A DNA stretch of 64,000 nucleotides from Zestosphaera sp. (GTDB lineage: Archaea > Thermoproteota > Thermoprotei_A > Sulfolobales > NBVN01): positions 159,924 to 223,923 of the forward strand of contig JAVYVJ010000001.1 in assembly GCA_038727705.1 (NCBI GenBank). Direction: 5' to 3'. The notes under the pieces were generated by a model. That model saw only the letters and a program-made list of their open reading frames with translations. It did not search any database and had not been told where the DNA came from. Numbering within the stretch: position 1 is the first letter of the stretch; each line of letters opens with the position of its first letter. The position numbers were made by a program, and so were the translations under genes. Below are positions 1 to 64,000 of the stretch, one piece after another.

Positions 1-475
1 CGCTACACGAACGGTAGACGGCAGGGAGCGGGGCTTCACCATGATATTGCAGACTAGAGAACAACACATAAAGAGGGAGAGGGCGACCTCCAACATAACT
101 ACTAACGCGTCTCTCGAGGCGTTGGCCGCGGCCGTGCACCTGTCGCTACTTGGCTCCAAGGGGCTCAGGAGGCTTGGGGAAGCTATACTTGGAAGAACTC
201 ATTACCTAGTGAAGAGCCTCTCAAGGCTTGAGTCCGTTGATCTACTGTTCCCTGAAGCCCTTCACTTCCGTGAGGTGGGCGTCAGGTTCCCCGTTAATGC
301 TGCTCAGGTCCTCAGGACGCTGGCCAGCAGGGGTGTCTACGCAGGCCCTGATCTGGGAAGGTTCCGCGGAGAGCTCGGTGATTGCGGTCTGGTGTGTGTT
401 ACCGAACTCCACACGAAGCGTGACATCGAGTTGCTGGTGGAGTTGCTGGGGGAGGTCGTTGGGAGGGGTGGATGA
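1..475 (+). CDS. gcvPA: Glycine dehydrogenase (decarboxylating) subunit 1, C-terminal part
   Basis: This is the C-terminal end of the first half of the split P-protein of the glycine cleavage system, which decarboxylates glycine and passes the aminomethyl group to the lipoyl H-protein. The reading frame is open from the first base, so the gene starts outside the window. The visible part carries the family motif TREQHIKRERATSNI at the start and a typical helical C-terminus. The stop codon overlaps the start of gcvPB by four bases (ATGA), which indicates a translationally coupled operon. The two-subunit P-protein is the usual archaeal form. The other glycine-cleavage genes are not in the window. 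Confidence 0.93.
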   Translation, partial: ATRTVDGRERGFTMILQTREQHIKRERATSNITTNASLEALAAAVHLSLLGSKGLRRLGEAILGRTHYLVKSLSRLESVDLLFPEALHFREVGVRFPVNAAQVLRTLASRGVYAGPDLGRFRGELGDCGLVCVTELHTKRDIELLVELLGEVVGRGG

Positions 476-1992
476 TGGTCTTCAGGCAGGCTAAGTGGGA
501 TGAACCGGTGTTGTTTGAGCTGGGCGGATCTAGCAAGCAGACCTTCGCGGTGGACGATGAATTCAGCGGCGAGGCTGAGGAAGCGTTAAGCAAGGCCCCT
601 AGGCATGTTCTCAGGAGTGTTGAGCCGGGGATACCGAATTTGAGTGAGGTGGAGGTCGTTAGGCACTTCACCAGACTCTCTCAGATGTCATACGGTGTTG
701 ATCTAGGCCCCGTCCCCCTAGGCTCCTGCACCATGAAGTACAACCCGAAGGTATCGGAGGAGCTCGCATCGGACCGTAGGATAGTCGACCTGCATCCATA
801 TCAGGACGTGGACAGCGTTCAGGGGGTTCTGGAGATAATGTACCTAATGCAGAAATGGCTCTCCGAGATAACTGGAATGGACGAGTGCTCGCTCCAACCG
901 CCGGCGGGGGCGGCGGGCGAGTTCGTCGGCGCCTTAATAATAAAGAAGTACCATCTGGACAAGGGCAACACCGGCAAGGTCGAGATGATAGTTCCTGAGG
1001 CGGCGCACGGCTCGAACCCAGCTAGTTCGGCCATGGCGGGCTTCAAGGTAGTCAAAATACCTACGGCTCCGGACGGGGAGACGGATATCGAGGCCTTGAA
1101 GGCTGTGTTAAGCGATAGCACGGCCGGCCTGATGTTGACCAACCCCAACACGCTCGGCATCTTCGAGTCCAAGATTGTTGAGATATCGGACCTGCTTCAC
1201 GGGAGGGACGCCCTCATGTATTATGATGGAGCTAACCTCAACGGCATCCTAGGGCTCGTGAGGCCCGGCGATATGGGGTTCGATATAATCCACCTGAACC
1301 TGCATAAGACATTCTCAGCCCCCCACGGGGGCGGAGGCCCCGGCGCCGGGGCCGTGTGCGTTAAGAGCGGCCTCAAGGAATACCTGCCGGTTCCGATAGT
1401 GGATTTCGACGGACGTAAGTACGTGTTTAGGTATGATCTGAGCAGGACTGTAGGGAGGATCTCGTGGTTCTACGGCAACGTAGTCCCGATCGTGAAGTCC
1501 TTCATCTACATAGCGACCCTCGGGCCCTCACTCAGGGAAGTGGCGGAGTTGAGCGTCCTAAATACCAACTACCTCATGAGGAAGCTGGCCGGTTTGAGGG
1601 GGGTCTCACTCGCCTATGGTGAGGGTAGGTGGCGCAAGCATGAGTTCGTGGTGAGCTTCGAGAAGCTCCTGAAGGAAACTGGAGTCAGCGCTGAGGACGT
1701 GGCTAAGGCGCTCCTCGATCGAGGCTTCCACGCACCGACCATATACTTCCCCTTAATAGTTAAGGAGGCGCACATGATAGAGGTCACTGAGAGTGAGAGT
1801 AAGGAGAACATCGACGCCCTGGCCAACGCCTACAAGGAGGTGGTGGACCTAGCCTACAGCAGTCCTGAGTTGGTTAAGTCATCCCCTACTAACACCTCGG
1901 TAGGGCGGCTTGACGTGCTGACAGCTAACCACCCTAAGACTTTAGCACCCACCTACAGGTATGTCGAGAAGCTTAAGGACGAAGGTCCCTAG
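472..1992 (+). CDS. gcvPB: Glycine dehydrogenase (decarboxylating) subunit 2
   Basis: This is the PLP-binding second subunit of the split P-protein; with GcvPA it catalyses glycine decarboxylation in the cytoplasm. At 506 residues it has the normal family length. The PLP lysine is Lys ~279 in the motif NLHKTFSAPHGGGGPG. Other family marks are PLGSCTMKYNPK near residue 80 and HGSNPASSAM near 180. The ATG at 472 overlaps the stop of gcvPA; a second ATG at 475 is equally possible and changes one residue. The gene after it starts 63 bases downstream and may be cotranscribed. Confidence 0.95.
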   Translation: MMVFRQAKWDEPVLFELGGSSKQTFAVDDEFSGEAEEALSKAPRHVLRSVEPGIPNLSEVEVVRHFTRLSQMSYGVDLGPVPLGSCTMKYNPKVSEELASDRRIVDLHPYQDVDSVQGVLEIMYLMQKWLSEITGMDECSLQPPAGAAGEFVGALIIKKYHLDKGNTGKVEMIVPEAAHGSNPASSAMAGFKVVKIPTAPDGETDIEALKAVLSDSTAGLMLTNPNTLGIFESKIVEISDLLHGRDALMYYDGANLNGILGLVRPGDMGFDIIHLNLHKTFSAPHGGGGPGAGAVCVKSGLKEYLPVPIVDFDGRKYVFRYDLSRTVGRISWFYGNVVPIVKSFIYIATLGPSLREVAELSVLNTNYLMRKLAGLRGVSLAYGEGRWRKHEFVVSFEKLLKETGVSAEDVAKALLDRGFHAPTIYFPLIVKEAHMIEVTESESKENIDALANAYKEVVDLAYSSPELVKSSPTNTSVGRLDVLTANHPKTLAPTYRYVEKLKDEGP

Positions 1993-2055
1993 TTTGAGTG
2001 GTTTAAGCAGATCCGGCGGCGTGTACCCCCAACCCTGGCTGGAGGGTTTCCTCAG

Positions 2056-3234
2056 GTGAGGTTAGGCCTTATCGTAAATCCTGTGGCCGGCATGGGCGGC
2101 TCGGTTGGTCTTAAAGGGACTGACGGTGAATTACTTCATGAGGCTTTAAGGAGAGGGGCCAGGCCTGTAGCCCCCCTCAAAGTCACTAGATTCCTGAATG
2201 CCCTGACAGGAAAGGGTTTTAAGGGGGTTATCATCTCCGCAGGCGGTTCTATGGGTTGCGACTACTTAGCCGGGTTTGAGGGGGTGCTCAGATATTCGTG
2301 TCTGAACCTGCCTTCCCCCGGCAAGACCGCTACCTCCCGTGAGGACACGGTTCAAGTAGTCTCCGAGTTCGTTAGGCGGGGCGTTGATTTAATAGCTTTC
2401 GTTGGCGGGGACGGCACGGCGAGGGACGTTCTGGAGGCCTGCAGGGCTGAGGTCCCTGTCCTCGGCATACCATCTGGAGTGAAGATGTATTCCGGGGTGT
2501 TCGCCGCGTCGCCGGAGGCCGCGGCTGAGGTCGTTACGGGTTTCAGCATGGGGGGAGTCGTTCTCGACTACGTTGAAGTAGCTGACGTCGACGAGGCCAG
2601 GCTTAAGGAGGATGTCCTCAGCGTGCGTGTTTATGGATACGCGTTGACCCCCCTCGTGGAGGATTACGTAATACCTTCTAAGGACTTCGCCGGGGGTTCC
2701 GAGGAGGATAAGTGGGGCATTGCCGAGTATTTCGTTGAGGAACTCATGCGTGATGACGTCCTCTACTTCCTAGGTCCTGGAACAACCACTAAGGCTGTAG
2801 CGGATCTGCTGGGCCTTAAGAAGACTTTATTAGGTGTTGACGCGCTCTTTAATAGAGCGGTCGTAGGGCTTGACTTGAGTGAGTCGGATGTGCTGAACCT
2901 CATGAGGGGATACGAGCAGGCGGCTATAGTGGTCTCGATCATCGGGAGGCAGGGATACCTCTTCGGCAGGGGGAACCAGCAATTCAGCGCAAGGGTTCTG
3001 CGTGAGGTCGGCAGGCAGAACATATACGTGCTCTCCACAGCTTCGAAACTGTCTAGCGTTAAGCACCTCCTCATCGACGTCGGGGATCCCGAGCTTGAGG
3101 TCGCGTTAAGCGGTTATTGGAGGATCATAACTGGTTATAGGGAGGAGTCAGTTAAGTTAGTGCTGCCTGCCTGCTGTCTTGACAGGTATTTAAGGACCCC
3201 CTCAGGCAGTCTGCAGTCTATTCCTCAGAGCTAA
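2056..3234 (+). CDS. ATP-NAD kinase family protein (AcoX-like)
   Basis: This 392-residue protein belongs to the ATP-NAD/AcoX kinase family (the COG3199 type found in archaea). It starts with a glycine-rich strand-loop (LGLIVNPVAGMGG) and carries the diagnostic GGDGT motif at about residue 118. Members are predicted kinases related to NAD and diacylglycerol kinases, but their substrate is mostly untested, so NAD phosphorylation is inferred only from the family. The start is a GTG, chosen because the NPVAG motif begins seven residues later. It lies 63 bases after gcvPB on the same strand. Confidence 0.8.
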   Translation: MRLGLIVNPVAGMGGSVGLKGTDGELLHEALRRGARPVAPLKVTRFLNALTGKGFKGVIISAGGSMGCDYLAGFEGVLRYSCLNLPSPGKTATSREDTVQVVSEFVRRGVDLIAFVGGDGTARDVLEACRAEVPVLGIPSGVKMYSGVFAASPEAAAEVVTGFSMGGVVLDYVEVADVDEARLKEDVLSVRVYGYALTPLVEDYVIPSKDFAGGSEEDKWGIAEYFVEELMRDDVLYFLGPGTTTKAVADLLGLKKTLLGVDALFNRAVVGLDLSESDVLNLMRGYEQAAIVVSIIGRQGYLFGRGNQQFSARVLREVGRQNIYVLSTASKLSSVKHLLIDVGDPELEVALSGYWRIITGYREESVKLVLPACCLDRYLRTPSGSLQSIPQS

Positions 3235-3246
3235 TATTTAAAATTA
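3232..3246 (+). promoter_or_regulatory. TATA box region for SAM synthetase
   Basis: An AT-rich block (AATATTTAAAATT) immediately after the preceding stop codon fits an archaeal TATA box. Its centre is about 30-35 bases before the possible start codons of the SAM synthetase gene (GTG 3272, ATG 3278), so the mRNA probably has little or no leader. Confidence 0.5.
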
Positions 3247-3271
3247 AAGTCAGTGTTATCTCCTTTAGGTA

Positions 3272-4525
3272 GTGCGTATGGCGAGGAACATAGAGATCGA
3301 GTTGGCCGATACTCCTCCGATGAATGAGTGGAGGGTGGAGCTCGTTGAGAGGAAGGGTCTAGGGCACCCTGACTACATAGCCGACGCGGCCTCAGAGGTT
3401 TCCAGCGTCTCCCTATCGAAGTACTACCTGGAGAACTACAACGCGATACTCCATCATAACGTGGACAAGGTCCTGGTAGTGGGCGGGCAGTCGAAGCCCT
3501 GCTTCGGTGGCGGGGAGGTTCTTCACCCGATATACATAATAGTGGCGGGGAGGGCTACTGAGTACGTTAGCTTGAATAACGGACGCATAGACAGGGTTCC
3601 TGTGGGGACGTTGGTTGTGGACGCTGTCAAGAAGTGGGTTGCCCAGAACTTCAGGTTCTTAGACCCTGAGAGGCACATCGTCGTAGACTACATGATAAGG
3701 CCTGGAAGCGTTGATTTAGTCAAGACCTACGAGACTGGGGTGAAGGTGAAGAAGAAGCCGCTGGCCAATGACACCAGCATAGGCGTCGGCTACGCGCCGC
3801 TCTCAACGCTTGAGAGGATAGTTCTCGGCGTCGAGAGGTATCTGAACTCGCGCGGGTTTAAAGAGTCCATGCCTGAAGTCGGCGAGGATATAAAGGTGAT
3901 GGGGCTCAGGGTTGGGGACCGCATCAAGCTGACTATAGCGGCTGCCATGATATCGCATCTCATACCTGATTTAAGCCACTACATGTCGGTTAAGGAGGAG
4001 CTGGACAATAAGGTCAGGGACTTCATAGCCAGGGAGCTCTCAAGCGATGAGAGGGCTGGCAAGCACGATGTTGAGGTGGTGATCAACAGCGCTGACATGC
4101 CTGAGAACAACGTCGTCTACCTGACGGTCACGGGTACCTCGGCGGAGCACGGTGATGACGGGATGACCGGACGCGGGAATAGGGTTAACGGGTTGATAAC
4201 CCCTATGAGGCCCATGAGTCTTGAAGCCACTGCCGGCAAGAACGCAGTAACCCACGTCGGTAAGATCTACAACGTGCTCGCCAGCAAGATCGCGGCAAGG
4301 ATAATTAGGGAGGTACCTAAGGTTCAGGAAGTCTATGTGGAGCTCCTCTCCAAGATAGGTCATCCGATAGATGAGCCTCAGATGGCTTTAGTCAGGCTGA
4401 CTCCGACGGGGCGTGAAGCGCTTAATGCCGTCAAGTCCGACGTGTTCGGGATAGTTGATGAGGAGATAGGTAACGTGACCAGCATAACTGAGGAGGTAAT
4501 AAGCGGTAGGGTGATGCTCTTCTAG
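3272..4525 (+). CDS. mat: S-adenosylmethionine synthetase, archaeal type
   Basis: Archaeal methionine adenosyltransferase makes S-adenosylmethionine from methionine and ATP. The protein is about 415 residues, the normal length for the archaeal MAT family, which is only distantly related to bacterial MetK. Recognisable blocks are [13 protein letters not shown] near residue 28, [19 protein letters not shown] near 75, and [18 protein letters not shown] near 290. The longest reading starts at GTG 3272; the ATG at 3278 (two codons later) is the likelier start given the family N-terminus and the TATA box at about 3240. The gene stands in its own short unit between the kinase-like gene and RIO2. Confidence 0.95.
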
Positions 4526-4560
4526 AGAGTTCTTAAACCCCCTGTTTTCCTCCTGGTTTA

Positions 4561-4610
4561 GGTGATGTGAGAACCCGGGTCTGATGCGTGATGTCAGGTC
4601 GTTCGCTGAA
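4561..4610 (+). ncRNA. Candidate C/D-box sRNA overlapping the 5' end of rio2
   Basis: Box order and spacing match an archaeal C/D sRNA: C box GTGATGT (4562-4568), 12-nt guide, D' box CTGA (4581-4584), 3-nt spacer, C' box GTGATGT (4588-4594), 11-nt guide, D box CTGA (4606-4609). A TATA-like TCTTAAAC at 4531-4538 lies about 25-28 bases upstream of the expected 5' end. Both C-type boxes differ from the consensus in the last base. The caveat is that GGTGATG is also a Shine-Dalgarno-like string, so part of the match could be a ribosome binding site. No rRNA or tRNA target was assigned. Confidence 0.5.
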
Positions 4611-5540
4611 CACGTTCTCAAGTCTTCTTCGTCTTCTCAGCAGGTGGTCGTCCTGAGGGAGCTGGCCCTCATATACAGGGGGTTGAGTCCTGAGGACTTC
4701 AGGGTGCTCGACGTTGTGAACGCCCTCGCACCTAGGTATGAGTACGTCCCCCTGGAGGAGTTGGAGAGGTTGCTGAGGCTTCCGCCCTCACGCATCATCA
4801 AGTCCCTCCGTAGCTTAATCGAGGTGAGGGCGCTCGTCAAGCATCACGCGATGCAGGGCTTCAGACTCACGTACCTGGGCCTTGATCTAGCGGCTCTCAG
4901 GAAGTTGAGTGACTCAGGCGTTCTGGGGTACTTGGGTACTAGAGTCGGCGTTGGGAAGGAGAGCGAGATCTACGTTGCCAAGACTCCTGCAGGGAGGCTG
5001 GTGGCCGTTAAGTTCTACAAGATAGGGAGGGTCAGCTTCCAGAGGGTTAAGAGGGTGAGGCCCTACGCGGCCGACGAGAGCAGGTGGTTCGTCCAGTCCA
5101 AGACAGCTGCTGAGAGGGAGTATAAAGCCTTGAAGGTCTTGAGCCCCTGCACGCCCTACGTACCCAAGGTTTACGGGCACGTGGACCACTCTGTGGTCAT
5201 GGAGTACGTGCAGGGTGTCGAGCTCTACAGGTATAGGGCTGCTTTATCGCCTGAAACTATATTACATGCCATCATGTCCGCCCTCAGGAGCGCCTACCTG
5301 GATGTGGGGCTTGTTCACGGCGATTTAAGTGAGTACAACGTCCTGGTTGACGTGGGTGGGGGTGAGAAGCCCTACGTAATTGACTGGCCTCAGTATTTCC
5401 TTAGAGGGGATCCCGCGTCCGAGGAAGTCCTTCAGAGGGACGTCTCATACATAGTTAAATTCTTCAAAAGGACATATGGTCTGGAAGTGGATGTTGGCAG
5501 GTGTCTGGAGTTCGTGAAGGGTTTGAGGGATGGGCTCTGA
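4584..5540 (+). CDS. rio2: RIO2-type serine/threonine kinase
   Basis: RIO2 is an atypical kinase/ATPase that acts in late maturation of the small ribosomal subunit. An N-terminal winged helix (about residues 25-95) is followed by a RIO kinase domain. The nucleotide loop is GVGKESEIYVAK (~117), the ATP lysine is in VAVKFYK, the catalytic loop is HGDLSEYNVLVD (~245) and the metal motif is VIDWPQY (~268). The longest reading starts at ATG 4584. The conserved winged helix begins near residue 24, so GTG 4644 is a good alternative giving 298 residues, and the first 20 Ser-rich codons may be the 3' half of an overlapping sRNA. The end overlaps the next gene by 11 bases. Confidence 0.93.
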   Translation: MRDVRSFAEHVLKSSSSSQQVVVLRELALIYRGLSPEDFRVLDVVNALAPRYEYVPLEELERLLRLPPSRIIKSLRSLIEVRALVKHHAMQGFRLTYLGLDLAALRKLSDSGVLGYLGTRVGVGKESEIYVAKTPAGRLVAVKFYKIGRVSFQRVKRVRPYAADESRWFVQSKTAAEREYKALKVLSPCTPYVPKVYGHVDHSVVMEYVQGVELYRYRAALSPETILHAIMSALRSAYLDVGLVHGDLSEYNVLVDVGGGEKPYVIDWPQYFLRGDPASEEVLQRDVSYIVKFFKRTYGLEVDVGRCLEFVKGLRDGL

Positions 5541-7530
5541 AAAGATAGTTGGCGTTGATATCGTAAGATCAGGTGGGGATCTATCTCAGTTTGCCTATGC
5601 TCTAGTGGTTGTTGAGGGGGGCTCCCTCAAGACCGTGAAGGAAGTTAGTTTCGGGGGGTTGATAAGGGAGCTCTGGGAGTTAAGGCCTTCAGTTCTCGCG
5701 ACTGACAACGTCCTTGAGTTAGGGGGTAATAGGAGGAACCTCGTTAAGCTGCTCAGGCTGTTGCCTCCGGAGATAAGCGTGGTTCAGGTGAACGTTGAGT
5801 CTGGAAGGGCTCTTGACCTGCAGACCATGGCTGAGGAGGTAGGGCTTGCTGGCAGTAAGGGTAAGTTGGATCCCTTCAAGACCGCCCTTGTCATTGCCTA
5901 CCTCGCTAAGGAGGGGTACGGCACCAGGGTGAACGTCTTCGAGAATAAGGTTAAGATTTACGTCTACCCAGGGCGTTCAGGCGTCGCGGGCGGTTCCAGA
6001 ACTGAGAAGTTTATGAGGAACCTGCATGGGATTGTCGCAAGGCATGTGAAGAAGGTTAAGGAGGCTCTGGAGGGTGCTGGGATAGACTACGACCTCCTTG
6101 TCAGGAGGAGTAGGGGCGGCGTTGAGAGAGCTGTCTTCGTAGCCTACACGTCCCGGGAGAGGCTGTACGGAGTCGTCAGGCAGGCGAGAGGTAAGGACGT
6201 GGTCGTTAAAATTAGGCCCGTGCTTAGTAAGAGCTTTCTAAGTGATCTACTCAGGGAATCTAGAGGGGACGAGGAGAAGCGCTATCTAATCGTAGGCTAC
6301 GACCCCGGAATGAGTGTAGGGCTAGCGGTCCTGGATCTAGACATGACTCCGATCTACATCACGTCGGGCCGGGAGCTAGACAGGGGTGAGATCTCCAGCG
6401 TTCTCATCAAGCTCGGGCACCCTGCGGTCATCGCAACCGACAAGAACCCGCCGCCCGAGATGTGCAGGAAGCTGGCGGCCTCTTTAGGCGCCATGCTGTA
6501 CGTCCCCGAAAGATCTCTGAACACCGCGGAGAAGGAGGTGATGGTCGCCGAGTTCACGGCATTGCATCCCTCACTGTCCGTGAGGAACGCTCACGAGAGA
6601 GACGCTCTGGCCGCCGCTCTTAAGGCGTACAGCGAGTTTCAGGGGAAGATGGAGAAACTGTCGCGTAAGCTGAGGGAGATGGGTCTCTATGAGGTCGATC
6701 TGCAGAGGTACAGGGCTAAGGTGTTGCTTAATGAGACCCTATCAACGATAGTTGAGGAGATAATAAACGAGTACGTTAAGGGGGAGGGCAGGAAGGAGTT
6801 GCCCGTCCCCAGGCAACCCACACCCCCTCAGATCAGTAAAGTTGAGGAGGCCCTAAGGGAGAAGGTAAGTGAGTTGGAGAGGGAGAAGGAGCTCTACAGG
6901 CAGAGGGTTCTTGAGCTTGAGGGGGTGGTGCGTGAGTTAACCTCGCGGTTGGAGGCTGTGACGTCCGACATCAGTGAGAGGGTTCTCAGGGATAGGAAGG
7001 TTGGCGAACTCGCTCAACGGGTCAGGAGTCTCGAGTCCTATGTGAGGGTTCTGGAGGGCGAGAATTCATCCACTAAATCTAGACTAGTTAATTACGAGAA
7101 CGCCATCCTCAAGCTCTACGTAGGTACGCACGTGTTGATCCCTGTCTACAACCATAGATGCCTTAAATTGGTGAGGTCTGAGGAGGCCAGGACCCCGGTA
7201 GTCTTCACCTACGACGTCACGGAGGCTGTGAGGGAGGTTGGGAAGCTGGTTGACAGCGGTAGCATGGCCTTCGTGCTTCCGCCTAAAGCGGTGGATCTAA
7301 GCAGGCATTTGATTGAGGAGCGTTTGATACCGGCAGTAGCTTCGGAGGACGTGGTGGAGGTCAACGAGTGCCTTGTGGCGGTCGACAAAAACTCCGTCAT
7401 CAGGGCCGCCGCATTAGCTCCTCAGCTGGCTGAGGAGAGGAGGAAGAAGCTCCACGGTCTCACCTACGAGGACCTCAGCAATCTGCTCGAGGACTACAGA
7501 AGGGACAGAAGCTTAAAACCTGCTGACTGA
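5530..7530 (+). CDS. DUF460 protein (RNase H-fold plus coiled coil)
   Basis: This 666-residue protein belongs to the archaeal DUF460/COG2433 family, described as predicted RuvC/YqgF-like (RNase H-fold) proteins. The RNase H-like core is visible at about residue 255 (VGYDPGMSVGLAVLDLD), with further acidic positions in ATDKNPPP and NAHERDALAAA that would be expected to bind metal. A charged coiled coil follows at about 435-535. The biochemical role is unknown. The start overlaps the end of rio2 by 11 bases, so the two genes are probably cotranslated; a link with ribosome or RNA processing is inferred only from that context. Confidence 0.85.
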   Translation: MGSEKIVGVDIVRSGGDLSQFAYALVVVEGGSLKTVKEVSFGGLIRELWELRPSVLATDNVLELGGNRRNLVKLLRLLPPEISVVQVNVESGRALDLQTMAEEVGLAGSKGKLDPFKTALVIAYLAKEGYGTRVNVFENKVKIYVYPGRSGVAGGSRTEKFMRNLHGIVARHVKKVKEALEGAGIDYDLLVRRSRGGVERAVFVAYTSRERLYGVVRQARGKDVVVKIRPVLSKSFLSDLLRESRGDEEKRYLIVGYDPGMSVGLAVLDLDMTPIYITSGRELDRGEISSVLIKLGHPAVIATDKNPPPEMCRKLAASLGAMLYVPERSLNTAEKEVMVAEFTALHPSLSVRNAHERDALAAALKAYSEFQGKMEKLSRKLREMGLYEVDLQRYRAKVLLNETLSTIVEEIINEYVKGEGRKELPVPRQPTPPQISKVEEALREKVSELEREKELYRQRVLELEGVVRELTSRLEAVTSDISERVLRDRKVGELAQRVRSLESYVRVLEGENSSTKSRLVNYENAILKLYVGTHVLIPVYNHRCLKLVRSEEARTPVVFTYDVTEAVREVGKLVDSGSMAFVLPPKAVDLSRHLIEERLIPAVASEDVVEVNECLVAVDKNSVIRAAALAPQLAEERRKKLHGLTYEDLSNLLEDYRRDRSLKPAD

Positions 7531-7561
7531 AGTCTCTCCAGGAAGGTCCTGAGGTGCGGGG

Positions 7562-7882
7562 ATGAGGAAGGTCCTTGCCTTCAGGAGGGAGTATGGGAGG
7601 AGCATACTGCTTGGTAAGAAGACCACTACGGTCAGGCTCCGCTCCAACCTAAGGGAGGGTGAGGTCGTCGATGTCAAGGTTGGCGACGTGCATGTGGGGA
7701 GAGCATACATCGAGAACGTCGTAACCAAGAGGGTTCGCGAGCTGAGCGATGCAGATGCTCTGAACGACGGCTTCAGAAGCAAGGAGGACCTGATTCTAGA
7801 GCTTAAGAAGATCTACGGCGGGGGTAGGATAACGGACGACACGGAGGTCAAGGTAATTAGATTCCGGCTTCTGGGTTTATGA
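7562..7882 (+). CDS. ASCH-domain (PUA-like) protein
   Basis: This is a small 106-residue protein with the ASCH fold, a PUA-like beta-barrel expected to bind RNA. The N-terminal signature is visible: LAFRREYGRSILLGKKTTTV near residue 5, followed by a strand REGEVVDVKVGD. It sits 31 bases downstream of the DUF460 gene on the same strand and ends convergently with the pilin gene. The ATG at 7562 follows a purine-rich GCGGGG. The function is predicted only; a role in translation or RNA metabolism is inferred from the domain and from neighbouring RNA-related genes. Confidence 0.8.
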   Translation: MRKVLAFRREYGRSILLGKKTTTVRLRSNLREGEVVDVKVGDVHVGRAYIENVVTKRVRELSDADALNDGFRSKEDLILELKKIYGGGRITDDTEVKVIRFRLLGL

Positions 7883-7917
7883 CGGGGACCCAGGTCATTT
7901 TATCAGCTGTCGTGGGG

Positions 7918-8382
7918 TTAGCTCGGCGTTGTGGATTTCGCCACTTTAACCATGGTGGTGTATACATTGCCAGCCTGCGTGTAGACGTTGACCTGGTAGG
8001 TCACCTCGATTGGGCATGCCCCTGTGTAGGGGGCCCTCACAACCAGCGTGCCGGACTCTCCCTTGCTAACCGTCACTGTATTGCCGTTAACTTGCTGTCC
8101 GTTGTATTCATACAGGCTCGCGGCCCCGAGATTTGGGATGTAGGCTTTATTTACCACCGCGTCTGCCGTACCTTTGTTGTTCACGGTCAATCTTACTGAA
8201 AGCACCCCCTGTGTTGTGATGCATTCAGCCTCAGTGCCCGTAACCGTTAAACTCTCTGAAGGTCCTCCCGTAGACCCCCATATCCCTATCACCCATCCCA
8301 CCACGATTACTCCCAGGATCAGGGTTGTGGCGATTAGGACGACCGTGGCTAAGATGTCCGATTCAGCCCTCCCACACCTCAA
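7918..8382 (-). CDS. Type IV pilin-like protein (class III signal peptide)
   Basis: The 154-residue protein has the layout of an archaeal type IV pilin: a six-residue basic leader MRCGRA, then ESDILATVVLIATTLILG as the start of a hydrophobic helix of about 26 residues, then a beta-rich extracellular domain. Cleavage by a prepilin peptidase before Glu7 is inferred. The helix and the following segment GGPSESLTV closely resemble the pilin at 26368-26790 (APSESLSV), and both end with a similar VYTxAGNVY strand, so the two are paralogs. It has no pilus-assembly gene beside it. The start appears to be TTG, since no in-frame ATG fits the leader. Confidence 0.82.
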   Translation of the reverse strand: MRCGRAESDILATVVLIATTLILGVIVVGWVIGIWGSTGGPSESLTVTGTEAECITTQGVLSVRLTVNNKGTADAVVNKAYIPNLGAASLYEYNGQQVNGNTVTVSKGESGTLVVRAPYTGACPIEVTYQVNVYTQAGNVYTTMVKVAKSTTPS

Positions 8383-8789
8383 CTACAACGCCCAATTTAT
8401 TATATACCTGAAAGTTATTAATATACCTTAAATAAGAAAATGAAACCCAATTTTGGAGTGTTAAACTCCTGGAGAAGTTGTTCAACCTTATCTGGTGATC
8501 ATATGATGAGTGATGGTTGACAACGTAATCACTGGCGAGTTAATACAGAACCGATGAATTCATGAACTTTGCTTTTAATTAACTTCAGTCTCCACTACTT
8601 GGGGTTGTTTTTTTAACTTAATTATCTTCGAATTCCTCTTCTTTAGGTCAGGGTGACCATGCCTCTGCCGGCACCCCCTGAGCGTAGGGGTGAGGTGTTA
8701 TGGGGTTCCGGTAGTTAGGCATGGGAGTTCCCGCACCCCCCGTACTAATTGTGCAGGGGTGTTGAGGTAGTAATTGAGATATTAGTAGG
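8383..8789. other. Gene-free intergenic stretch
   Basis: About 400 bases without a convincing protein gene lie between the pilin and the Hfq-like gene. The first ~60 bases are very AT-rich and hold the pilin promoter (minus strand). The middle holds an ATGATGA at 8503-8509 but no matching D boxes. The right part holds the structured element at 8647-8758, with an AT-rich TTTTTTTAACTTAATT at about 8608-8623 that could be its promoter. Confidence 0.6.
8647..8758 (+). ncRNA. Candidate structured RNA (two to three stem-loops)
   Basis: Three inverted repeats follow one another: GGTCA/TGACC at 8646-8658; a long hairpin with CCATGCCT (8657-8664) pairing AGGCATGG (8717-8724) and an inner stem of 8668-8677 with 8702-8711 (nine pairs, one mismatch); and CCCGCAC (8730-8736) pairing GTGCAGGG (8751-8758) with one bulged base. 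A TATA-like stretch lies about 25-35 bases before 8645. The strand is uncertain because hairpins look alike on both strands. It does not resemble SRP RNA, RNase P RNA, a tRNA or a C/D RNA. It could also be the 3' region of the minus-strand Hfq-like gene. Confidence 0.4.
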
Positions 8790-9209
8790 TTACTCAGCCC
8801 CTTTCTGCTCTCCTCTGATGATAGCGTAAGCTATCGAGGACTTAGGTATTATGACGCCTTTATCCCCGCTCTTGACGCCTAACTCGTATTTGGATATCTT
8901 AGCTAACGTGCCTGAGATCGCGGAGCCGTCTATGAGATGTAGCTCCAGCTCCACTCCTATCAGGTCTATGCCGAGCACCGTATCATCTAATTGTTCTGAG
9001 CTGAAGCCGTGGAGGTCTGAGGCCTCCACTGTGGCGTTCAGGATTGCGTGTCTGAAGAGCACGTACGCTGCATCACCGACCCTCAGCCCTATCTCGTACC
9101 TGGACACCTCATCTATCACCCCTCTGATTGAGTCTTGAGCGCCGAGAACTCTGAACTCCACTTCCCTGCCGTTAAATCTCGCGTCAATTATGTTCTCCCT
9201 GAGCGGCAT
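8790..9209 (-). CDS. Tandem Hfq/Sm-like protein
   Basis: The 139-residue protein appears to hold two Sm-like domains, about residues 8-62 and 78-132. Each has the pattern of beta strands ending in a conserved turn: IRGVIDEVSRYEIGL then VLFRHAILNA in the first, ISGTLAKISKYELGV then VIIPKSSIAYAI in the second. The first copy's FRHAI recalls the Sm2 motif YKHAI of bacterial Hfq, an RNA chaperone; archaeal Sm/Hfq proteins form rings that bind U-rich or A-rich RNA. A duplicated single-chain form is inferred from the internal similarity. A TATA box (CTTAAAAACC, 9240-9249) precedes it. Confidence 0.65.
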   Translation of the reverse strand: MPLRENIIDARFNGREVEFRVLGAQDSIRGVIDEVSRYEIGLRVGDAAYVLFRHAILNATVEASDLHGFSSEQLDDTVLGIDLIGVELELHLIDGSAISGTLAKISKYELGVKSGDKGVIIPKSSIAYAIIRGEQKGAE

Positions 9210-9272
9210 TCAAACACCTTGCATTTATTCTTACGAAGGTTTTTAAGTGCGTAGCCCTTGCCGTGTGTAGCA

Positions 9273-10697
9273 CTACCTAAGGAGGTACGGGTGCGCCTTC
9301 ATCGTGAAGGCGGTCAGCCATCGCATGAACTCTTCGTTTGCCTTAAGGCGCTCCGGGAGGCTTTCACAGCCCCTAATTACTTCTATGAGCACCAAGTCCT
9401 TAGTTGACAGGTCACGAGGCCCCGCCTCACGCAGGAGTTCCTCCGGATCTCTGTACCTCCTCCTTACCAGCGCTTTAGGGAGTCCGTCCCCAGCTATCCA
9501 GACGGCAGACGTCCTGCTGGAGGTGCTGTGCTTCTCCATGAAGTCGTGGAATCCGCTTCGTAGGGTTGGCGGTCCTACCCTGACCTCGTAGGCCGGCAGC
9601 CCTCCCCCGTAGGATATGTCTAGAGCTATGAACGCCTGCGCGGCCTCATCGCTCCAGCAGTCATAGTCTATGATTTCAAACCTGTATGTCCTCAGGAGGT
9701 TGGCGGCCCTCCTGCTCAGCTTCTTGAGCTCCCCCCACAGGACGTCGGGGGGCACGCCCTTGGGGAGGGAGTACTTCAGCAACAGCACGCTCCTACCTGT
9801 CTCCTCAAGGAACTTCGTCAGCTCGGCGGGCTGCGCCGGCCTCAGCTCCCAGTGGAACAGGGCCTTGGACGGCTTCCTCATGAAGGAATACGCACTCGCT
9901 ACAGCCACTTTCAACGTTCTCTCAGACACCGCTGAGGCGGCGTTCCTTCTCGGGTCAACGGGGTCAAGCACTATCAGGGCGTCGTCTCTGAAGGCCTTCC
10001 TGACCGCGTTGATCGACCCGTACTCGCGTAGCACGTTGTCTTCCACCACGATCACCTCCCCTTCACGCCACCCGCTCATCGCCTCAACCGCCCTCAGGAA
10101 CGTCCTATACTTGACTACCATGAGTTCCGTCAAGTACCCTGAGAAGCCCTCGACCCTCACCTCCGCCCCGTAGATGCCCATGTTCTTCATGAACTTCTTC
10201 AGCAGTCTGACCTCATCCCTCATCCCCTCGTCGAGTCTGGAGTTGATGTATCTGGTGTGGAAGGGGGTTCTGTCGACTGCTGTAGTTATCTCGCTGACCT
10301 CCCTCGCCCAGTATGCGGGGACCACGTCGACCTCGAAGTCCTGGATTCGCAGAGTTATGTAGGGGTGTGAGGCGTACTTAACGCGTGCATCGTACCTGCT
10401 CAGACCGCCTTCCAGCAGCCGCTTTATGACCTCCTCCTCAATCCACTCATTGCTTAAGCCCTCCCTACTCAGCAGTATGAAGACGTCCAGGTCTATGTCG
10501 CCTCTGAGGGAGGTTCCCTTGGCGAAGGAGCCCTCCAGCGTGACTTTAAAGTCGCAGTCCACACGCAGTGTGGACTCTATGACCTCCCTAACCTCCTCGA
10601 AGAGTCTGAGGCCTGCTGCGACCTCCTCCTCCGTCGGCCTCAGCTCCTCCCTAACCTCCTCAAGCAGTTTAAGGAGTTCCTCACTCAACTCAACCAT
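9273..10697 (-). CDS. cca: CCA-adding enzyme (archaeal class I tRNA nucleotidyltransferase)
   Basis: This enzyme adds or repairs the 3' CCA end of tRNAs without a nucleic acid template. The 474-residue length fits the archaeal class I family. The nucleotidyltransferase signature GSFAKGTSLRGDIDLDVF covers residues 56-73, with metal-binding Asp67 and Asp69; a third acidic strand (EVDVVPAYW) follows near 118. A tail domain follows. Its start overlaps the end of thpR by eight bases, so thpR-cca form an operon; this pairing recurs in archaea. The tRNA-Pro nearby encodes its own CCA, which makes repair the likely role for that tRNA. Confidence 0.95.
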   Translation of the reverse strand: MVELSEELLKLLEEVREELRPTEEEVAAGLRLFEEVREVIESTLRVDCDFKVTLEGSFAKGTSLRGDIDLDVFILLSREGLSNEWIEEEVIKRLLEGGLSRYDARVKYASHPYITLRIQDFEVDVVPAYWAREVSEITTAVDRTPFHTRYINSRLDEGMRDEVRLLKKFMKNMGIYGAEVRVEGFSGYLTELMVVKYRTFLRAVEAMSGWREGEVIVVEDNVLREYGSINAVRKAFRDDALIVLDPVDPRRNAASAVSERTLKVAVASAYSFMRKPSKALFHWELRPAQPAELTKFLEETGRSVLLLKYSLPKGVPPDVLWGELKKLSRRAANLLRTYRFEIIDYDCWSDEAAQAFIALDISYGGGLPAYEVRVGPPTLRSGFHDFMEKHSTSSRTSAVWIAGDGLPKALVRRRYRDPEELLREAGPRDLSTKDLVLIEVIRGCESLPERLKANEEFMRWLTAFTMKAHPYLLR

Positions 10698-11259
10698 CCT
10701 TCAGCTCAGCCACGACCACGTCAGTGTATACGGGCCCCTCAGGCCTCAAGACACTTCTCTTCAGCTTCACTCGGGTCACCTGCGAAACGCCGAAGACCGT
10801 GCTCTCGTAGGACGTCAACACCCTCCTCAGACACTGCACGTCGAAAGAACCCTTAACCCTCCCCACAGTTATGTGGGGGACGAACTCCTCCCTGTCGGGC
10901 TGAGCGTAGGGCCTCAGACACCGCTCCAACTCCCCCCTAATCACCCTCAACTTATCGAATCCCTCAGACACCCCGACCCACACCACCCTCGGCCTAGAGG
11001 CTGAGGGGAAGGCCCCCACCCCCTCAACCTTCATCTGGAACTTAGTATGCTGCCCAACCCTACTCACACACTCACTTATCGGCGGCAGGCTATCGTCGGG
11101 AACCTCCCCTATGAACCTCAACGTCAGGTGTATGTTCTCGTCCTCAACCCCTTTAATACCCCTCTGCTTTGAGCATGCGACCGCCGCGTCCCTGAATTTA
11201 ATCACCTCATTCAGCACATCCTTATTCTCTATCTCCACCGCGACGAATAGTCTCATCAA
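10690..11259 (-). CDS. thpR: RNA 2',3'-cyclic phosphodiesterase (2'-5' RNA ligase family)
   Basis: This is a 2H-phosphoesterase family protein of 189 residues, the usual length. The two catalytic HxT motifs are HLTLRFIG (about residue 45) and HITVGRVK (about 130). Members hydrolyse 2',3'-cyclic phosphates or join tRNA halves in vitro; the physiological role is unsettled. It is the first gene of a two-gene operon with cca. A TATA element (TTTAAAATACG read on the minus strand, about 11280-11292) places the transcript start next to the ATG at 11259, so the mRNA is probably leaderless. The same AT block also serves the tRNA-Pro gene on the other strand. Confidence 0.9.
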   Translation of the reverse strand: MMRLFVAVEIENKDVLNEVIKFRDAAVACSKQRGIKGVEDENIHLTLRFIGEVPDDSLPPISECVSRVGQHTKFQMKVEGVGAFPSASRPRVVWVGVSEGFDKLRVIRGELERCLRPYAQPDREEFVPHITVGRVKGSFDVQCLRRVLTSYESTVFGVSQVTRVKLKRSVLRPEGPVYTDVVVAELKDG

Positions 11260-11279
11260 GTTTGACCGACCATGTAGAA

Positions 11280-11302
11280 ACGTATTTTAAACATTTAAAA
11301 GA
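11280..11302. promoter_or_regulatory. Shared AT-rich promoter of thpR and tRNA-Pro
   Basis: The block contains ATTTTAAACATTTAAAAG. Read on the plus strand, CATTTAAAAG (11292-11301) is centred about 30 bases before the tRNA 5' end; read on the minus strand it places a start at about 11260 for thpR. A divergent promoter is inferred from these distances. Confidence 0.5.
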
Positions 11303-11328
11303 GGACGCGGTCTAGAGATATTTGGTGT

Positions 11329-11435
11329 GGGGCCGTCGTCTAGCTTGGTTAGGATGCCAGCCTGGGGGGATTTCCCCGCCGGGGATGGTCCCGGAGCGCT
11401 GGTGGTCCGGGGTTCAAATCCCCGCGGCCCCACCA
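11329..11435 (+). tRNA. tRNA-Pro (GGG) with a 29-nt intron
   Basis: The acceptor stem GGGGCCG (11329-11335) pairs CGGCCCC (11425-11431), followed by A and an encoded CCA. The T arm is CGGGG-TTCAAAT-CCCCG (11408-11424). The anticodon stem CCAGC (11357-11361) pairs GCTGG (11398-11402). The mature loop reads C-T-G-G-G-G-C, giving anticodon GGG at 11364-11366. An intron, 11368-11396, lies after position 37. It forms a canonical bulge-helix-bulge: central helix CTGG (11362-11365) with CCGG (11391-11394), 3-nt bulges on each side, and an intron hairpin CCCC/GGGG. It should be cut by the tRNA splicing endonuclease. Confidence 0.95.
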
Positions 11436-11536
11436 ACTGGTTTCTATGGCGGGCTTGCGGTCTACTGACCTGTCTCCCGGGCGATGTACTGAGCGCTTCT
11501 CAGACTCCAGGGTTGGGTTGAGCAACGCCGTGCGCA

Positions 11537-11752
11537 CTATGCGGGTCCTGCATGCCTCGGAGTAAAAACTAGTTTGAGTTTTTCTGGGTTGGGGAGCTTC
11601 TCCACCCTCCCCTCCCTAACTAGCCTTGCCACAGTCTCCCTTAACTCCACGTCCAGGAAGTCCTCGCCCTCCCTGATCAGGTAGTTGCGTAATTCCTCGT
11701 AGGTGGCCGCCCCAAGCCTCCTCAACGCGTTGATCACTACCTCCTCAAGCAA
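11537..11752 (-). CDS. Small winged-helix-like protein
   Basis: This 71-residue protein reads as a compact helix-turn-helix or winged-helix fold: VINALRRLGAATYEELRNYL for the first helices, a recognition-type segment VELRETVARLVREGRV, and a short wing ending in KLVFTP. No specific family was recognised. Its start overlaps the last eight bases of the aminotransferase gene on the same strand, so it is probably cotranslated with it. It could be a DNA-binding regulator, but nothing visible shows its target. Confidence 0.6.
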   Translation of the reverse strand: MLEEVVINALRRLGAATYEELRNYLIREGEDFLDVELRETVARLVREGRVEKLPNPEKLKLVFTPRHAGPA

Positions 11753-13136
11753 TGCCGTGCTCCCTTACTACCTCCCTCAGCACTTCCTCCATCATATCCA
11801 TGGATTTCTCCATTATCTCCTGCGAGATGACGAGCGGTGGGGCTATCCTGACCGCTGAGAACCCGGCCCCTATCACCGCTACCCCCCTCTTGAAGCACTT
11901 ACTCAGGAAGGACTCCAGCTCCTTCCTAGCGTACTCCTTAGTCCTTCTGTCCCTAACCAGCTCGATCCCGATCATCAGCCCCTTACCCCTCACGTCACCC
12001 ACTATCTCGTACCTGTCCATCCACTCCCTAGCCCTCTTCATCACGTAGCCGCCCACCCTCTCCACGTTGTCAAGCAGCCTCTCCTCCTTAATGATCTTCA
12101 GGACCTCGGTCCCCGCCTTCAGGGCTACTGGATTGCCTCCGAAGGTGCTTGCGTGGGAGCCCGGGGGCAGCCTCATGACCTCCTCCCTGCCCGCCACAAC
12201 GCCGAGCGGCAGTCCCGAGGCGACTGCCTTAGCCATGGCTATCAGATCCGGCTCAACCCCCCAGTGCTCCACCGTGAACCACTTGCCCGACCTCCCGAAG
12301 CCTGACTGAACCTCGTCGGCAACTAGCTTGATCCCGTTCTCTCTGGTGAGCTTCCTGAGCTTAGGGAGGAAGTCGTCGGGCGGCACTACGTAGCCCCCCT
12401 CACCCTGGATGGGCTCCACGAAGACGGCCGCGACCTCAGTCGGGTCCACCATCCTTCTGAAGACCCACTCCTCTATGAACCCCACTACAGCGTCGCCGCA
12501 CTCCTCGGGATCCACGTGGAAGGGGCACCTGTATGGGTAGGGGTACGGGACGTGTATCACGCCCGGCAAGAGTGGCTGGAAGCCCTTCCTCTGAGCCGGC
12601 TTGCTCGCCGTGAGCGACATAGCTCCGTGCGTCCTGCCATGGAAAGCCCCTATGAATGCCATTATGTAGGGCCTCCTCCCCTCAGCAGACCCCTTACTTA
12701 TCTTCATAGCTGCCTCAATGGCCTCCGCCCCGCTGTTCCCGAAGAAGAACTTCTTCCTACCTGCTATTGGCAGCACCTCCGAAAGCCCCTCAGCGTACTC
12801 CACGACCTCCTCGTAGTAGAAGTCCGTCAGCGAGTAGTGGATGAGCTTCCTGACCTGCTCCTCGACCGCCCTAACCACCCTCGGATGGCTGTGGCCGACG
12901 TTCATGACGGCGATGCCTGAATTGAGATCCACGAACAAGTTGCCGTCGAAGTCCTCGATGACGACCCCGTACGCACTCCTAGCGACTAGGGGATACCACC
13001 TCACGAACGACTGCATCAGGAGATCGTGGTCCCTCTCAATAACCTCCCTGGACTTAGGCCCAGGCGGCTCCACCACGATCTTCGGTAATCCCTTAGGCTC
13101 GTACCTATCGTAGTAGTAGAACAGGTTACTCACCAC
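11745..13136 (-). CDS. Class III (PLP) aminotransferase, GABA/ornithine type
   Basis: This is a fold-type I, class III aminotransferase of the archaeal 4-aminobutyrate/ornithine group. The cofactor-phosphate turn GNSGAEAIEAAMK, the Asp in ADEVQSGFGRSG and the PLP lysine in IAMAKAVASGLPLG (about Lys 302) are present. The frame is open to 13265, but a TATA box at about 13157-13168 sits 25 bases before tandem GTG codons at 13136 and 13133, so a leaderless start there is preferred. This gives 463 residues, the family length, and removes a proline-rich extension that lacks family similarity. The exact amino donor cannot be told. A small winged-helix gene follows with overlap. Confidence 0.9.
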   Translation of the reverse strand: MVSNLFYYYDRYEPKGLPKIVVEPPGPKSREVIERDHDLLMQSFVRWYPLVARSAYGVVIEDFDGNLFVDLNSGIAVMNVGHSHPRVVRAVEEQVRKLIHYSLTDFYYEEVVEYAEGLSEVLPIAGRKKFFFGNSGAEAIEAAMKISKGSAEGRRPYIMAFIGAFHGRTHGAMSLTASKPAQRKGFQPLLPGVIHVPYPYPYRCPFHVDPEECGDAVVGFIEEWVFRRMVDPTEVAAVFVEPIQGEGGYVVPPDDFLPKLRKLTRENGIKLVADEVQSGFGRSGKWFTVEHWGVEPDLIAMAKAVASGLPLGVVAGREEVMRLPPGSHASTFGGNPVALKAGTEVLKIIKEERLLDNVERVGGYVMKRAREWMDRYEIVGDVRGKGLMIGIELVRDRRTKEYARKELESFLSKCFKRGVAVIGAGFSAVRIAPPLVISQEIMEKSMDMMEEVLREVVREHGIA

Positions 13137-13154
13137 GATATACTGTCTTGCAGA

Positions 13155-13170
13155 AGTATAAAAATTTTTC
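13155..13170 (-). promoter_or_regulatory. TATA box deciding the aminotransferase start
   Basis: On the minus strand the sequence reads AAATTTTTATACTTC, a strong archaeal TATA box. A start site 25 bases downstream falls on the tandem GTG codons at 13136/13133, which supports a leaderless transcript and excludes the longer reading frame. Confidence 0.6.
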
Positions 13171-13286
13171 AAAGGTCTGCAATCCGGAGGGGTTGAAGGC
13201 GGTTGAGGCGCGTTGATCGAGTTTATTAAGTCCCGCGATGTCTTGATTGATGGGACCTCCGACAAACGCTGGCGGGGGTCCGGCAG

Positions 13287-13493
13287 GTGTTCTCGATGGG
13301 CGGTAAGCCTGCTTTGGAGGTGATTGAGGAGGTCGAGGTAGAGGGGGGTAGGAGGTACCGGATAAGGTTAGTCAACACGAACATAACCTTCAACGTCTCG
13401 GCAAGCGGTCCTGAGGAGGCCGTCAGGAAGGCTGCAGAGCTTGCTGTGAAGCTCGGGTTGGTCCAGCAAAGGACTCAAGAGCCGGGGAGTTAG
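13287..13493 (+). CDS. Small conserved-looking hypothetical protein
   Basis: This 68-residue protein was not recognised. It reads as a beta-beta-beta-alpha unit: strands LEVIEEVEVEGG, RRYRIRLVNTNITFNVSA, then a helix EEAVRKAAELAVKLGL. The pattern suggests a small RNA-binding or ferredoxin-like domain but no function can be assigned. GTG 13287 and ATG 13296 are both possible starts. It is transcribed toward pcn and ends 18 bases before it. An AT-rich GAGTTTATTAAG at about 13218 may be its promoter. Confidence 0.55.
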   Translation: MFSMGGKPALEVIEEVEVEGGRRYRIRLVNTNITFNVSASGPEEAVRKAAELAVKLGLVQQRTQEPGS

Positions 13494-13511
13494 GTGTGGT
13501 GCTCTCATCCC

Positions 13512-14276
13512 TCACCTTGAGGCTATCCACAGCGTTACGCCAACCCCGTCCTCCCCCGTGAGGGATATCTTGAGCGGTAGTGAGGGGCCGAAGCATATGA
13601 GGGCCACGTCAAAGGCGGAGAGCGCTACCGTGGCCGTCTTGAGGAGGTCTATGTCGTAGGTGCTGGAGACCCTCTCCTTAGTTTCCGACGTCAGCTCGAG
13701 GAGTTGCTTGCCCCTCTCGAGGACCGTCCTGAACTCCCCGCCCTCGCTGGACGACAGGAACTCCACAGCGTCCCCTGAATACGTTATGGTCAGCTCCTCC
13801 CCCACGAGCTTCGCGTCCTTAAGCAACCTCTGCACTATCGAGGTCTCGACCCTCATGGAGATCGGCAGCTCCACTTGGATAGGGTCTATGGGTCCTTCAA
13901 GGCTCGCCACCCTAACGTCGTAGCCACGCTCAATGCCTGACCTGCTGTTCACTAGCATGGCCCTGACCTTCCCACCGCCCTCCTCATACTTGAGGAGCAG
14001 CGAGTCGCCCTTACCCAGCCTCTTAAGTATCTTGAGCAGTTCGTCCCTCTCTATCGTGAGGTCGTTCACTCCGCTCACGTTGTACTCCTCAAACACGCCG
14101 GGCGGTATGAAGACCTCGGCCAGGACACTCTTGTCGGGGCTTAAACCCCTCACCAGAAAACCCTCCTCAGACACCCTGAGGGGTATGTCGCTCAACGGCT
14201 TCGCAACGCTGACTAAGTACTTTCTGAACGATAGACCGTCAGGGTGCTTAATGCTGAACACTGACACCACCTTCAT
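13512..14276 (-). CDS. pcn: DNA polymerase sliding clamp (PCNA)
   Basis: PCNA forms a trimeric ring that tethers DNA polymerase, ligase and FEN-1 to DNA. The 254-residue length and two-domain pattern fit. Marks include VSEEGFLVRGLSPDKSVLAE near residue 36, the helix-strand LERGKQLLELTS near 190, the interdomain connecting region around 120-135, and the C-terminal strands LPLKISLTGEDGVGVTLWIASR, in which the last part corresponds to the usual YxIAPR tail. Crenarchaea often have several PCNA paralogs; only one is in the window, and its place in a homo- or heterotrimer cannot be told. Confidence 0.93.
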   Translation of the reverse strand: MKVVSVFSIKHPDGLSFRKYLVSVAKPLSDIPLRVSEEGFLVRGLSPDKSVLAEVFIPPGVFEEYNVSGVNDLTIERDELLKILKRLGKGDSLLLKYEEGGGKVRAMLVNSRSGIERGYDVRVASLEGPIDPIQVELPISMRVETSIVQRLLKDAKLVGEELTITYSGDAVEFLSSSEGGEFRTVLERGKQLLELTSETKERVSSTYDIDLLKTATVALSAFDVALICFGPSLPLKISLTGEDGVGVTLWIASR

Positions 14277-14392
14277 TAACTACGCCGAACCCACATATAA
14301 TTACCTCCGCCGGATTAAAAAGCAGTCACTCCCACCTTAATACTGCTCAACGCATTAATGTGTGGTGATGCGGTTTAGGGGTTAAGGTCTTC

Positions 14393-14725
14393 ATGGAGTT
14401 CGGGCACGTGGTTGTGGAGGGCCCTGCGGAGGAGGTCGCCGAGGTCTTGAGGGGCCTCTCAAGCGAGTCAGGGGTGACTGAGGATCTGGAAGACACGCTG
14501 AGGATTTTAAGCAACTTCGACGTGTTCCACGGAATGCTGCGGAGGAAGTTTAAGGAGTACATAGCGCCTAGAAGGAGTGAGGGGGACCTAATATCGGGCA
14601 GGGTTCTCGTGGATAAGGTCAAGCTCCACGTGGAGGGCGGCGTTAAGAAGGCGACGGTAATCTTCGACAAGAGGGTTCCCTACGACAAGGTAGTCAGGCA
14701 TGTGGACAACCCCTCGCAGACCTAA
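14393..14725 (+). CDS. Hypothetical protein
   Basis: This 110-residue soluble protein was not recognised. The first half reads as alternating strand and helix (FGHVVVEGPAEEVAEVLRGL), the middle is basic (LRRKFKEYIAPRRSEG) and the end has strands VDKVKLHVEGGVKKATVIFD. A TATA-like stretch (CACATATAATTA) is at 14292-14303, and CTTAATACTG-CTTAA-like AT bases lie nearer at about 14335. It is divergent from pcn. A nucleic-acid-binding role is only a guess from its charge. Confidence 0.5.
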   Translation: MEFGHVVVEGPAEEVAEVLRGLSSESGVTEDLEDTLRILSNFDVFHGMLRRKFKEYIAPRRSEGDLISGRVLVDKVKLHVEGGVKKATVIFDKRVPYDKVVRHVDNPSQT

Positions 14726-14801
14726 TGCGTTCGAACCTAACCCGGAGCGCTGTTGCGGGTCCTCCACCGCAGGGTTCTTAGTAACGCAGAGGGCCAAGCA
14801 C

Positions 14802-15182
14802 CTACTTCTTACCCTTCCCTGCCCCGGCCTTACCCCCCTTCACCTTCTCGGGGGCTTCCTTACCCTTCTTACCCCCCTTCTCTTTAGTGGGTTCTTTCAA
14901 CTTCTTCTGAGGTCTCTTGGGTCGCGTTGATTTCTCCCTTAACTTCCTTATCATGCTGGACACCTCCCTAAGGGATTCCGGGTTGTTCACAGCCTTAACA
15001 AGCAGCTCGTCCACGCTCAGCATGACCTCCAGGGAGTTCAGGCTGAAGGAGGGGGCCCTAGGCACTGAGACCTCCTCGAACTCCTCCGGAGTCCCTGATT
15101 CAGCCTCCCCGAGATCTATCGCCTTCTCGAAGGCCTCCTCCTCAGTCTCCTCCGCGCTCCCCTCAGGTTTTTCCTCAAACAT
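14802..15182 (-). CDS. Hypothetical protein with acidic N-terminus and Lys-rich tail
   Basis: This 126-residue protein was not recognised. The first 40 residues are strongly acidic, a helical central part (about 47-88) follows, and the last 40 residues are Lys/Gly/Pro-rich, ending in GKAGAGKGKK. The basic tail suggests nucleic-acid or ribosome contact, but low-complexity sequence gives no firm assignment. A good TATA box (CTTTATAAG on the minus strand, about 15213-15221) lies about 30 bases before the start, and the same block read the other way serves the helicase gene. Codon usage matches the neighbourhood, so it is likely a real gene. Confidence 0.6.
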   Translation of the reverse strand: MFEEKPEGSAEETEEEAFEKAIDLGEAESGTPEEFEEVSVPRAPSFSLNSLEVMLSVDELLVKAVNNPESLREVSSMIRKLREKSTRPKRPQKKLKEPTKEKGGKKGKEAPEKVKGGKAGAGKGKK

Positions 15183-15207
15183 TCTAACACCTCTCTACAC
15201 TCCTCTA

Positions 15208-15222
15208 TGAATACTTATAAAG
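15208..15222. promoter_or_regulatory. Shared TATA block between lhr and the Lys-rich protein gene
   Basis: The palindromic stretch ATACTTATAAAGG can act as a TATA box in both directions. It lies about 30 bases from the minus-strand start at 15182 and about 55 bases before the helicase start at 15271, leaving a short helicase leader that contains the hairpin at 15250-15281. Confidence 0.45.
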
Positions 15223-15249
15223 GTTGATTCCCCGTGTTTAACGCAGGGT

Positions 15250-15281
15250 GGTTCAGGCCTAGTTTGGCTGATGCCTGAACC
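15250..15281 (+). promoter_or_regulatory. Perfect 9-bp hairpin across the lhr start codon
   Basis: GGTTCAGGC (15250-15258) is followed after 14 bases by its exact complement GCCTGAACC (15273-15281). The ATG at 15271-15273 lies at the loop-stem junction. In RNA this would hide the start region; in DNA it could be an operator. If translation starts at ATG 15298 instead, the hairpin is in the leader. Confidence 0.5.
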
Positions 15282-18099
15282 CCGGGTTGTGGTCGGGATG
15301 CACGGCAGTGCTGCAGGTCTGCTGAATTGCGAGCTCGTTGAGGTGTTGAGGGAGTTAGGACTGACCACGCTAACGCCTGTCCAGGAGGCATCCATCCCGT
15401 CCGTTCTCTCGGGGCGTCACACCCTCATAGTCGCCCCGACAGGCAGCGGGAAGACTGAGGCGGCGGTCCTCCCGATATTCTCGAGGATGGTTGAGGAGGG
15501 GGCCGGGGTTAAGCCGATCGCCGCGGTCTACGTAACGCCTCTCAGAGCCCTCAACAGGGACATGTTGCGCAGGCTAGAGGCTCTGGGTGGCAGGCTGGGC
15601 TTCAAGGTTGCGGTCAGGCACGGTGACACCCCGAACAGTGCAAGGAGGTTGATGGTTGAGTCGCCGCCGCACGTGCTGATCACCACCCCGGAGACTCTTG
15701 CGTACCTGCTGGTGAACGAGGCGTTGAGGAGGTATTTGAGGAACGTAAGGTGGGTGGTGATTGACGAGTTCCATGAGTTAATCAACAGTAAGAGGGGGAC
15801 TCACCTCCTAGCTGATCTGGAGAGGATTGCAAGGCTTGCGGGGAGGTATCAGCGCATAGCTCTCTCAGCAAGCATTGGCGACGTGAATGAGGTTAAGGAG
15901 GTGCTGGCGCCGGGAAGGGTTGTCGCTGAAGCTGTAATCCCCGCCTCCCGGGAGTCTGAGGTCAAGGTAATCACCCCGGCCGACACTACCGGAGGGTCCC
16001 TCGAACGTCATGCAGTCGTTGATGCAGTCTCGAACCTCCTCACGAAGTTCAGAAGCGTCATAATCTTCACAAACACGAGGGATGAGGCTGAGTGGCTCGG
16101 CTCCATGCTGGGCAGACGCGGCATCCCGGTCGAGGTCCACCATGGATCCCTCTCGAAGGGGGTTAGAGAGGACGTTGAGATGAGGCTTAAAGAGGGCCTC
16201 CTCAAGGCGGTCGTGTCGACCTCTAGCCTGGAGCTCGGCATAGATGTGGGCTACGTTGACGCGGTGATTCAGGTGTCGTCGCCTAGGCAGGCTGTGAAGC
16301 TCCTCCAAAGGATTGGGAGGTCATCGCATAAGGTCTGGCTGAAGGCGGTGGGGTATGTGGTGGTGGGCAGGAGCGTTGACGACTTGACAGAGTCTCTGGT
16401 GCTGGTTAGGAGGGCGTCCAACTACGACTTGGAGGAGTCTAGGGCCTTCAAGAAGCCCCTGGACGCGCTGGCCCACCTCCTTGTAGGGCTCGGCCTGGAG
16501 GGCGGCTTCACGGTGGAGGAGGCTCAGGAGCTGCTCAGGAGGTCCTACCCATACATGGAGCTGCGTGAGGAGGAGCTGCTCGAGGTCCTCAACTTCCTCC
16601 AGGAATTAAGGTACGTTAAGGCAGGCCCTGACGGACGGTACGTGACCACCGGGAGGGGCAGGATATACTACTTGAGGACCACCATGATCGTCGAGTCCCC
16701 TCAATACGACGTCGTGGACGTGGTTTCCGGAGGGCACATAGGCACTCTGGACGAGGAATTCATAGCGCTCTCGGCTGGTGAGGGATCCAGCATAGTCCTG
16801 TCGGGCAGGGTGTGGAGGGTGCTCAGCGTTGACGATGAGGCTAAGAAGGTTTATGTGGAGCCCGGCAGTGGTGAGGAAGCCCTGATACCGAGTTGGTCTG
16901 GCGAGAACATACCCGTCGACTATGGGGTCGCTAGGGAGGTCTGCGCGCTGAGGCGCCTGCTGGCTTCTGGCAGAGGGTTTGAGAACTACCTGAGCTTCCT
17001 CGAAGACCCCGTGGCTCTGGATCACGTTAGGGATGTCCTGAACACGCATACCGGCAAGGGTTACCCACTACCGACGGACAGGGATGTAGTGGTTGAGGTG
17101 TGTAGGGATGCGAATGTCCTAGCGGTTGTCCACGCCTGCTTAGGCAGTAGAGGTAATCTAGGACTCGCCTACCTGATTTCATACTACTTAAGTAAGATGT
17201 TGGGTGTGGATCCGGTCGTAAAGTCCGACCCCTACAGAGTCTACCTCCTCCTGCCTAAGGAGGTTGACGAGCGTGTTGTTGCCTCCTTGATCGTGGAGGG
17301 TCTGCGGGTCGAAGACCTCTCCACAGGCTTGAGGGACTCCCTCCTCAGGTCGACACTGGCTAGGTATGTTGCTAGGAGGGTGCTCGTGAGGCTGGGGGTC
17401 ATTCCAGAGGACGCGCCGACGCAGGTCATCAAGACTCTGGTGAGCAGGTATATGGACAATAACGTGGTGAGGGGTGAGGTGCTGAACGAGGTCATGACTC
17501 GCTACGTCGACACCGAAGTAATTAAGGACTTCATCGAAGGCGTCAGGTCTGGGACCATGTCTACGAGACTGGTCATCGGGCGTATGCCCTCCCCTCTAGC
17601 GCTGGAGGGTCTGAGGGTTGCCGGCGGCTACGGCAGAGTGGAGGTTGAGGGGCTTCCGAAGAACGTCATCGCGGACCTCCTTAGGAAGAGGTTGCTTGAG
17701 AAGAGGGTAAGGCTGTACTGCCTCAACTGCGGCAACTCCTGGGAGTCCGTCATTAAGGAACTACCCGACAGGATCTCCTGCTCTAGGTGCGGCTACTCAG
17801 TGGTAGGCGTGCACTTCGGCAGTGAGGACTTGAGTGAGGTGGTCAGGAAGGCTATAAAGCACGGCGTCAAGTATGAGTATGTGATGGGCGAGGACGATAA
17901 GAGGAGGTATGAGGAGCTGGCGGCGTCAGCCAGGCTGGTCCTTGGATTCGGCAGGAAAGCGGTCATAGCATTGGCCGCCAGGGGGGTAGGCCCCCACAAC
18001 GCTGTCAAAGCGTTGAGCGCGAACAACGAGCAGGAGTTCTACCTGACCCTCTACGAGCTGGAGAGGAGCTTCATCAGAACTAGGAAGTATTGGGATTGA
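15271..18099 (+). CDS. Lhr-type superfamily 2 helicase with zinc ribbon
   Basis: This is a large DEAD/DEAH-box ATP-dependent helicase of the Lhr family, 942 residues, implicated in DNA repair and recombination in archaea. Motif Q TPVQEASIPSVLSG is near residue 35, Walker A APTGSGKTEA at 55-64, the Walker B variant VIDEFHEL (DEFH, not DEIH) near 165, motif III SASIGD near 198, and motif VI QRIGRSSHK near 345. A winged-helix and Lhr-specific C-terminal region follow. Near 816-839 four cysteines (CLNC and CSRC) form a zinc ribbon. ATG 15271 was taken as start; M10 (15298) is a possible alternative. The gene stands alone. Confidence 0.9.
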   Translation: MPEPRVVVGMHGSAAGLLNCELVEVLRELGLTTLTPVQEASIPSVLSGRHTLIVAPTGSGKTEAAVLPIFSRMVEEGAGVKPIAAVYVTPLRALNRDMLRRLEALGGRLGFKVAVRHGDTPNSARRLMVESPPHVLITTPETLAYLLVNEALRRYLRNVRWVVIDEFHELINSKRGTHLLADLERIARLAGRYQRIALSASIGDVNEVKEVLAPGRVVAEAVIPASRESEVKVITPADTTGGSLERHAVVDAVSNLLTKFRSVIIFTNTRDEAEWLGSMLGRRGIPVEVHHGSLSKGVREDVEMRLKEGLLKAVVSTSSLELGIDVGYVDAVIQVSSPRQAVKLLQRIGRSSHKVWLKAVGYVVVGRSVDDLTESLVLVRRASNYDLEESRAFKKPLDALAHLLVGLGLEGGFTVEEAQELLRRSYPYMELREEELLEVLNFLQELRYVKAGPDGRYVTTGRGRIYYLRTTMIVESPQYDVVDVVSGGHIGTLDEEFIALSAGEGSSIVLSGRVWRVLSVDDEAKKVYVEPGSGEEALIPSWSGENIPVDYGVAREVCALRRLLASGRGFENYLSFLEDPVALDHVRDVLNTHTGKGYPLPTDRDVVVEVCRDANVLAVVHACLGSRGNLGLAYLISYYLSKMLGVDPVVKSDPYRVYLLLPKEVDERVVASLIVEGLRVEDLSTGLRDSLLRSTLARYVARRVLVRLGVIPEDAPTQVIKTLVSRYMDNNVVRGEVLNEVMTRYVDTEVIKDFIEGVRSGTMSTRLVIGRMPSPLALEGLRVAGGYGRVEVEGLPKNVIADLLRKRLLEKRVRLYCLNCGNSWESVIKELPDRISCSRCGYSVVGVHFGSEDLSEVVRKAIKHGVKYEYVMGEDDKRRYEELAASARLVLGFGRKAVIALAARGVGPHNAVKALSANNEQEFYLTLYELERSFIRTRKYWD

Positions 18100-18184
18100 T
18101 GAGGTCCGTTGCCTCGGCGTCCACGTTCCCGTCAACGCTCTGCCTACGCCATCACGTTTAAATTAACTGCGTTATGGTGTTTAG

Positions 18185-18198
18185 GTATTTTTATAGTT
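18185..18198 (+). promoter_or_regulatory. TATA box of serS
   Basis: GTATTTTTATAGTTG lies about 35 bases before the GTG start at 18229. The 80 bases before it (18100-18180) hold no ORF; a second AT patch, TTTAAATTAAC, is at about 18158-18169. Confidence 0.5.
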
Positions 18199-18228
18199 GC
18201 TGTTATTTATTTCTAGAGAAGTAGGCGG

Positions 18229-19623
18229 GTGTCCGGTTTGGTTTGGTCCACTCTGAAGGTGTTGAGGGAGAGTCCTGACGTGATGAGGGAGGTATTGAGG
18301 AGGAGGTTCATGGACACCTCCCTCGTCGACGGTTTCCTGGAGCTCGATAGGGAGTGGAGGAGGGTTCAGACGGAACTCAATAAGCTCAGGCATCAGCACA
18401 ACGTGATCAGCTCTAAGGTAGCGTCCCTGCCGCCGGGTGAGAAGGATGCCGCTGTAGCTGAGGCTAAGGAGTTGCTGGCCAAGATCTTGGAGATGGAGAG
18501 GAGGCTTGAGGAGGTTGAGGCGGGGAGGGAGTCCCTCCTGGATAGGATGCCTTCACTCCTCCACGATTCCGTTCCGATAGGTCCTGACGAGAGCTACAAC
18601 GCTGTTGTCCGTGCTTGGGGTAGGGCGAGGGTTCAGCGGGCGCACCTGAGCGACTTCCTCGCGGAGACTGAGGGTAAGGGGGTCAGGATGGAGTATGAGG
18701 TGGTTGATATGGAGTTCGTCGGCCATGCTGACATGCTTGAACACGTCCTCATGCTGGGGGACACCGCTAAGGCCGGCGAGGTCGCTGGATCCAGGTTCTA
18801 CTACCTATTCGATGACTTAGTGTGGCTCGACTTAGCCCTCCTCTCCTACGCTATAGACTACCTGACTGGGAAGGGCTTCAGGCTCGTGTTGCCCCCCTAC
18901 ATGCTTAGGGGTAAGTACATGGGTGCTGTCGAGGAGTTGGCGGCGTTTAAGGACGCCCTCTACAAGGTTGAGGGTGAAGACCTGTATTTAATAGCTACTG
19001 CGGAGCATCCGCTGGCAGCGTTGCACGCTGGTGAGGCTATACCTGAGGAGGATTTGCCGAAGCTCTACGTGGGCGTCAGCCCGTGCTTCAGGAAGGAGGC
19101 CGGGGCCGCAAGCAGGGATATAAAGGGGATCTTCAGGGTTCATCAATTCCATAAGGTTGAGCAGTTCGCGTATGCGATGCCGGAGCAGTCGTGGGGCGTG
19201 TTCGACCTCCTCATAAGCAATGCTGAGGAGCTCTACAGAGGGCTTGAAATACCCTACAGGGTCGTCAACATAGCTTCCGGGGAGCTCAACCTGAGGGCGG
19301 CGATGAAGTACGACCTCGAGGCGTGGTACCCCGCTCAAGGCAAGTTCAGGGAGTTGGTTAGCTGCAGTAACGTGCTTGACTGGCAGGCCTACAGACTCAA
19401 CGTGAAGTACTTGAGGAGGAAGGGGATGGTTAAGGACTACCTGCACATGCTCAACTCGACAGCCATAGCCAGCACCAGAACCATCACGACAATTCTGGAG
19501 AACCACCAGAACGACGACGGCACTGTAACCATACCAAAAGCGTTGAGGAAGTACCTGGAGGCCTTCAGCAAAGCCCCTAAGGACTACATACACCCAGTCC
19601 AGAAACGGACTCCCCCCTCATGA
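18229..19623 (+). CDS. serS: Seryl-tRNA synthetase (bacterial/standard type)
   Basis: This class II synthetase charges tRNA-Ser. The N-terminal coiled-coil arm (about residues 30-105) is followed by the catalytic domain. Motif 2 is VSPCFRKEAGAASRDIKG (about 283-300) with the downstream FRVHQFHKVEQF, and motif 3 is TAIASTRTITTILENHQ near 413. At 464 residues the length is typical. It is the common SerRS form, not the rare methanogen type. The start is GTG; no earlier in-frame start fits the TATA box at about 18190. The gene end is embedded in a perfect 18-bp palindrome. Confidence 0.95.
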   Translation: MSGLVWSTLKVLRESPDVMREVLRRRFMDTSLVDGFLELDREWRRVQTELNKLRHQHNVISSKVASLPPGEKDAAVAEAKELLAKILEMERRLEEVEAGRESLLDRMPSLLHDSVPIGPDESYNAVVRAWGRARVQRAHLSDFLAETEGKGVRMEYEVVDMEFVGHADMLEHVLMLGDTAKAGEVAGSRFYYLFDDLVWLDLALLSYAIDYLTGKGFRLVLPPYMLRGKYMGAVEELAAFKDALYKVEGEDLYLIATAEHPLAALHAGEAIPEEDLPKLYVGVSPCFRKEAGAASRDIKGIFRVHQFHKVEQFAYAMPEQSWGVFDLLISNAEELYRGLEIPYRVVNIASGELNLRAAMKYDLEAWYPAQGKFRELVSCSNVLDWQAYRLNVKYLRRKGMVKDYLHMLNSTAIASTRTITTILENHQNDDGTVTIPKALRKYLEAFSKAPKDYIHPVQKRTPPS

Positions 19624-19748
19624 GGGGGGTCTCTCCAATCCATCGGCGTTCATATGTTGGTGTGATTGGACTTCCCTACATAGTTGATGAGCCAGTGGGT
19701 CGTAGGTAGTGGGTAGAGTGAATGCGTGCTCGATAAGCCCATCAACTA
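19612..19748 (+). terminator. Three successive stem-loops after serS
   Basis: A perfect 18-base palindrome of six C, TCATGA and six G (19612-19629) spans the serS stop codon. It is followed by TCCAATC (19634-19640) pairing GATTGGA (19663-19669) with four further pairs inside, and by TAGTTGATG (19681-19689) pairing CATCAACTA (19740-19748). No ORF covers 19624-19784. The array may end serS transcription or be a separate small RNA; there is no T tract like the usual archaeal terminator, so the terminator call is tentative. Confidence 0.4.
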
Positions 19749-19784
19749 ACGGTCAACAGGTAGCCGTGCCTCGAACCCCGTGCA

Positions 19785-20069
19785 TCACTCCTTATCGCTA
19801 CTCAGTGCCACCTTCCTGTACATGCTGAGCATTGCCTTATCCTTGTCCTCCTCCCTTATGTGTATTGCCTTATCGTAGAGTTCCTTCAGTTCCTCGTCGC
19901 TCGCGTAGTCCAGTGGGGTCTTCTCATACCCGGCTCCACACCACCTAACGTAGAGGATGTCAAGTATCTCCTGAACCCTCGGGTCGGAGTAGAAGGCCAC
20001 CTTCCTCCACACGTCATCGCTCTCATCTATCATCCACGTCAGCTCTCTAACAACTCTATCACGCTTCAA
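19785..20069 (-). CDS. Hypothetical helical protein
   Basis: This 94-residue, acidic, all-helical protein was not recognised. It starts MKRDRVVRELTWMIDESDDV and has segments typical of helical bundles (RVQEILDILYVRW, DEELKELYDKAIHI, DKDKAMLSMYRKVAL). No motif, signal peptide or membrane segment is visible. It is divergent from the HTH regulator at 20113, with 43 bases between the two starts, and the arrangement would allow that regulator to act on both. Codon use resembles that of the neighbours. Confidence 0.55.
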   Translation of the reverse strand: MKRDRVVRELTWMIDESDDVWRKVAFYSDPRVQEILDILYVRWCGAGYEKTPLDYASDEELKELYDKAIHIREEDKDKAMLSMYRKVALSSDKE

Positions 20070-20112
20070 CCCTCAGATCCCCCGCTTTATATTGATTGAA
20101 AGGTAATTAAAC

Positions 20113-20838
20113 ATGATGAGCGAGAATATCTACAAGAAGATAATTGAGTACCTTAAATCAAGTCCAGGGGCTACCCCCAGGGAGATAGCTGATTCCTTAG
20201 GCGTCACTATAGGTGCGGTGAGGGTCGCCCTCCTAAGGCTGAGGGAGGCAGGGTACGTCGTCAAGTCAGTCAAGGGAAGGTACTTCGCCAAGTCAGGGGT
20301 TAAGGATCTAAGCATGTTCGGTGAATCTAGGGGGAGTGTAGCCAGCCACGGCGCCCAAGAAGACGACGTGCCGTCCACCGCACGCGTTGTGAGCGAGCCG
20401 CTCACGCGCCGCAACATGACTGAGGCTGATTTAAGCCAGGTCAAGAACGAGTTGAAGGACTTGAGGGAGGCTGTTAGAGTGTTGGGTGAGAGGGTCACTA
20501 AACTTGAGGAGGAGTTCAACCTCCTCATGAAGTCCCTCAAGACTGAGGGGAGGCCTAGGGAGCCGAAGCAGATGGCAGTCGCTGAGGGCTCGATAATGAG
20601 GGTTGAGGATGCTAAGTCAAGGGGGATCTCAGTCGATGCGCTGGTTCGTTCGGGCAACTACGTGGTCGTGAAGGGCTATGTAGTGTCTCAGGAGTTCCTT
20701 GATAACTTCAGGAGGAAGTTCCCCATAACGCTGAAGGACCTTAAAGACCTCACTCGTGAGGAGAGGGAGTTGCTGGACGCGATGGTTAGCGAGGGACTGG
20801 CTTACCTGCATGCTGGGAGGGAGTACAAGCTCACGTAG
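20113..20838 (+). CDS. Winged-helix protein with coiled coil
   Basis: The N-terminal ~70 residues form a winged helix-turn-helix: IIEYLKSSPGATPREIADSL, then VRVALLRLREAGYVVKSVKG as recognition helix and wing. A Ser/Thr-rich linker is followed by a coiled coil at about 115-145 (LKDLREAVRVLGERVTKLEE) and a C-terminal helical domain of about 70 residues. It is probably a transcription regulator that dimerises by the coiled coil; ligand and targets are unknown. A TATA box (GCTTTATATTG, about 20083-20093) is 25 bases before the ATG, so the mRNA is probably leaderless. An ATG one codon on is an alternative. Confidence 0.7.
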   Translation: MMSENIYKKIIEYLKSSPGATPREIADSLGVTIGAVRVALLRLREAGYVVKSVKGRYFAKSGVKDLSMFGESRGSVASHGAQEDDVPSTARVVSEPLTRRNMTEADLSQVKNELKDLREAVRVLGERVTKLEEEFNLLMKSLKTEGRPREPKQMAVAEGSIMRVEDAKSRGISVDALVRSGNYVVVKGYVVSQEFLDNFRRKFPITLKDLKDLTREERELLDAMVSEGLAYLHAGREYKLT

Positions 20839-20859
20839 GTGAGCGCTTCAAGGACATGC

Positions 20860-21549
20860 CTACGCGATCTCCTGAAGAACTCTCGGCGTTAGATCCCCGC
20901 TCCACTTGAGCACCCACACACCCTTCTCCCTGGCCTTGCTTAGGGCGTTTGGCGTTGCGTAGTCCACATACACTACCTTTATGAGCTTAGGCCTCAGCAG
21001 GTCGGGCCTCACTACTTTGAGGAGCCCTACCTTCCTCTCCAACTCCTCAATGAGACCCTCACCTAACCTCACCGTAGCTTCCCCTACCACACACAAGTCC
21101 CCGCTCACCCCAAACATGTCAACCTCACCTACGCTGTCGATAAACAACCTCTCCAACTTGATGTTAATACCCAACTCCTCCCTCAACCTGTGGGTGACTA
21201 CGTCAATTCCCTCCTCCTCAACTGTGATGGTTAACCTCTCCACAGTGACTGAGAGCCTATTCACGGTCTCCCACAGCTTGTTCTGTCCTTCCCTTAATGC
21301 CCTCACTTCCTCCCACAGCTTGTTCTGTCCTTCCCTTAATGCCCTCACTTCCTCCCACAGCTTGTTCTGTCCTTCCCTTAATGCCCTCACTTCCTCCCAC
21401 AGCTTGTTCTGTCCTTCCTCAAGCCTATCAAGCCTCTTCAATATCTCAGTGAGTCCTATGTAGCCTGCTACCGCATACCTGAATTCCGCATCCGACTCTA
21501 AAGCTCTTAGAATCTTCATCTTCTCTCTCTTAGTTAACGTCTCGGTCAT
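20860..21549 (-). CDS. Coiled-coil protein of the DUF3782/PD-(D/E)XK-like type
   Basis: The 229-residue protein has a helical head, a coiled coil built from a 14-residue repeat (LREGQNKLWEEVRA) at about 49-95, and a C-terminal alpha/beta domain like the archaeal DUF3782 proteins related to PD-(D/E)XK nucleases. The core reads VGEVDMFGVSGDLCVVGEAT: the Asp and Glu positions are present but the usual Lys of the E-x-K motif is Thr, so nuclease activity is doubtful. The repeats are identical at DNA level, which suggests recent expansion. It is convergent with the regulator at 20113. Function is unknown. Confidence 0.7.
   Translation of the reverse strand: MTETLTKREKMKILRALESDAEFRYAVAGYIGLTEILKRLDRLEEGQNKLWEEVRALREGQNKLWEEVRALREGQNKLWEEVRALREGQNKLWETVNRLSVTVERLTITVEEEGIDVVTHRLREELGINIKLERLFIDSVGEVDMFGVSGDLCVVGEATVRLGEGLIEELERKVGLLKVVRPDLLRPKLIKVVYVDYATPNALSKAREKGVWVLKWSGDLTPRVLQEIA
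21274..21419 (-). repeat. 42-bp tandem repeat inside a coiled-coil gene
   Basis: Three complete, identical 42-bp units (21274-21315, 21316-21357, 21358-21399) and a 20-base partial fourth (from 21400) lie in frame. Each unit encodes 14 residues, exactly two heptads, so copy-number change keeps both the frame and the coiled coil. Confidence 0.95.
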
Positions 21550-21629
21550 CGTTCATCATCTCAAGTTGTTTACTTTTTCACAAGATTTAAAGTTGGCCTC
21601 AAGTGAACTGAAAACGCTTCCGCCTCCTG

Positions 21630-22940
21630 CTAGAGGAGTAGCGGGATCTTAGCCGCGGTCTCCTCAAGCTCTTCAGGTATGTTGAAGCCGTACTTCACTT
21701 CGGTGAAGTTCTTCCTGAACTCTACTACCTTCCTCCTGACCTCCTCAGGGGGCTTCCCGTCGATCAGCACCTCGCGCATGAGTTTGGCGACCTCCCTGAA
21801 GTCGTCCTCCCTCATCCCGAACCTAGTCATCTCAGGGGTTCCGAGCCTGATTCCTGATGGGTCCTTAACGGCTTCGGGCGGGTCCCACGGCAGCAGGTTC
21901 TTATTGACTATTATGTTCGCCTGCTCCAGCAGGGTTGCGGCTCTAGCGCCTCCCCCGAGTCCCCTCACATCGATTACGAACATGTGGGATTTCGTGAATC
22001 CTAGGTGTTCGGTGGGGACCTTGAACCCCTCCCCAACGCACGCCTCTGCGAAAGCTACGGCGTTCCTCACCACCTGCTTTGCGTACTCCTCCCCGAACGT
22101 CATCATCTCAACGGCGGTCACAGCGGCGGCGGGCAGTCTGTGGAGGTGGTGGTTGCTGAGGAACCACGGGAAGACGACCTTCGAAACCTCCTTATAGAGC
22201 TCCTCATCGTCAGTCATTATCACGCCGCCCTGAGGCCCTGGAAACGTCTTATGGGTTGAGGACGTTATGACGTCAGCGCCCTCATGTATTGGGTTCCTCC
22301 ACACCCCACCCGCTATGAGGCCGAGGACGTGGGCTACGTCGTGAACCAGCTTAACTCCTGCGGCGTGAGCTGCCTCTGCGATCTCCTTAGTTGGGTGGGG
22401 GAACATGTACACGGAACCTCCAAGAGTCACGAAAGCGGGCTTAACGGACTCAATCATCTTAACAGCCTTATCCACGTCAACATTCCACCCCTCCTGATCG
22501 AAAGGCATCTCAACGTGTTCAATACCGAGGGCGCCGAGGGTTCCGAATCTCGTGTGGGAGACGTGGGCGCCTGCCTGAACAGGGGCTATGAGGGCCTTAT
22601 CGCCTGGCCCGCCAAGAACCCTGAAGACCGTGGCGTTAGCTATGGTCCCACTTATGGGTCTAGGCTCAACGAACTTGACCCTGAAGAGTCGGGACATGAG
22701 ATCCATAAGGAGGAGCTCCACTTCATCGACGTACGTCAGTCCCTGGTAGTACCTCTTCCTGGGCTTCCCCTCAGCATACCTATGCATCATGTCAGTCATG
22801 TAAGCGACCTCAGCGAGTGGGGACATCACGTTCTCTGAGGGGATCAGGTTGACGCACTCAAACCTCCTCCACCTGTTATGGGTTCTGGTCAACTCAACAA
22901 CACGGGCTAACTCGCTGGGGAGACCCAAACACACCACCAC
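21630..22940 (-). CDS. glyA: Serine hydroxymethyltransferase
   Basis: GlyA interconverts serine and glycine with a pterin one-carbon carrier (tetrahydromethanopterin in many archaea). The 436-residue protein has the PLP lysine Lys231 in [13 protein letters not shown], the substrate loop [21 protein letters not shown] near 55-74, the Asp in [17 protein letters not shown] and the C-terminal [12 protein letters not shown]. The archaeal form lacks some bacterial insertions, as here. A promoter (TTTATATTTA on the minus strand, about 22962-22972) precedes it. With gcvPA/gcvPB in the same window it fits a glycine/serine one-carbon route. Confidence 0.95.
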
Positions 22941-23038
22941 GTAAGTAATTGCCAGAAACTAAATATAAACCCTCCGTCTCCCTATGGGTTTATTTAGAAA
23001 GTAAGTCATGCCGTGGGGGGTCGTAAACCTTCACTGGG

Positions 23039-24268
23039 TTACGGCCTCCACTTAAGCTCAGCCCCCGTGACTGCCACGTACTCAATCCTTATGTTCTCAA
23101 GATTAGGGTTGGCTGACGGTATATTTATCCTGAAGGCTAGAGTCAGGTTATAGTCCTCATTTGGCAGGATTACTTTTTTGTAGGAGTCGTAAGCCCTCAC
23201 TGGGAAGATGATACTGCCCGTAGCTATGAAGATGTTACTGCCGGAGCCCTTAGCGTAGGAACCCACTGCAGTGCTGCCGCTGGCGAACGCAGTACCGTTT
23301 ATGCCTTGCAACATGGCGGCCGAACCCACAGCTATCTGCTGCGATGGTGAGGTGCTAAGCCAAGCCACGAGCTTGAAGTAAATCGCTATTAAATCCACAC
23401 TGTCTCTAGTCGCCAGAAGATTAACGAACGTAATGTTCACATCGTAGTTCCCTCCTTTGCCTAAAGTTACGGGAGATAATTTCAGTATATATGGTTGGTT
23501 CTTACCCTCCGTAGTTACCTTGACTATAGAGACCTCGTTCACGCCATTACCGTCGAGGTCTATGTTGTCTTTTAGTTGAGTATCTATCTGGGTTTGGGAG
23601 ATTTGCGGATTGCATGTCAGGCATGAATAGCTGTCTATATCCTTCACCCACCCTCCACCACTATTGAAGTACCAATCAGCAATTGGATAGTCGCTCCAAT
23701 AGAGTACTGAGGCGTTGCCTACACCGCTCACCCTGGTTATGATCTTCTTGCTGGCATAGTCAGTACCCACTAGTCTCGTCATGTTCAGGATGTCCTCGCT
23801 TGTGAATGGGCTACCTCCTGTGATGGTGGTCTGATAATAGTTTATTATGGTGCGGCTCTGCTCGCACATGCTCCTGAGCGGGTACACGTTGCCTCTCGAC
23901 GTTACCGCGTAGTCTATTTCGTTAACTCCTGCATTGTTTGAGAGGGTCATCCTTTCCTCCCCCTTTTTGATTAGGTCGTTCAGGGGTTGAGGGTCGTCGT
24001 TCACCCATATCCTCACTATAATCACGTCAAGGGGTCCCACGTTGACCACCTTACACGTGTTTTCATCAACCCACACTACCTGCAGGCTCTCAGAGCTTCT
24101 CTCCTGCTCGAACCTGGCTCTGGACGCCAGGCTTGAGGTCCCCGTGACGTTCGTCTTAAACATGCTTGTAGCTATGGTTGAGAACACCACTATCAGTAGG
24201 GGTATTAGTATCATCGCCGCTATTACTTCCGACTGACCCCTCTCCGTCCTCCTAACTCTTGACTTCAT
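23039..24268 (-). CDS. Pilin-like secreted protein (large)
   Basis: The 409-residue protein has a class III-type leader: basic residues RVRRTERGQ, then SEVIAAMILIPLLIVVF as the start of a hydrophobic helix of about 22 residues. Cleavage after Gly or Gln of RGQ is inferred. The remainder is beta-rich and rich in Ser, Thr and Asn with a CLTC motif near residue 205, consistent with an extracellular domain. It is far longer than a major pilin and may be a minor or tip pilin. It overlaps the upstream pilin-like gene by 17 bases and is the last gene of this minus-strand group. Confidence 0.75.
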   Translation of the reverse strand: MKSRVRRTERGQSEVIAAMILIPLLIVVFSTIATSMFKTNVTGTSSLASRARFEQERSSESLQVVWVDENTCKVVNVGPLDVIIVRIWVNDDPQPLNDLIKKGEERMTLSNNAGVNEIDYAVTSRGNVYPLRSMCEQSRTIINYYQTTITGGSPFTSEDILNMTRLVGTDYASKKIITRVSGVGNASVLYWSDYPIADWYFNSGGGWVKDIDSYSCLTCNPQISQTQIDTQLKDNIDLDGNGVNEVSIVKVTTEGKNQPYILKLSPVTLGKGGNYDVNITFVNLLATRDSVDLIAIYFKLVAWLSTSPSQQIAVGSAAMLQGINGTAFASGSTAVGSYAKGSGSNIFIATGSIIFPVRAYDSYKKVILPNEDYNLTLAFRINIPSANPNLENIRIEYVAVTGAELKWRP

Positions 24269-24875
24269 AGTACCTCCCCACCTCGTAGTAGTTATTGCCC
24301 GCCTGAACGAAGAGTATGACCACCCAACAATTCGGGTTTGCAGGCGGTGATTTTCTCTCCGTCTTCGTGAAGTTCACCATAAGTAATTCATTGCCCCCTC
24401 TGTGAGGGAGGACGCCCAGATTCACCGTGGTTGCTGAGGATCTGTATGGTGTGAACGTGTCCAGCGGCAGGTGCTGACCATCGGTGAGCAGTATGTAGAC
24501 CCTGCTTGAGGGCACGCTTAGGCCTCCCTGCACCTGCAGGAAGTCCCCACCGCCTATTACCCCGTTCATGTTGCAATAAGTGTTGTTTAAGGCTAGGTAG
24601 TAGTAGGTGGTTGCTGTGCTGTCCACCCTCACAACCCCTAAGTAGACTGTTAGGGTTCCTGGAGGGGTGGCACTGCTCTTCACGACGCCCTCCTTATAGA
24701 TCACAGTGTTGGCGACCTCCTTCTGGAGGAAGTTATTTAAATCGCTTTCAGCAGTCCTCTGAGCGAGGAGGGAGGAGGCGTAGCTGAGGAAGCTCACGCT
24801 AGCCACGAGAACTACTGAAACCAGGACTACGGCCGAGATTAAGTCGGACTGACCCTTCAAATCACTCACACCCAC
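24252..24875 (-). CDS. Pilin-like secreted protein (medium)
   Basis: This 207-residue protein has the same leader layout as its partner: MGVSDLKGQ, then SDLISAVVLVSVVLVASV as the start of the hydrophobic helix. The remaining 170 residues are beta-rich, with two Cys (CNMNG, NCW). It is probably a minor pilin. The coding region overlaps the 409-residue pilin-like gene by 17 bases, so both are probably made together and may pair. The start is GTG. An inverted repeat (24880-24888 and 24923-24931) lies directly upstream and could regulate the pair. Confidence 0.75.
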   Translation of the reverse strand: MGVSDLKGQSDLISAVVLVSVVLVASVSFLSYASSLLAQRTAESDLNNFLQKEVANTVIYKEGVVKSSATPPGTLTVYLGVVRVDSTATTYYYLALNNTYCNMNGVIGGGDFLQVQGGLSVPSSRVYILLTDGQHLPLDTFTPYRSSATTVNLGVLPHRGGNELLMVNFTKTERKSPPANPNCWVVILFVQAGNNYYEVGRYYEVKS

Positions 24876-24879
24876 ACTC

Positions 24880-24931
24880 CGTTTAGTATATGGTTAAGGA
24901 AGCTAATAAAGGCTGGTGACTTTACTAAACG
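24880..24931. repeat. 9-bp inverted repeat upstream of the pilin pair
   Basis: CGTTTAGTA (24880-24888) and TACTAAACG (24923-24931) are perfect complements 34 bases apart, centred on the likely promoter (CTTTATTAGC on the minus strand). The arms could bind a dimeric regulator. Confidence 0.45.
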
Positions 24932-25034
24932 TTGTTGCGGGAGTTTCAGTCCATACATGACATAAACCCATACTTGACTGAAGGGTGACCGTCCTCACGG
25001 AGAGCTGGAACGCCTGCCGGGCGATTGCCCATCA

Positions 25035-26291
25035 CTACGTAGGGTTGCTGAGAATGTACACAATATCGAACGGCAGGACGCCGGCTAGAGTCGTGAGGGT
25101 GATGAGGACTTGAGCAAGTGTTAAGGAGATCAGGACCGTCGAACCACGCCTGCCCCTCACCAGACGACTCAGCGTTAGGGCCACGTTCAGGTAGAGGGCG
25201 GGCAGTGCGTTGATGTAATACCAGTCGTGAGGGCCCGGAAGTATTGTTGCTAGGGAGAGCCATCCGGCCAGCGTAACGAGATTCTCAGCTGAGTTCAGAC
25301 GTCGAACCATCGCCCAGTAAGCGTTGATTAATAGTGAAGGCAATGTAGCGTACCAGAGGATGGAACCGAGCCCCACCCCTACAACCACGTAAAGACCTGA
25401 GGCGGGGGTGATGGTCGAGTTGGCCACCAGTGTGAGGAAGGATGTGTTGGTAGTGGTAAAGTAGAGTGAGAACTCACCGCCGTACCGCCACACCTCAACC
25501 TTACTGATGAGTTTAAACAACCCGTTAACGGCCATCGGCAACGTGAGGCCGTGCCTCCAGGACATGTAGGAAATCATCTCCAAGTGGTGCTGAACTACAG
25601 AGTAGGGCCCTAGACTGAAGTCAGCCGCATAGGTACTTAGATATGCTGTGAGAGCCACGGCCGTGAAGAGCGCCAACCTCCTTAATGAAGCTCTCCAGCC
25701 ACCGCCGCCGGCCATTATAGCGTAAGCGAAGACCAGCAGGTAGGGCAACACGCTGAGCTTACATGCAACACTCAAACCAAAGAACAGGCCGGACAATATG
25801 AGGGAGCCTCTGACCAGCATTAGGTAGAGTGAGAGGAGAAGAAGGAAGACGGCGGGAGGGTCTAGGAGGAGATGCCTGTAAGTGTTGATAAACACGGTAT
25901 CAAGGATAATGAAGGACGTAGTGAGCAATGCTGTGGAGCCAGAGCTGACGAGACTCCTTGCAATCAGGAACACGAAAACGGAGGAACCAACAAACAGAAA
26001 CATGTAGGCAAACCTCCCAAACCCGAACAACTCGAAGAAACCTATCAAGTACTTACCGAGGGGTGGGTGTTCGAAGTTGCATGTGTAAGGCGCGGTAAGG
26101 TTGGCAACGTAGTCCAGACCACATCTAACGTAAATAATCTCGTCTTTATAGGAAGGGAGGGGTGATAGTGGTAGAGTCAGGTGGAAGAGGAAGATTGGGA
26201 AACACGTAAGTAACGCGATAAAGAACCACCACCTGACTGAGTTAACTCCATCCCGACCGTGATTTGCATCCAATATCTGGCACTTATTCAT
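25035..26291 (-). CDS. PMT/ArnT-like membrane glycosyltransferase (GT-C fold)
   Basis: The 418-residue integral membrane protein has about ten hydrophobic helices. The first extracytoplasmic loop carries an acidic motif YKDEIIYV followed by the family mark FEHPPLGKYLIGF, as in dolichyl-phosphate-mannose protein mannosyltransferases and ArnT-like enzymes, which move sugar from a lipid carrier to surface molecules. Lipid-linked sugar use and outward-facing catalysis are known for the family; the acceptor is unknown. Its place between pilin genes suggests that pilins are glycosylated. The catalytic Asp-Glu pair is present. It is shorter than bacterial relatives, lacking the C-terminal soluble domain. 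Confidence 0.8.
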   Translation of the reverse strand: MNKCQILDANHGRDGVNSVRWWFFIALLTCFPIFLFHLTLPLSPLPSYKDEIIYVRCGLDYVANLTAPYTCNFEHPPLGKYLIGFFELFGFGRFAYMFLFVGSSVFVFLIARSLVSSGSTALLTTSFIILDTVFINTYRHLLLDPPAVFLLLLSLYLMLVRGSLILSGLFFGLSVACKLSVLPYLLVFAYAIMAGGGGWRASLRRLALFTAVALTAYLSTYAADFSLGPYSVVQHHLEMISYMSWRHGLTLPMAVNGLFKLISKVEVWRYGGEFSLYFTTTNTSFLTLVANSTITPASGLYVVVGVGLGSILWYATLPSLLINAYWAMVRRLNSAENLVTLAGWLSLATILPGPHDWYYINALPALYLNVALTLSRLVRGRRGSTVLISLTLAQVLITLTTLAGVLPFDIVYILSNPT

Positions 26292-26367
26292 TCAAAGTTA
26301 ACCCCGAAAGACCCTGACCTTGGTTGAGTTAAAAACTGATAAAACTGATTTAGATTCAACTAATAAA

Positions 26368-26790
26368 TTACGTCGTTGGCGTGGTCGTGGCGGAGACTCT
26401 ACCAGGGTAGACGTTACCAGCTTCTGTGTAAACTTTAACGTCGTAGGACGCACCGAGCATACATCCTGAGCCGGAGAGTCCGACGGTAATAGTGGCACTT
26501 GACCCCTTACCGACTGTCCCGGCGGCGGTAGTTGTGGTGAATCCGACAACCTCGACTTTTGATATTTTTGAATCTGCGTTACCCTTATTTATTATAGTCA
26601 ACTCAAGTTGTGAAAAGCCTCCATTTACGCATTTTATTTGACCGCTGACTACGGAGAGGCTCTCCGACGGTGCTCCGAGCGATCCCCAGACCCCCATTAT
26701 CCACCCTATGACCGCTATCGCGATTATGAGTGTTACGGCGATCAGAATTACGGTTGCTAGTATGGGTGATATGGCTTTGTTTAACTTCAT
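26368..26790 (-). CDS. Major-pilin-like protein (class III signal peptide)
   Basis: This 140-residue protein has the size and layout of a major archaeal pilin: leader MKLNKA, then ISPILATVILIAVTLIIAI and a short beta-rich domain with Thr-rich tail. The ISPILATVILIAVTL string is typical of archaeal pilins. It is closely similar to the orphan pilin at 7918-8382. It lies upstream of the GT-C gene and downstream of the assembly genes. A TATA box (GTTTATATACC, about 26832-26843, minus strand) and a GGTGAT ribosome site 8 bases before the ATG suggest its own strong transcript. Confidence 0.85.
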   Translation of the reverse strand: MKLNKAISPILATVILIAVTLIIAIAVIGWIMGVWGSLGAPSESLSVVSGQIKCVNGGFSQLELTIINKGNADSKISKVEVVGFTTTTAAGTVGKGSSATITVGLSGSGCMLGASYDVKVYTEAGNVYPGRVSATTTPTT

Positions 26791-26977
26791 TGTTTTTATA
26801 TCACCAAATACTATTATTATGAGGCGGTATATAAACGTTTATGTTCTTAACACTGTTTGAGCGCTTCGGGTCATGTAGGGTGTTTCTTTTAGTATTTTTC
26901 GGCTTGTTATTTATGTACATGGTGTTGCTGATGTTTGCAGTCTGCTTTAGCTCTGGTGATTTAGTTGTATTGTTTTC

Positions 26978-28825
26978 CTAGATTGGTAGTGTGCCGCTTA
27001 TGTAGGCCAGCGTCCCAAGCACCGTGGCTGTCGTTACTGCCGTCATCAGTGCTGCGTGTTTGAATCCCGCCGCGACGCTCATCTCGCTTGACTTGCCGGC
27101 TACTAGCCCCATTATGAATGAGTTGAGGAGCGAGCCGATGCTGAGTATGCCTATGAGCGGCGCTATCGCCTCAGGGTTGACACCCGCCGCCGTTATTAGC
27201 ATGTTGACTATTATTATCGGCGATGATGCCAGCATGACGGCGCCGAAGTACGGGAGTATCACGTACGCCTTGAGCCTCCTCCTGAGCTCCTCCTCCAGCT
27301 CGCTGAGCGTTTGGGTGAACCTTGCTAGGGCGTCTATGATCTCAGGCGCTCCGCCCCCAACTACTATCGAGTCCGTAAGGAATCTGAAGATCGCTATGAC
27401 GAACCACTCCCTGATGGTCTTCAGAACCCTCCTCAGAGCCTCCTCGAGGCTTAGGCCTAGGGTGAGCGCCGCGCCGGCCTTACTCACGAGGGGGATGAGG
27501 TTCCTGAAGTCTTTGGTGGAGAGCTGCACGATGCACTTCTCGGGGGACAGCCCTGTCTTCCTTATCTCGCTCAACTCCCTCAGGTAGTCGGCGGTGGACC
27601 TCACGAGCCCTTTGTGGCCCTTCATCACGTTCCTGTGAACCAGCCACGGCGGTATCGTGAGGAGCAGGAGGGCTATGGTCAGGGAGACCACGAGCGAGAC
27701 CACCTCCCTAGTCCCTATGAAGCCCTTCAGGACGTTCATGCCCCCCGTTATGAAGAGGGACACGAAGAACATCACTATCGATATGGGTATTAAGACCGTC
27801 AGCGTTATGTAGGGCTCCATGATCTTCACAGGGGTTCTGGGTTGTGAGACGTGTATCATTAGGAGGACCATTAACCCGAGCGTCGGCAGGACTATGAAGT
27901 TGTAGAGTGAGGGCATGGTCACGTCGACGACTACCGCCCCCGTAGTTCTGCCGGCGGTGACTGCTGAGAGGGTTCCCGAGACGGAGAAGAACACGAATAT
28001 CGTTACGGACATTATGACCCCTAACACTATGTAGAGCTCGAGGAATGAGGCAAGCCTCTCGGTCATCGACCTGACCTCACTCATCCTGTGCTCGAACAGC
28101 TCCTGAGTCCTTATCTCCATGTAGTGCGTTACGTCACCCCCGCTCCTCAGCGTGGTCGTGTAGCCGAGCATCAGGTCCCTGAACCTGGAGCTGGGGTGTA
28201 GCAGGGCAACCCTCTCGAGGGCCGTGACCGGGTCGTAGCCGAACAGCTTGATGTAGGTGATCACCCTCATGCACTCCTCCTTCATGGCCTTGAAGACCTT
28301 AAGGTTCGCAACCCTCTCTATTATCCTCTCCAGACTAACCCCGCCCTTAACCATCGTGGACGCGTAGGCCATGAAGAAGGGTAGTTCGTTCTCAACGCTC
28401 GCCTTCCTCTCAGAGGCGGCCAGCGACGGCTGGATGAGCCTAACGGCGAAGACCATTATAGGCAGTATGACCGTGACAAGCCCCACAACCACCTTAGCGA
28501 TGAACGGCATGGGCACGAGTATTAAGGCCGTTGACGCGGCGAGCCCCACTATCAAAGCCGCCGTAAACGTCAGCATGAGGGTCTTCGACGCGTATATGGT
28601 CGGGTGGACCGTCATGCCCGCCTTAAGTATGGACTTATCCAGTTCGAAACTCCTGGCCAGCCTGGCCCCCCAGGACTCGAACACCGTCAGCGATGCCGCC
28701 GTGAAGAGGTCGTCGAACGTGGGGGTCCTACGCCAGGGCTTGGTGATCGCCTTCAGCTCCTTGCCTACGTCCTTACCTCCCTCCCCACGGTCCTTGCCTT
28801 TGCTCCTGTTACGTCGTGGAGCCAT
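26978..28825 (-). CDS. Pilus assembly membrane platform protein, two T2SSF domains
   Basis: The 615-residue protein is the TadC/FlaJ/GspF-like inner platform on which the ATPase acts. It holds two copies of the T2SSF helical domain (about 130-290 and 410-560), each flanked by transmembrane segments, about ten in total, and a charged N-terminus. Double-domain platform proteins are the rule for archaeal type IV pili. It overlaps the ATPase gene by 17 bases. The long C-terminal helices end in hydrophobic segments AALMTAVTTATVLGTLAYI. The role in pilus assembly is inferred from the family and the nearby pilins. Confidence 0.88.
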   Translation of the reverse strand: MAPRRNRSKGKDRGEGGKDVGKELKAITKPWRRTPTFDDLFTAASLTVFESWGARLARSFELDKSILKAGMTVHPTIYASKTLMLTFTAALIVGLAASTALILVPMPFIAKVVVGLVTVILPIMVFAVRLIQPSLAASERKASVENELPFFMAYASTMVKGGVSLERIIERVANLKVFKAMKEECMRVITYIKLFGYDPVTALERVALLHPSSRFRDLMLGYTTTLRSGGDVTHYMEIRTQELFEHRMSEVRSMTERLASFLELYIVLGVIMSVTIFVFFSVSGTLSAVTAGRTTGAVVVDVTMPSLYNFIVLPTLGLMVLLMIHVSQPRTPVKIMEPYITLTVLIPISIVMFFVSLFITGGMNVLKGFIGTREVVSLVVSLTIALLLLTIPPWLVHRNVMKGHKGLVRSTADYLRELSEIRKTGLSPEKCIVQLSTKDFRNLIPLVSKAGAALTLGLSLEEALRRVLKTIREWFVIAIFRFLTDSIVVGGGAPEIIDALARFTQTLSELEEELRRRLKAYVILPYFGAVMLASSPIIIVNMLITAAGVNPEAIAPLIGILSIGSLLNSFIMGLVAGKSSEMSVAAGFKHAALMTAVTTATVLGTLAYISGTLPI

Positions 28826-30437
28826 AGAGGGGGCCCTCGCGCAAAGTCCTTACTGGGTCTAGGTAGTACCTCTGAATCCAGGTAGCCACGTCCCTGTAGG
28901 CGGTCTTGCGGGTCGCCACCAGCCACTCTAGCAGCATCTTCCTCCTGATGAGCTCCTCCAACAACTCATCCCTGGTCTTACCCGTCAACTCCGACACCCT
29001 CCTGAGGACTGCGCTGTTCTCCAGGCTTATGCTGAACCTATTCTTGGCGGGGTCCCACTTGGCGATCTCATCGTACTCCCCGACACCCCTCACCTCCCAC
29101 ACGTTCGTTATCTTCCTGGCGGGCCTCGGCTTACCCCTCTCGTCGACCAGCGTCACCCTCCTAATCAGGAGGGCTATGTTCACGAGGGGTATGTAGGACG
29201 GAGGTATGTTCATAGGGGGTGACGTGAGCCTCTTCACCGCCGCGTCTATGCTCTCGGCGTGAAGTGTCGTGATGCCTGAGTGCCCTGTGGCTATGCTCTG
29301 GAAGAGCACGTACGCCTCATCACCCCTGACCTCACCCACTATTATCACGTCCGGCCTGTACCTGAGGGACACCCTCACGAGCTGGTAGAGTGACACCTCG
29401 CCGGCGCCCCCGAGGTATGAGGGCCTTGAGACCAGCTGAACCCAGTTCTCCAGAGGTAGCTTGAGCTCCGGCGTGTCCTCTATCGTGACCACCTTGTAGG
29501 TGGGTCGGAGGAGGGTCGCCATTGCGTTAAGTGTGCTTGTCTTCCCAGCTCCAGTAACGCCGAGCACTAGGGTGGTCAGCTTGTAGTCCATGGCGAGCCA
29601 GAAGTATGCGGCTATATCGGAGGATATGGTGCCGAAGTTGATCATGTCGGCTATCGTTATGGGTGACTCGCTGAACTTCCTTATCGTGAAGGAGGATCCG
29701 GAGGTCGAGACCTCCTTGCTGAAGGTCGCGGCCACCCGGTGCCCGCCCGGCAGTATTGCGTCGAGAACAGGGTACGCGACCGATATGTGCTTGCCGGCCA
29801 TGTGGGCGAGCTTGAGGACGTACTCGTCAAGCTCTATCTCGTTCCTGAAGATGACGTTGGTCGGCAGTGACTCATACTTCCTGTGCCACACGTACACGGA
29901 CTTCCCCGGGCCGTTGCACGATATGTCCTCCACGTACCTGTCCCTGAAGATCGGGTCGAGCATCCCGTACCCGAGGAAGTCCCTCTCTATGTAGTAGTTG
30001 ATCTTACTCCATGAGAGGGAGGGTGTTCTGGGGAATCTTATCTGGAAGAGGTCCATGATCCTCCTGGCGGTGATCCTTATCTCGTTTATCGCGTCCCCTG
30101 ATAGGCTGGCCACGGGTTTCATCTCCCACATCATGTGCTCGTAGATCTGCTTGTAGATGTCCCTCTCCTCAGGGGTCAGCGAGATCTCGTAGACCTCGTA
30201 GAACAGCCTGCCGTTCGCCTCCTCCTCAACTATGTTTATTGAGGCGAACGGCTCGAGTATTGGGTAGGTCTCGAGGATCCTGTACCCCTTCTTAATGCTT
30301 AAGAGTTCGTAAGAGAGTACCTTAGCGGCTTCGCTGAACTGCGCGGTAGGAGACGCTACAACGACCTCCTCCCTCTTCTTCCTGCCTAGCCTTCCTAACA
30401 AGCCTGACGTGGGCTTGGGTTTCGAAGATGAACTCAA
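28809..30437 (-). CDS. Type IV pilus/secretion ATPase
   Basis: This 542-residue protein is a GspE/FlaI-type ATPase that powers pilus assembly. Walker A is GVTGAGKTSTLNAM (about residue 290), the Asp box EDTPELKLP follows near 320, Walker B is DVIIVGEVRGDEAYVLFQ near 360, and the His box GHSGITTLHAES near 385. The N-terminal 130 residues are a variable docking domain. It is the promoter-proximal gene of an operon with the two-domain platform protein (17-base overlap). It is divergent from the large surface protein at 30507, with 69 bases between. Confidence 0.93.
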   Translation of the reverse strand: MSSSSKPKPTSGLLGRLGRKKREEVVVASPTAQFSEAAKVLSYELLSIKKGYRILETYPILEPFASINIVEEEANGRLFYEVYEISLTPEERDIYKQIYEHMMWEMKPVASLSGDAINEIRITARRIMDLFQIRFPRTPSLSWSKINYYIERDFLGYGMLDPIFRDRYVEDISCNGPGKSVYVWHRKYESLPTNVIFRNEIELDEYVLKLAHMAGKHISVAYPVLDAILPGGHRVAATFSKEVSTSGSSFTIRKFSESPITIADMINFGTISSDIAAYFWLAMDYKLTTLVLGVTGAGKTSTLNAMATLLRPTYKVVTIEDTPELKLPLENWVQLVSRPSYLGGAGEVSLYQLVRVSLRYRPDVIIVGEVRGDEAYVLFQSIATGHSGITTLHAESIDAAVKRLTSPPMNIPPSYIPLVNIALLIRRVTLVDERGKPRPARKITNVWEVRGVGEYDEIAKWDPAKNRFSISLENSAVLRRVSELTGKTRDELLEELIRRKMLLEWLVATRKTAYRDVATWIQRYYLDPVRTLREGPLYGSTT

Positions 30438-30506
30438 CCACTCACCTATATTGAATTACCGCTTTAAACATATAAATGTTAACGAACATAATATATTTTT
30501 AGGTGT
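30438..30506. promoter_or_regulatory. Divergent promoter region of the pilus ATPase and the surface protein
   Basis: An AT-rich region (CTTTAAACATATAAATG and ATAATATATTTTTAGG) sits between the two divergent starts and holds TATA-like elements for both. The arrangement would allow coordinated control of pilus assembly and the surface protein. Confidence 0.5.
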
Positions 30507-33500
30507 ATGCTTAGCATGTACTCGCTCAGTTCAACTTCTGAGAGGGAGAGGGCGGCAACCATCACCACCGCCTTGACTTTCTCACTCCTCGTTCTCTCAC
30601 TCCTAGCTACTCCGCACATGTCGGTCAACGCGCAGACGCTCGAGCTTAACATTCCCTACGCGTACACGCTCACGCCTCAAATCCCGGGCAACTTAAGCAT
30701 AGTCAAGCTGTTGATGCTTAACAGGACAGCGGTCATGAGCGTGGCTACCGATGGATCCAGGGACTACGTGGCGGTGCTCGACGTCAGCAACCCGTACGAA
30801 ACGCCTAAAATCCTTCAGCTCTACCCGCTGGTCGGGAGGGTCACGTCATTCACCACCGACGGATGGCCTGCCGCGAGAGTCGCCATAGGTACTGACATGG
30901 GTGAGGTGCTGCTCTTCAAGATAAGTGGCGGGAGAATCTACAAGACCCTTGAATCCGTCCTAGGCGCTGACTACTACGTCAGGAAGGCAGGGGTCCTGAG
31001 GACTGCGGACGGGGGCTACAGGATCGCGGTACTAGTTAGTGAGGGAGGCCCTGTGAGCGGGCTGTGCTCCTCCTGCTACGTCTACGTATTCAGCGAGGGA
31101 ATTCCGAACGTGCTGAAGATAGGGGGTTACCCTGGGAACGCAACCCCCTCCTACCCAGGCATAATGCCGCAGGACATCGTCCCGCTAACAGTGTTCACAG
31201 GTAGCTCATACTACTACGACGCGTCGAAGCTCATGGTCGTCTGGGCAACGTCCAACTTCATCGTGCTGGTAGTTAACGTGACGCAGGTAGTGGAGGGTGT
31301 GTCCACACCCGCCTCAGGAGCTCTGGTTAACGTGGTTGCGTACGACGTTAAGACCGGGCTCAGGTATGCCTACGGCTTCAACGCAGGCCAGGATGGGAGG
31401 GTGGGTATACCTGTGCCGAGGGGTATGATGGTCAACATAACCGTGCAGGACATCTACTTCAAACCATACACACTCACCTACAATACCTCGAAGGTGCCCG
31501 GGTATGTGAGCACGGTAGGCCTCCCGCCTATAACCCTACCCAGTAAACCGCTGACAACCCCGGCATCGGCCCTCTACAGGACTCCCGAGTTCCTTCTGGC
31601 GAACCTGGAGGTTCTTGACGTTTCGGACGCGCCGCACGGGTTTAAGAGGGTTGGGTACGTGAACTTCAAGGTGCCTCCCACCGGCTCCTACGTGTCCTTC
31701 CTCAAGGGTGTTGAGGACTCGAGGTACGTGATCACGCACTACGACCCTGAAGCCGGCTACGTGAACGTAAGCAGGGTTGACTTGACGCTCAGGAGGGTCT
31801 CACTAACTACGGAGTACATAGGGAATGCGGGAATTCCGTTTAGCATGACTCTGAAGGACGGCAGTCTCCTGGTGCTGTCTCTCAGCGACGGCAGGGTTAA
31901 GGCCTACAGGCTGATCTCCGGGGTGCCGGAGCATTATGCGCTCGAATACACCTACGTGTATGGAAGTCCTGTGGAGAAGGTGGGCCTATTCCTAGGTGAT
32001 GGCAACCCAGCAATATTCGCAGCCTCTCGCTCAGGGCTCCAGGTGATCAGGGTGGAGCCTTACGTGGTGCCTATCTTCAGGCGGGACTTGACGCTGAACT
32101 TCGCGGGGCTTGAGGGGGGTTACGTAGACTCCGACCTTACGGGCGACTTCACCGCCGGCGTGGTGTGTAGCGGTAACAAACTCCTCGTGTTGAGGAACAT
32201 CTACATGCTGGTTGACAAGGAGCCCCTCCTAGTCTCCAGCCTCACCGCGGGCAGGGCGGTGATCAGGGTGATCCCGCCCGGTAATGAGTCCGCGAGTGAG
32301 GCAAGAGTTACGTTCAAGTACCCGGGCGGCGTCCTAGTTAGGACTCCGGGCGCCGACGGCACTGTAGTGTTCGACAACATACTGCCCGGCGTTAGGTATG
32401 AGGTGTTGGTTAATCACAGCAGACCGTACGTGAACCCCAACTCCACCTACATTGAAGTCAGCTACTTCGGGGACGTGCAACTAGAGATACGCTTGACCTA
32501 TAAGGAATATAAAGTCGGTTTGAACGTCAGCGACCCGATCACAGGTGGGCTGATAGCTCCGTACACTGTGATGGCGGACGGCAGGGTCTTAATACCGTCG
32601 AGCACCAGCAGGCTTGCCGAGGTCACCCTCCTCTACGGGACGCACGAACTCAGGATAGCCCCGGCCCCAGGGTATGAGAGGGTTTACGAGCAGTACGTAA
32701 CCACCCTCCTCGTCTCGCAGGATGTGTTGCTGAACGTGACGCTTAACAGAAGAATGTATCTGCTTGAAGTCAGGGTTGAGGACGAGGTCACGACCAAGCT
32801 GATAGCCCCGGTTCAGATCGAGGTGGCCGGCGTTACTGGAACTGTCGACGCTGCAACGCCGAGGACTTTCTTCACACTGCCTTACGGTAGCTACCTCGTG
32901 AATGTCGGGCCGGCATCAGGTTATGAGGCCATCTACTCAAGGTCGACGTTCAACATAACCCTCTCCGCGGACACTGCGAGGATCGTGAGGTTGCCTAGGA
33001 ACCTCTACACGCTGTACTTGAGTTTGAGGGACGCCACGATAAACATGCTCACCGGAACATTCGACGTCTACGTGAACAACACAAGACGCCTAACCGGCGT
33101 GACCCGGAATGCCACCATGAGCCTTCCCTACGGAACGTACGTAGTGCAGGTGAGGCCGACCAGCGAATATGAGAAGGTCTACAGCCCCTCGCAGGCGCTC
33201 ACAATCAAACTAACTAACCACACATCCCTTACAGCACCTCTTGCGAGGAGGTACTACACGCTCAGAGTCAACGTTATGGAGGGCGATACGCCGATCAAAG
33301 GCGCTACGATAAAGGTCTTCAGCGTGGACACGGGCGCTCTAGTCACAGTGCTAAACACCGCTGAGGAGGGCTACGTTGAGATCAGTCTATTCTACGGTAC
33401 CATGAGGCTTGAGATCACCGCACCGGGCTACTACGATGAGGTTAAGACTGTGAGCCTAGATAAAAACACCGTGGTAACCGTGTACATGAGTCCTCAGCCG

Positions 33501-33629
33501 ATAACCCTCTTCTTCAGATACCTGCCGATAGCGGCCGTAGTGGTGGTGGCTGTGGTGGCCGTGTACGGTGTCCTGAGACTCAGATCCATAATATACCGAA
33601 GGCTGTACAGGGAGGAGTCCCTGTTCTGA
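30507..33629 (+). CDS. Large secreted surface protein, beta-propeller and PEGA-like repeats
   Basis: The 1040-residue protein has a signal peptide (hydrophobic LTFSLLVLSLLATP, likely cleavage after VNA near residue 42) and one C-terminal transmembrane helix (PIAAVVVVAVVAVYGVLRL) with a short basic cytoplasmic tail. The first ~560 residues look like a beta-propeller (repeated VLDVS/VLSLSDG strands). From about 590 onward there are about four repeated ~90-residue beta domains of the PEGA or carboxypeptidase-regulatory type, each with an LPYGxY turn. It is probably anchored in the membrane and faces out. It starts divergently from the pilus ATPase and could be a pilus-associated receptor or surface-layer protein; this is inference. 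Confidence 0.75.
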   Translation: MLSMYSLSSTSERERAATITTALTFSLLVLSLLATPHMSVNAQTLELNIPYAYTLTPQIPGNLSIVKLLMLNRTAVMSVATDGSRDYVAVLDVSNPYETPKILQLYPLVGRVTSFTTDGWPAARVAIGTDMGEVLLFKISGGRIYKTLESVLGADYYVRKAGVLRTADGGYRIAVLVSEGGPVSGLCSSCYVYVFSEGIPNVLKIGGYPGNATPSYPGIMPQDIVPLTVFTGSSYYYDASKLMVVWATSNFIVLVVNVTQVVEGVSTPASGALVNVVAYDVKTGLRYAYGFNAGQDGRVGIPVPRGMMVNITVQDIYFKPYTLTYNTSKVPGYVSTVGLPPITLPSKPLTTPASALYRTPEFLLANLEVLDVSDAPHGFKRVGYVNFKVPPTGSYVSFLKGVEDSRYVITHYDPEAGYVNVSRVDLTLRRVSLTTEYIGNAGIPFSMTLKDGSLLVLSLSDGRVKAYRLISGVPEHYALEYTYVYGSPVEKVGLFLGDGNPAIFAASRSGLQVIRVEPYVVPIFRRDLTLNFAGLEGGYVDSDLTGDFTAGVVCSGNKLLVLRNIYMLVDKEPLLVSSLTAGRAVIRVIPPGNESASEARVTFKYPGGVLVRTPGADGTVVFDNILPGVRYEVLVNHSRPYVNPNSTYIEVSYFGDVQLEIRLTYKEYKVGLNVSDPITGGLIAPYTVMADGRVLIPSSTSRLAEVTLLYGTHELRIAPAPGYERVYEQYVTTLLVSQDVLLNVTLNRRMYLLEVRVEDEVTTKLIAPVQIEVAGVTGTVDAATPRTFFTLPYGSYLVNVGPASGYEAIYSRSTFNITLSADTARIVRLPRNLYTLYLSLRDATINMLTGTFDVYVNNTRRLTGVTRNATMSLPYGTYVVQVRPTSEYEKVYSPSQALTIKLTNHTSLTAPLARRYYTLRVNVMEGDTPIKGATIKVFSVDTGALVTVLNTAEEGYVEISLFYGTMRLEITAPGYYDEVKTVSLDKNTVVTVYMSPQPITLFFRYLPIAAVVVVAVVAVYGVLRLRSIIYRRLYREESLF

Positions 33630-33688
33630 TGTTCTGAGTTACCCTCAAAACCTCTGGATGGGGCACGACTACCAGCTTCCCGCCACTC

Positions 33689-34108
33689 TCACACGTACTT
33701 GATTATAAGGGTCTTCGGCAGGCCGTCTATGTATATGGCCGTCAGCTTGATCTCCACGTCAAGCCCTCCCAATATCTCTAGATCCTTCTTTATGGAGGCC
33801 AGCAGAGTTATCTTGTTGTTAATCGATTCAACGACGCTCTCCAGATTGTTCAACTCCTGATCCGACGTTGGATTCATGATGAGTCTGATGTTCTTGAACT
33901 CGACCACGTTCCGGGACTCCACCGCCTCCGCTGAGACGCCGAGCTTCGTAAGCACGGTCTTAATCTTCCTCTCCTGCTCGACCTTGACTCTAAGCTCCTC
34001 CAGCCTGCGGAGGAGCTCGGCGAGCTTCTTCCTGTAATCGTTTAAGTCATCGTCTATACTCTTCACAAACTCCGCTATGCTGTTGAATTCCCTCACTACG
34101 GAACTCAT
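33689..34108 (-). CDS. Coiled-coil hypothetical protein
   Basis: This 139-residue protein was not recognised. The first 45 residues form a charged coiled coil (YRKKLAELLRRLEELRVKVE), and a second helical stretch at about 85-115 (NNLESVVESINNKITLLASI) is followed by a beta hairpin (VEIKLTAIYIDGLPKTLIIKYV). The arrangement, helix pair flanking a beta hairpin, is prefoldin-like but no sequence identity to prefoldin was seen. It ends 59 bases after the large surface protein on the opposite strand. A GGTGGG ribosome site precedes the ATG. Confidence 0.6.
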   Translation of the reverse strand: MSSVVREFNSIAEFVKSIDDDLNDYRKKLAELLRRLEELRVKVEQERKIKTVLTKLGVSAEAVESRNVVEFKNIRLIMNPTSDQELNNLESVVESINNKITLLASIKKDLEILGGLDVEIKLTAIYIDGLPKTLIIKYV

Positions 34109-34232
34109 TTAGACCCACCAACATATAACTCAATCAAATGATATTTATATTTTCAATACTCGTTAAGACCTACGCATTGCTGTCTCATTACACGCAACCG
34201 TTAATTAGGACTCCCACATAGCTATCAGTGGT

Positions 34233-35102
34233 GTGGTGGTCCGCATGTTCCCCGTGTCTGACGCTCACGCACATGTATCACCCGCAGGATTGGGTGGTTC
34301 GCTTGTGGGCAGGAAGTTCAGGGAGGCGGGCGGCTGGTTCATAGCTCTGGTCTCACTGCCGCCAACGAATTACGGCCTCAGAGGAGATCTTAATGGGCTT
34401 CTTAAATCCTTCGATATTCATGCACGCGAATGCCTGAAGGCCAGGTCCGAGGGCCTTAGCGTGGCCTGCCTGGCGGGCGTCCACCCGGCTTACGTGGACG
34501 AGCTTGTCAGGGCTGTGGGCGTCAACAGGGTTGACGAGGTTCTCAGCATGGTTAGGAGGGCTTTGGAGAGCCTTAGGAGGTTGAGGTTGGAGGGCCTCAT
34601 AGAGGGGTTCGGGGAGTTCGGGCGTCCTCACTACAAGACGTTGCCTGAGTCCGTAGTAGTTAATGATGTGGTGCTGAGGGAGGTTCTTGAGGTATGCAGC
34701 GACACGGACTCGGTGCTCCATCTACACACGGAGCAGGGCGGCTCGGCGACGGTCGCGTCCGTCGACGCTCTCGTGAAGTCTGCTGGGGCTTCTAAGTGCA
34801 GGGTCGTCTTCCACCATGCAAGCCTGGCCGTCGTCAGGGCTGCTGAGAATCTGGGCTATCACTCGACAGTCCTCGGCCGTGAGGACCTCCTGCTCAACAT
34901 TCTGGAGTTAAACCCTTCGAGAGTTCTGGTCGAGAGCGACTTCATAGACGATCCCAGGAGGCCGGGGGTCGTGATGTACCCGTGGGATCTGGCTGGGGAG
35001 GTCGGCAAGCTCCTTGCCAAGGAGGGCGGGCATGAGGAAGCGCTTAGGAAGTGCCTAGTTGACAACGTGAGGGAGCTTTACGGAGTAAAGCCTGAGACCT
35101 AA
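34233..35102 (+). CDS. TatD-like metal-dependent hydrolase
   Basis: This 289-residue protein belongs to the TatD branch of the amidohydrolase (TIM-barrel) superfamily, related to archaeal predicted hydrolases. Metal ligands visible are DAHAHVSP (about residues 9-15), a Glu in FGEFGRP near 130, His in LHLHTEQGG near 165, HHA near 193, and Asp in VESDFIDDP near 230. The substrate is unknown; TatD relatives are DNases or act on small substrates. GTG 34233 gives the longest frame; ATG 34245 places the metal motif closer to the start and is at least as good. The end overlaps the convergent winged-helix gene by four bases. Confidence 0.82.
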   Translation: MVVRMFPVSDAHAHVSPAGLGGSLVGRKFREAGGWFIALVSLPPTNYGLRGDLNGLLKSFDIHARECLKARSEGLSVACLAGVHPAYVDELVRAVGVNRVDEVLSMVRRALESLRRLRLEGLIEGFGEFGRPHYKTLPESVVVNDVVLREVLEVCSDTDSVLHLHTEQGGSATVASVDALVKSAGASKCRVVFHHASLAVVRAAENLGYHSTVLGREDLLLNILELNPSRVLVESDFIDDPRRPGVVMYPWDLAGEVGKLLAKEGGHEEALRKCLVDNVRELYGVKPET

Positions 35103-35377
35103 TCAATGCATTTGTCTTTAACGCCTAACTGCTCCCTGCCGACGTCGCTGAGCAACACGTTCTTGACGCTGCCCCTAGCCGTAGTGACTCTGATGAGCCC
35201 CCGCATCTCCAGAAGCATTAAGATCCTGACGAACTCGCTGTACGACATGCTGAACTCGCTGCGTAGCTCGGTGTACAGCTGGTCCTCCCTAACCACACAC
35301 CCATTCTTCACCATGACTTCAAGCAGTTTAAAAGCTACGTTGACTGTTGTTTTAGTAGCGCTCAACTCTACTGCCAC
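35099..35377 (-). CDS. Winged-helix regulator-like protein
   Basis: The 92-residue protein reads as a winged helix-turn-helix: VAFKLLEVMVKNGCVVREDQ, helix LYTELRSEFSMSYSEFVRIL, then MLEMRGLIRVTTARG with a wing-like end. It is probably a DNA-binding protein, with unknown targets. It follows cdc48 on the same strand by 66 bases, with an AT-rich patch upstream that may give its own transcript, and its stop overlaps that of the TatD-like gene. The start appears to be GTG. Confidence 0.6.
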   Translation of the reverse strand: MAVELSATKTTVNVAFKLLEVMVKNGCVVREDQLYTELRSEFSMSYSEFVRILMLLEMRGLIRVTTARGSVKNVLLSDVGREQLGVKDKCID

Positions 35378-35442
35378 CGCTTAAGATTGCCTACATAATT
35401 GGGGCTGGGAGGTTTTAAGCTTTATGCTGTCCGGTTCGAATC

Positions 35443-37632
35443 TCATATCTGGTAGGGGTGTGTCAGCACGTGAGGCAACCTCTGCTTGGTTCTGGAGGAC
35501 CAAACCTCATAGAACTTAATTATGTCCTGAGTCAGCGACGGCGGTATCTTGCGCAACGCGCGCTCGAAGTCCTCCCGGCTTATGTGCGACGCGTCGGGGC
35601 TCCTCCGCAGAGCGCTGAAGGCAGCTTCCCTTACTAAAGCGGTCAGGTCGGCCCCCGAATAGCCCTCCGTCCTCCTGGCAAGCTCCTCCAGACTCACGTC
35701 GGGGGCTAGCGGGCTCTTCCTGGTGAGGACGCTGAGTATGTCCAGCCGCGCCCTTAAGTCCGGCTGCGGTACGTAGATGAGCTTCTCCAGCCTACCCGGC
35801 CTGAGTAAAGCGGGATCCACTAAGTCCGGCCTGTTGGTCGCCGCTATCACGACGACGTTCCCAAGCTTCTCTATCGAGTCCATCTCCGTCAGTAGCTGGC
35901 TCACAACCCTCTCACTCACGTACGAGTCCCCGGAGACCCCCCTCAGGGGGGCTATTGAGTCTATTTCGTCGAAGAATATTATTGCTGGTGCTACTTGTCT
36001 TGCTCTTCTGAATATTTCTCTTATTGCTTTTTCTGATTCTCCTACCCATTTGCTTAGTATTTCTGGTCCTTTTATTGCTATGAAGTTTGCTCCTGATTCC
36101 GTCGCCACGGCCTTAGCTAGGAGGGTCTTACCACAACCAGGAGGACCATAAAGAAGAATACCCCTAGGGGACTCAACGCCCAACCTCTCGTAAGACTCCG
36201 GGTTCTTGAGAGGCCACTCAATGACCTCCCTCAGCTCCTGCTTCACGTCCTCCAGACCACCTATGTCGGACCACCTGACCTCAGGGACCTCGACGAAGAG
36301 TTCTCTGAGCCCGCTTGGGTGGACTGCTTTGAGGGCGTTCATCAGGTCGTTCATGCTCACGGCCAAGCCGCTGTATATGTCAGGCGGCAGGTCATCGTCT
36401 AGGTTCAGGCCGTTGAGAGCCCTCTTTATCGCGTTGAGGGCCGCCTCCTTAACCAAAGCCGCTAGATCAGCTCCCGTGAAGCCATGCGTCACTTCAGCCA
36501 GCTTCGCCAGGTTGACGTCCTCCGCTAGAGGCACGTTCCTAGTGTGTATTTGGAGTATCTCGAACCTCCCCTGCTTGTTGGGCATCGGTATCTCTATTTC
36601 CCTGTCGAATCTTCCCGGCCTTCTCAGGGCTGGGTCGACTGCGTCTATCCTGTTCGTAGCCCCTATAACTATGACGTCCCCCCTGCCCTCAAGCCCGTCC
36701 ATTAGTGTTAGTAGTTGTGCTACTACTCTTTTTTCTACTTCTCCTATTACTTCTTCTCTTTTTGGTGCTATTGAGTCTATTTCGTCTATGAATATTATTG
36801 CTGGCGCGTTCTTCCTGGCCTCCTCGAAAATCTCCCTCAACCTCTGCTCAGACTCACCATAATACTTACTCATAATCTCAGGACCGTTAATCGCTATGAA
36901 GTAGGCATCAGCCTCGGTTGCCACGGCCTTAGCTAGGAGGGTCTTACCACAACCAGGAGGACCATAAAGAAGGACTCCCTTAGGGGGTTCTATGCCGAGC
37001 TTCCTGAAGAGTTCCGGATGCTTGAGGGGTAACTCAACAAGCTCCCTAACCCTCTCAACCACATCCTTCATGCCGCCGACGTCCTCGTAAGTCACCCTCA
37101 TCATCCTGAGGGTCTGCGCGGGCTTGTTGACCAGAATTAGCCTGGTCTGCTCCCCTATTACCACCGGCCCCGCAGGTCTTGTCGAGACCACCTTCAGGAA
37201 CATGACCGAACCCAGAAGCTGGAACGGAACTACATCCTCCTCCACAACCGCGTAGTTCAGCAACCTCCTCTTAATTATCCTGAGCGCTGACTCCCCGCCG
37301 CTCACCTGGCTTGAGGCGTCCGTGAGCGCCAGCTTGACAGTGAGGGCCTGCTTGACCTCGATGCGCCTCACGAGCACCCTGTCCCCTATGCTGACGCCGG
37401 CATTCTTCCTTAGCACGCCATCCATCCTTATCAAGTCCTTATCATCGTCCTCAGGCAGTGCTGGCCACACTATAGCTACCGTGTTCTTCCTGCCCACTAT
37501 CTCGACAGCGTCCCCTTCCTCAGCACCTATGGCGTTGAGGATCCTCTCAGGGATCCGGACCTTACCCCTGAACGCGTCGTTCTTACCTGCCTCAGCAACC
37601 CTCAGGACGTACTCCTTACTCCTGTTGAACAC
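35443..37632 (-). CDS. cdc48: CDC48/VAT family AAA+ ATPase
   Basis: This double-ring AAA+ unfoldase feeds proteins to the proteasome and remodels complexes. It has an N domain (residues 1-190), D1 with Walker A GPPGCGKT (about 222) and Walker [13 protein letters not shown] (about 280), and D2 with the same Walker A (about 495) and [12 protein letters not shown] (about 550). The 729-residue length is typical. Local composition is unusual: stretches encoding the D1 and D2 Walker motifs use almost only A-ending or T-ending codons, and 53 bases around the two Walker A motifs are identical. It is a single gene between the winged-helix and EF-1beta genes. Confidence 0.96.
36104..36972 (-). repeat. 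53-bp direct repeat within cdc48
   Basis: The segments 36104-36156 (D2) and 36920-36972 (D1) are identical over 53 bases. Both encode the Walker A region of the two ATPase domains, including all synonymous positions. Confidence 0.9.
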
Positions 37633-37719
37633 TACCCACCCTCAGAAGAGTATTGTCTTTAGACGCTTATATTGTACACGCATCCCACGGTCGGGTGGGG
37701 TTTAGCGGGGCCACGGCTG

Positions 37720-37998
37720 TCAGAGGGCGTCAGTCCTCGTCACGAAGTCTATGTCCACGGACGCTACCCCGCTCACTTCAGTGAGGGTCCTCTCAAGCTC
37801 GTCCGTCCCGCCCTCGAAGTCCTCCGGCATCGCTATGTACAGCCTCAGCGCATAGAGCCCGAAGGCCACGTACTCCTTCTCATGCCTGAGGATGTCGTAG
37901 TACTGGGGTAGCTTAGCCTTAATGCCGTTGATTAGGGAGTCGAGATCCACCTCATCGCTGTCCGGATTCACACGAAGTGAGACCACGACCTTACCCAA
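37720..37998 (-). CDS. ef1b: Elongation factor 1-beta (aEF-1B)
   Basis: This is the nucleotide exchange factor that recycles EF-1alpha. Counting from TTG 37998 the protein has 92 residues, the archaeal length. It begins GKVVVSLRV, contains the central helix-strand IKAKLPQYYDILRHEKEYVAFGLYALRLYIAMPE and ends with the family pattern GGTDELERTLTEVSGVASVDI, which contacts the elongation factor. The longer open frame (to 38097) was rejected because the extension overlaps the Zn-ribbon gene and is not conserved; a GAGGAGG ribosome site lies 8 bases before the TTG. It follows the Zn-ribbon gene within 13 bases, so they form an operon. Confidence 0.9.
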   Translation of the reverse strand: MGKVVVSLRVNPDSDEVDLDSLINGIKAKLPQYYDILRHEKEYVAFGLYALRLYIAMPEDFEGGTDELERTLTEVSGVASVDIDFVTRTDAL

Positions 37999-38011
37999 GG
38001 CCACCACCTCC

Positions 38012-38230
38012 TCAAGGACCCTCGAACCCGCAGTTAGGGCACTTATACGGGTTCGAGAGATCCCTGCACTTACTGCACCTCCAAATAACCACCACACCGC
38101 AGTTAGGGCACATGAACCTCACGGCCTTCTCATGCGGGGATATCAGCTTGCCGCAACTACCGCATATCGGAGGGGTTGCCGCCTCTACAATCACTGCCCC
38201 CCTGCCCTTAAACTCGCTCGCCTGCGCCAT
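38012..38230 (-). CDS. Zn-ribbon RNA-binding-type protein (DUF1610/COG2888)
   Basis: From ATG 38230 this is a 72-residue protein with four CxxC knuckles: CGSC, CPNC, CSKC and CPNC, giving two zinc ribbons. Members of this archaeal family are predicted RNA-binding proteins, often beside EF-1beta. The start at 38230 was chosen over the longer frame (to 38371) because a TATA box at about 38260-38269 sits 30 bases upstream, and the extra residues show no conservation. The gene is followed by the EF-1beta gene with only 13 bases between. Confidence 0.88.
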
Positions 38231-38257
38231 ACATCTCGCCCAAAAACAAGTGCCAGA

Positions 38258-38271
38258 AAGCTTAAAAATAT
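38258..38271 (-). promoter_or_regulatory. TATA box of the Zn-ribbon/EF-1beta operon
   Basis: Minus-strand AATATTTTTAAGC lies about 30 bases before ATG 38230, matching archaeal promoter spacing. Confidence 0.5.
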
Positions 38272-38398
38272 TGCATGTGGCAACCCAGCACCCCCTCACA
38301 CTCGCTGTCGGATAGTGGGTCTCGTTTGGAGGCTCCAGCATGCGGGCGATCTCAGTGCAGGCAATCATCAACTCTAGTTCAGCAATTTCAAGGACTTC

Positions 38399-39676
38399 CT
38401 ACTCATGCCTCAACGCCTTGACGGGATCCATCTTGGCGGCTCTCCACGCCGGGTAAACGCTTGAGACCGCGCTAACCGCCACTGCCAAGGTGAATGAAGC
38501 GACTACTATGTAGGGGTTCACGTAAGGCGTGTAGGTCATGCTTAACCCCGCTATCTGACTGGTAACGCCTCTAGAGGCTACGGGGGCTGAGGCACCGGAC
38601 TGCCTCATCATGCCCCCCGTTAGGAGACCCGGTATTATGTGTGAGACGACCGCGCCCGTGGCTATTCCCGCAATCCCTCCCAACACCCCTATTAGGCAGC
38701 CCTCAGTGACTATCTGAGCTAATATATGTCTGTTTTTGAATCCCAGCGCCTTCATGGTGCCTATCTCCCTAGTTCTCTCAGTAATGGTTACGAGCATCAT
38801 GTTGAGTATCCCCAGCGCTGCTGTAGCAAGCGATATGGCGGCGATCCCCCCGAGAAGTAACGTCAGCTGCGTGATCACCCCCTGCATTGTCTGAGTGACC
38901 TGACTTGGCGAGGTCACGGATATCGAGTTTCCGTAGATGCTCCTCAACCCCTCCACCACCACGTCTACACGGCTTGAGTCGACCGCCTTAACTATTAACA
39001 GGTCATACCATCCCCTGTTCAGGGCTCGCTGTAGCGCTTGGATCGGCATGAATATGCCGGTGTCGGGCGATATGAAGAGCATCGAGCCGTACTGAGCTAG
39101 CACGCCCGACACGACTAAGGGAATCGTGGTTGAGGAGGTCGTCTGACCACCCCCTCCTGGCGCGACCGCGCCTCCTCGGAGGCTGAGCATCACCACCTGA
39201 CCTGGAAGGACTAGCAACTGACTAGTGGTGTTTGAGAGGGCTATCTGATTCCCTACGAGGGCTAGGGGCGTTGCAGCGTCTTGATAATGCGAGCCCTCAA
39301 CGAGCTTCACGTCCCCGAGCAATTCCTTCAATCCGTAGGAGCTAACCCCGTAGACCACGGTCTCGACAGACCCCCCGCCCAGGTTAACGGTCCCAGCGAC
39401 CCTTATGAGGGGTATGACCTCCTTAACCCCCTCCACCATGGATATGATCGCGACGTCAGAGTCCGTTATCCTCCTGTTGAAGGCGCTAACAATTATCGTG
39501 TCGGGACCAAGCTTCTGGAGCATCGTGATCACGTTCATCCCAATGCCTTCCGTCTGCGACGTGAGCGTCACTATAGTTGCGACGCCGACGGTGACGCTCA
39601 GTATGAGCAGGGTTGCCCTGACCTTACGGGTCCACAGGGCCTTGAAGGCGAGGAAGAGTATGTCCTGCAGCCTCAT
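38399..39676 (-). CDS. MacB/FtsX-type ABC transporter permease
   Basis: The 425-residue permease has the MacB-like topology: one N-terminal transmembrane helix (TLLILSVTVGVATIVTLT), a large extracytoplasmic domain of about 220 residues (roughly 40-265), and three C-terminal helices with the FtsX domain and the cytoplasmic EREIGTMKALG-like segment (TREIGTMKALGFKNRH). MacB-type transporters use ATP to move or release surface-attached substrates. It is the last gene of a three-gene minus-strand operon; its ATG overlaps the end of the repeat exoprotein gene by four bases. Confidence 0.9.
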   Translation of the reverse strand: MRLQDILFLAFKALWTRKVRATLLILSVTVGVATIVTLTSQTEGIGMNVITMLQKLGPDTIIVSAFNRRITDSDVAIISMVEGVKEVIPLIRVAGTVNLGGGSVETVVYGVSSYGLKELLGDVKLVEGSHYQDAATPLALVGNQIALSNTTSQLLVLPGQVVMLSLRGGAVAPGGGGQTTSSTTIPLVVSGVLAQYGSMLFISPDTGIFMPIQALQRALNRGWYDLLIVKAVDSSRVDVVVEGLRSIYGNSISVTSPSQVTQTMQGVITQLTLLLGGIAAISLATAALGILNMMLVTITERTREIGTMKALGFKNRHILAQIVTEGCLIGVLGGIAGIATGAVVSHIIPGLLTGGMMRQSGASAPVASRGVTSQIAGLSMTYTPYVNPYIVVASFTLAVAVSAVSSVYPAWRAAKMDPVKALRHE

Positions 39677-42600
39677 TTCCTCCTCAACCTGCGTAGCGCA
39701 TATAGTGCGGCCACCACAGCGGCCGGCACTGCGATCAGCACCGCCGTGGTCGGCGTCCAGTAGGCAGTAGTGGCTGGTGAGGTCTGTGTGGCGGTGTTGC
39801 TGCTCCCCACGGTGAGGGGTATGGTTATGGTGAGTTCGTAGGGCTTGCCAACGTTGTCAGCGTAGGATATCGTGATTACGACTCTTAAAGAGGATGCGTT
39901 ACCGTATATGGCCTGCCATCCAGCGGCTCCGGCAACGTGGGTGGTTGTGCGTGGTGTACGCGTTGCAGTTCCCGTGAGTGGAAATCCTGCCCCGGTGAGG
40001 TTGGCGGGTCTTGCGGTCGTGGCGTTCAGCACTGCCGCCAGCTCGCTCGAGGTCCTAAAGCTGAAGGTGATCGTGGTTGAGGCCCCCTTAGACATGTCGC
40101 CGACGAACATCTCAGAACCGAGCAACGGCGTCAGGAACGGGTTCCACAGCACCCTGGCCGTGACGTTGTAGGCTGTTCCAAGCCCTGTATTGGATAAGGA
40201 CATCGAGATAGAGAAGGTCTGCCCTGGGGTGATCGTCTGCGGCAGGACTGCGTAGCTGGTCATCCTGAGTGATGGCGGTAGCGCGACAATGAAGCTCAGG
40301 CTCTTTGAGGTGGAACGTATCATGGTTCCGTCGAAGTAGCTCGCACTCACAGCTATCGACAACGTTGTGGGCGATGTGGAGGGCACGTACAAAGGTAATG
40401 TGAGGGTTGCTGTGGATCCAGGACCTATAGACTCCACGTAATACGTGTCAGAGGCCATCAGCATGGCACCGCTCCCGCTCGGCGGCGTCACGCTCAAGGT
40501 GATTGAGTTGACGCCGAATCTGTTTGGGTTGGTGATGAGGAGGGTGACGTTATTGACGCGTCCGGCCGTGACTGTGGTCGATGACGCCGTGATGTTTAAC
40601 CCCCTAAGGGGGTCGGGGATTATGGCAAGCGGTAGTGTGTAGCTCTCGGTGACGGCGGACCTTAAGTCCGGGCTGTAGGACGTTATCGTGATCGACATGC
40701 TCGCGCTCTGCCTTGCTTCCACATACCCTGCGTAGGCCGTGAATCGCAGTGTTCTGGATTCGCCCGGCTCTAGCGTGCCGACATACCACCTACCGTCGAA
40801 ACCCACCAGAGAGAGGCCGCCCGTCGCCACAGTCACCAGCACTTCCTTGAACCTTATGTCAGCCGTGTTGGTTACCGTCAGGCTCATGGTGGAGTTCCTG
40901 CCGCCGGCTATAGTGTAGGGCTCAACCATTACCTTGAAGTTCGGCGCGTTGTTAGGTGTGACTGCCAGCAGCGCTGTCTTGCTCTCGACCCTGGTGACGC
41001 CTCCACTATCTACGTAGCTCAGGCTTGCCACAATCTGCACTGCTGTAGTTGTCTGACCTACCACTAGAGTCACGTCGAGGTCTCTTGAATCGCCGGGCAT
41101 CAGGTCGCCGACATACCAGCTCCCGTCGAACTGACTGAATGTAGCACCCTGCAGTGTTAGCGTGGCAAGCACGTTGTAGACGGGGTTCTCTCCCTCGTTG
41201 CTAATGCGTATCGTGATGCCACTCCTGCCAGCCCTCAGTGAGTCAGGGGTCACAGTCACCTTAAGGAGGGTGAGTCCAGGTTTCACGCTCACTCCGTAGG
41301 ACCTGCTTTCGGACTGTGTCGCCCCTGCAACATCCTTGTAGGATGCGGCCACGGTTATCTGAATGACGTTTCCAACGGTCGACGGGACGAAAACCTCTAG
41401 GGTCAATGTCCTGGATTCCCTAGGGCTTAAATCCCCTACGCGCCAGGCCCCGTAGAGGTTCCTGAAGACCAGCTGGGTTTGCGTGATCACTACCGTGACA
41501 TCCCGAAGGACTTCAGAACAATTGTTGGTGAGGGTTACGTTCAGGAGGTTGCTTCCATACCTTAGTTCCTGAGGATTCAGTGAGATCAGTAGGGGTTCAC
41601 CGCACGTCACGACCGTCAGGAGTAGGTTCCTGGATTCCGCCCTAGTAACCCCTGAGGGGTCTACGTAATTGAGCGTCACACTCGCCTGCACATCCCCGCT
41701 CGCCGAGAGTGGCACAGCAAAGTAAAGCTTCAGTCTCTTCACTTCACCTGCCCCCAGGTCGCCGAGGCTCCACTTGCTGAGTGAGTCCCTTAGAACCAGT
41801 GATTGCGGCACGACTAAGGTCAGGCTTACGCCGTAGACGGGCGTTGTTCCTGTATTGCTCACTGAAAGCGTGACTTCATTAACCTTCCCCGCCGTGAGTT
41901 CCTGCGGCCTCACATCCACAGTCAAGGCTATTTGTGGTTGAATCACCGTCAAGATAATTGACGTGGAGTCACTCCTGCTCACTCCGTATTGATCCACATA
42001 GTTCAGGGTTACCGGGATCTGAATTAGGGTCCTCTCCCCTGAGACCCCTATAGGGGTGAGCGTCATGCGCGTGCTCGCCATCGCCCCAGGTTCTAGCACG
42101 TCGACTAGCCATTGCGATGAGCCGTTGAGCAGGACTAGTTGCGACGGTATGGTGAAAGTCGCCCTTAACCCTTTAATAGTCGCCGTCCCGTTGTTGAGCA
42201 CCGATATAACTACAGTCCTTGGAATGCCCGCCTCTAAAGTGGTGTTCAAGGCTGTTAAGATAGGTCTTGATATATCAAGTCGCTCAACCACTAACGAGTT
42301 GATCACTAACGTGCGAGCCACGCTGAGCCCGCACTCGTCGACGTAATTCACGTTCAGGGTTAGCGGTACGAGGCTGTTGGTCAGCGTTGATGGCACGTAG
42401 AGCTGGATTTCGAGGTTCACGTAGTCACCGGGCATGAGATCGCCGACACCGATGTTTTGGGTGAGTATCACCACCTGCTGAGAGGAGGTAATGCTGACGG
42501 TCACGCCGTGCGCACCGCCCCGACCGATGTTCTTCAGCGTGATGCTGGCGCTGGTGAATCCTGGGTGTAGTGTTATACGGTCGCCGACGACGGTTATGTT

Positions 42601-43077
42601 TGCTGCATTTGAGAGCGTCAGTGTGAGACCGAGCTCGTCGAGTTGGGCTCCGGAGGTGCTGTCGTATATGGCCAACGTAGCTGGGTACTCCCCCGCACTC
42701 ACCCAGCCCTCCACATCAACTCGGAACGCCAAGCTGATGATGTCTTTACTTGCCAGCGGCTGAGTGTACTCGACCTCAGCTACTTGTGTCTTGGTCAACG
42801 TATCTCTGAACCCCCACGGTAGGTAAAGCACCGCTTTAACCCCCGGCAAGGTCTCAACGCCTGTATACATCACTCTCACCGTGAGTAGTTGAGCGTTTGA
42901 TCCTGGACATACGCAAGCAGGGGTTGCCGGACTCCCCCATGAGGCCCCGACCAGGCTGAACTGCGTGCCGGCTGCCGTAGCCGTCACTGCCATAAGTGGT
43001 GTCAGAAACGCGGGAATCATCAAAGCAATCAGTAACTGAACCCTAAGAAATTCCCCCTTAGTAACTGCGTACCTCAC
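39673..43077 (-). CDS. Giant repeat exoprotein (CARDB/COG1361-like), ABC-associated
   Basis: This 1134-residue protein has an N-terminal signal sequence (LLIALMIPAFLTPLMAVTATA), a long beta-rich extracellular region and a C-terminal transmembrane helix (TTAVLIAVPAAVVAALYAL) with basic tail RRLRRK. At least seven tandem immunoglobulin-like repeats of about 115-130 residues carry motifs such as WYVGDLxPGxSR and SYVDxGVTRxES, like CARDB/NEW3 modules of archaeal S-layer-related proteins. It overlaps the ATPase gene upstream and the permease gene downstream by four bases each, so the three products are made together and probably form one complex; the substrate is unknown. Confidence 0.85.
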   Translation of the reverse strand: MRYAVTKGEFLRVQLLIALMIPAFLTPLMAVTATAAGTQFSLVGASWGSPATPACVCPGSNAQLLTVRVMYTGVETLPGVKAVLYLPWGFRDTLTKTQVAEVEYTQPLASKDIISLAFRVDVEGWVSAGEYPATLAIYDSTSGAQLDELGLTLTLSNAANITVVGDRITLHPGFTSASITLKNIGRGGAHGVTVSITSSQQVVILTQNIGVGDLMPGDYVNLEIQLYVPSTLTNSLVPLTLNVNYVDECGLSVARTLVINSLVVERLDISRPILTALNTTLEAGIPRTVVISVLNNGTATIKGLRATFTIPSQLVLLNGSSQWLVDVLEPGAMASTRMTLTPIGVSGERTLIQIPVTLNYVDQYGVSRSDSTSIILTVIQPQIALTVDVRPQELTAGKVNEVTLSVSNTGTTPVYGVSLTLVVPQSLVLRDSLSKWSLGDLGAGEVKRLKLYFAVPLSASGDVQASVTLNYVDPSGVTRAESRNLLLTVVTCGEPLLISLNPQELRYGSNLLNVTLTNNCSEVLRDVTVVITQTQLVFRNLYGAWRVGDLSPRESRTLTLEVFVPSTVGNVIQITVAASYKDVAGATQSESRSYGVSVKPGLTLLKVTVTPDSLRAGRSGITIRISNEGENPVYNVLATLTLQGATFSQFDGSWYVGDLMPGDSRDLDVTLVVGQTTTAVQIVASLSYVDSGGVTRVESKTALLAVTPNNAPNFKVMVEPYTIAGGRNSTMSLTVTNTADIRFKEVLVTVATGGLSLVGFDGRWYVGTLEPGESRTLRFTAYAGYVEARQSASMSITITSYSPDLRSAVTESYTLPLAIIPDPLRGLNITASSTTVTAGRVNNVTLLITNPNRFGVNSITLSVTPPSGSGAMLMASDTYYVESIGPGSTATLTLPLYVPSTSPTTLSIAVSASYFDGTMIRSTSKSLSFIVALPPSLRMTSYAVLPQTITPGQTFSISMSLSNTGLGTAYNVTARVLWNPFLTPLLGSEMFVGDMSKGASTTITFSFRTSSELAAVLNATTARPANLTGAGFPLTGTATRTPRTTTHVAGAAGWQAIYGNASSLRVVITISYADNVGKPYELTITIPLTVGSSNTATQTSPATTAYWTPTTAVLIAVPAAVVAALYALRRLRRK

Positions 43078-43778
43078 TCCCCAACCACCTCAACAACCCT
43101 GCCGTCCCGCAACTTCACCACTCGATCGGAGTACTTCGTCAACTCAGTGTTGTGGGTCACCATAACTACCGTCTTTCCCTCGTTACTGAGCCCCCTGAGA
43201 ATCTCCGTGATCATGTGTGCGTTCGCTGAATCCAGGTTTCCCGTGGGCTCGTCAGCGAGTATTACGTCGGGATCGTTGACCAGAGCCCTCGCAATGGCCA
43301 CCCTCTGCTGTTCTCCCCCGCTGAGTTCGAGCGGCTTCTTGTTAAATGCTGACGAAGGCAGGAACTTACTCAGTACCTCGACCGCCCTCTCTCTGCGCTT
43401 CTTAGAGGGGGTTCCGAGAACTATCATAGGGAGCTCGACGTTCTCAATCACCGTCAGGTGGCTGAGCAGGTTGAACGTTTGGAAGACGAAACCTATCCTC
43501 TTGCTCCTGAGTTCTGCCAGCCTGTCCTCAGAGAGCTTTGTCATCGCAAGCTCCTCGAAGACGACCTCACCTTCTGTTGGTTTGTCTAGAGCCCCCATGA
43601 TGTTTAGGAGGGTGGATTTCCCGGAGCCTGAAGGTCCCATAATGCTTAAGAACTCGCCCTTCTTGATGCTTAGCGACACCCCCCTCAACGCAGGATAATC
43701 GACCCGGCCAACACGGTACACCTTCCACACGTTAACAAGCTCTATTAGGACGTTGCGATCCATACACCATCCCTGCAT
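43074..43778 (-). CDS. MacB/LolD-type ABC transporter ATP-binding protein
   Basis: The 234-residue ATPase has Walker A GPSGSGKST (about residues 48-56), the Q-loop FVFQTFNLL (about 95), the signature LSGGEQQRV (about 153), Walker B VILADEPTGNLDSAN and the switch His in VMVTHN. LolD/MacB-type ATPases pair with FtsX-fold permeases, which matches the permease of the same operon. A TATA box (TTTTTATAAG, minus strand, about 43811-43820) precedes the ATG at 43778; ATG 43763 gives a more typical N-terminus. It is the first gene of a three-gene operon. Confidence 0.93.
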   Translation of the reverse strand: MQGWCMDRNVLIELVNVWKVYRVGRVDYPALRGVSLSIKKGEFLSIMGPSGSGKSTLLNIMGALDKPTEGEVVFEELAMTKLSEDRLAELRSKRIGFVFQTFNLLSHLTVIENVELPMIVLGTPSKKRRERAVEVLSKFLPSSAFNKKPLELSGGEQQRVAIARALVNDPDVILADEPTGNLDSANAHMITEILRGLSNEGKTVVMVTHNTELTKYSDRVVKLRDGRVVEVVGE

Positions 43779-43860
43779 ACTTATTGTCTAAGCCCCTATT
43801 AGGGGGGCTTATAAAAACTTAACTCACGTTACGTGAGCATCATACTCTAGAGTTGCTTAG

Positions 43861-44631
43861 CTAGCTGGAGGGGTTGTGGTGCCGGTGAATTAACTTCATG
43901 AAGTTGAGGGCGTCCTCCCTCATATGCACGTTGTTGAACATCACGTAGACCTCGGAAGGAGGCTTCAGCCCTTCAAGCATCTCTTTAAGCTTAACCAGGT
44001 CTTCAGCGCTGTATTTATACCTGTAATTCACTTCACGGCCCCCTATGCCGTGCAGCCTGAAGTAACAGTTGCCTGACTGTTTTGCGGGAGGGAACCATCT
44101 GAAGGGGTCCGTGACGTGGACCACGTTGCTGAAGCCCTCAAGAACGCTCCTCAGCTCCTCATCGTGTCCGTGCCAGTCACCTCTTAACTCAATACCTATT
44201 CTGAAGGTCGCGCCGCAGGTCGCTGAGAGGAAGTCCTTGACGTTCGTTAAGTTCTCCCTACTGTAGGTGAATGAGGGGGGTAGTTGAAGCACTACGTACG
44301 TAGCTCCCAAAGCTTCGGCAGCCTCTCTCACGAGCTCCCAAGCCTCCATCACCTCCTTAGTTGGTCTTAGGTGCCCGTACCTGCTCCCGCATCCTCCAGG
44401 CGGTCTGAACTTGGACCTGCGCCACGTGGGTGATTCCGGGGGATGGGTTATTGCCTGCCACCCCTTCATAGCGAATTTAAAGCCTTCGGGCGCCTCCCTA
44501 CGGCAGCGCTTAAGACTCTCGGGGTTTAGCGGGTTATAGAATGTCTCCTGCAGCTCCACCGCTTCGAAGAGTCCGTAATACCTACTCCTGGACATGGGGA
44601 ATCCGCAGCAGCCGACCACCACGCGATTCAT
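43861..44631 (-). CDS. DUF72 family protein
   Basis: From ATG 44631 the 256-residue protein matches DUF72, TIM-barrel proteins of unknown function found in bacteria and archaea. Recognisable are the start VVVGCCGFPMSRSRYYGLF, the ETFYNPLN segment near residue 30, APEGFKFAMKGWQAITHP near 50, and RLHGIGGREVNYRYKYS near 205. A longer frame (to 44757) was rejected: the family begins at this ATG, which also overlaps the stop of the AbrB-like gene (ATGA). The two genes therefore form an operon. No enzymatic activity is established for the family. Confidence 0.85.
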   Translation of the reverse strand: MNRVVVGCCGFPMSRSRYYGLFEAVELQETFYNPLNPESLKRCRREAPEGFKFAMKGWQAITHPPESPTWRRSKFRPPGGCGSRYGHLRPTKEVMEAWELVREAAEALGATYVVLQLPPSFTYSRENLTNVKDFLSATCGATFRIGIELRGDWHGHDEELRSVLEGFSNVVHVTDPFRWFPPAKQSGNCYFRLHGIGGREVNYRYKYSAEDLVKLKEMLEGLKPPSEVYVMFNNVHMREDALNFMKLIHRHHNPSS

Positions 44632-45002
44632 TGCTTCGATTCCTCCGCAATCTTGACCGTGAATCCCTTGTTTAGGAGTGTGTTGATCATGTCCTCGCCC
44701 GCCCTCAAGTCTACGACACTCACGGTCACTGAACACTCCTGGGGGTTGGGGATGCATCTAATCATTTTCAGCTCGCCGCCGCTCTCGACTATCAGGTTGA
44801 CCAGGTCGCTCACCCTCTCCGGGGTGCTTAGCTCCACGTTCAGGTTCATCAGATATTCCCCAGAAGGGGCTACAGGTCTAATGAGTAGTGCCCTGCCCGC
44901 CTGGTCAACGATCAGCTCGACCAGAGTGTCTGCCTCAATCCCTAACTCCCTCCTGATGAAGAGGGGTATGGTGACACGCCCCTTACTGTCAACCCTGACC
45001 AC
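44628..45002 (-). CDS. AbrB/SpoVT-type swapped-hairpin DNA-binding protein
   Basis: The 124-residue protein begins with the AbrB-type swapped-hairpin DNA-binding domain (VDSKGRVTIPLFIRRELGIE; residues 4-23) and a second beta hairpin to about 45. The C-terminal ~75 residues form an alpha/beta domain (VSDLVNLIVESGGEL, VTVSVVDLRAGEDMINTLL) that looks like a regulatory ligand-binding unit. Regulators of this type act on their own promoter. It overlaps the DUF72 gene by four bases. A divergent AT-rich stretch at 45050-45070 separates it from the C/D sRNA candidate. The start appears to be GTG. Confidence 0.8.
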   Translation of the reverse strand: MVRVDSKGRVTIPLFIRRELGIEADTLVELIVDQAGRALLIRPVAPSGEYLMNLNVELSTPERVSDLVNLIVESGGELKMIRCIPNPQECSVTVSVVDLRAGEDMINTLLNKGFTVKIAEESKQ

Positions 45003-45050
45003 GAATCTGGCGGAGTCTACCCCTCACCACCTGAGAATATAGGGTGAGGC

Positions 45051-45071
45051 AAGCAATTAATTTAAATTTAG
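45051..45071. promoter_or_regulatory. AT-rich shared promoter stretch
   Basis: CAATTAATTTAAATTTAGC can supply a TATA box to the AbrB-like gene on the minus strand and to the C/D sRNA on the plus strand, whose expected 5' end is about 25 bases downstream. Confidence 0.5.
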
Positions 45072-45087
45072 CGTTAGGACTGGAATG

Positions 45088-45143
45088 AGGGTGAGGAGCG
45101 GACCACGGACTGAGTGGGTGATGAGTCCGTGCATTGCTGAAAA
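45088..45143 (+). ncRNA. Candidate C/D-box sRNA
   Basis: The boxes run C GTGAGGA (45091-45097), 12-nt guide, D' CTGA (45110-45113), 4-nt spacer, C' GTGATGA (45118-45124), 12-nt guide, D CTGA (45137-45140). A TATA block at 45056-45069 lies 25 bases before the 5' end. The two guides contain complementary segments (CACGGACT and AGTCCGTG, 8 bp), so their targets might be the two strands of one rRNA helix. There is no convincing ORF here. The function would be to direct 2'-O-methylation or rRNA folding. Confidence 0.65.
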
Positions 45144-45173
45144 CCGCGAACCTCCTCTAAGTCGAAGGAATCC

Positions 45174-45449
45174 TCACTTAAACTCCAGCAACTCAACCTT
45201 AAACCAGGGGGTTCTATCCTTGAGCTGGTTCTCTACCTCTCTCGCGTCCCCCTCAACTGAGATGAAGTAGATGTGGTCGACCACCTCACTCTTGCTGAAC
45301 TCAAGGATTCTGTAGCCACGCCCACCTAAGCTCCTAAGCAACTCCTGAACAAACTCCTCATCGTAAGCCGTAAGGAAGATGTTGGTCTTCACATACCCCT
45401 TAAGCCCTACCTTACCAACACTACCCACTGCCCCACACCTTAAAATCAT
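45174..45449 (-). CDS. Hypothetical small protein
   Basis: This 91-residue protein was not recognised. It shows a strand-helix-strand-strand-helix-strand order (VKTNIFLTA, EEFVQELLRSLGGRG, YRILEFS, DHIYFISVEG, AREVENQLKDRTP, WFKVELLEF), as in ferredoxin-like or ACT folds. It could bind a small ligand or RNA. ATG 45449 gives the longest frame; a start a few residues later (M or V) is possible because the conserved-looking part begins near residue 18. It stands alone between the sRNA and a Bat-type regulator. Confidence 0.6.
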   Translation of the reverse strand: MILRCGAVGSVGKVGLKGYVKTNIFLTAYDEEFVQELLRSLGGRGYRILEFSKSEVVDHIYFISVEGDAREVENQLKDRTPWFKVELLEFK

Positions 45450-45624
45450 TAAACGCCGCCCCTTATTAAATTACTACCTCCCTCAACTCGCTGGAGGAGT
45501 TCGTTTGATCGCATGAGGTTGGATTCACCGCTCCACCGCGACCCCTGACAACTCACGCCTTAAGTTCACGCAATCATTCTTAGATGCCTCTCCGTCCTTC
45601 ACCCTCAGCGTCGCTCACGCCTTC

Positions 45625-46326
45625 TTAAGGAGTCACGTCAAGCGACTCCATTATTGACTTGATGATCTTCCTTTCAGCCTTCCTCAAGTGCTCAATGAAG
45701 GTCGAGCGTGATATTCCCAAATACTTGGAGACCTCGCGTGAGTCCTGGTACCTAGGCCAGTTGAAGTACCCTAGCTGAAACGCGGTGATGAGGGACTTAA
45801 GCTCCATGTAGGAGAGTTTAGACACCATGTCCTGAGCTGTTGTGAAGGTCTTGTATGGATCGACCTCATTAACTATGGCATCATCGACCCTGAGCCAGAC
45901 CTCGGTGTCAGTGGGGGCGTTCTCCTTGATAGCCGTGAGTAATTGCTTGAGGTTCCTGCTGAAAGTCACCACCGGGTAGTACCTCACCCCGTTCTTAATC
46001 ACTATAGGTCCGTTCAGGACTGAGTCAGTTAGGCACAGAGCCTTCAGAGTCCCCATCTGTCTCCTCGTTACTATGAGCCTGGCTTGGTTAGCCCTCCTCT
46101 CAATTATCCTGTAGTTTAGGACGTATGGGTCCCTGTCAAGTGTCCTGAAGAAGTGCCTCAAATCATCGCTTGAGCCCCCCTTAAACTCTGCCAGGTAGTA
46201 GACCGAAGTACCTATCAGGGTGGCGAAAGGCACTATGATGAATGACCTCCTATGTTCCTTCGTGAACTCGTGCAGTGGTTCATCCTTGTGAACTATGCTT
46301 AAGGTACCCCGTATCTTACCCCTCAT
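45625..46326 (-). CDS. Bat-type (HTH_10) transcription regulator
   Basis: The 233-residue protein has a C-terminal helix-turn-helix of the bacterio-opsin-activator type (about 170-230): LSYMELKSLITAFQLGYFNW, then SREVSKYLGISRSTFIEHLR and AERKIIKSIM. The first ~160 residues form an alpha/beta domain of unknown ligand specificity. Regulators of this family control metabolic or stress genes in archaea. It is divergent from the M20 peptidase gene, and the intergenic region holds an 18-base inverted repeat that could be its operator. Confidence 0.8.
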   Translation of the reverse strand: MRGKIRGTLSIVHKDEPLHEFTKEHRRSFIIVPFATLIGTSVYYLAEFKGGSSDDLRHFFRTLDRDPYVLNYRIIERRANQARLIVTRRQMGTLKALCLTDSVLNGPIVIKNGVRYYPVVTFSRNLKQLLTAIKENAPTDTEVWLRVDDAIVNEVDPYKTFTTAQDMVSKLSYMELKSLITAFQLGYFNWPRYQDSREVSKYLGISRSTFIEHLRKAERKIIKSIMESLDVTP

Positions 46327-46384
46327 ACACCATCATCGCATCTAATGCACAGCCAAAATATTGTGGGGTACCTTTAAAAGTTGC

Positions 46385-46402
46385 TACCGAACTAATTTGG
46401 TA
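46385..46402. promoter_or_regulatory. Inverted repeat between the regulator and the peptidase operon
   Basis: The 18 bases TACCGAACTAATTTGGTA form an imperfect inverted repeat (six of seven pairs). A related TTTGGTA/TACC-type half-site, GGTACC, lies at about 46369. The region lies between two divergent starts and is a candidate operator for the Bat-type protein or for the peptidase operon. Confidence 0.35.
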
Positions 46403-46475
46403 TGACCCGCTAAGACAGGTTAGTGAGAACTGGTTTAACCCCTCAAAACCACCTCACATTGAGGTGTACTCTTAG

Positions 46476-47807
46476 TTGGGTGATCCTGCACTGGATCTAT
46501 TGGCTTCACTGGTGAGCATAAACACTACGAACGACCCCGCTAGAGGGGTGAGGCCCGGCAGGGATGCGGTGGATTTGGTTAAGGACGTGCTGACTGGTTG
46601 GGGTGTTGAGGCTAATGTGTTGGAAAGCGGTGGGTACTACTCAGTGTACGGTAGCGTCGGTGAGGGAGAGCCTTCAGTCATGTTTATGGCTCACCTAGAC
46701 GTAGTGCCCGTGAAGGTCGATGAGTGGACTCACGAACCCTTCAAACTCACTGTGGTCGGGGACAAGGCCTTCGGGAGAGGCACTGTGGATGACAAAGGCA
46801 ACGTTGTGGGGGTGATGCTGGCTCTCAAGGAGTTGATGAGGCGCAAGCTCAAAGGAAGGGTTCTATATGCCTTCACAACAGACGAGGAGGTAGGGGGTGT
46901 CCACGGCGCTAAGGCACTGGCTGAAAAGCTAGCCAAAGAAAACTCACTACCAAAATACCTAATCAACGGGGACGGTTTGGGAATGTCTCCTATAGTCAGG
47001 AGGAGGAAGATCTTCAAAGCAATTCTGGAGGCTCCTCAGGGGAAGGTGCTTATAGCAGGCACTCTCAGGAGGAGGAGCTTCGAGCTGAGGACTCCGGTGG
47101 TTCCGACGAGACACTCCGCGTGGTTCGTGCCGGGGGTCGACACGCACCCGCTCATCGCGGCCTCGTACTTCATGCTAAGCAACCCGGAGTTTCAGGCCGC
47201 CCGCGTCGACGGCGTCTTCGTCAAGACAAACGTGTTGCCAACTACGGTCTCCATCGAGTACGTTGAGCCTTCCGGCGGTGGCGAGAAGGTAGAGGTCGAT
47301 GAGGGGCTCACCGCGCTACTGCGCCTGCTCATGCCTTTAAGCAGAGCCGCCGTGCCGGTGCGGCTCTACAGCGATAACGGCGTCTCCATAACCCCTAACA
47401 TGTACAGCTTCCGCGACGGCAAGCATGTGGTCGAGGTTGATATAAGGGCTATGACCGAGGATGTCAACGTCATTAAGGAGGCGCTAGTCCGCACGGCGTC
47501 GGAGATAGCGCCTGAAGTCAGGGTGGACGTGGTTGATGAGGGTGGTGGGTATCTCTACGTCCCGCCAACTGACGGGCTCGTCCAGTCAGCGGTCAGAGTT
47601 CTCAACAATCTAGGTCTTAACGCCTACACGATAGAGGCTCCGGGAGCCTCGGACTCAAGGCACTTCACACCGCTAGGGGTTAAGTGCATTGACTTCGGGC
47701 CTAAGGGAGGTAATAATCACGGTCCTGACGAATGGGTTGACCTGAACACGTTCAGACTCCTTCACAAATTCTATGCGAACATAGCTCTGGAGCTCATTGG
47801 GAGGTGA
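46476..47807 (+). CDS. M20 family metallopeptidase (dipeptidase/ArgE-like)
   Basis: The 443-residue enzyme is a zinc peptidase of the M20/ArgE-DapE family that acts on peptides or N-acylated amino acids. Metal and catalytic motifs visible are MAHLDVVPV (residue ~72), RGTVDDKGNV (~105) and TDEEVGGVHG (~137), with a C-terminal His-containing motif (NNHGPDEW). An extra segment of about 30 residues (~180-210) lies between domains, as in some archaeal members. The start is a TTG preceded by an AT-rich GGTTTAAC. The membrane protein and the ferredoxin oxidoreductase genes follow at short distance (5 and 14 bases), so they probably form one operon. Confidence 0.87.
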   Translation: MGDPALDLLASLVSINTTNDPARGVRPGRDAVDLVKDVLTGWGVEANVLESGGYYSVYGSVGEGEPSVMFMAHLDVVPVKVDEWTHEPFKLTVVGDKAFGRGTVDDKGNVVGVMLALKELMRRKLKGRVLYAFTTDEEVGGVHGAKALAEKLAKENSLPKYLINGDGLGMSPIVRRRKIFKAILEAPQGKVLIAGTLRRRSFELRTPVVPTRHSAWFVPGVDTHPLIAASYFMLSNPEFQAARVDGVFVKTNVLPTTVSIEYVEPSGGGEKVEVDEGLTALLRLLMPLSRAAVPVRLYSDNGVSITPNMYSFRDGKHVVEVDIRAMTEDVNVIKEALVRTASEIAPEVRVDVVDEGGGYLYVPPTDGLVQSAVRVLNNLGLNAYTIEAPGASDSRHFTPLGVKCIDFGPKGGNNHGPDEWVDLNTFRLLHKFYANIALELIGR

Positions 47808-47812
47808 TGTAG

Positions 47813-49003
47813 GTGGCCATATCCATTGAGAACGCGGCTTTCTGGATTGCGGTGTTGCTGGCTCTCTTCGCAGTAGGGGATATAGCGGCTGCAGTGACTA
47901 AGGCTAAACTCTCTTCAGTGTTTGTCGCACTTATGCTGGCGTTGATAGGATTCCTCACTGGAGTGCTCCCACCCAACTTCATAGATAGGGCCGGCCTCAC
48001 CGCCTTAGCTACCTATGCAGCAGCTTTCCTCATATTCCACATGGGGACCCTCATAGAGATACGTCAATTCATAGAGCAGTGGAGGACGGTGGTTGCGGCG
48101 GTGATCTCCATGATCGCCGTGGCGGTCGTCCTAGGTGGTGTAGGGTATGTTCTGATAGGGAAGCCGGAGACTGTGGTCAGCATACCCATAATTAACGGCG
48201 GGATAATAGCAACCCAGATAATGGTCAACGGGGCGTCGGCGAAGGGCTATGCCCTAGCAGCCGCGTTGGGCACTTTAGTGTATGCAGTGCAGAAGTTCGT
48301 TGGCACTCCAATCGCGTCATACTTTGGGGTTAGGGAGGCTAGGAAGATAGTTAAGCTATATAGGGAGGGGCAGATCAAGATACAGAAGAGTGAGTCGGCT
48401 GAGAGGAAGTATCCGGGGTACCACGTAATCGACTGTAAGAGGTATCAGAGGTACTTAACGGACTTCGTGTTGCTGGCGATCACGGCGTTCTTCGCGTGGC
48501 TCTCAATGTTCCTGGACTCGCTCACAGGCCTGAACTACTCGATATGGGCTCTGATTCTGGGGGTTGCCGTCAGCTACGTCGGCCTTGTGCCGAACAAGAT
48601 CCTCGACCTGGCCAAGGGCTCCGGGTGGTTCATGGTCATAGTGTTCGCATCTATAATACCCTCCCTAGCTAAGATTAAAGCGGGTGATCTCTTGATACTC
48701 GCGTACCAGCTGGTGGTGGTGTTCGCGGCATCTCTACTCGGTGTGTTCGTCTTCATGTACCTCCTGCCTGCATGGAGGCTCGTAGGCTCTAGGAACTTGG
48801 CCGTCGGGATAGGTGTTGCTCAGATGCTGGGGTTCCCGGCAACGTACTTAGTGGCTAACGAGGTGGCTAACGCGGTCGGTGAGACTAAGGAGGAGAGGGA
48901 GGCGATACTCCAGGCTCTCATGCCGGCCTACGTAATAGCGGGCTTCGCAACCGTGACCACCATCTCGATAATTATAGCAGGACTGTTCGTGGGCCTGCTG
49001 TGA
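47813..49003 (+). CDS. Multi-spanning membrane protein (transporter-like, GltS-type layout)
   Basis: The 396-residue protein has about ten transmembrane segments in two halves, a cytoplasmic insert of about 45 residues after the fifth or sixth (IVKLYREGQIKIQKSESAERKYPG), and repeated GG/NGG turns (IINGGIIATQ). The layout recalls sodium/glutamate or 2-oxoacid symporters, but no family motif was matched, so the substrate is unknown. It lies five bases after the peptidase gene and 14 bases before the gamma-delta gene, which suggests uptake or export of an organic acid or amino acid. The start is GTG. Confidence 0.65.
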   Translation: MAISIENAAFWIAVLLALFAVGDIAAAVTKAKLSSVFVALMLALIGFLTGVLPPNFIDRAGLTALATYAAAFLIFHMGTLIEIRQFIEQWRTVVAAVISMIAVAVVLGGVGYVLIGKPETVVSIPIINGGIIATQIMVNGASAKGYALAAALGTLVYAVQKFVGTPIASYFGVREARKIVKLYREGQIKIQKSESAERKYPGYHVIDCKRYQRYLTDFVLLAITAFFAWLSMFLDSLTGLNYSIWALILGVAVSYVGLVPNKILDLAKGSGWFMVIVFASIIPSLAKIKAGDLLILAYQLVVVFAASLLGVFVFMYLLPAWRLVGSRNLAVGIGVAQMLGFPATYLVANEVANAVGETKEEREAILQALMPAYVIAGFATVTTISIIIAGLFVGLL

Positions 49004-49017
49004 AGGGGTGATTCTTT

Positions 49018-50142
49018 TTGACTGAGGAACGCAAATCAAGCCTCAACGTCCTGGAGGACCTTTTTTGGGTCGTGATTCACGGCAGGGGTGTGTGGCACAC
49101 CGGATCATCAACAACCCTTGCCAGAGTCCTGGCTATGGCCGGCGTGGTCGCCGGGCGTGAGTCCTACTACTACATGAGGTACGATGACTCCCCGGAGCGG
49201 GTTAACATACCGATGATGTTCTACGTCGTCATGGGCAATCCCAGGGTTGAGGTCCTCCTGCCGGAGGAGGTAGAACCTGTTGGAAGGCTCTTCAACGCTG
49301 TGGTGGTCATGGACTCGGTCTCACTGCTTAAGGAGACGTCTCAGAGAGCAACGCTGTTCGACGGGATTAAGGATGACGCGGTCTTCGTAGTCAACACAGG
49401 GCTTACCCCGTCGCAGGTGCTTGCACTGCTCAAGAAGTATCAGTTGACACGCGACTGGTTCGGCAAGCTCGTCACGGTCAGCGCAAGCAAGTACCACACG
49501 AACGTGGCGTTCGGCCTGATCGGCGCTCTGCTGAAGGCGTGGAACGTGGTGGGTTTGGAGGATGTGCTGAATGCGCTAGAAGCGCTGAAGATAGATGAGG
49601 GTGCCGGGGAGGCAATCGCCTCAGCATATAAGGACGCCTCAGTCACTGAGGTGAGGGTCCGCGCTGAAGAGTCCGAAGCGGCTGGGAGAGTGAGCGTTAA
49701 AACACCTGAATTCAGGCCAGGGCCTTGGAGCATTGAAACCTACAGGGAGTATCAGAGAGCACTTTCGCAGGCTAGGAGCTATGAGGACAGGATCAGGGTA
49801 ATGCCTAGGTGGGAGGCCATGGCCCCAGGACTGATAGAGTTCGGCCCGCATCCCGGCGGGAGGAACATAGGGTTTAAGACGGAGTTCGCCAGGATCGAGG
49901 CGCCTGTGATAGATAAGGCTAAATGTGTGGACTGCAAACTCTGCACGTACTTCTGCCCTGACGGCTCCATAGACTTCGAGAGCGTTGAGGTGGACTACGA
50001 GTACTGCAAGGGCTGCGGTATCTGCGCTCGTGTGTGCCCCGCCAAAGCCATCAGGATGGTGAGCGAGTTGGAGAGGGTTGAGGGTTTGGAGGATCCTGAA
50101 CTCAGGAGGCTGGCTCTGGTCACTAGAGAGTATGGCTACTGA
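49018..50142 (+). CDS. 2-oxoacid:ferredoxin oxidoreductase, fused gamma-delta subunit
   Basis: The 374-residue protein joins a gamma domain (about 1-215) to a delta domain (about 225-365). The delta part carries two ferredoxin-type 4Fe-4S motifs, CVDCKLCTYFC and CKGCGICARVC, which pass electrons to ferredoxin. The gamma part has GRGVWHTGSS in place of the common GRGGQGA, so it is divergent. A fused gamma-delta polypeptide and the order gamma-delta, alpha, beta match, from memory, the Moorella oxalate oxidoreductase. The start is TTG at 49018. Alpha follows after 20 bases. Confidence 0.85.
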   Translation: MTEERKSSLNVLEDLFWVVIHGRGVWHTGSSTTLARVLAMAGVVAGRESYYYMRYDDSPERVNIPMMFYVVMGNPRVEVLLPEEVEPVGRLFNAVVVMDSVSLLKETSQRATLFDGIKDDAVFVVNTGLTPSQVLALLKKYQLTRDWFGKLVTVSASKYHTNVAFGLIGALLKAWNVVGLEDVLNALEALKIDEGAGEAIASAYKDASVTEVRVRAEESEAAGRVSVKTPEFRPGPWSIETYREYQRALSQARSYEDRIRVMPRWEAMAPGLIEFGPHPGGRNIGFKTEFARIEAPVIDKAKCVDCKLCTYFCPDGSIDFESVEVDYEYCKGCGICARVCPAKAIRMVSELERVEGLEDPELRRLALVTREYGY

Positions 50143-50162
50143 TTTTGTTGAGGTGATGGTGT

Positions 50163-51401
50163 GTGAAGGCACTTACAAGAACTGACTTGGAGGCGGTTCA
50201 AATACCTAGGAGGAGACCTATAACTGGCGCTAGAGCCATAGCCGAGGCGGTTAAGATAGCTGACGTGGACGTGATAGCGGCCTACCCAATAAGGCCGTAC
50301 ACGGGCGTCATGAACGCGCTCGCTGAGATGATAGCTAACGGTGAGTTCACGGCGGAGATCATAGTAGCTGACTCAGAACACTCGCAGTTCGAGATAGTGA
50401 AGCACGCCTCAGCCGCTGGTGCCAGGACCTTCGTCGGCAGTTCGGGGGTTGGGCTCATCTACGCTGCCGAGGCTATAGTAGTCACCGCGATGGATCAACT
50501 GCCTGTAGTGGCGATCGCCGGTTGCAGGGCGCTCGACGATCCTGGGAACTTCGGGATGGAGTGGAACGACACACTATTCTTCAGGGACTCAGGATGGCTT
50601 ATCTCGTGGGCTAAGGACCCGCAGGAGGCGCTTGACATGACTTTAGTGGCGTACCGGGTTGCTGAGGATCGTAGGGTCATGCTACCGCACTTCATAGCGG
50701 TTGATGGTGCCACCATAACTCACATAGCCGCGCCCGTTGATACGCCCTCCAAAAAGGACGTGGCCGAGTTCCTGCCTCCTTACAGACCCCACTACACGCT
50801 GGACCCGGCTCAAGGCCCTGTAACCAAAGCGCAGCACATAGCGCCTTCACTGATAGGTCCTGAGCAGAGAAAGCATGTGGACGTAGCTATGAAAAGATCT
50901 AGGGAAGTAATTGCTGAGGCGTGGAGGGATTACGCCAACTACGTCGGGAGGACCTATGACCCGTTTATTGAGACGTTCCGCATGGATGACGCTGAGATAG
51001 CCTTGGTGACTATGGGTGCCTACACTATTAACGCATTACACGCCGTCAATGAGGTTAGGAGGGACGGGATTAAAGCAGGTGTTGTGCGATTAAGGTATTT
51101 CAGACCGTTACCGGCCTGGGATCTTAAGAAGGTCTTAAGCGGTGTTGAGGGAATCGGCGTTCTGGACTTCTCCTACTCGTTCGGCTCTCCAGACAGTGCG
51201 GGGGTCCTCTTCAATGAGGTGAGGGCCGCGACGTACGACGATCCCAAGCCAGCGCTGGACTTCCTCTTCCTAGGGGGTAGGGAACCTAAACCTGCTGACT
51301 TCGTTAAGGCTCTGAAGATACTGCACGATTACGTGAGAACGGGGGACACGCCAGGAGGTAAGCGTGTCTTCTGGCTGACGCTGAGGGGTGAGGACATATG
51401 A
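50163..51401 (+). CDS. 2-oxoacid:ferredoxin oxidoreductase alpha subunit (oxalate-oxidoreductase-like)
   Basis: The 412-residue alpha subunit holds the TPP-pyrimidine domain. The motif at residues 41-45 is YPIRP, with Arg44 where pyruvate enzymes have Thr (YPITP). Further on are Arg122, Asp125 and Phe130 in CRALDDPGNF. Recalled active-site residues of Moorella oxalate oxidoreductase, Arg31, Arg109, Asp112 and Phe117, have exactly the same spacing (78, 3 and 5). This suggests an oxalate or similar dicarboxylate-type 2-oxo substrate; the pairing is based on memory and needs alignment. It overlaps beta by four bases. GTG start. Confidence 0.8.
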   Translation: MKALTRTDLEAVQIPRRRPITGARAIAEAVKIADVDVIAAYPIRPYTGVMNALAEMIANGEFTAEIIVADSEHSQFEIVKHASAAGARTFVGSSGVGLIYAAEAIVVTAMDQLPVVAIAGCRALDDPGNFGMEWNDTLFFRDSGWLISWAKDPQEALDMTLVAYRVAEDRRVMLPHFIAVDGATITHIAAPVDTPSKKDVAEFLPPYRPHYTLDPAQGPVTKAQHIAPSLIGPEQRKHVDVAMKRSREVIAEAWRDYANYVGRTYDPFIETFRMDDAEIALVTMGAYTINALHAVNEVRRDGIKAGVVRLRYFRPLPAWDLKKVLSGVEGIGVLDFSYSFGSPDSAGVLFNEVRAATYDDPKPALDFLFLGGREPKPADFVKALKILHDYVRTGDTPGGKRVFWLTLRGEDI

Positions 51402-52387
51402 GCAGTGAGCGCAGGCAGTTCAAGTCGGTCAAGGAGATTCCGCCGGAAGACTACTACACGTCTGGTAGGAGGACGTGTGCTGGATGCGGCCCTGCGCTGG
51501 CATATAGACTAGTCCTCAAGGCCGCCGGCGTCAACACGGTGGTCCTAGGTCCGACGGGCTGTATGTACGTAGCTAATGCCCATCAGTTCTTGACATCACC
51601 TTACGCGGTACCTTGGTTCCACACCCAACTCGGCGGCGGCGGTGCCGCGGGCGCAGGGACTGCCGCAGCGTTCAGGGCGCTCATGAAGAAGGGTAAGAGG
51701 AGGCTAGAGGACGTTAACGTGGTGGTGTTCGGGGGCGACGGAGGGTTCGCCGACATAGGGTTCGCCGGGCTCTCTATGGGCATGAGCTACGACTACCCTA
51801 GGCTCCTCTACGTACTTTACGACAACGAGTCATACGCCAACACGGGGATACAGGCTTCGAGCACAACCCCCTGGGGGGCGACGACCACCTTCACCCCGTC
51901 GGGGAAGGTTAGGAGGATAGGGAATGAGAGGATGAAGAAGAACGTTGCTCTAATCATGGCTACACATCCAGGGGTTAGATATGTGGCTACAGCCACTCTG
52001 TGGCCTCCGCTAGACCTCATGAATAAGGTGGACAAGGCGCTTGGAAGCGGTGGTCCATCATTCATACACGTCTTAGTGCCCTGCCCTAAGGGATGGTTCA
52101 CGCCGCCCGACCTGACGGTCGAGCTGTCCAGACTCGCTGTGGAGACAGGGCTCTGGGTCTTGTGGGAGTATGAGAACGGCAGGTTCAGGCTGACGTACAA
52201 ACCATCGCCGAGGAAACACGTAAAGAATTACATGCAACTGCAGGGGAGGTTCGCACACCTATCCGCCAGCGAGATAGATATGATTGAAGAAGTGACTGGG
52301 AGGGAGTGGGAGATTTGGGCGGAGATGGATAGGACCGGCAAGTTGATAGTGCCTTGGGTCCCTCCACTAAAAAGTGTTGAGGGTTGA
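51398..52387 (+). CDS. 2-oxoacid:ferredoxin oxidoreductase beta subunit
   Basis: The 329-residue beta subunit binds TPP and the proximal 4Fe-4S cluster. Cys27 and Cys30 (CAGC), Cys55 (GPTGC) and a further Cys in VPCPKGW are the likely cluster ligands. The TPP motif GDGG is at about residues 113-116 and the matching YDNESYANTG is at 141-150, so Asn143 aligns with the residue known from this family. With the fused gamma-delta and alpha subunits it makes the complete enzyme. The ATG at 51398 overlaps the alpha stop. The gene ends the plus-strand operon and meets the riboflavin kinase gene convergently. Confidence 0.92.
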   Translation: MSSERRQFKSVKEIPPEDYYTSGRRTCAGCGPALAYRLVLKAAGVNTVVLGPTGCMYVANAHQFLTSPYAVPWFHTQLGGGGAAGAGTAAAFRALMKKGKRRLEDVNVVVFGGDGGFADIGFAGLSMGMSYDYPRLLYVLYDNESYANTGIQASSTTPWGATTTFTPSGKVRRIGNERMKKNVALIMATHPGVRYVATATLWPPLDLMNKVDKALGSGGPSFIHVLVPCPKGWFTPPDLTVELSRLAVETGLWVLWEYENGRFRLTYKPSPRKHVKNYMQLQGRFAHLSASEIDMIEEVTGREWEIWAEMDRTGKLIVPWVPPLKSVEG

Positions 52388-52396
52388 GTAATTTTT

Positions 52397-52801
52397 CTAT
52401 AAATTACCGCAGTATATTTTGAGATGCACCCGCGCCCCGTCATTCAGGTTCAGTTTCTCTCTAAGGTTATTGTTGGAGATCACCTCCACTACGTCTGGGT
52501 TGTGTCTACTTAGATGCGGTCTAACTATGAGGACCCACTCATCCGGAAGCTCAGGGAGCTTGCCGAACCAGTAGTAAAACCCTCCCCTCTCAACCCCGTT
52601 AACTACGACACTCCTTATAGAAGATGGTGTGCACTCTCTGATTAACTCCTCATACGTCTTGCCGATCTCTATATTCAGTGTTCCGGGGAACGGCTCGTCC
52701 TCAATCAACTCAGTGAGTATTATGTTGTAGGGCGGCATCGCCACGTACCTAGCTCCGACGCCAAAGCCCTTCACTACCCTACCTTCGAGCTCCACGTACA
52801 A
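52397..52801 (-). CDS. ribK: CTP-dependent riboflavin kinase (archaeal, DUF120)
   Basis: This archaeal enzyme makes FMN from riboflavin using CTP instead of ATP. The 134-residue size fits a stand-alone DUF120 domain. Marks are VVKGFGVGARYVAMPPY near residue 9, PFPGTLNIEIGK near 37, and the tail LREKLNLNDGARVHLKIY. The gene overlaps the end of endonuclease V by 23 bases and follows the proteasome subunit, forming a psmB-nfi-ribK operon. FMN supply would fit the flavin needs of the organism, but the operon link with the proteasome has no obvious metabolic meaning. Confidence 0.88.
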   Translation of the reverse strand: MYVELEGRVVKGFGVGARYVAMPPYNIILTELIEDEPFPGTLNIEIGKTYEELIRECTPSSIRSVVVNGVERGGFYYWFGKLPELPDEWVLIVRPHLSRHNPDVVEVISNNNLREKLNLNDGARVHLKIYCGNL

Positions 52802-53426
52802 CTCCCGACCTCACCAGCTTAGAAATTCTGTCAGCGGTATATATTGGTTCCGGTAGTTCGTGGTTTTTAAATAGTGTGGGGGAGGTTTTGACGACGAACT
52901 CTATGTTCACCTTGTGCCCTATACTCAAGTAGATTTTCGTGTTCCCCCGAGTCATCACATACCCCCCTAAAACCCCGCCGTGCTCTAAGTACCTAGCCTC
53001 ACCGACTACAACCTCCTTCCCAGCCAGTATCCTTCTGGCAACGCCTACGGTGGGCTTCTCCAGAATCACACCTACGTGTGATGCCACACCGAAGGACCTC
53101 GGGTGTGTTATTCCGTGTCCGTTAACCAGTATTAGGTCCGGGTCCGCGTTCAGCAATTCGTACGCAGCGAACATGAGGGGCGCCTCCCTGAACGCCAGCA
53201 ACCCAGGTATGTATGGTATGTGAACCTCATCCGACGCTACCGAGTACTTGAGGAGGTCTAAATCAGGGTAGCTGTGGAGCGTGGCTACAGCGAACCCTAC
53301 ATTGCCGACATACGACAGGTCCAGACCCACTACCTTACTCACGCTTGAGGGTTCGTATGTGGTGTTGACAAGCTCTGATAGTTTGCTCTGAAGCCTCTGA
53401 GCCCTGAGCTGCTTGAAAAACGTCAT
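52779..53426 (-). CDS. nfi: Endonuclease V family protein with an altered metal ligand
   Basis: Endonuclease V cleaves DNA or RNA next to deaminated bases (inosine). This 215-residue protein is the right size and carries the family blocks VVGLDLSYVG (Asp36), PYIPGLLAFREAP (Glu81) and GHGITHPRSFGVASH. The third metal-binding position, Asp in VDGHG of characterised enzymes, is Asn102 here (VNGHG), and the following HPRR is HPRS. Activity may be lost or changed; the DNA reads AAC at this codon. It follows psmB by 15 bases and overlaps ribK by 23. Confidence 0.85.
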   Translation of the reverse strand: MTFFKQLRAQRLQSKLSELVNTTYEPSSVSKVVGLDLSYVGNVGFAVATLHSYPDLDLLKYSVASDEVHIPYIPGLLAFREAPLMFAAYELLNADPDLILVNGHGITHPRSFGVASHVGVILEKPTVGVARRILAGKEVVVGEARYLEHGGVLGGYVMTRGNTKIYLSIGHKVNIEFVVKTSPTLFKNHELPEPIYTADRISKLVRSGVVRGARR

Positions 53427-53441
53427 GCAGTCCTAATCCTC

Positions 53442-54059
53442 TCAAGCGGTTAGGGTGATGGTCTTCTCACTCACTCCCTTGGGGGTTATGATGACTACAT
53501 CAACCCCGTCTCCTGATAGAGCGTCCCTCTTTATGGCTGCTGAGACCGCCTCAACCGCCACCTGAGCAGCCTCCTCAATTTTCAACCCCTCTCTATACCT
53601 GGACTCCACTATCCCTATGGCTATCGGGGCTCCGGAGCCTATGGCCGCGTAGACATCCTCTATCAGAGAGCCCAGCATATCCATCACGTAGAGGTGTGTG
53701 CCCGATTCATCAACCCCTCCGAAAATCACTTCGGATATGAAGGGCAACCACTTATTCTGGTAGAGGATTACCGAGAGCAGCCTCGCGGCCGAGTGAACGC
53801 TGATGGGTCTGTTGTTCTCTAGCTCGTAGGAGTGTATAAGGACGTTCATAGTCCTGCTGAGGGTCTGTATGTCTGAGAAAAGCCCTGCGAAGGCGAGTCC
53901 GAACCTTTCCTTAACGGCGAAGACCTTCCTCCCGCCCCTGCTCATGACGAACCCTCCATAAGCAACCCTCTTCTCAGCGGCCAGGACTACCCCCTCCTCA
54001 GTCTTGATGCCGACTGCAGTGGCTCCGGTCCCCACTCTCTCGTACGCCATACAAAGCAC
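53442..54059 (-). CDS. psmB: Proteasome beta subunit lacking the catalytic Thr
   Basis: This beta-type 20S proteasome subunit of 205 residues has only a 12-residue N-terminal extension. Aligned on K33, the catalytic Thr1 position is Ala13 (TGATAVGI), Asp17 is Glu29 (AAEKR) and Lys33 is retained (Lys45). The body (AARLLSVILYQNKWLPFISE, GGVDESGTHLYVMD) resembles the crenarchaeal beta subunit without activity, which pairs with an active second beta subunit elsewhere. The start is GTG 54059 or ATG 54050; a TATA box (TACTTATATTC, about 54078-54090) places the transcript start next to it. It heads the operon with nfi and ribK. Confidence 0.9.
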   Translation of the reverse strand: MLCMAYERVGTGATAVGIKTEEGVVLAAEKRVAYGGFVMSRGGRKVFAVKERFGLAFAGLFSDIQTLSRTMNVLIHSYELENNRPISVHSAARLLSVILYQNKWLPFISEVIFGGVDESGTHLYVMDMLGSLIEDVYAAIGSGAPIAIGIVESRYREGLKIEEAAQVAVEAVSAAIKRDALSGDGVDVVIITPKGVSEKTITLTA

Positions 54060-54131
54060 CTAATTAAGTGGAGCTAAATCAGAATATAAGTATTCAAACC
54101 CACATAGTGGTGTGGACGTGAGTGACGTGGG

Positions 54132-54386
54132 GTGTTGGCGATTAAGAGGCTTGAGAACTACGAACTGATTAAGAAGATCATCCACACAACCCCTCCTGAG
54201 GAGCTAGGTGAGTACGTTATGGTGGTTGTGGACAGGAAGGTCGGAAGCGGTCTGAAGGAGGTCAGGATGAGCGATGTTGTGAAGCTTATGAAGGATAGGG
54301 TAGTCTTCGCCGACGCTGTCATACCGCTCCACAGGGTGGTGGAGATTAGGAGATCTGGTGAGGTGCTGTGGAGGAGGAGTGTTTGA
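54132..54386 (+). CDS. UPF0248 (DUF504) family protein
   Basis: The 84-residue protein matches the archaeal UPF0248/DUF504 family, whose function is unknown. The family block is the second half, FADAVIPLHRVVEIRRSGEVLWRRS, preceded by a helical stretch with VVVDRKVGSGLKEVRMSDVV. The start may be GTG 54132 or TTG 54135. Its end overlaps the NOG1-like GTPase gene by 19 bases, so the two are cotranslated. It is divergent from psmB. Confidence 0.75.
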   Translation: MLAIKRLENYELIKKIIHTTPPEELGEYVMVVVDRKVGSGLKEVRMSDVVKLMKDRVVFADAVIPLHRVVEIRRSGEVLWRRSV

Positions 54387-55399
54387 GCGCAGCCCTCAGA
54401 GGGGTTAAGGTCTGGGGATACGATGAGGTTAGGGAGGAGTTAATGATGGTTTACTCGGAGCCCGTCACGCTGGCTAGGAGTGTGAGGAAGAAGGCAGTCA
54501 TGAGGTACTTAGCGAGACTCGACAGGATGTATGAAGTCCTTGATGGGAGGGTTTTCAACGTCTTGAGCAAACTCCCGAATCCGAGGGGTTTAAACCCATT
54601 CTACGCGGAGGTCCTCGCCATTTCGGGGATAACGGACTACGCCACCCTCTACTCAAGACTACGCGGCTTCAGGAAGGTCGTTAGGAAGCTGTGGAAGCAG
54701 TACAGACTTCGGGTTAAGCTGGCTTTAACAGGCAGGGAGGCGAGGGACGACCTGAGGGAGTTTGTCGGCAGATCCCTCTCCATTATGAGGAGGCTGGACA
54801 AGGACTTGAGGAGGCTTGAGTCCGCCGTAAGTGAGATTAGGAAGCTACCCTGCATAGACTTCACCTCACTTAAGGTCGTGGTTGCCGGAATGCCTCAGGT
54901 CGGTAAGTCAACGCTCGTCGGCAGGATATCAACCTCCAAACCGGAGGTCTCCCCATTCCCTTTCACGACTAAAAACATAGTCTCCGGGCACGTCGTGTTT
55001 GATCACCTAAAGATGCAGGTATTCGACACTCCAGGAATGCTTGACAGGCCTATATCAGAGTTGAATGAGATAGAGAGAAGAGCTCTCGTCGCCATCAAGT
55101 TCCTCGCTGACGTGATTATCTATATGGTGGATCCGAGGTCCTCTAGCTACTACCCCGTGGAGCAGCAGCTCGACCTCTTGCAGTCTATAAAGACCATGTT
55201 CGCCGGGAGGGAGTTGGTGGTGGCTGTGAACAAGATCGACGAGGTGGATGAAGCGAGGTTGAACGATGTTTGCAGGAGGGTTAGTGAGATTAGCGGTGGT
55301 GAGCCCTACAGGATAAGCGCTCTTAAAGGGTTGGGTGTGGACGTTCTGCTGGATTACCTGAGGAATCGGGCGAGGGACTTCCGGTCTCGCAGTGTATGA
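54368..55399 (+). CDS. NOG1-type GTPase
   Basis: The 343-residue protein is a TRAFAC-class GTPase of the NOG1/Obg group, linked in other organisms to assembly of the large ribosomal subunit. An N-terminal helical domain (1-165) carries basic NOG1 helices, then G1 GMPQVGKST (about 175), G2 with FPFTTKN, G3 DTPGML (about 220) and G4 NKID (about 285) form the GTP site. The length is that of archaeal NOG1-like proteins. It starts GTG 54368, overlapping the UPF0248 gene by 19 bases. A 10-bp hairpin (55423-55475) follows in the intergenic space. Confidence 0.88.
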   Translation: MEEECLSAALRGVKVWGYDEVREELMMVYSEPVTLARSVRKKAVMRYLARLDRMYEVLDGRVFNVLSKLPNPRGLNPFYAEVLAISGITDYATLYSRLRGFRKVVRKLWKQYRLRVKLALTGREARDDLREFVGRSLSIMRRLDKDLRRLESAVSEIRKLPCIDFTSLKVVVAGMPQVGKSTLVGRISTSKPEVSPFPFTTKNIVSGHVVFDHLKMQVFDTPGMLDRPISELNEIERRALVAIKFLADVIIYMVDPRSSSYYPVEQQLDLLQSIKTMFAGRELVVAVNKIDEVDEARLNDVCRRVSEISGGEPYRISALKGLGVDVLLDYLRNRARDFRSRSV

Positions 55400-55422
55400 G
55401 CGAACATGCAGTCCGCGTCCGG

Positions 55423-55475
55423 GCGAGCCTCTCCCGATTTATCAACCCCGCTCCCGGAGATAAAAGAGCGCTCGC
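55423..55475. repeat. Imperfect hairpin after the NOG1-like gene
   Basis: GCGAGCCTCT (55423-55432) pairs AGAG-C-GCTCGC (55465-55475) with one bulged base, enclosing a 32-base loop. The loop overlaps a TATA-like GAGATAAAAG used by the next gene, so it may act as operator or terminator. Confidence 0.35.
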
Positions 55476-55502
55476 TAAGTTGGTCTTGGTGGTGGATGGT
55501 CT

Positions 55503-57506
55503 GTGAGACGCTGGGGTCTCAGGCTTAAACTGTATTGGTGTAGGAACTGCAACATTCCGTTGAGGGAGCCTACGTGCGGTAAGTGCGGTGGTTCAGGCGA
55601 TGAGCTGCGTGTCGGGGAGCCCGGCGACATGCGCCCTGGATTCTCCGGTGACTTGAGGATGGTTGCGGAGGGGATTACCAACGAGTTTGGCGACTCCACG
55701 TTGGTCAGGTTGTTGGGTCTTGACTCAGGCCTCTTCTTCTTGAATAAGGTCCCGCACGTTGATGACATGCGTGAGGTCATCGTCGGCGGCGTGGTTGTCG
55801 GAAGACTTCATTTCGATCCCGGGTTGATGTGCTGGAGGTGGAGGTTGAGTAAGTATAGTGCGGGCCTGGCTGTCGAGGAGGGGCTGGTCAGGAGTTTTGT
55901 AGTCGAGAAGCCCAAACCCCTAGAACCTCTGGGTGAGGGAGGTAGGGAAGGCGAGCAGGCGGTGGTGACGGATGGGTCAGGAACCCCCAAGGCTCTAGCC
56001 ATAGTTAAGAAGGGTAGGTTTAGAGTGCAGACATTCTTCAGGGGAGGTCCCGAGGAACCTGTTAGGGTTAGGGCGGTCATGGAGGACGTGATTAAGGGGA
56101 ACGACCTGTGGGTGAGATCCCGAATATCTAAGGGGGTTAAGAGCGTCGCCGTCATGGTCGCTAAGACAGGACTTCCGGTGGTTGTCTCCTACTCAGGGGG
56201 TAAGGACTCCCTGGTGACGCTCCACCTGACGCTCGAGGCCGGCGTCGAGCCGGTGATGCTCTTCAACGACACCGGCCTGGAGCTCCCTGAGACTATCCAC
56301 AACGTTGAGGAGGTCAGCAGGGCCTACGGTCTGAGGTCCCTTGTTGCCGACGCTGATGGAAAGTTTTGGGATGCTGCCAACGTCTTCGGACCCCCGGGCA
56401 AGGACTATAGGTGGTGCTGTAAAGTCATTAAGTTAGTACCTATAGCTAGGGTATATCGGACCAACTTCCCAGGCGGCGTCTTATCAGTAGTGGGTCAGAG
56501 GGCCTTCGAGTCGGTCGACAGGTCCCTCTCAGGCAACGTCTGGAGGAACAGGTGGTTGCCGAGCGTGCTCTCGATGACCCCTATTCAGGAGTGGGATCAG
56601 ATAGCCTTGTGGTCGTACATACACGCTAAGAGACTGCCTGTAAATCCCCTATACTTCGAGGGGTTTGAGAGGCTTGGTTGCTACCTCTGCCCCGCAGCTA
56701 ATGTGGCTGAGTACCATGAGTTGCAGAGGAAGTACCCCGATATGTGGGGTAGGTGGGATTGCTTCCTGAGACGATGGTTCTCAGAGCGTGCGATGCCCGA
56801 GGAGTACGTGACGAAGCACCTGTGGAGGTGGCATGACCCCGGGGCTCAGGGGAGGAAGAGGGTGGAGCGTTGGGCGGGTTTGAGCAACCGTTCGTGGGTT
56901 TCGGAATATGTGCTTAGATCCGGGTTCGAGGCTACACTCACTGGGGGTTCCCAGACGGCCGAGGCCGTCTCCGTTAAGGTGACGCCTTCATTACCCCTCG
57001 AGGCCTACCTAAGTCAGTGGAGGGTCCTTGGATATAGGCATGAACACGCGGGGGAGTATGTTAGAATTAAGTCGTTCGCAGGGGTTACGGAGATCAGTGT
57101 TGATGGGGTCTTAAGCGCCTCCTCAAGCGAGGCCTTCGAGGAGGTGCTCACAGCCATTAAGGTGGGTGTTAGGTGGCTTAAGTGCGTGAGTTGCTTTAGC
57201 TGTGTTAACTGGTGTCCCCGAGGCGCTGTTGACGTCGTCGATGGGAGGCCAGAGGTCGACCCACTTAGGTGCACGGGTTGCAGAATATGCGTGAGTGTTT
57301 GCCCGGTAGCCGAGGTTTTCGTTGAGAAGAACATAGTGACCCAGCTAATCGGCAGGTCAAGGGGCAGAGGCAGGAAGGGTACATTAACTCAGGCGCTCTC
57401 ACTTCTCCTATCAAGGGGATCTGGGGGGCGTTGGTCAGGCAGACGCGTACAGCAAGAGCCGGAGCCCTCTCTAAACGGGTTGAGAGATTTTTTGAGCCGT
57501 CTCTAA
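55503..57506 (+). CDS. PAPS reductase-like Fe-S protein
   Basis: The 667-residue protein is an archaeal adenine-nucleotide alpha hydrolase-type (PAPS reductase-like) protein. An N-terminal CxxC zinc ribbon (CRNC, CGKC) is followed by a beta-rich PUA-like region, the PP-loop SYSGGKDSLVTLH (about residue 230), a Cys-rich region with CCK and CYLC, and a C-terminal ferredoxin domain with two 4Fe-4S motifs (CVSCFSCVNWC, CTGCRICVSVC; about 560-600). Such proteins are candidates for sulfur transfer or tRNA thiolation, not established. A basic tail ends the protein. The start is GTG at 55503. It is a single gene with its own promoter. Confidence 0.85.
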   Translation: MRRWGLRLKLYWCRNCNIPLREPTCGKCGGSGDELRVGEPGDMRPGFSGDLRMVAEGITNEFGDSTLVRLLGLDSGLFFLNKVPHVDDMREVIVGGVVVGRLHFDPGLMCWRWRLSKYSAGLAVEEGLVRSFVVEKPKPLEPLGEGGREGEQAVVTDGSGTPKALAIVKKGRFRVQTFFRGGPEEPVRVRAVMEDVIKGNDLWVRSRISKGVKSVAVMVAKTGLPVVVSYSGGKDSLVTLHLTLEAGVEPVMLFNDTGLELPETIHNVEEVSRAYGLRSLVADADGKFWDAANVFGPPGKDYRWCCKVIKLVPIARVYRTNFPGGVLSVVGQRAFESVDRSLSGNVWRNRWLPSVLSMTPIQEWDQIALWSYIHAKRLPVNPLYFEGFERLGCYLCPAANVAEYHELQRKYPDMWGRWDCFLRRWFSERAMPEEYVTKHLWRWHDPGAQGRKRVERWAGLSNRSWVSEYVLRSGFEATLTGGSQTAEAVSVKVTPSLPLEAYLSQWRVLGYRHEHAGEYVRIKSFAGVTEISVDGVLSASSSEAFEEVLTAIKVGVRWLKCVSCFSCVNWCPRGAVDVVDGRPEVDPLRCTGCRICVSVCPVAEVFVEKNIVTQLIGRSRGRGRKGTLTQALSLLLSRGSGGRWSGRRVQQEPEPSLNGLRDFLSRL

Positions 57507-57519
57507 GGAACGTTATCTA

Positions 57520-57597
57520 AGGGGGCTCGTGGAGTCGAGGGTGAAGCATAGATGCCACCACTGGCGTCGGCTACAGCGTAGCAGATCAACGCCCCCT
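57520..57597 (+). other. Cloverleaf-like structured element
   Basis: In a 138-base gap AGGGGGC (57520-57526) pairs GCCCCCT (57591-57597) and encloses two hairpins, GATGCC/GGCGTC (57551-57568) and GCTAC/GTAGC (57570-57582). The total of 78 bases is tRNA-like, but no T-loop (GTTCRA) or anticodon arm fits, so it is not a standard tRNA. It may be a degenerate tRNA, a terminator or a small RNA. Confidence 0.35.
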
Positions 57598-57644
57598 ACT
57601 AGTTTTATATTTTAACGGATCATGTAGAGGTATGTCGGGTTGAC

Positions 57645-58373
57645 GTGTTGGAGATCAGCTTATTCGAAGGCTTTGAAAGCCCGTCAGGCAGATGGCTTTG
57701 GAGAAAGGATAATTATGCCAGCTATGAGGTCCTCAACAGCGTCGCCAGACTTTGTAGCGGTCCTAGTGAAGCGTTATACTACTCGAACGCGGAGATTAGC
57801 GACGGGTTCTTTGATGACCTGCCCTGGGCGTGTTGCGCGTCTGTGGAGTTTAAGGTAAGGATGGCAGGAAGTCATTTCGGGAGTGCTGGATGGGGTCTTT
57901 GGAACCACTCCATGCGGGTTGCCCAGAGCTTCCCGATATGGTTTATCTATCTTCGAGCATATGGTAAGTACCCGCTTCAGGGTTTCTTCGCGCAGCTGGG
58001 CAACGTGTTTTACCCTATAAAGCTCTTCCGATCCGTAACGCTGTACAAGCACGGCTTAACTTTACTGCCTTTCCTGGCACCGATAAAAATAGCGGCTTCA
58101 AAGCCTTCGATGCAGGATATTGAGCTAACCGACTGGCACGAGTACAGGTTTTCATGGCACTCTGAGGGGGCCGAGTTCTATGTAGACGGTGTTGAGGTTG
58201 CTAGTATAGGACACGGTAAAGCAGGTGAGCACAGGCAGAGGCTTGACGCGTGGATAGACGACTCAGTATTCTACCCCTTCAGAGGGGATGCGGAGGGTGT
58301 CTACAGGCACGTGACTCAAGAGAACAGGGTGAAGGCATGTATCGAGATAGATTCGGTCAGGGTGGTTCGTTGA
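57645..58373 (+). CDS. Concanavalin A-like (LamG/GH16-like) protein
   Basis: The 242-residue protein is beta-rich and ends with the lectin/glucanase-type strand pair WHEYRFSWHSEGAEFYVDGVEVASI. The segment recalls LamG and family 16 glucanase sandwiches, but the catalytic ExDxxE motif of glucanases is not seen. No signal peptide is present, so it is probably cytoplasmic. The gene has a TATA box (GTTTTATATTTTAACGG, about 57602-57618) and starts GTG 57645. Its function is unknown; neighbours give no hint. Codon use shows no strong sign of transfer. Confidence 0.6.
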   Translation: MLEISLFEGFESPSGRWLWRKDNYASYEVLNSVARLCSGPSEALYYSNAEISDGFFDDLPWACCASVEFKVRMAGSHFGSAGWGLWNHSMRVAQSFPIWFIYLRAYGKYPLQGFFAQLGNVFYPIKLFRSVTLYKHGLTLLPFLAPIKIAASKPSMQDIELTDWHEYRFSWHSEGAEFYVDGVEVASIGHGKAGEHRQRLDAWIDDSVFYPFRGDAEGVYRHVTQENRVKACIEIDSVRVVR

Positions 58374-58447
58374 TTCTGTTCAATGCGGGCATCGGCTACG
58401 TCAAGTATGCTGAAAATATATAGCTTGGTGTGCGGTAGATCAGAGGG

Positions 58448-59608
58448 ATGCGTTCCATGTCTGATGCTGAAGGAAGGTTCGAGCTTTATGAACGTGAACC
58501 GCCCACACCTCCTGAGGAGTATGTGAGGGTGGGGAGTGACATTCTTAAGGAATTCACTGAGAGACTCTTTGTTGCTTCCGGACTCCCTAGAGAGGACTCC
58601 AAGATCGTCGCTGATGTGCTGGTGACGGCCGATCTTATGGGCATCTCAAGCCATGGCGTTCAGAGGGTTGGGAGATATGTCAGCGGGTTGATGAAGTGTT
58701 GCGTTAACCCTAGGCCCAACATCAGGTTGCTTAGAGACAGCGGCGCTGTGGCCCTGGTGGACGCTGACAGAGGGTTAGGGCATCCCGTCGGCGTTAAGGC
58801 CATGGAGATAGCTGTTGAGAAGGCCAGGACTTTCGGCGTATCTCTAGTCTTAGTTCAGAACAGCCAGCATTACGGGATCGCCGGCTATTACGCCCTCAAG
58901 GCTGTGGAGAAGGGGTTGATAGGTGTCTCGATGACGAATTCTGAGAAGCTGGTTGCGTACGTCAACACGACCAGCAGGGTGTTAGGCACTAACCCAATAG
59001 CCGTGGGCATTCCTAGACCTAGGCCGCCCCCCATACTCTTTGACGCCGCAACAGCTGTAGTGCCTGTCGGCAAGATAGAGATCTACGCCAAGCTAGGTAA
59101 GGCTGTTCGTGAGGGGTGGGTTCTAGGCAGGGACGGGTCCCTGCTCAGCGGTGACGCTACCAGAGTCCTGAGCGAAATTAAGGGCGGTAGGGCCTCCATC
59201 CTGCCGTTAGGGGGTTTAGGGGAGGAGTTCGGAGGTCATAAGGGGTCGGGGTTAGCGTTCATAGTGGACATAATCGCCGGAGTGCTTTCAGGGGCTGCTT
59301 GGGGCATTCACGTCGGCTATACTGTGGGGGATAGACCCGCTAACGTGGGGCACGCTTTCGCGGCAATAAACATCGAATCTTTTATGTCGATGCAGGAGTT
59401 CTACTCCAGGCTGGAGAAATATGTTGAGGAGATAAAATCGCTTCCAAAGCACCCCAGTGCTGACAGAATATGGTTGCCGGGGGAGAAGGCCTGGCGCACG
59501 GTGCAGACTAGGCTCAAGATAGGTGTACCGATACATAAGAACGTGTGCAGGGAACTGAATCAAATAGCGTCGGAAGTGGGCGTGAGCGACAGGCTGGACT
59601 GTGACTAA
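58448..59608 (+). CDS. LDH2/malate dehydrogenase family NAD(P)-dependent dehydrogenase
   Basis: The 386-residue protein belongs to the LDH2/MDH2 family, which reduces or oxidises 2-hydroxyacids (malate, lactate, ureidoglycolate and others) with NAD(P). Family marks: ADLMGISSHGVQRVGRYV (residues ~64-81), the segment LVQNSQHYGIAGYYALKA, TNSEKLVAY, and GTNPIAVGIP near 182. The exact substrate cannot be told. The gene lies near the oxidoreductase cluster but is not part of it. A TATA box (GAAAATATATAGC, about 58411-58423) is about 30 bases before the ATG. Confidence 0.88.
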   Translation: MRSMSDAEGRFELYEREPPTPPEEYVRVGSDILKEFTERLFVASGLPREDSKIVADVLVTADLMGISSHGVQRVGRYVSGLMKCCVNPRPNIRLLRDSGAVALVDADRGLGHPVGVKAMEIAVEKARTFGVSLVLVQNSQHYGIAGYYALKAVEKGLIGVSMTNSEKLVAYVNTTSRVLGTNPIAVGIPRPRPPPILFDAATAVVPVGKIEIYAKLGKAVREGWVLGRDGSLLSGDATRVLSEIKGGRASILPLGGLGEEFGGHKGSGLAFIVDIIAGVLSGAAWGIHVGYTVGDRPANVGHAFAAINIESFMSMQEFYSRLEKYVEEIKSLPKHPSADRIWLPGEKAWRTVQTRLKIGVPIHKNVCRELNQIASEVGVSDRLDCD

Positions 59609-59663
59609 CTGCGTCTCCTGAATCTCTTCACGGGGTTTAGGTGGGAGGAATCTTCGTGGGCAG

Positions 59664-59720
59664 GTGATCAGCTAGTGGTCCTTCAATCATTGTTCAGGTA
59701 GGATACCGCTCATCATGAGC
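59664..59720 (-). ncRNA. Candidate C/D-box sRNA
   Basis: On the minus strand the boxes run C ATGATGA (59716-59710), 12-nt guide, D' CTGA (59697-59694), 3-nt spacer, C' ATGATTG (59690-59684), 12-nt guide, D CTGA (59671-59668). The C box is perfect. There is no clear TATA box: the element sits 20 bases after the stop of the gene at 59740, so it may be released from that mRNA. Both 12-nt spacings are ideal for guided methylation. Confidence 0.65.
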
Positions 59721-59739
59721 CAGACCTCCGGACGGAAAA

Positions 59740-60081
59740 TCATTCCTTGAACTTGCTGTACTCTGCCAGGGTTCTCAGGATCTCGTTCGTCAGTTCATCG
59801 CTCACGTATGGAAACACCGCTATTATCTCCTTCTCCACGAGCTCCTCCTCCCTCCACTCGCTTGAGGGGCTCAGGACGTAGACCGGAATCCTCTCCTTCA
59901 ACTCGCTTAACTCGCTTGCCTCATGCCTGGTTATTATTAGGTCATGCCTTTCAGGATCCCAGGTCTTAAGTAGCTCTACAACCACGTCCTTGACAACATC
60001 GCCTACACCCGTGGCTTCCCTGACCTCCAGGTTCTCCACATCCCCCTCAACTATCTTGGCGACCACTGTTTTTACTTTCAA
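59740..60081 (-). CDS. Hypothetical alpha/beta protein
   Basis: The 113-residue protein was not recognised. Strands (VKTVVAKIVEG, DLIITRHEA, IPVYVLSPSS, EIIAVFPYV) alternate with helices, as in a small Rossmann-like or thioredoxin-like fold. It lies 14 bases after the gene at 60096 on the same strand, and the pair may be one operon. The ATG at 60081 is followed by the conserved-looking start MKVKTVVAKI. The candidate sRNA lies just downstream of the stop codon. Confidence 0.6.
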   Translation of the reverse strand: MKVKTVVAKIVEGDVENLEVREATGVGDVVKDVVVELLKTWDPERHDLIITRHEASELSELKERIPVYVLSPSSEWREEELVEKEIIAVFPYVSDELTNEILRTLAEYSKFKE

Positions 60082-60095
60082 TTAGCGGCACACCC

Positions 60096-60413
60096 TCAGC
60101 TTAAGTATTTCTTGAGGGTCTCCGCAGACGCCCTGTAATCCCTTTCCTCATCTAGGTAGCCGGAGTCGCTGAGGTTGGGCTGTGTCAGGATCTTGACGAC
60201 GGTCCCGTCGTCGAGCTCTGCGAAGAGCTGAGGCAACCACGTGAGGCCTAACTCGTCTGAATCCCCGTATTGAGTGACATACACGTAATCACTCCACCTG
60301 TACTCTAGCGGGATGTTAAACTCTTTAGACAGCTTCTCGGCTAACCCGCTGAAGTGCTTGTGGAGTGCATGGTCCTTATCTGTAACGAGCACGAGCTTCC
60401 TCACACCAGCCAA
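60096..60413 (-). CDS. Hypothetical protein, thioredoxin-like fold possible
   Basis: The 105-residue protein was not recognised. It opens with a strand-helix (RKLVLVTDKDHALHKHFSGL), then LEYRWSDYVYVTQYG, and a proline-containing segment TWLPQLFAELDDGTVVKIL, where the cis-Pro-like LPQL and following beta hairpin recall thioredoxin folds. No CxxC is present. It is the first of two small genes on the minus strand (partner 59740-60081). A TATA box (AAATATATAGT, about 60448-60458) lies about 40 bases upstream. Confidence 0.6.
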   Translation of the reverse strand: MAGVRKLVLVTDKDHALHKHFSGLAEKLSKEFNIPLEYRWSDYVYVTQYGDSDELGLTWLPQLFAELDDGTVVKILTQPNLSDSGYLDEERDYRASAETLKKYLS

Positions 60414-60523
60414 CGCTGATCACCACTAAATACTGGCAGTGGCAAATATATAGTATGTGTTTTGATGGTGAGCTACGTCCTCGTAGTGAAGGGCCGCGTC
60501 CCCCGAGAACTGGGGTCAGGGCC

Positions 60524-61888
60524 TCATATGTCTAGGTAGTTGTAGAACTCGACTGGAGTGGGGTATGAGTTAACGGTTTTCGACTCCGTCCTCTTGAGTT
60601 CCACGTAGCTTCCCAGAAGCTCGTCCGGGAAGATTGGCTTCAGCCATCCGTTATCCGATTCGAGAGCGTCGAGGGCTTCGTCCAGAGTCCTAGGCAATGT
60701 CTTGATGTTATGGGTTGATCTCCTAGCAGTTACTTCGTATAAGTTCTCATCGATTGGGTCCCCCGGATCTATCTTCTTCCTTATGCCATCTAGGCCGGCA
60801 AGGACTATAGCCGTTGTCGCTAGGTACGGGTTCGCGCTTGGGTCGGGAGGTCTGTACTCGATCCTGAGGGCCTTATCGCTTCTTGAGTAGGTGGGAATCC
60901 TCACGGCCGCGCTCCTGTTACCCCTGCTCCAGGCCAGGTACGTAGGTGCTTCATACCCTGGAACCAGTCTTTTATAGCTGTTCGTTGTGGGGTTGACTAA
61001 GGCTGAGAGCGACCTACCGTGCTCTAAGAGACCTCCTATGAAGTACCTGGCCTCCTGACTTAAGCCCGCGTATCCATCGTTCTGATCGTAGAATACGTTC
61101 TCACCGCCCCTCCAGAGGCTCACGTGCACGTGCATGCCGCTCCCGTTATCCCCGTGTATGGGCTTAGGCATGAACGTGGCTACGCAACCCTTCATGAACG
61201 AGAGGACTCTGATAACGTGCTTAACCGTCTGCACGGAGTCCGAGACATACGTGAGTGAGCCGCCCCTGAAGTTTATCTCATGTTGTGAGGTCGCAGCGAC
61301 CTCGTGGTGTATTGCCTCAACCTCGATGCCGAAGTTATTGAGTAGAACCTCACCTAACTCTGTCTTAAGAGCTGCGAACCTGTCTTTTGGGTAGGTGCTG
61401 TAGTACCCGTCCTTAGGCCTGTTCATGAATGGCGAGTTCGCCCAAGGTGCTTCACTGCTATGTATCTCGTAGGTCTGCCTCCATGGATTGACTTCCACCG
61501 CGACCTTGTCAAATATAAAGAACTCCAGCTCTACCGAGACGAATGGCTTAATGTTGAGCGCTTCAAACTCCCTATCTAGCCTTTCAGCAACGTATCTAGG
61601 ATCTTTAGGGAACCTAGCCTCACCGCAATAAACACCGCAAATAGCTCTCCCAAGACCTTCGCCCCATGGAAGTTTAGTGAGTGTCTTAATGTCAGGCCTA
61701 AGAATTAGGTCGCTCTCCTCAATTCCTGTAAAACCCCTAACACTACTCCCGTCAAGCTTGCTGAACGCCTCGTTTATCGGAACCTCACTCAGGGATTTAG
61801 CGGACACAATAATGTGTCTTAGGGAGCCGGCTAGGTCTGTGAAGTGAAGCTCAACCCACTTGAGTCCCTCTAAACCACTGAAACCCAT
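60524..61888 (-). CDS. glnA: Glutamine synthetase (GSI)
   Basis: The 454-residue enzyme makes glutamine from glutamate, ammonia and ATP. Active-site motifs visible: the beta-grasp N-domain, SVELEFFIF (~127), AATSQHEINFRGG (~210), GDNGSGMHVHVSLW (~260), NPTTNSYKRLVPGYEAPTYL (~315) and RIEYRPPDPSANPYL (~360). The NH-terminus is normal and no adenylylation-type Tyr loop was confirmed. The gene stands alone; a TATA box (GCTTAAATAGATATA, about 61930-61943, minus strand) lies about 45 bases upstream. It supplies nitrogen assimilation. Confidence 0.95.
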   Translation of the reverse strand: MGFSGLEGLKWVELHFTDLAGSLRHIIVSAKSLSEVPINEAFSKLDGSSVRGFTGIEESDLILRPDIKTLTKLPWGEGLGRAICGVYCGEARFPKDPRYVAERLDREFEALNIKPFVSVELEFFIFDKVAVEVNPWRQTYEIHSSEAPWANSPFMNRPKDGYYSTYPKDRFAALKTELGEVLLNNFGIEVEAIHHEVAATSQHEINFRGGSLTYVSDSVQTVKHVIRVLSFMKGCVATFMPKPIHGDNGSGMHVHVSLWRGGENVFYDQNDGYAGLSQEARYFIGGLLEHGRSLSALVNPTTNSYKRLVPGYEAPTYLAWSRGNRSAAVRIPTYSRSDKALRIEYRPPDPSANPYLATTAIVLAGLDGIRKKIDPGDPIDENLYEVTARRSTHNIKTLPRTLDEALDALESDNGWLKPIFPDELLGSYVELKRTESKTVNSYPTPVEFYNYLDI

Positions 61889-62065
61889 ATTTCATACCTT
61901 AACTTGAGTTGATTCGTGCTATATCTATTTAAGCATTGCTCGGTATTCGTTGACATTACGCCATTATACGTTAATGATGTGAGGATGTTCTAGGTCAAAA
62001 TGACTATAAATGATGGCTGGGAACAGCTGAAGTGATCATAACGTGAGTGGAGGTCTGTTGAGGTC

Positions 62066-62121
62066 ATTCAGTGAAGTACGCTTTCATCACATGCTCAGAT
62101 CCCGGATTCCTCAACACCGTT
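62066..62121 (-). ncRNA. Candidate C/D-box sRNA
   Basis: On the minus strand: C GTGTTGA (62117-62111), 12-nt guide, D' CTGA (62098-62095), 4-nt spacer, C' GTGATGA (62090-62084), 12-nt guide, D CTGA (62071-62068). The C box has one mismatch; C' is perfect. A TATA block GCTTAAAGATATTAAC (about 62155-62140) is 25 bases before the 5' end, so the gene probably has its own promoter, shared as a bidirectional element with the CDP-alcohol phosphatidyltransferase gene. Confidence 0.65.
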
Positions 62122-62137
62122 ATTGACCCTGCTTTCG

Positions 62138-62156
62138 GGTTAATATCTTTAAGCCA
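62138..62156. promoter_or_regulatory. Bidirectional TATA block
   Basis: GTTAATATCTTTAAGCC is about 25 bases from the GTG start of the gene at 62172 (plus strand, leaderless) and about 25 bases from the C box of the sRNA (minus strand). Confidence 0.5.
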
Positions 62157-62171
62157 TGGATATTCTACTTA

Positions 62172-62795
62172 GTGGTGCGTGAGGTGCTTGGTAGAATTAG
62201 GGTTTTAGTGACCCCTGCCCTACTGCGCCTGGGTTTAATGCTGTGGAGATTAGGAGTAACTCCGAACATTATTACGCTCGCAGGCCTGTTACTGAGTCTC
62301 GTGGCCCCGTGCTTTGCTTTACTCGGTGAGGGTTCAGCTGTATTAGCACTCCTGGTAGCGAGTTTGGTCTGCGATATGCTTGACGGCGCCGTGGCTAAGG
62401 CTTCAGGCAGTTCCTCGCCCAGGGGCGCCCTCCTAGATTCCGTGAGTGATAGGGTTGAGGAATTGATGTTCGCACTCTCGATAGGTCTTCTAGGCATTGA
62501 CTGGGTTCTACTCACACTCTTTCTCGGAACCTCCTTCCTGATAAGCTATCTAAGAGCTATAGCCATACAACATGGCGTCAACCTTGAGGGCGTCGGCCTC
62601 ATGGAGAGGGGGGAGAGGGGACTACTGACGGTCATCTCACTGACTTTACTGATTATTTCGCAACAGGTCTACGCTAAAGCGTCGATGTCTGTTGGGGTAT
62701 TACTGAACGTGATCACGGTGCTGGAGCGGTTGAGGAGTTTAAGTAACTGTCTTAAGTCAAGCCCGCACCATAGAGGGAAGGACGTCCGTATATGA
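62172..62795 (+). CDS. CDP-alcohol phosphatidyltransferase family enzyme
   Basis: The 207-residue membrane enzyme belongs to the CDP-alcohol phosphatidyltransferase family, which makes phospholipid headgroups from CDP-archaeol and an alcohol. The catalytic motif (about residues 73-99) is present: D-x2-D-G-x2-A, then Gly and two Asp (DMLDGAVAKASG, then GALLDSVSDR). The usual Arg after Ala is Lys. About five hydrophobic helices follow. The acceptor alcohol (serine, glycerol or myo-inositol phosphate) cannot be told. The GTG start at 62172 or 62175 fits a leaderless mRNA. Confidence 0.85.
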   Translation: MVREVLGRIRVLVTPALLRLGLMLWRLGVTPNIITLAGLLLSLVAPCFALLGEGSAVLALLVASLVCDMLDGAVAKASGSSSPRGALLDSVSDRVEELMFALSIGLLGIDWVLLTLFLGTSFLISYLRAIAIQHGVNLEGVGLMERGERGLLTVISLTLLIISQQVYAKASMSVGVLLNVITVLERLRSLSNCLKSSPHHRGKDVRI

Positions 62796-62852
62796 TTGAA
62801 GTGCTAACCTTATATATTTGACCCTCATAAAATCTACTTAGGGTGTCTTTAA

Positions 62853-63155
62853 GTGGGTAGGGATCAACTCATAGGTTCATTACTCCTTGTGGCCTCTGCT
62901 TTGGTTATAGTGATTTATGGTTGGCTGGTATTCGCCACCGAGTACGCTTTACTCATACTCAAGCTGACAGGGTTTGTGGCTGTGGCGGGGGTATTCGCAA
63001 TCCTTGCGTGGATAGGCTACACGTTAGCGACTACACCGCCGCCAAAACCCATAGAGGAGATTGAAAAGGAGATCGAGGCAGAATTAAAGAAGCTTGAGGG
63101 CGAGTCCAAGGAGGCTGGGCTCACCACCACCGAGGGAGCTGAGGGTAAGTCCTGA
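62853..63155 (+). CDS. Small membrane protein with two TM helices
   Basis: The 100-residue protein has two transmembrane helices (LLLVASALVIVIYGWLV and KLTGFVAVAGVFAILAWIGY, roughly 10-50), a Thr-Pro stretch and an acidic charged C-terminal coil (EEIEKEIEAELKKLEGESKE). It resembles small crenarchaeal membrane proteins of unknown function. A TATA box (CTTATATATTTG, about 62808-62819) and a start at GTG 62853 fit. It is followed by the convergent glycosyltransferase gene. Confidence 0.6.
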   Translation: MGRDQLIGSLLLVASALVIVIYGWLVFATEYALLILKLTGFVAVAGVFAILAWIGYTLATTPPPKPIEEIEKEIEAELKKLEGESKEAGLTTTEGAEGKS

Positions 63156-63172
63156 ACTGAGTGAGCACGCAT

Positions 63173-64000
63173 TCACTTATCGTCAACCCCAGTTTTTCCT
63201 ACCTTCTCCAGGAACTCCTTCAATTCATTCACCTTGCGTAGATATCGGATCTCAGCTCTTTTCGTATATAAGGACATTATAGCCATTAAGAATGACTGAA
63301 AACCTGCTAAAGTCATCAGTATCGCGACAAGCCCTTTGAGGAAGTAATTCACTCCCACGAAGAAGTAATGGTAAGCCACATAAGCGCCCAGCGTCAGCCC
63401 AGGTATTAGAAGCATTGACCCGAAGAGGAATAACAGGTAGCTCGGGTTATACCTCCACGTGAGCCTGACCACGTCCCAGGTTATCTTGAACCCATGCACG
63501 ATGCCCAATTTCTTAGTTCCCTTCCGGACTCTGTACTTTATTGGGACTTCAATTATCTTCCCTGAAGTGCTGGCTACGTGGGAGAATATCTCGGCCTCCA
63601 CGCTGAAGCCCCTCATCTCATAGAAGATCTCCTTCAGCACGTCCGTCTTAACCAAGTACATTCCCGTCAGGACATCTGAGAACTTAGTGCCGTAGAGTAT
63701 GTTTACGAACTTAGTGATGAACCAATTCCCGAACTTGAATACGGGATTCATCGATCCCCTCTCAAGGATCTTCCTAGAACCAAGGACGAGTTCGTAGCCC
63801 TCCCTAGCCCTGTTTAAGAGTTCAGGTATGTGCGTTGCCGGGTAGGTGTAGTCGCCGTCCATGATCAGGACGTACGGTGTCTTAATAATTTTAACGCCGG
63901 TCCTGATAGCGTCGGCCTTGCCTGAACCCTCTTGAAAGATCACTCTAACACCCTTCTCCCTGGCTACCTCCGGAGTCCCGTCGTCGCTGCCTCCGTCGAC
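63173..64000 (-). CDS. Glycosyltransferase family 2, dolichyl-phosphate type (partial)
   Basis: The frame stays open to the window end, so the N-terminal part is missing. The visible part begins VDGGSDDGTPEVA, the GT2 nucleotide-sugar motif, and continues to LIMDGDYTYPATHIPELL (DGD is the metal motif) and ADAIRTGVK. The C-terminal ~100 residues carry two transmembrane helices (LLFLFGSMLLIPGLTLGAY, GLVAILMTLAGFQSFLMAI), as in dolichyl-phosphate mannose or glucose synthases. It probably moves a sugar to a lipid carrier for surface glycosylation. A link with the GT-C enzyme at 25035 is possible. Confidence 0.9.
   Translation of the reverse strand, partial: VDGGSDDGTPEVAREKGVRVIFQEGSGKADAIRTGVKIIKTPYVLIMDGDYTYPATHIPELLNRAREGYELVLGSRKILERGSMNPVFKFGNWFITKFVNILYGTKFSDVLTGMYLVKTDVLKEIFYEMRGFSVEAEIFSHVASTSGKIIEVPIKYRVRKGTKKLGIVHGFKITWDVVRLTWRYNPSYLLFLFGSMLLIPGLTLGAYVAYHYFFVGVNYFLKGLVAILMTLAGFQSFLMAIMSLYTKRAEIRYLRKVNELKEFLEKVGKTGVDDK

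Follow-up and report, generated by a model that had tools for sequence, protein, structure and literature searches.

To our knowledge, CoA-independent anaerobic oxidation of oxalate has been characterized only from Moorella, and the bacterial enzyme, oxalate oxidoreductase (OOR), enables some anaerobes to live on oxalate. In the Moorella enzyme (hereinafter MtOOR; structures 5c4i, 5exd, and 5exe), the YPIRP motif is unique among the 2-oxoacid:ferredoxin oxidoreductases (OFORs) compared, with the pyruvate enzymes carrying Thr in place of its Arg, and Arg31 together with Asp116 constitute the residues of its bait-and-switch mechanism (PMC5020499). StOFOR of Sulfolobus tokodaii (5b46–5b48), a distant superfamily member from archaea related to the one considered here, oxidizes pyruvate and 2-oxoglutarate, and mutation of YPITP residues in the Sulfolobus OFOR abolishes activity (PMC5020499). 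The literature that we searched contained no report of archaeal oxalate oxidation.

We analyzed a 64,000-nucleotide stretch of DNA (hereinafter the window) from the heat-loving archaeon Zestosphaera sp., in which genes for an M20 hydrolase, a membrane protein, and the gamma-delta, alpha, and beta subunits of an OFOR follow one another in a five-gene run, no more than about 20 bases apart; a divergent regulator gene lies upstream (Table 1). Judging from sequence, the three subunits probably constitute an archaeal variant of the CoA-independent oxalate:ferredoxin oxidoreductase, with oxalate as the likeliest substrate. The enzyme is OOR-like in all the residue and subunit features that we compared except the switch loop and the scores against curated family cut-offs.

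Table 1. Features of the window discussed in the text (positions are those of the window).
Feature	Coordinates	Strand	Remarks
HTH_10 (bacterio-opsin-activator type) regulator	45625..46326	-	Divergent, candidate local regulator; PF04967 64.9 bits
M20 family hydrolase	46476..47807	+	First in run; 443 aa; NF006326 585 bits (cut-off 354); PF01546
Membrane protein, unnamed family	47813..49003	+	Candidate solute importer; 396 aa; same gene run
Gamma-delta fusion subunit	49018..50142	+	374 aa, TTG start; gamma domain with HGRGVWHT replacing GRGGQG
Gamma-delta C-terminal ferredoxin domain	within 49018..50142	+	Eight Cys for two [4Fe-4S] clusters
Alpha subunit	50163..51401	+	412 aa, GTG start; TPP/substrate-binding domain I and domain II
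Arg44 codon (MtOOR Arg31), in YPIRP	50292..50294	+	From alignment with MtOOR alpha
Switch/plug loop Arg122-Phe130 (RALDDPGNF) codons	50526..50552	+	Arg109, Asp112, Pro113 to Asp126, Asp116 to Asn129, Phe117 (MtOOR numbering first)
Beta subunit	51398..52387	+	329 aa; 4-base overlap with alpha

An initial annotation of the alpha subunit had singled out Arg44 in YPIRP and Arg122, Asp125, and Phe130 in CRALDDPGNF as an OOR-like active site, and the residues, reading frame, and coordinates all hold. In a phmmer alignment with 5c4i_A (E-value 6e-97, 328.6 bits, 380 residues; alpha is 44% identical to MtOOR alpha), these four residues stand opposite MtOOR Arg31, Arg109, Asp112, and Phe117, with Arg44 falling squarely on Arg31; as they are homologously aligned, the shared intervals of 78, 3, and 5 residues that the annotation had pointed out reflect homology. 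A chance match of residues is ruled out by this alignment and by clade-wide fixation: all 19 archaeal and all 23 bacterial enzymes of the clade described below have the four equivalents. Arg occupies position 31 (MtOOR numbering) in all 42 of these, and Thr in each of 13 pyruvate/2-oxoisovalerate-type outgroup alphas, which bears out the annotation's statement on pyruvate enzymes and agrees with PMC5020499. Since Arg109 is likewise found in 13/13 outgroups, whereas Arg31, Asp112, and Phe117 each occur in 0/13, only the latter three are diagnostic.

Two further positions in the loop, overlooked in the initial annotation, separate the archaeal from the bacterial enzymes. All 23 bacterial members have Asp at position 116 and Pro at position 113, whereas all 19 archaeal members have Asn at 116 (Asn129 in the window) and Asp at 113 (Asp126), such that the loop reads RALDDPGNF in the window versus RTLDPPGDF in MtOOR. 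Asn at position 116 is also found in many pyruvate enzymes. Given that PMC5020499 names Arg31 and Asp116 as the mechanistic pair, the archaeal group retains the bait and alters the switch. The window alpha carries the Arg31 and Arg109/Asp112/Phe117 features of OORs with Asn129 in place of Asp116, and lacks the YPITP Thr for the pyruvate carboxylate that characterizes pyruvate:ferredoxin oxidoreductases (PORs). Its AlphaFold model has a mean pLDDT of 84.8, with loop 124–131 as the sole internal stretch below 50; this is compatible with a mobile loop but may also stem from a thin alignment.

Similarity searches with all three subunits lead to OOR. The next solved relative of alpha after MtOOR is the Methanosarcina POR (9bt4, 197.7 bits), and a Foldseek search with the alpha model ranks 5c4i first (TM 0.88/0.92). 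The beta subunit, which retains the TPP site (GGDGGFADIG/DNESYANTG) and the cluster cysteines (CAGCG, TGCM, PCPKGW), has MtOOR beta as its best solved match (335.5 bits, versus 223.3 for the Methanosarcina POR). The gamma-delta protein, which is longer than its MtOOR counterpart and about 25% identical to it, also has MtOOR as its best solved match, at 57.5 bits in a sequence search that covers chiefly the ferredoxin part; profile-profile comparisons spanning both domains linked it to the bacterial OOR gamma-delta (E-value 9e-31, 291 columns), to the f14 group introduced below (8e-37), and to a fused Methanoperedens protein (3.6e-26). At the superfamily level, the enzyme shows Pfam POR_N and PFOR_II matches. 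The NCBIfam OOR models are the top family for all three subunits, but the scores lie below the equivalog cut-offs (NF045790–NF045792; alpha 374.9/500, beta 372.8/590, and delta 90.6/230 bits), and we accordingly class the window enzyme with a sister group of the OORs and not as a certified member.

The complete subunit set is present, and the gene order of gamma-delta fusion, alpha, and beta is, as the annotation had stated, that of MtOOR, with which the window enzyme also shares YPIRP, the Arg109/Asp112/Phe117 set, and a gamma domain devoid of GRGGQG; the two differ at positions 113 and 116 and in their archaeal versus bacterial hosts. The GRGGQG motif of gamma has a putative role in CoA binding. 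It is found in most pyruvate-type loci checked; in its place the window enzyme has GRGVWH, the f14 enzymes GRGVTQ, and OOR ARGVVM. The three YPIRP groups share RGV and a Y-x-D-x-P-(D/E)-R-x-x-x-P signature where others have ERRGAPV. The CoA independence of the window enzyme is a prediction. The POR of Methanosarcina acetivorans (9bt4) and other archaeal PorABCD enzymes resemble the window enzyme in fold, TPP site, cluster ligands, and the Arg109 equivalent, but have the YPITP Thr, GRGGQG, Ser/Gly at position 112 and Ile at position 117, and encode gamma and delta in separate genes (34% identity). In StOFOR, Arg344 corresponds to MtOOR Arg109 and window Arg122; however, that enzyme has two subunits, with domain III fused to alpha, YPITP, and no intramolecular ferredoxin domain. 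Fusion of gamma and delta is itself ruled out as an OOR-only mark by Candidatus Methanoperedens (L013 and L014, positions 7102–10030), in which a fused gamma-delta is followed by alpha and beta as in the window, but the enzyme has YPITP, an unusual loop (RTLGGPPGI), and an intact GRGGQG, and falls outside the YPIRP clade.

Related alpha sequences were gathered from sampled GTDB genomes, through a DNA-level search for the pattern YPIRPYTG in about 1,150 genomes, and from 26 genomes within the same order. The pattern is rare: it occurs in 13/398 genomes of the window's phylum sample, 5/251 of the class of a Bathyarchaeota MAG (L009), and 1/243 around UBA287, as well as in 9/22 genomes of the Thermanaeromonas class and 19/249 of its phylum; the reversed pattern, used as a control, had 0 matches in all genomes. 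Three groups emerged: the bacterial OORs (Moorella/Thermanaeromonas); the window's group, with named records from Desulfurococcales, Sulfolobales, and Bathyarchaeota MAGs and one MAG labelled Euryarchaeota UBA287; and f14, a single family of the same phylum. Alpha trees computed without the motif columns unite all 23 bacterial and 19 archaeal YPIRP enzymes in one clade with 100/100 support, within which the two archaeal groups together are sister to the bacterial group (99/94–96); the branches leading to each group are long (0.6–0.9 changes per site). The beta tree also recovers a single YPIRP clade (100/100), with the archaeal pairing at just 88/79. Both trees join the window enzyme to MtOOR and contradict the possibility, raised in the initial annotation, of a place within a characterized pyruvate or 2-oxoisovalerate group; the two pyruvate-type alphas of the window's own genome (L002, L003) lie outside the YPIRP clade.

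The initial annotation had further noted that a transporter-like gene and a peptidase belong to the same run of genes. This stands, and an identical run, with the regulator in the same place, is found in a second locus (L007); as a pointer to oxalate, however, the pair is weak. The operon of a close relative (L006; 86% alpha identity) has no adjoining M20 or membrane protein gene, and the same is true of other clade members, on which account we dropped these neighbors as oxalate evidence. The membrane protein has zero Pfam, NCBIfam, or PDB matches, shows neither an MFS nor an OFA match of the kind expected of an OxlT-type oxalate transporter with Arg272 and Lys355, and occurs in 1/300 genomes of the phylum sample, namely the window's own; its AlphaFold model has a pLDDT of 38. 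Nor does the window's genome have an OFA-family (OxlT-type) gene scoring above the cut-off. The closest relative of the membrane protein is from Cetobacterium (50%), and its family (about 396 aa; plasmid loci L126–L130) is often encoded beside M20 hydrolases or amidohydrolases on plasmids of Rhodobacterales and Lactobacillales. As these transporter relatives adjoin M20 hydrolases also in bacteria that have no OOR, the transporter and peptidase are weak evidence for the substrate: the hydrolase probably pairs with the membrane protein and not necessarily with the oxidoreductase. The membrane protein may import a substrate or precursor, and by itself does not point to oxalate.

The genomic context of the relatives is stronger evidence for oxalate than that of the window. 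In a member of the window's group (L077; 66% alpha identity), an OFA-family transporter gene directly follows beta; its TIGR04259 score of 281 bits is below the cut-off of 335. The encoded protein keeps Arg272, Lys355, Gln34, Tyr35, and Tyr124 of OxlT (8hpj), of which Arg272 and Lys355 bind both oxalate carboxylates (PMC10070484); position 355 is Cys in the lactate transporter 6g9x. OxlT-type transporters lie near the operon in 9/22 bacterial OOR loci and in this one archaeal locus only. Likewise, the SDR gene (NAD-dependent epimerase-like) beside the Moorella OOR (L083:3385–4335, minus strand) has its best archaeal match directly beside an OOR-like operon in four genomes (G131:C2:282031–282936, G083:C6:568651–569553, G030:C2:55660–56562, and G139:C22:114734–115657), with E-values of 4e-52 to 9e-68 versus 3e-18 to 3e-22 for the next match, where one exists. 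Bacteria and archaea alike retain this SDR gene next to their OOR or OOR-like operons, and it outscores by far any other SDR of the same genome.

Nramp-like transporter genes also adjoin the operon in L079 (5312–6799), L070 (13772–15232), and other f14 loci, and are 52–59% identical between the groups. Metal-carrying Nramp proteins have the motifs DPGN and MPH, which are absent from the Nramp-like proteins of f14 and L079; going by these motifs, they are candidate carriers of non-metal solutes, perhaps including oxalate. Upstream of the OOR-like operon in L070 are tandem Pup-ligase/Dop-like genes (PF03136; 9597–11159 and 11217–12587, both on the minus strand), an arrangement shared by other f14 loci.

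By analogy with MtOOR, Arg44 and Arg122 would grip the two carboxylates of oxalate at the TPP of the alpha-beta active site. Oxalate would then join TPP and release the first CO2, and the TPP-bound carboxylate would be oxidized to the second, with the two electrons passing from the beta cluster to the pair of [4Fe-4S] clusters in the delta domain and on to ferredoxin, all without coenzyme A. The Arg122–Phe130 loop would open and close over the site as in MtOOR, with Asn129 in the place of Asp116 and Asp126 as an additional acid. The substrate would be taken up by neighboring transporters that differ between lineages, and the reduced ferredoxin could be used to form hydrogen or sulfide or to fix CO2.

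The altered loop also invites a different reading, which we consider unlikely, namely that the Arg pocket persists in the archaeal group but serves some other small dianionic or polar 2-oxoacid (e.g., mesoxalate, oxaloacetate, glyoxylate, or oxamate), with the Asp116-to-Asn and Pro113-to-Asp replacements marking the change of substrate. The fixed loop difference that splits archaeal from bacterial enzymes in 42/42 sequences, the long alpha branches, the scores below the curated cut-offs, and the neighbor genes that vary among lineages are in line with it; nevertheless, Arg31, Asp112, and Phe117 are all retained, one archaeal member is adjoined by an OxlT-type transporter in which both oxalate-contacting residues are kept, and the SDR neighbor is common to both sides of the split. 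That the enzyme is instead a conventional pyruvate or 2-oxoisovalerate:ferredoxin oxidoreductase whose pocket is unusual is very improbable: although it belongs to the same superfamily and matches POR_N and PFOR_II, two enzymes of that kind are already encoded in the genome and lie outside the strongly supported clade, and neither GRGGQG nor a position inside the POR clade is seen. Its YPITP-equivalent motif has the Thr-to-Arg change, YPITP mutants of the Sulfolobus OFOR being inactive (PMC5020499), and we rejected this identity on the trees and motifs together.

Returning to oxalate as the substrate, the five-gene run, its tight spacing, its conservation in L007, and the M20 hydrolases beside the transporter's bacterial relatives would suit an extension in which, within the window's genus, the whole run forms one pathway: an oxalyl amide (oxamate, oxalurate, or an N-oxalyl amino acid) would be imported, cleaved by the M20 hydrolase to oxalate, and oxidized. 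We regard this as rather improbable, as the operon lacks the M20 and transporter genes in all other clade members, including L006, and the hydrolase is a member of a broad archaeal “peptidase” family. On a wider scale, it is conceivable, if somewhat doubtful, that archaea (Sulfolobales/Desulfurococcales-type, Bathyarchaeia, and one more family of the phylum) hold an old OOR sister group with its own form of bait-and-switch, the acid of the loop being at position 113 and not 116, and that oxalate serves them as an anaerobic source of electrons and CO2, taken up by exchangeable, lineage-specific, and partly undescribed importers. If anaerobic oxalate oxidation has a second, archaeal branch, oxalate would be an electron donor in hot, anoxic settings. 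The fixed Asp-to-Asn replacement offers a natural experiment on bait-and-switch: activity on oxalate would make Asp116 dispensable, and inactivity would indicate a new substrate. Archaeal YPIRP genes are likely misnamed pyruvate synthase in genomes.

Elsewhere in the window, the gene at 58448–59608 (plus strand) codes for a dehydrogenase akin to sulfolactate, malate, and ureidoglycolate dehydrogenases, with every score far under the cut-off; we dropped this AllD/ureidoglycolate-like gene as an oxalate source because of those scores. A relative of it lies two genes away from the OOR-like operon in L011. The gene at 55503–57506 (plus strand) codes for a 667-aa protein that, by eye, seems to join a PAPS-reductase-type domain to a Cys-rich, ferredoxin-like C-terminal part.
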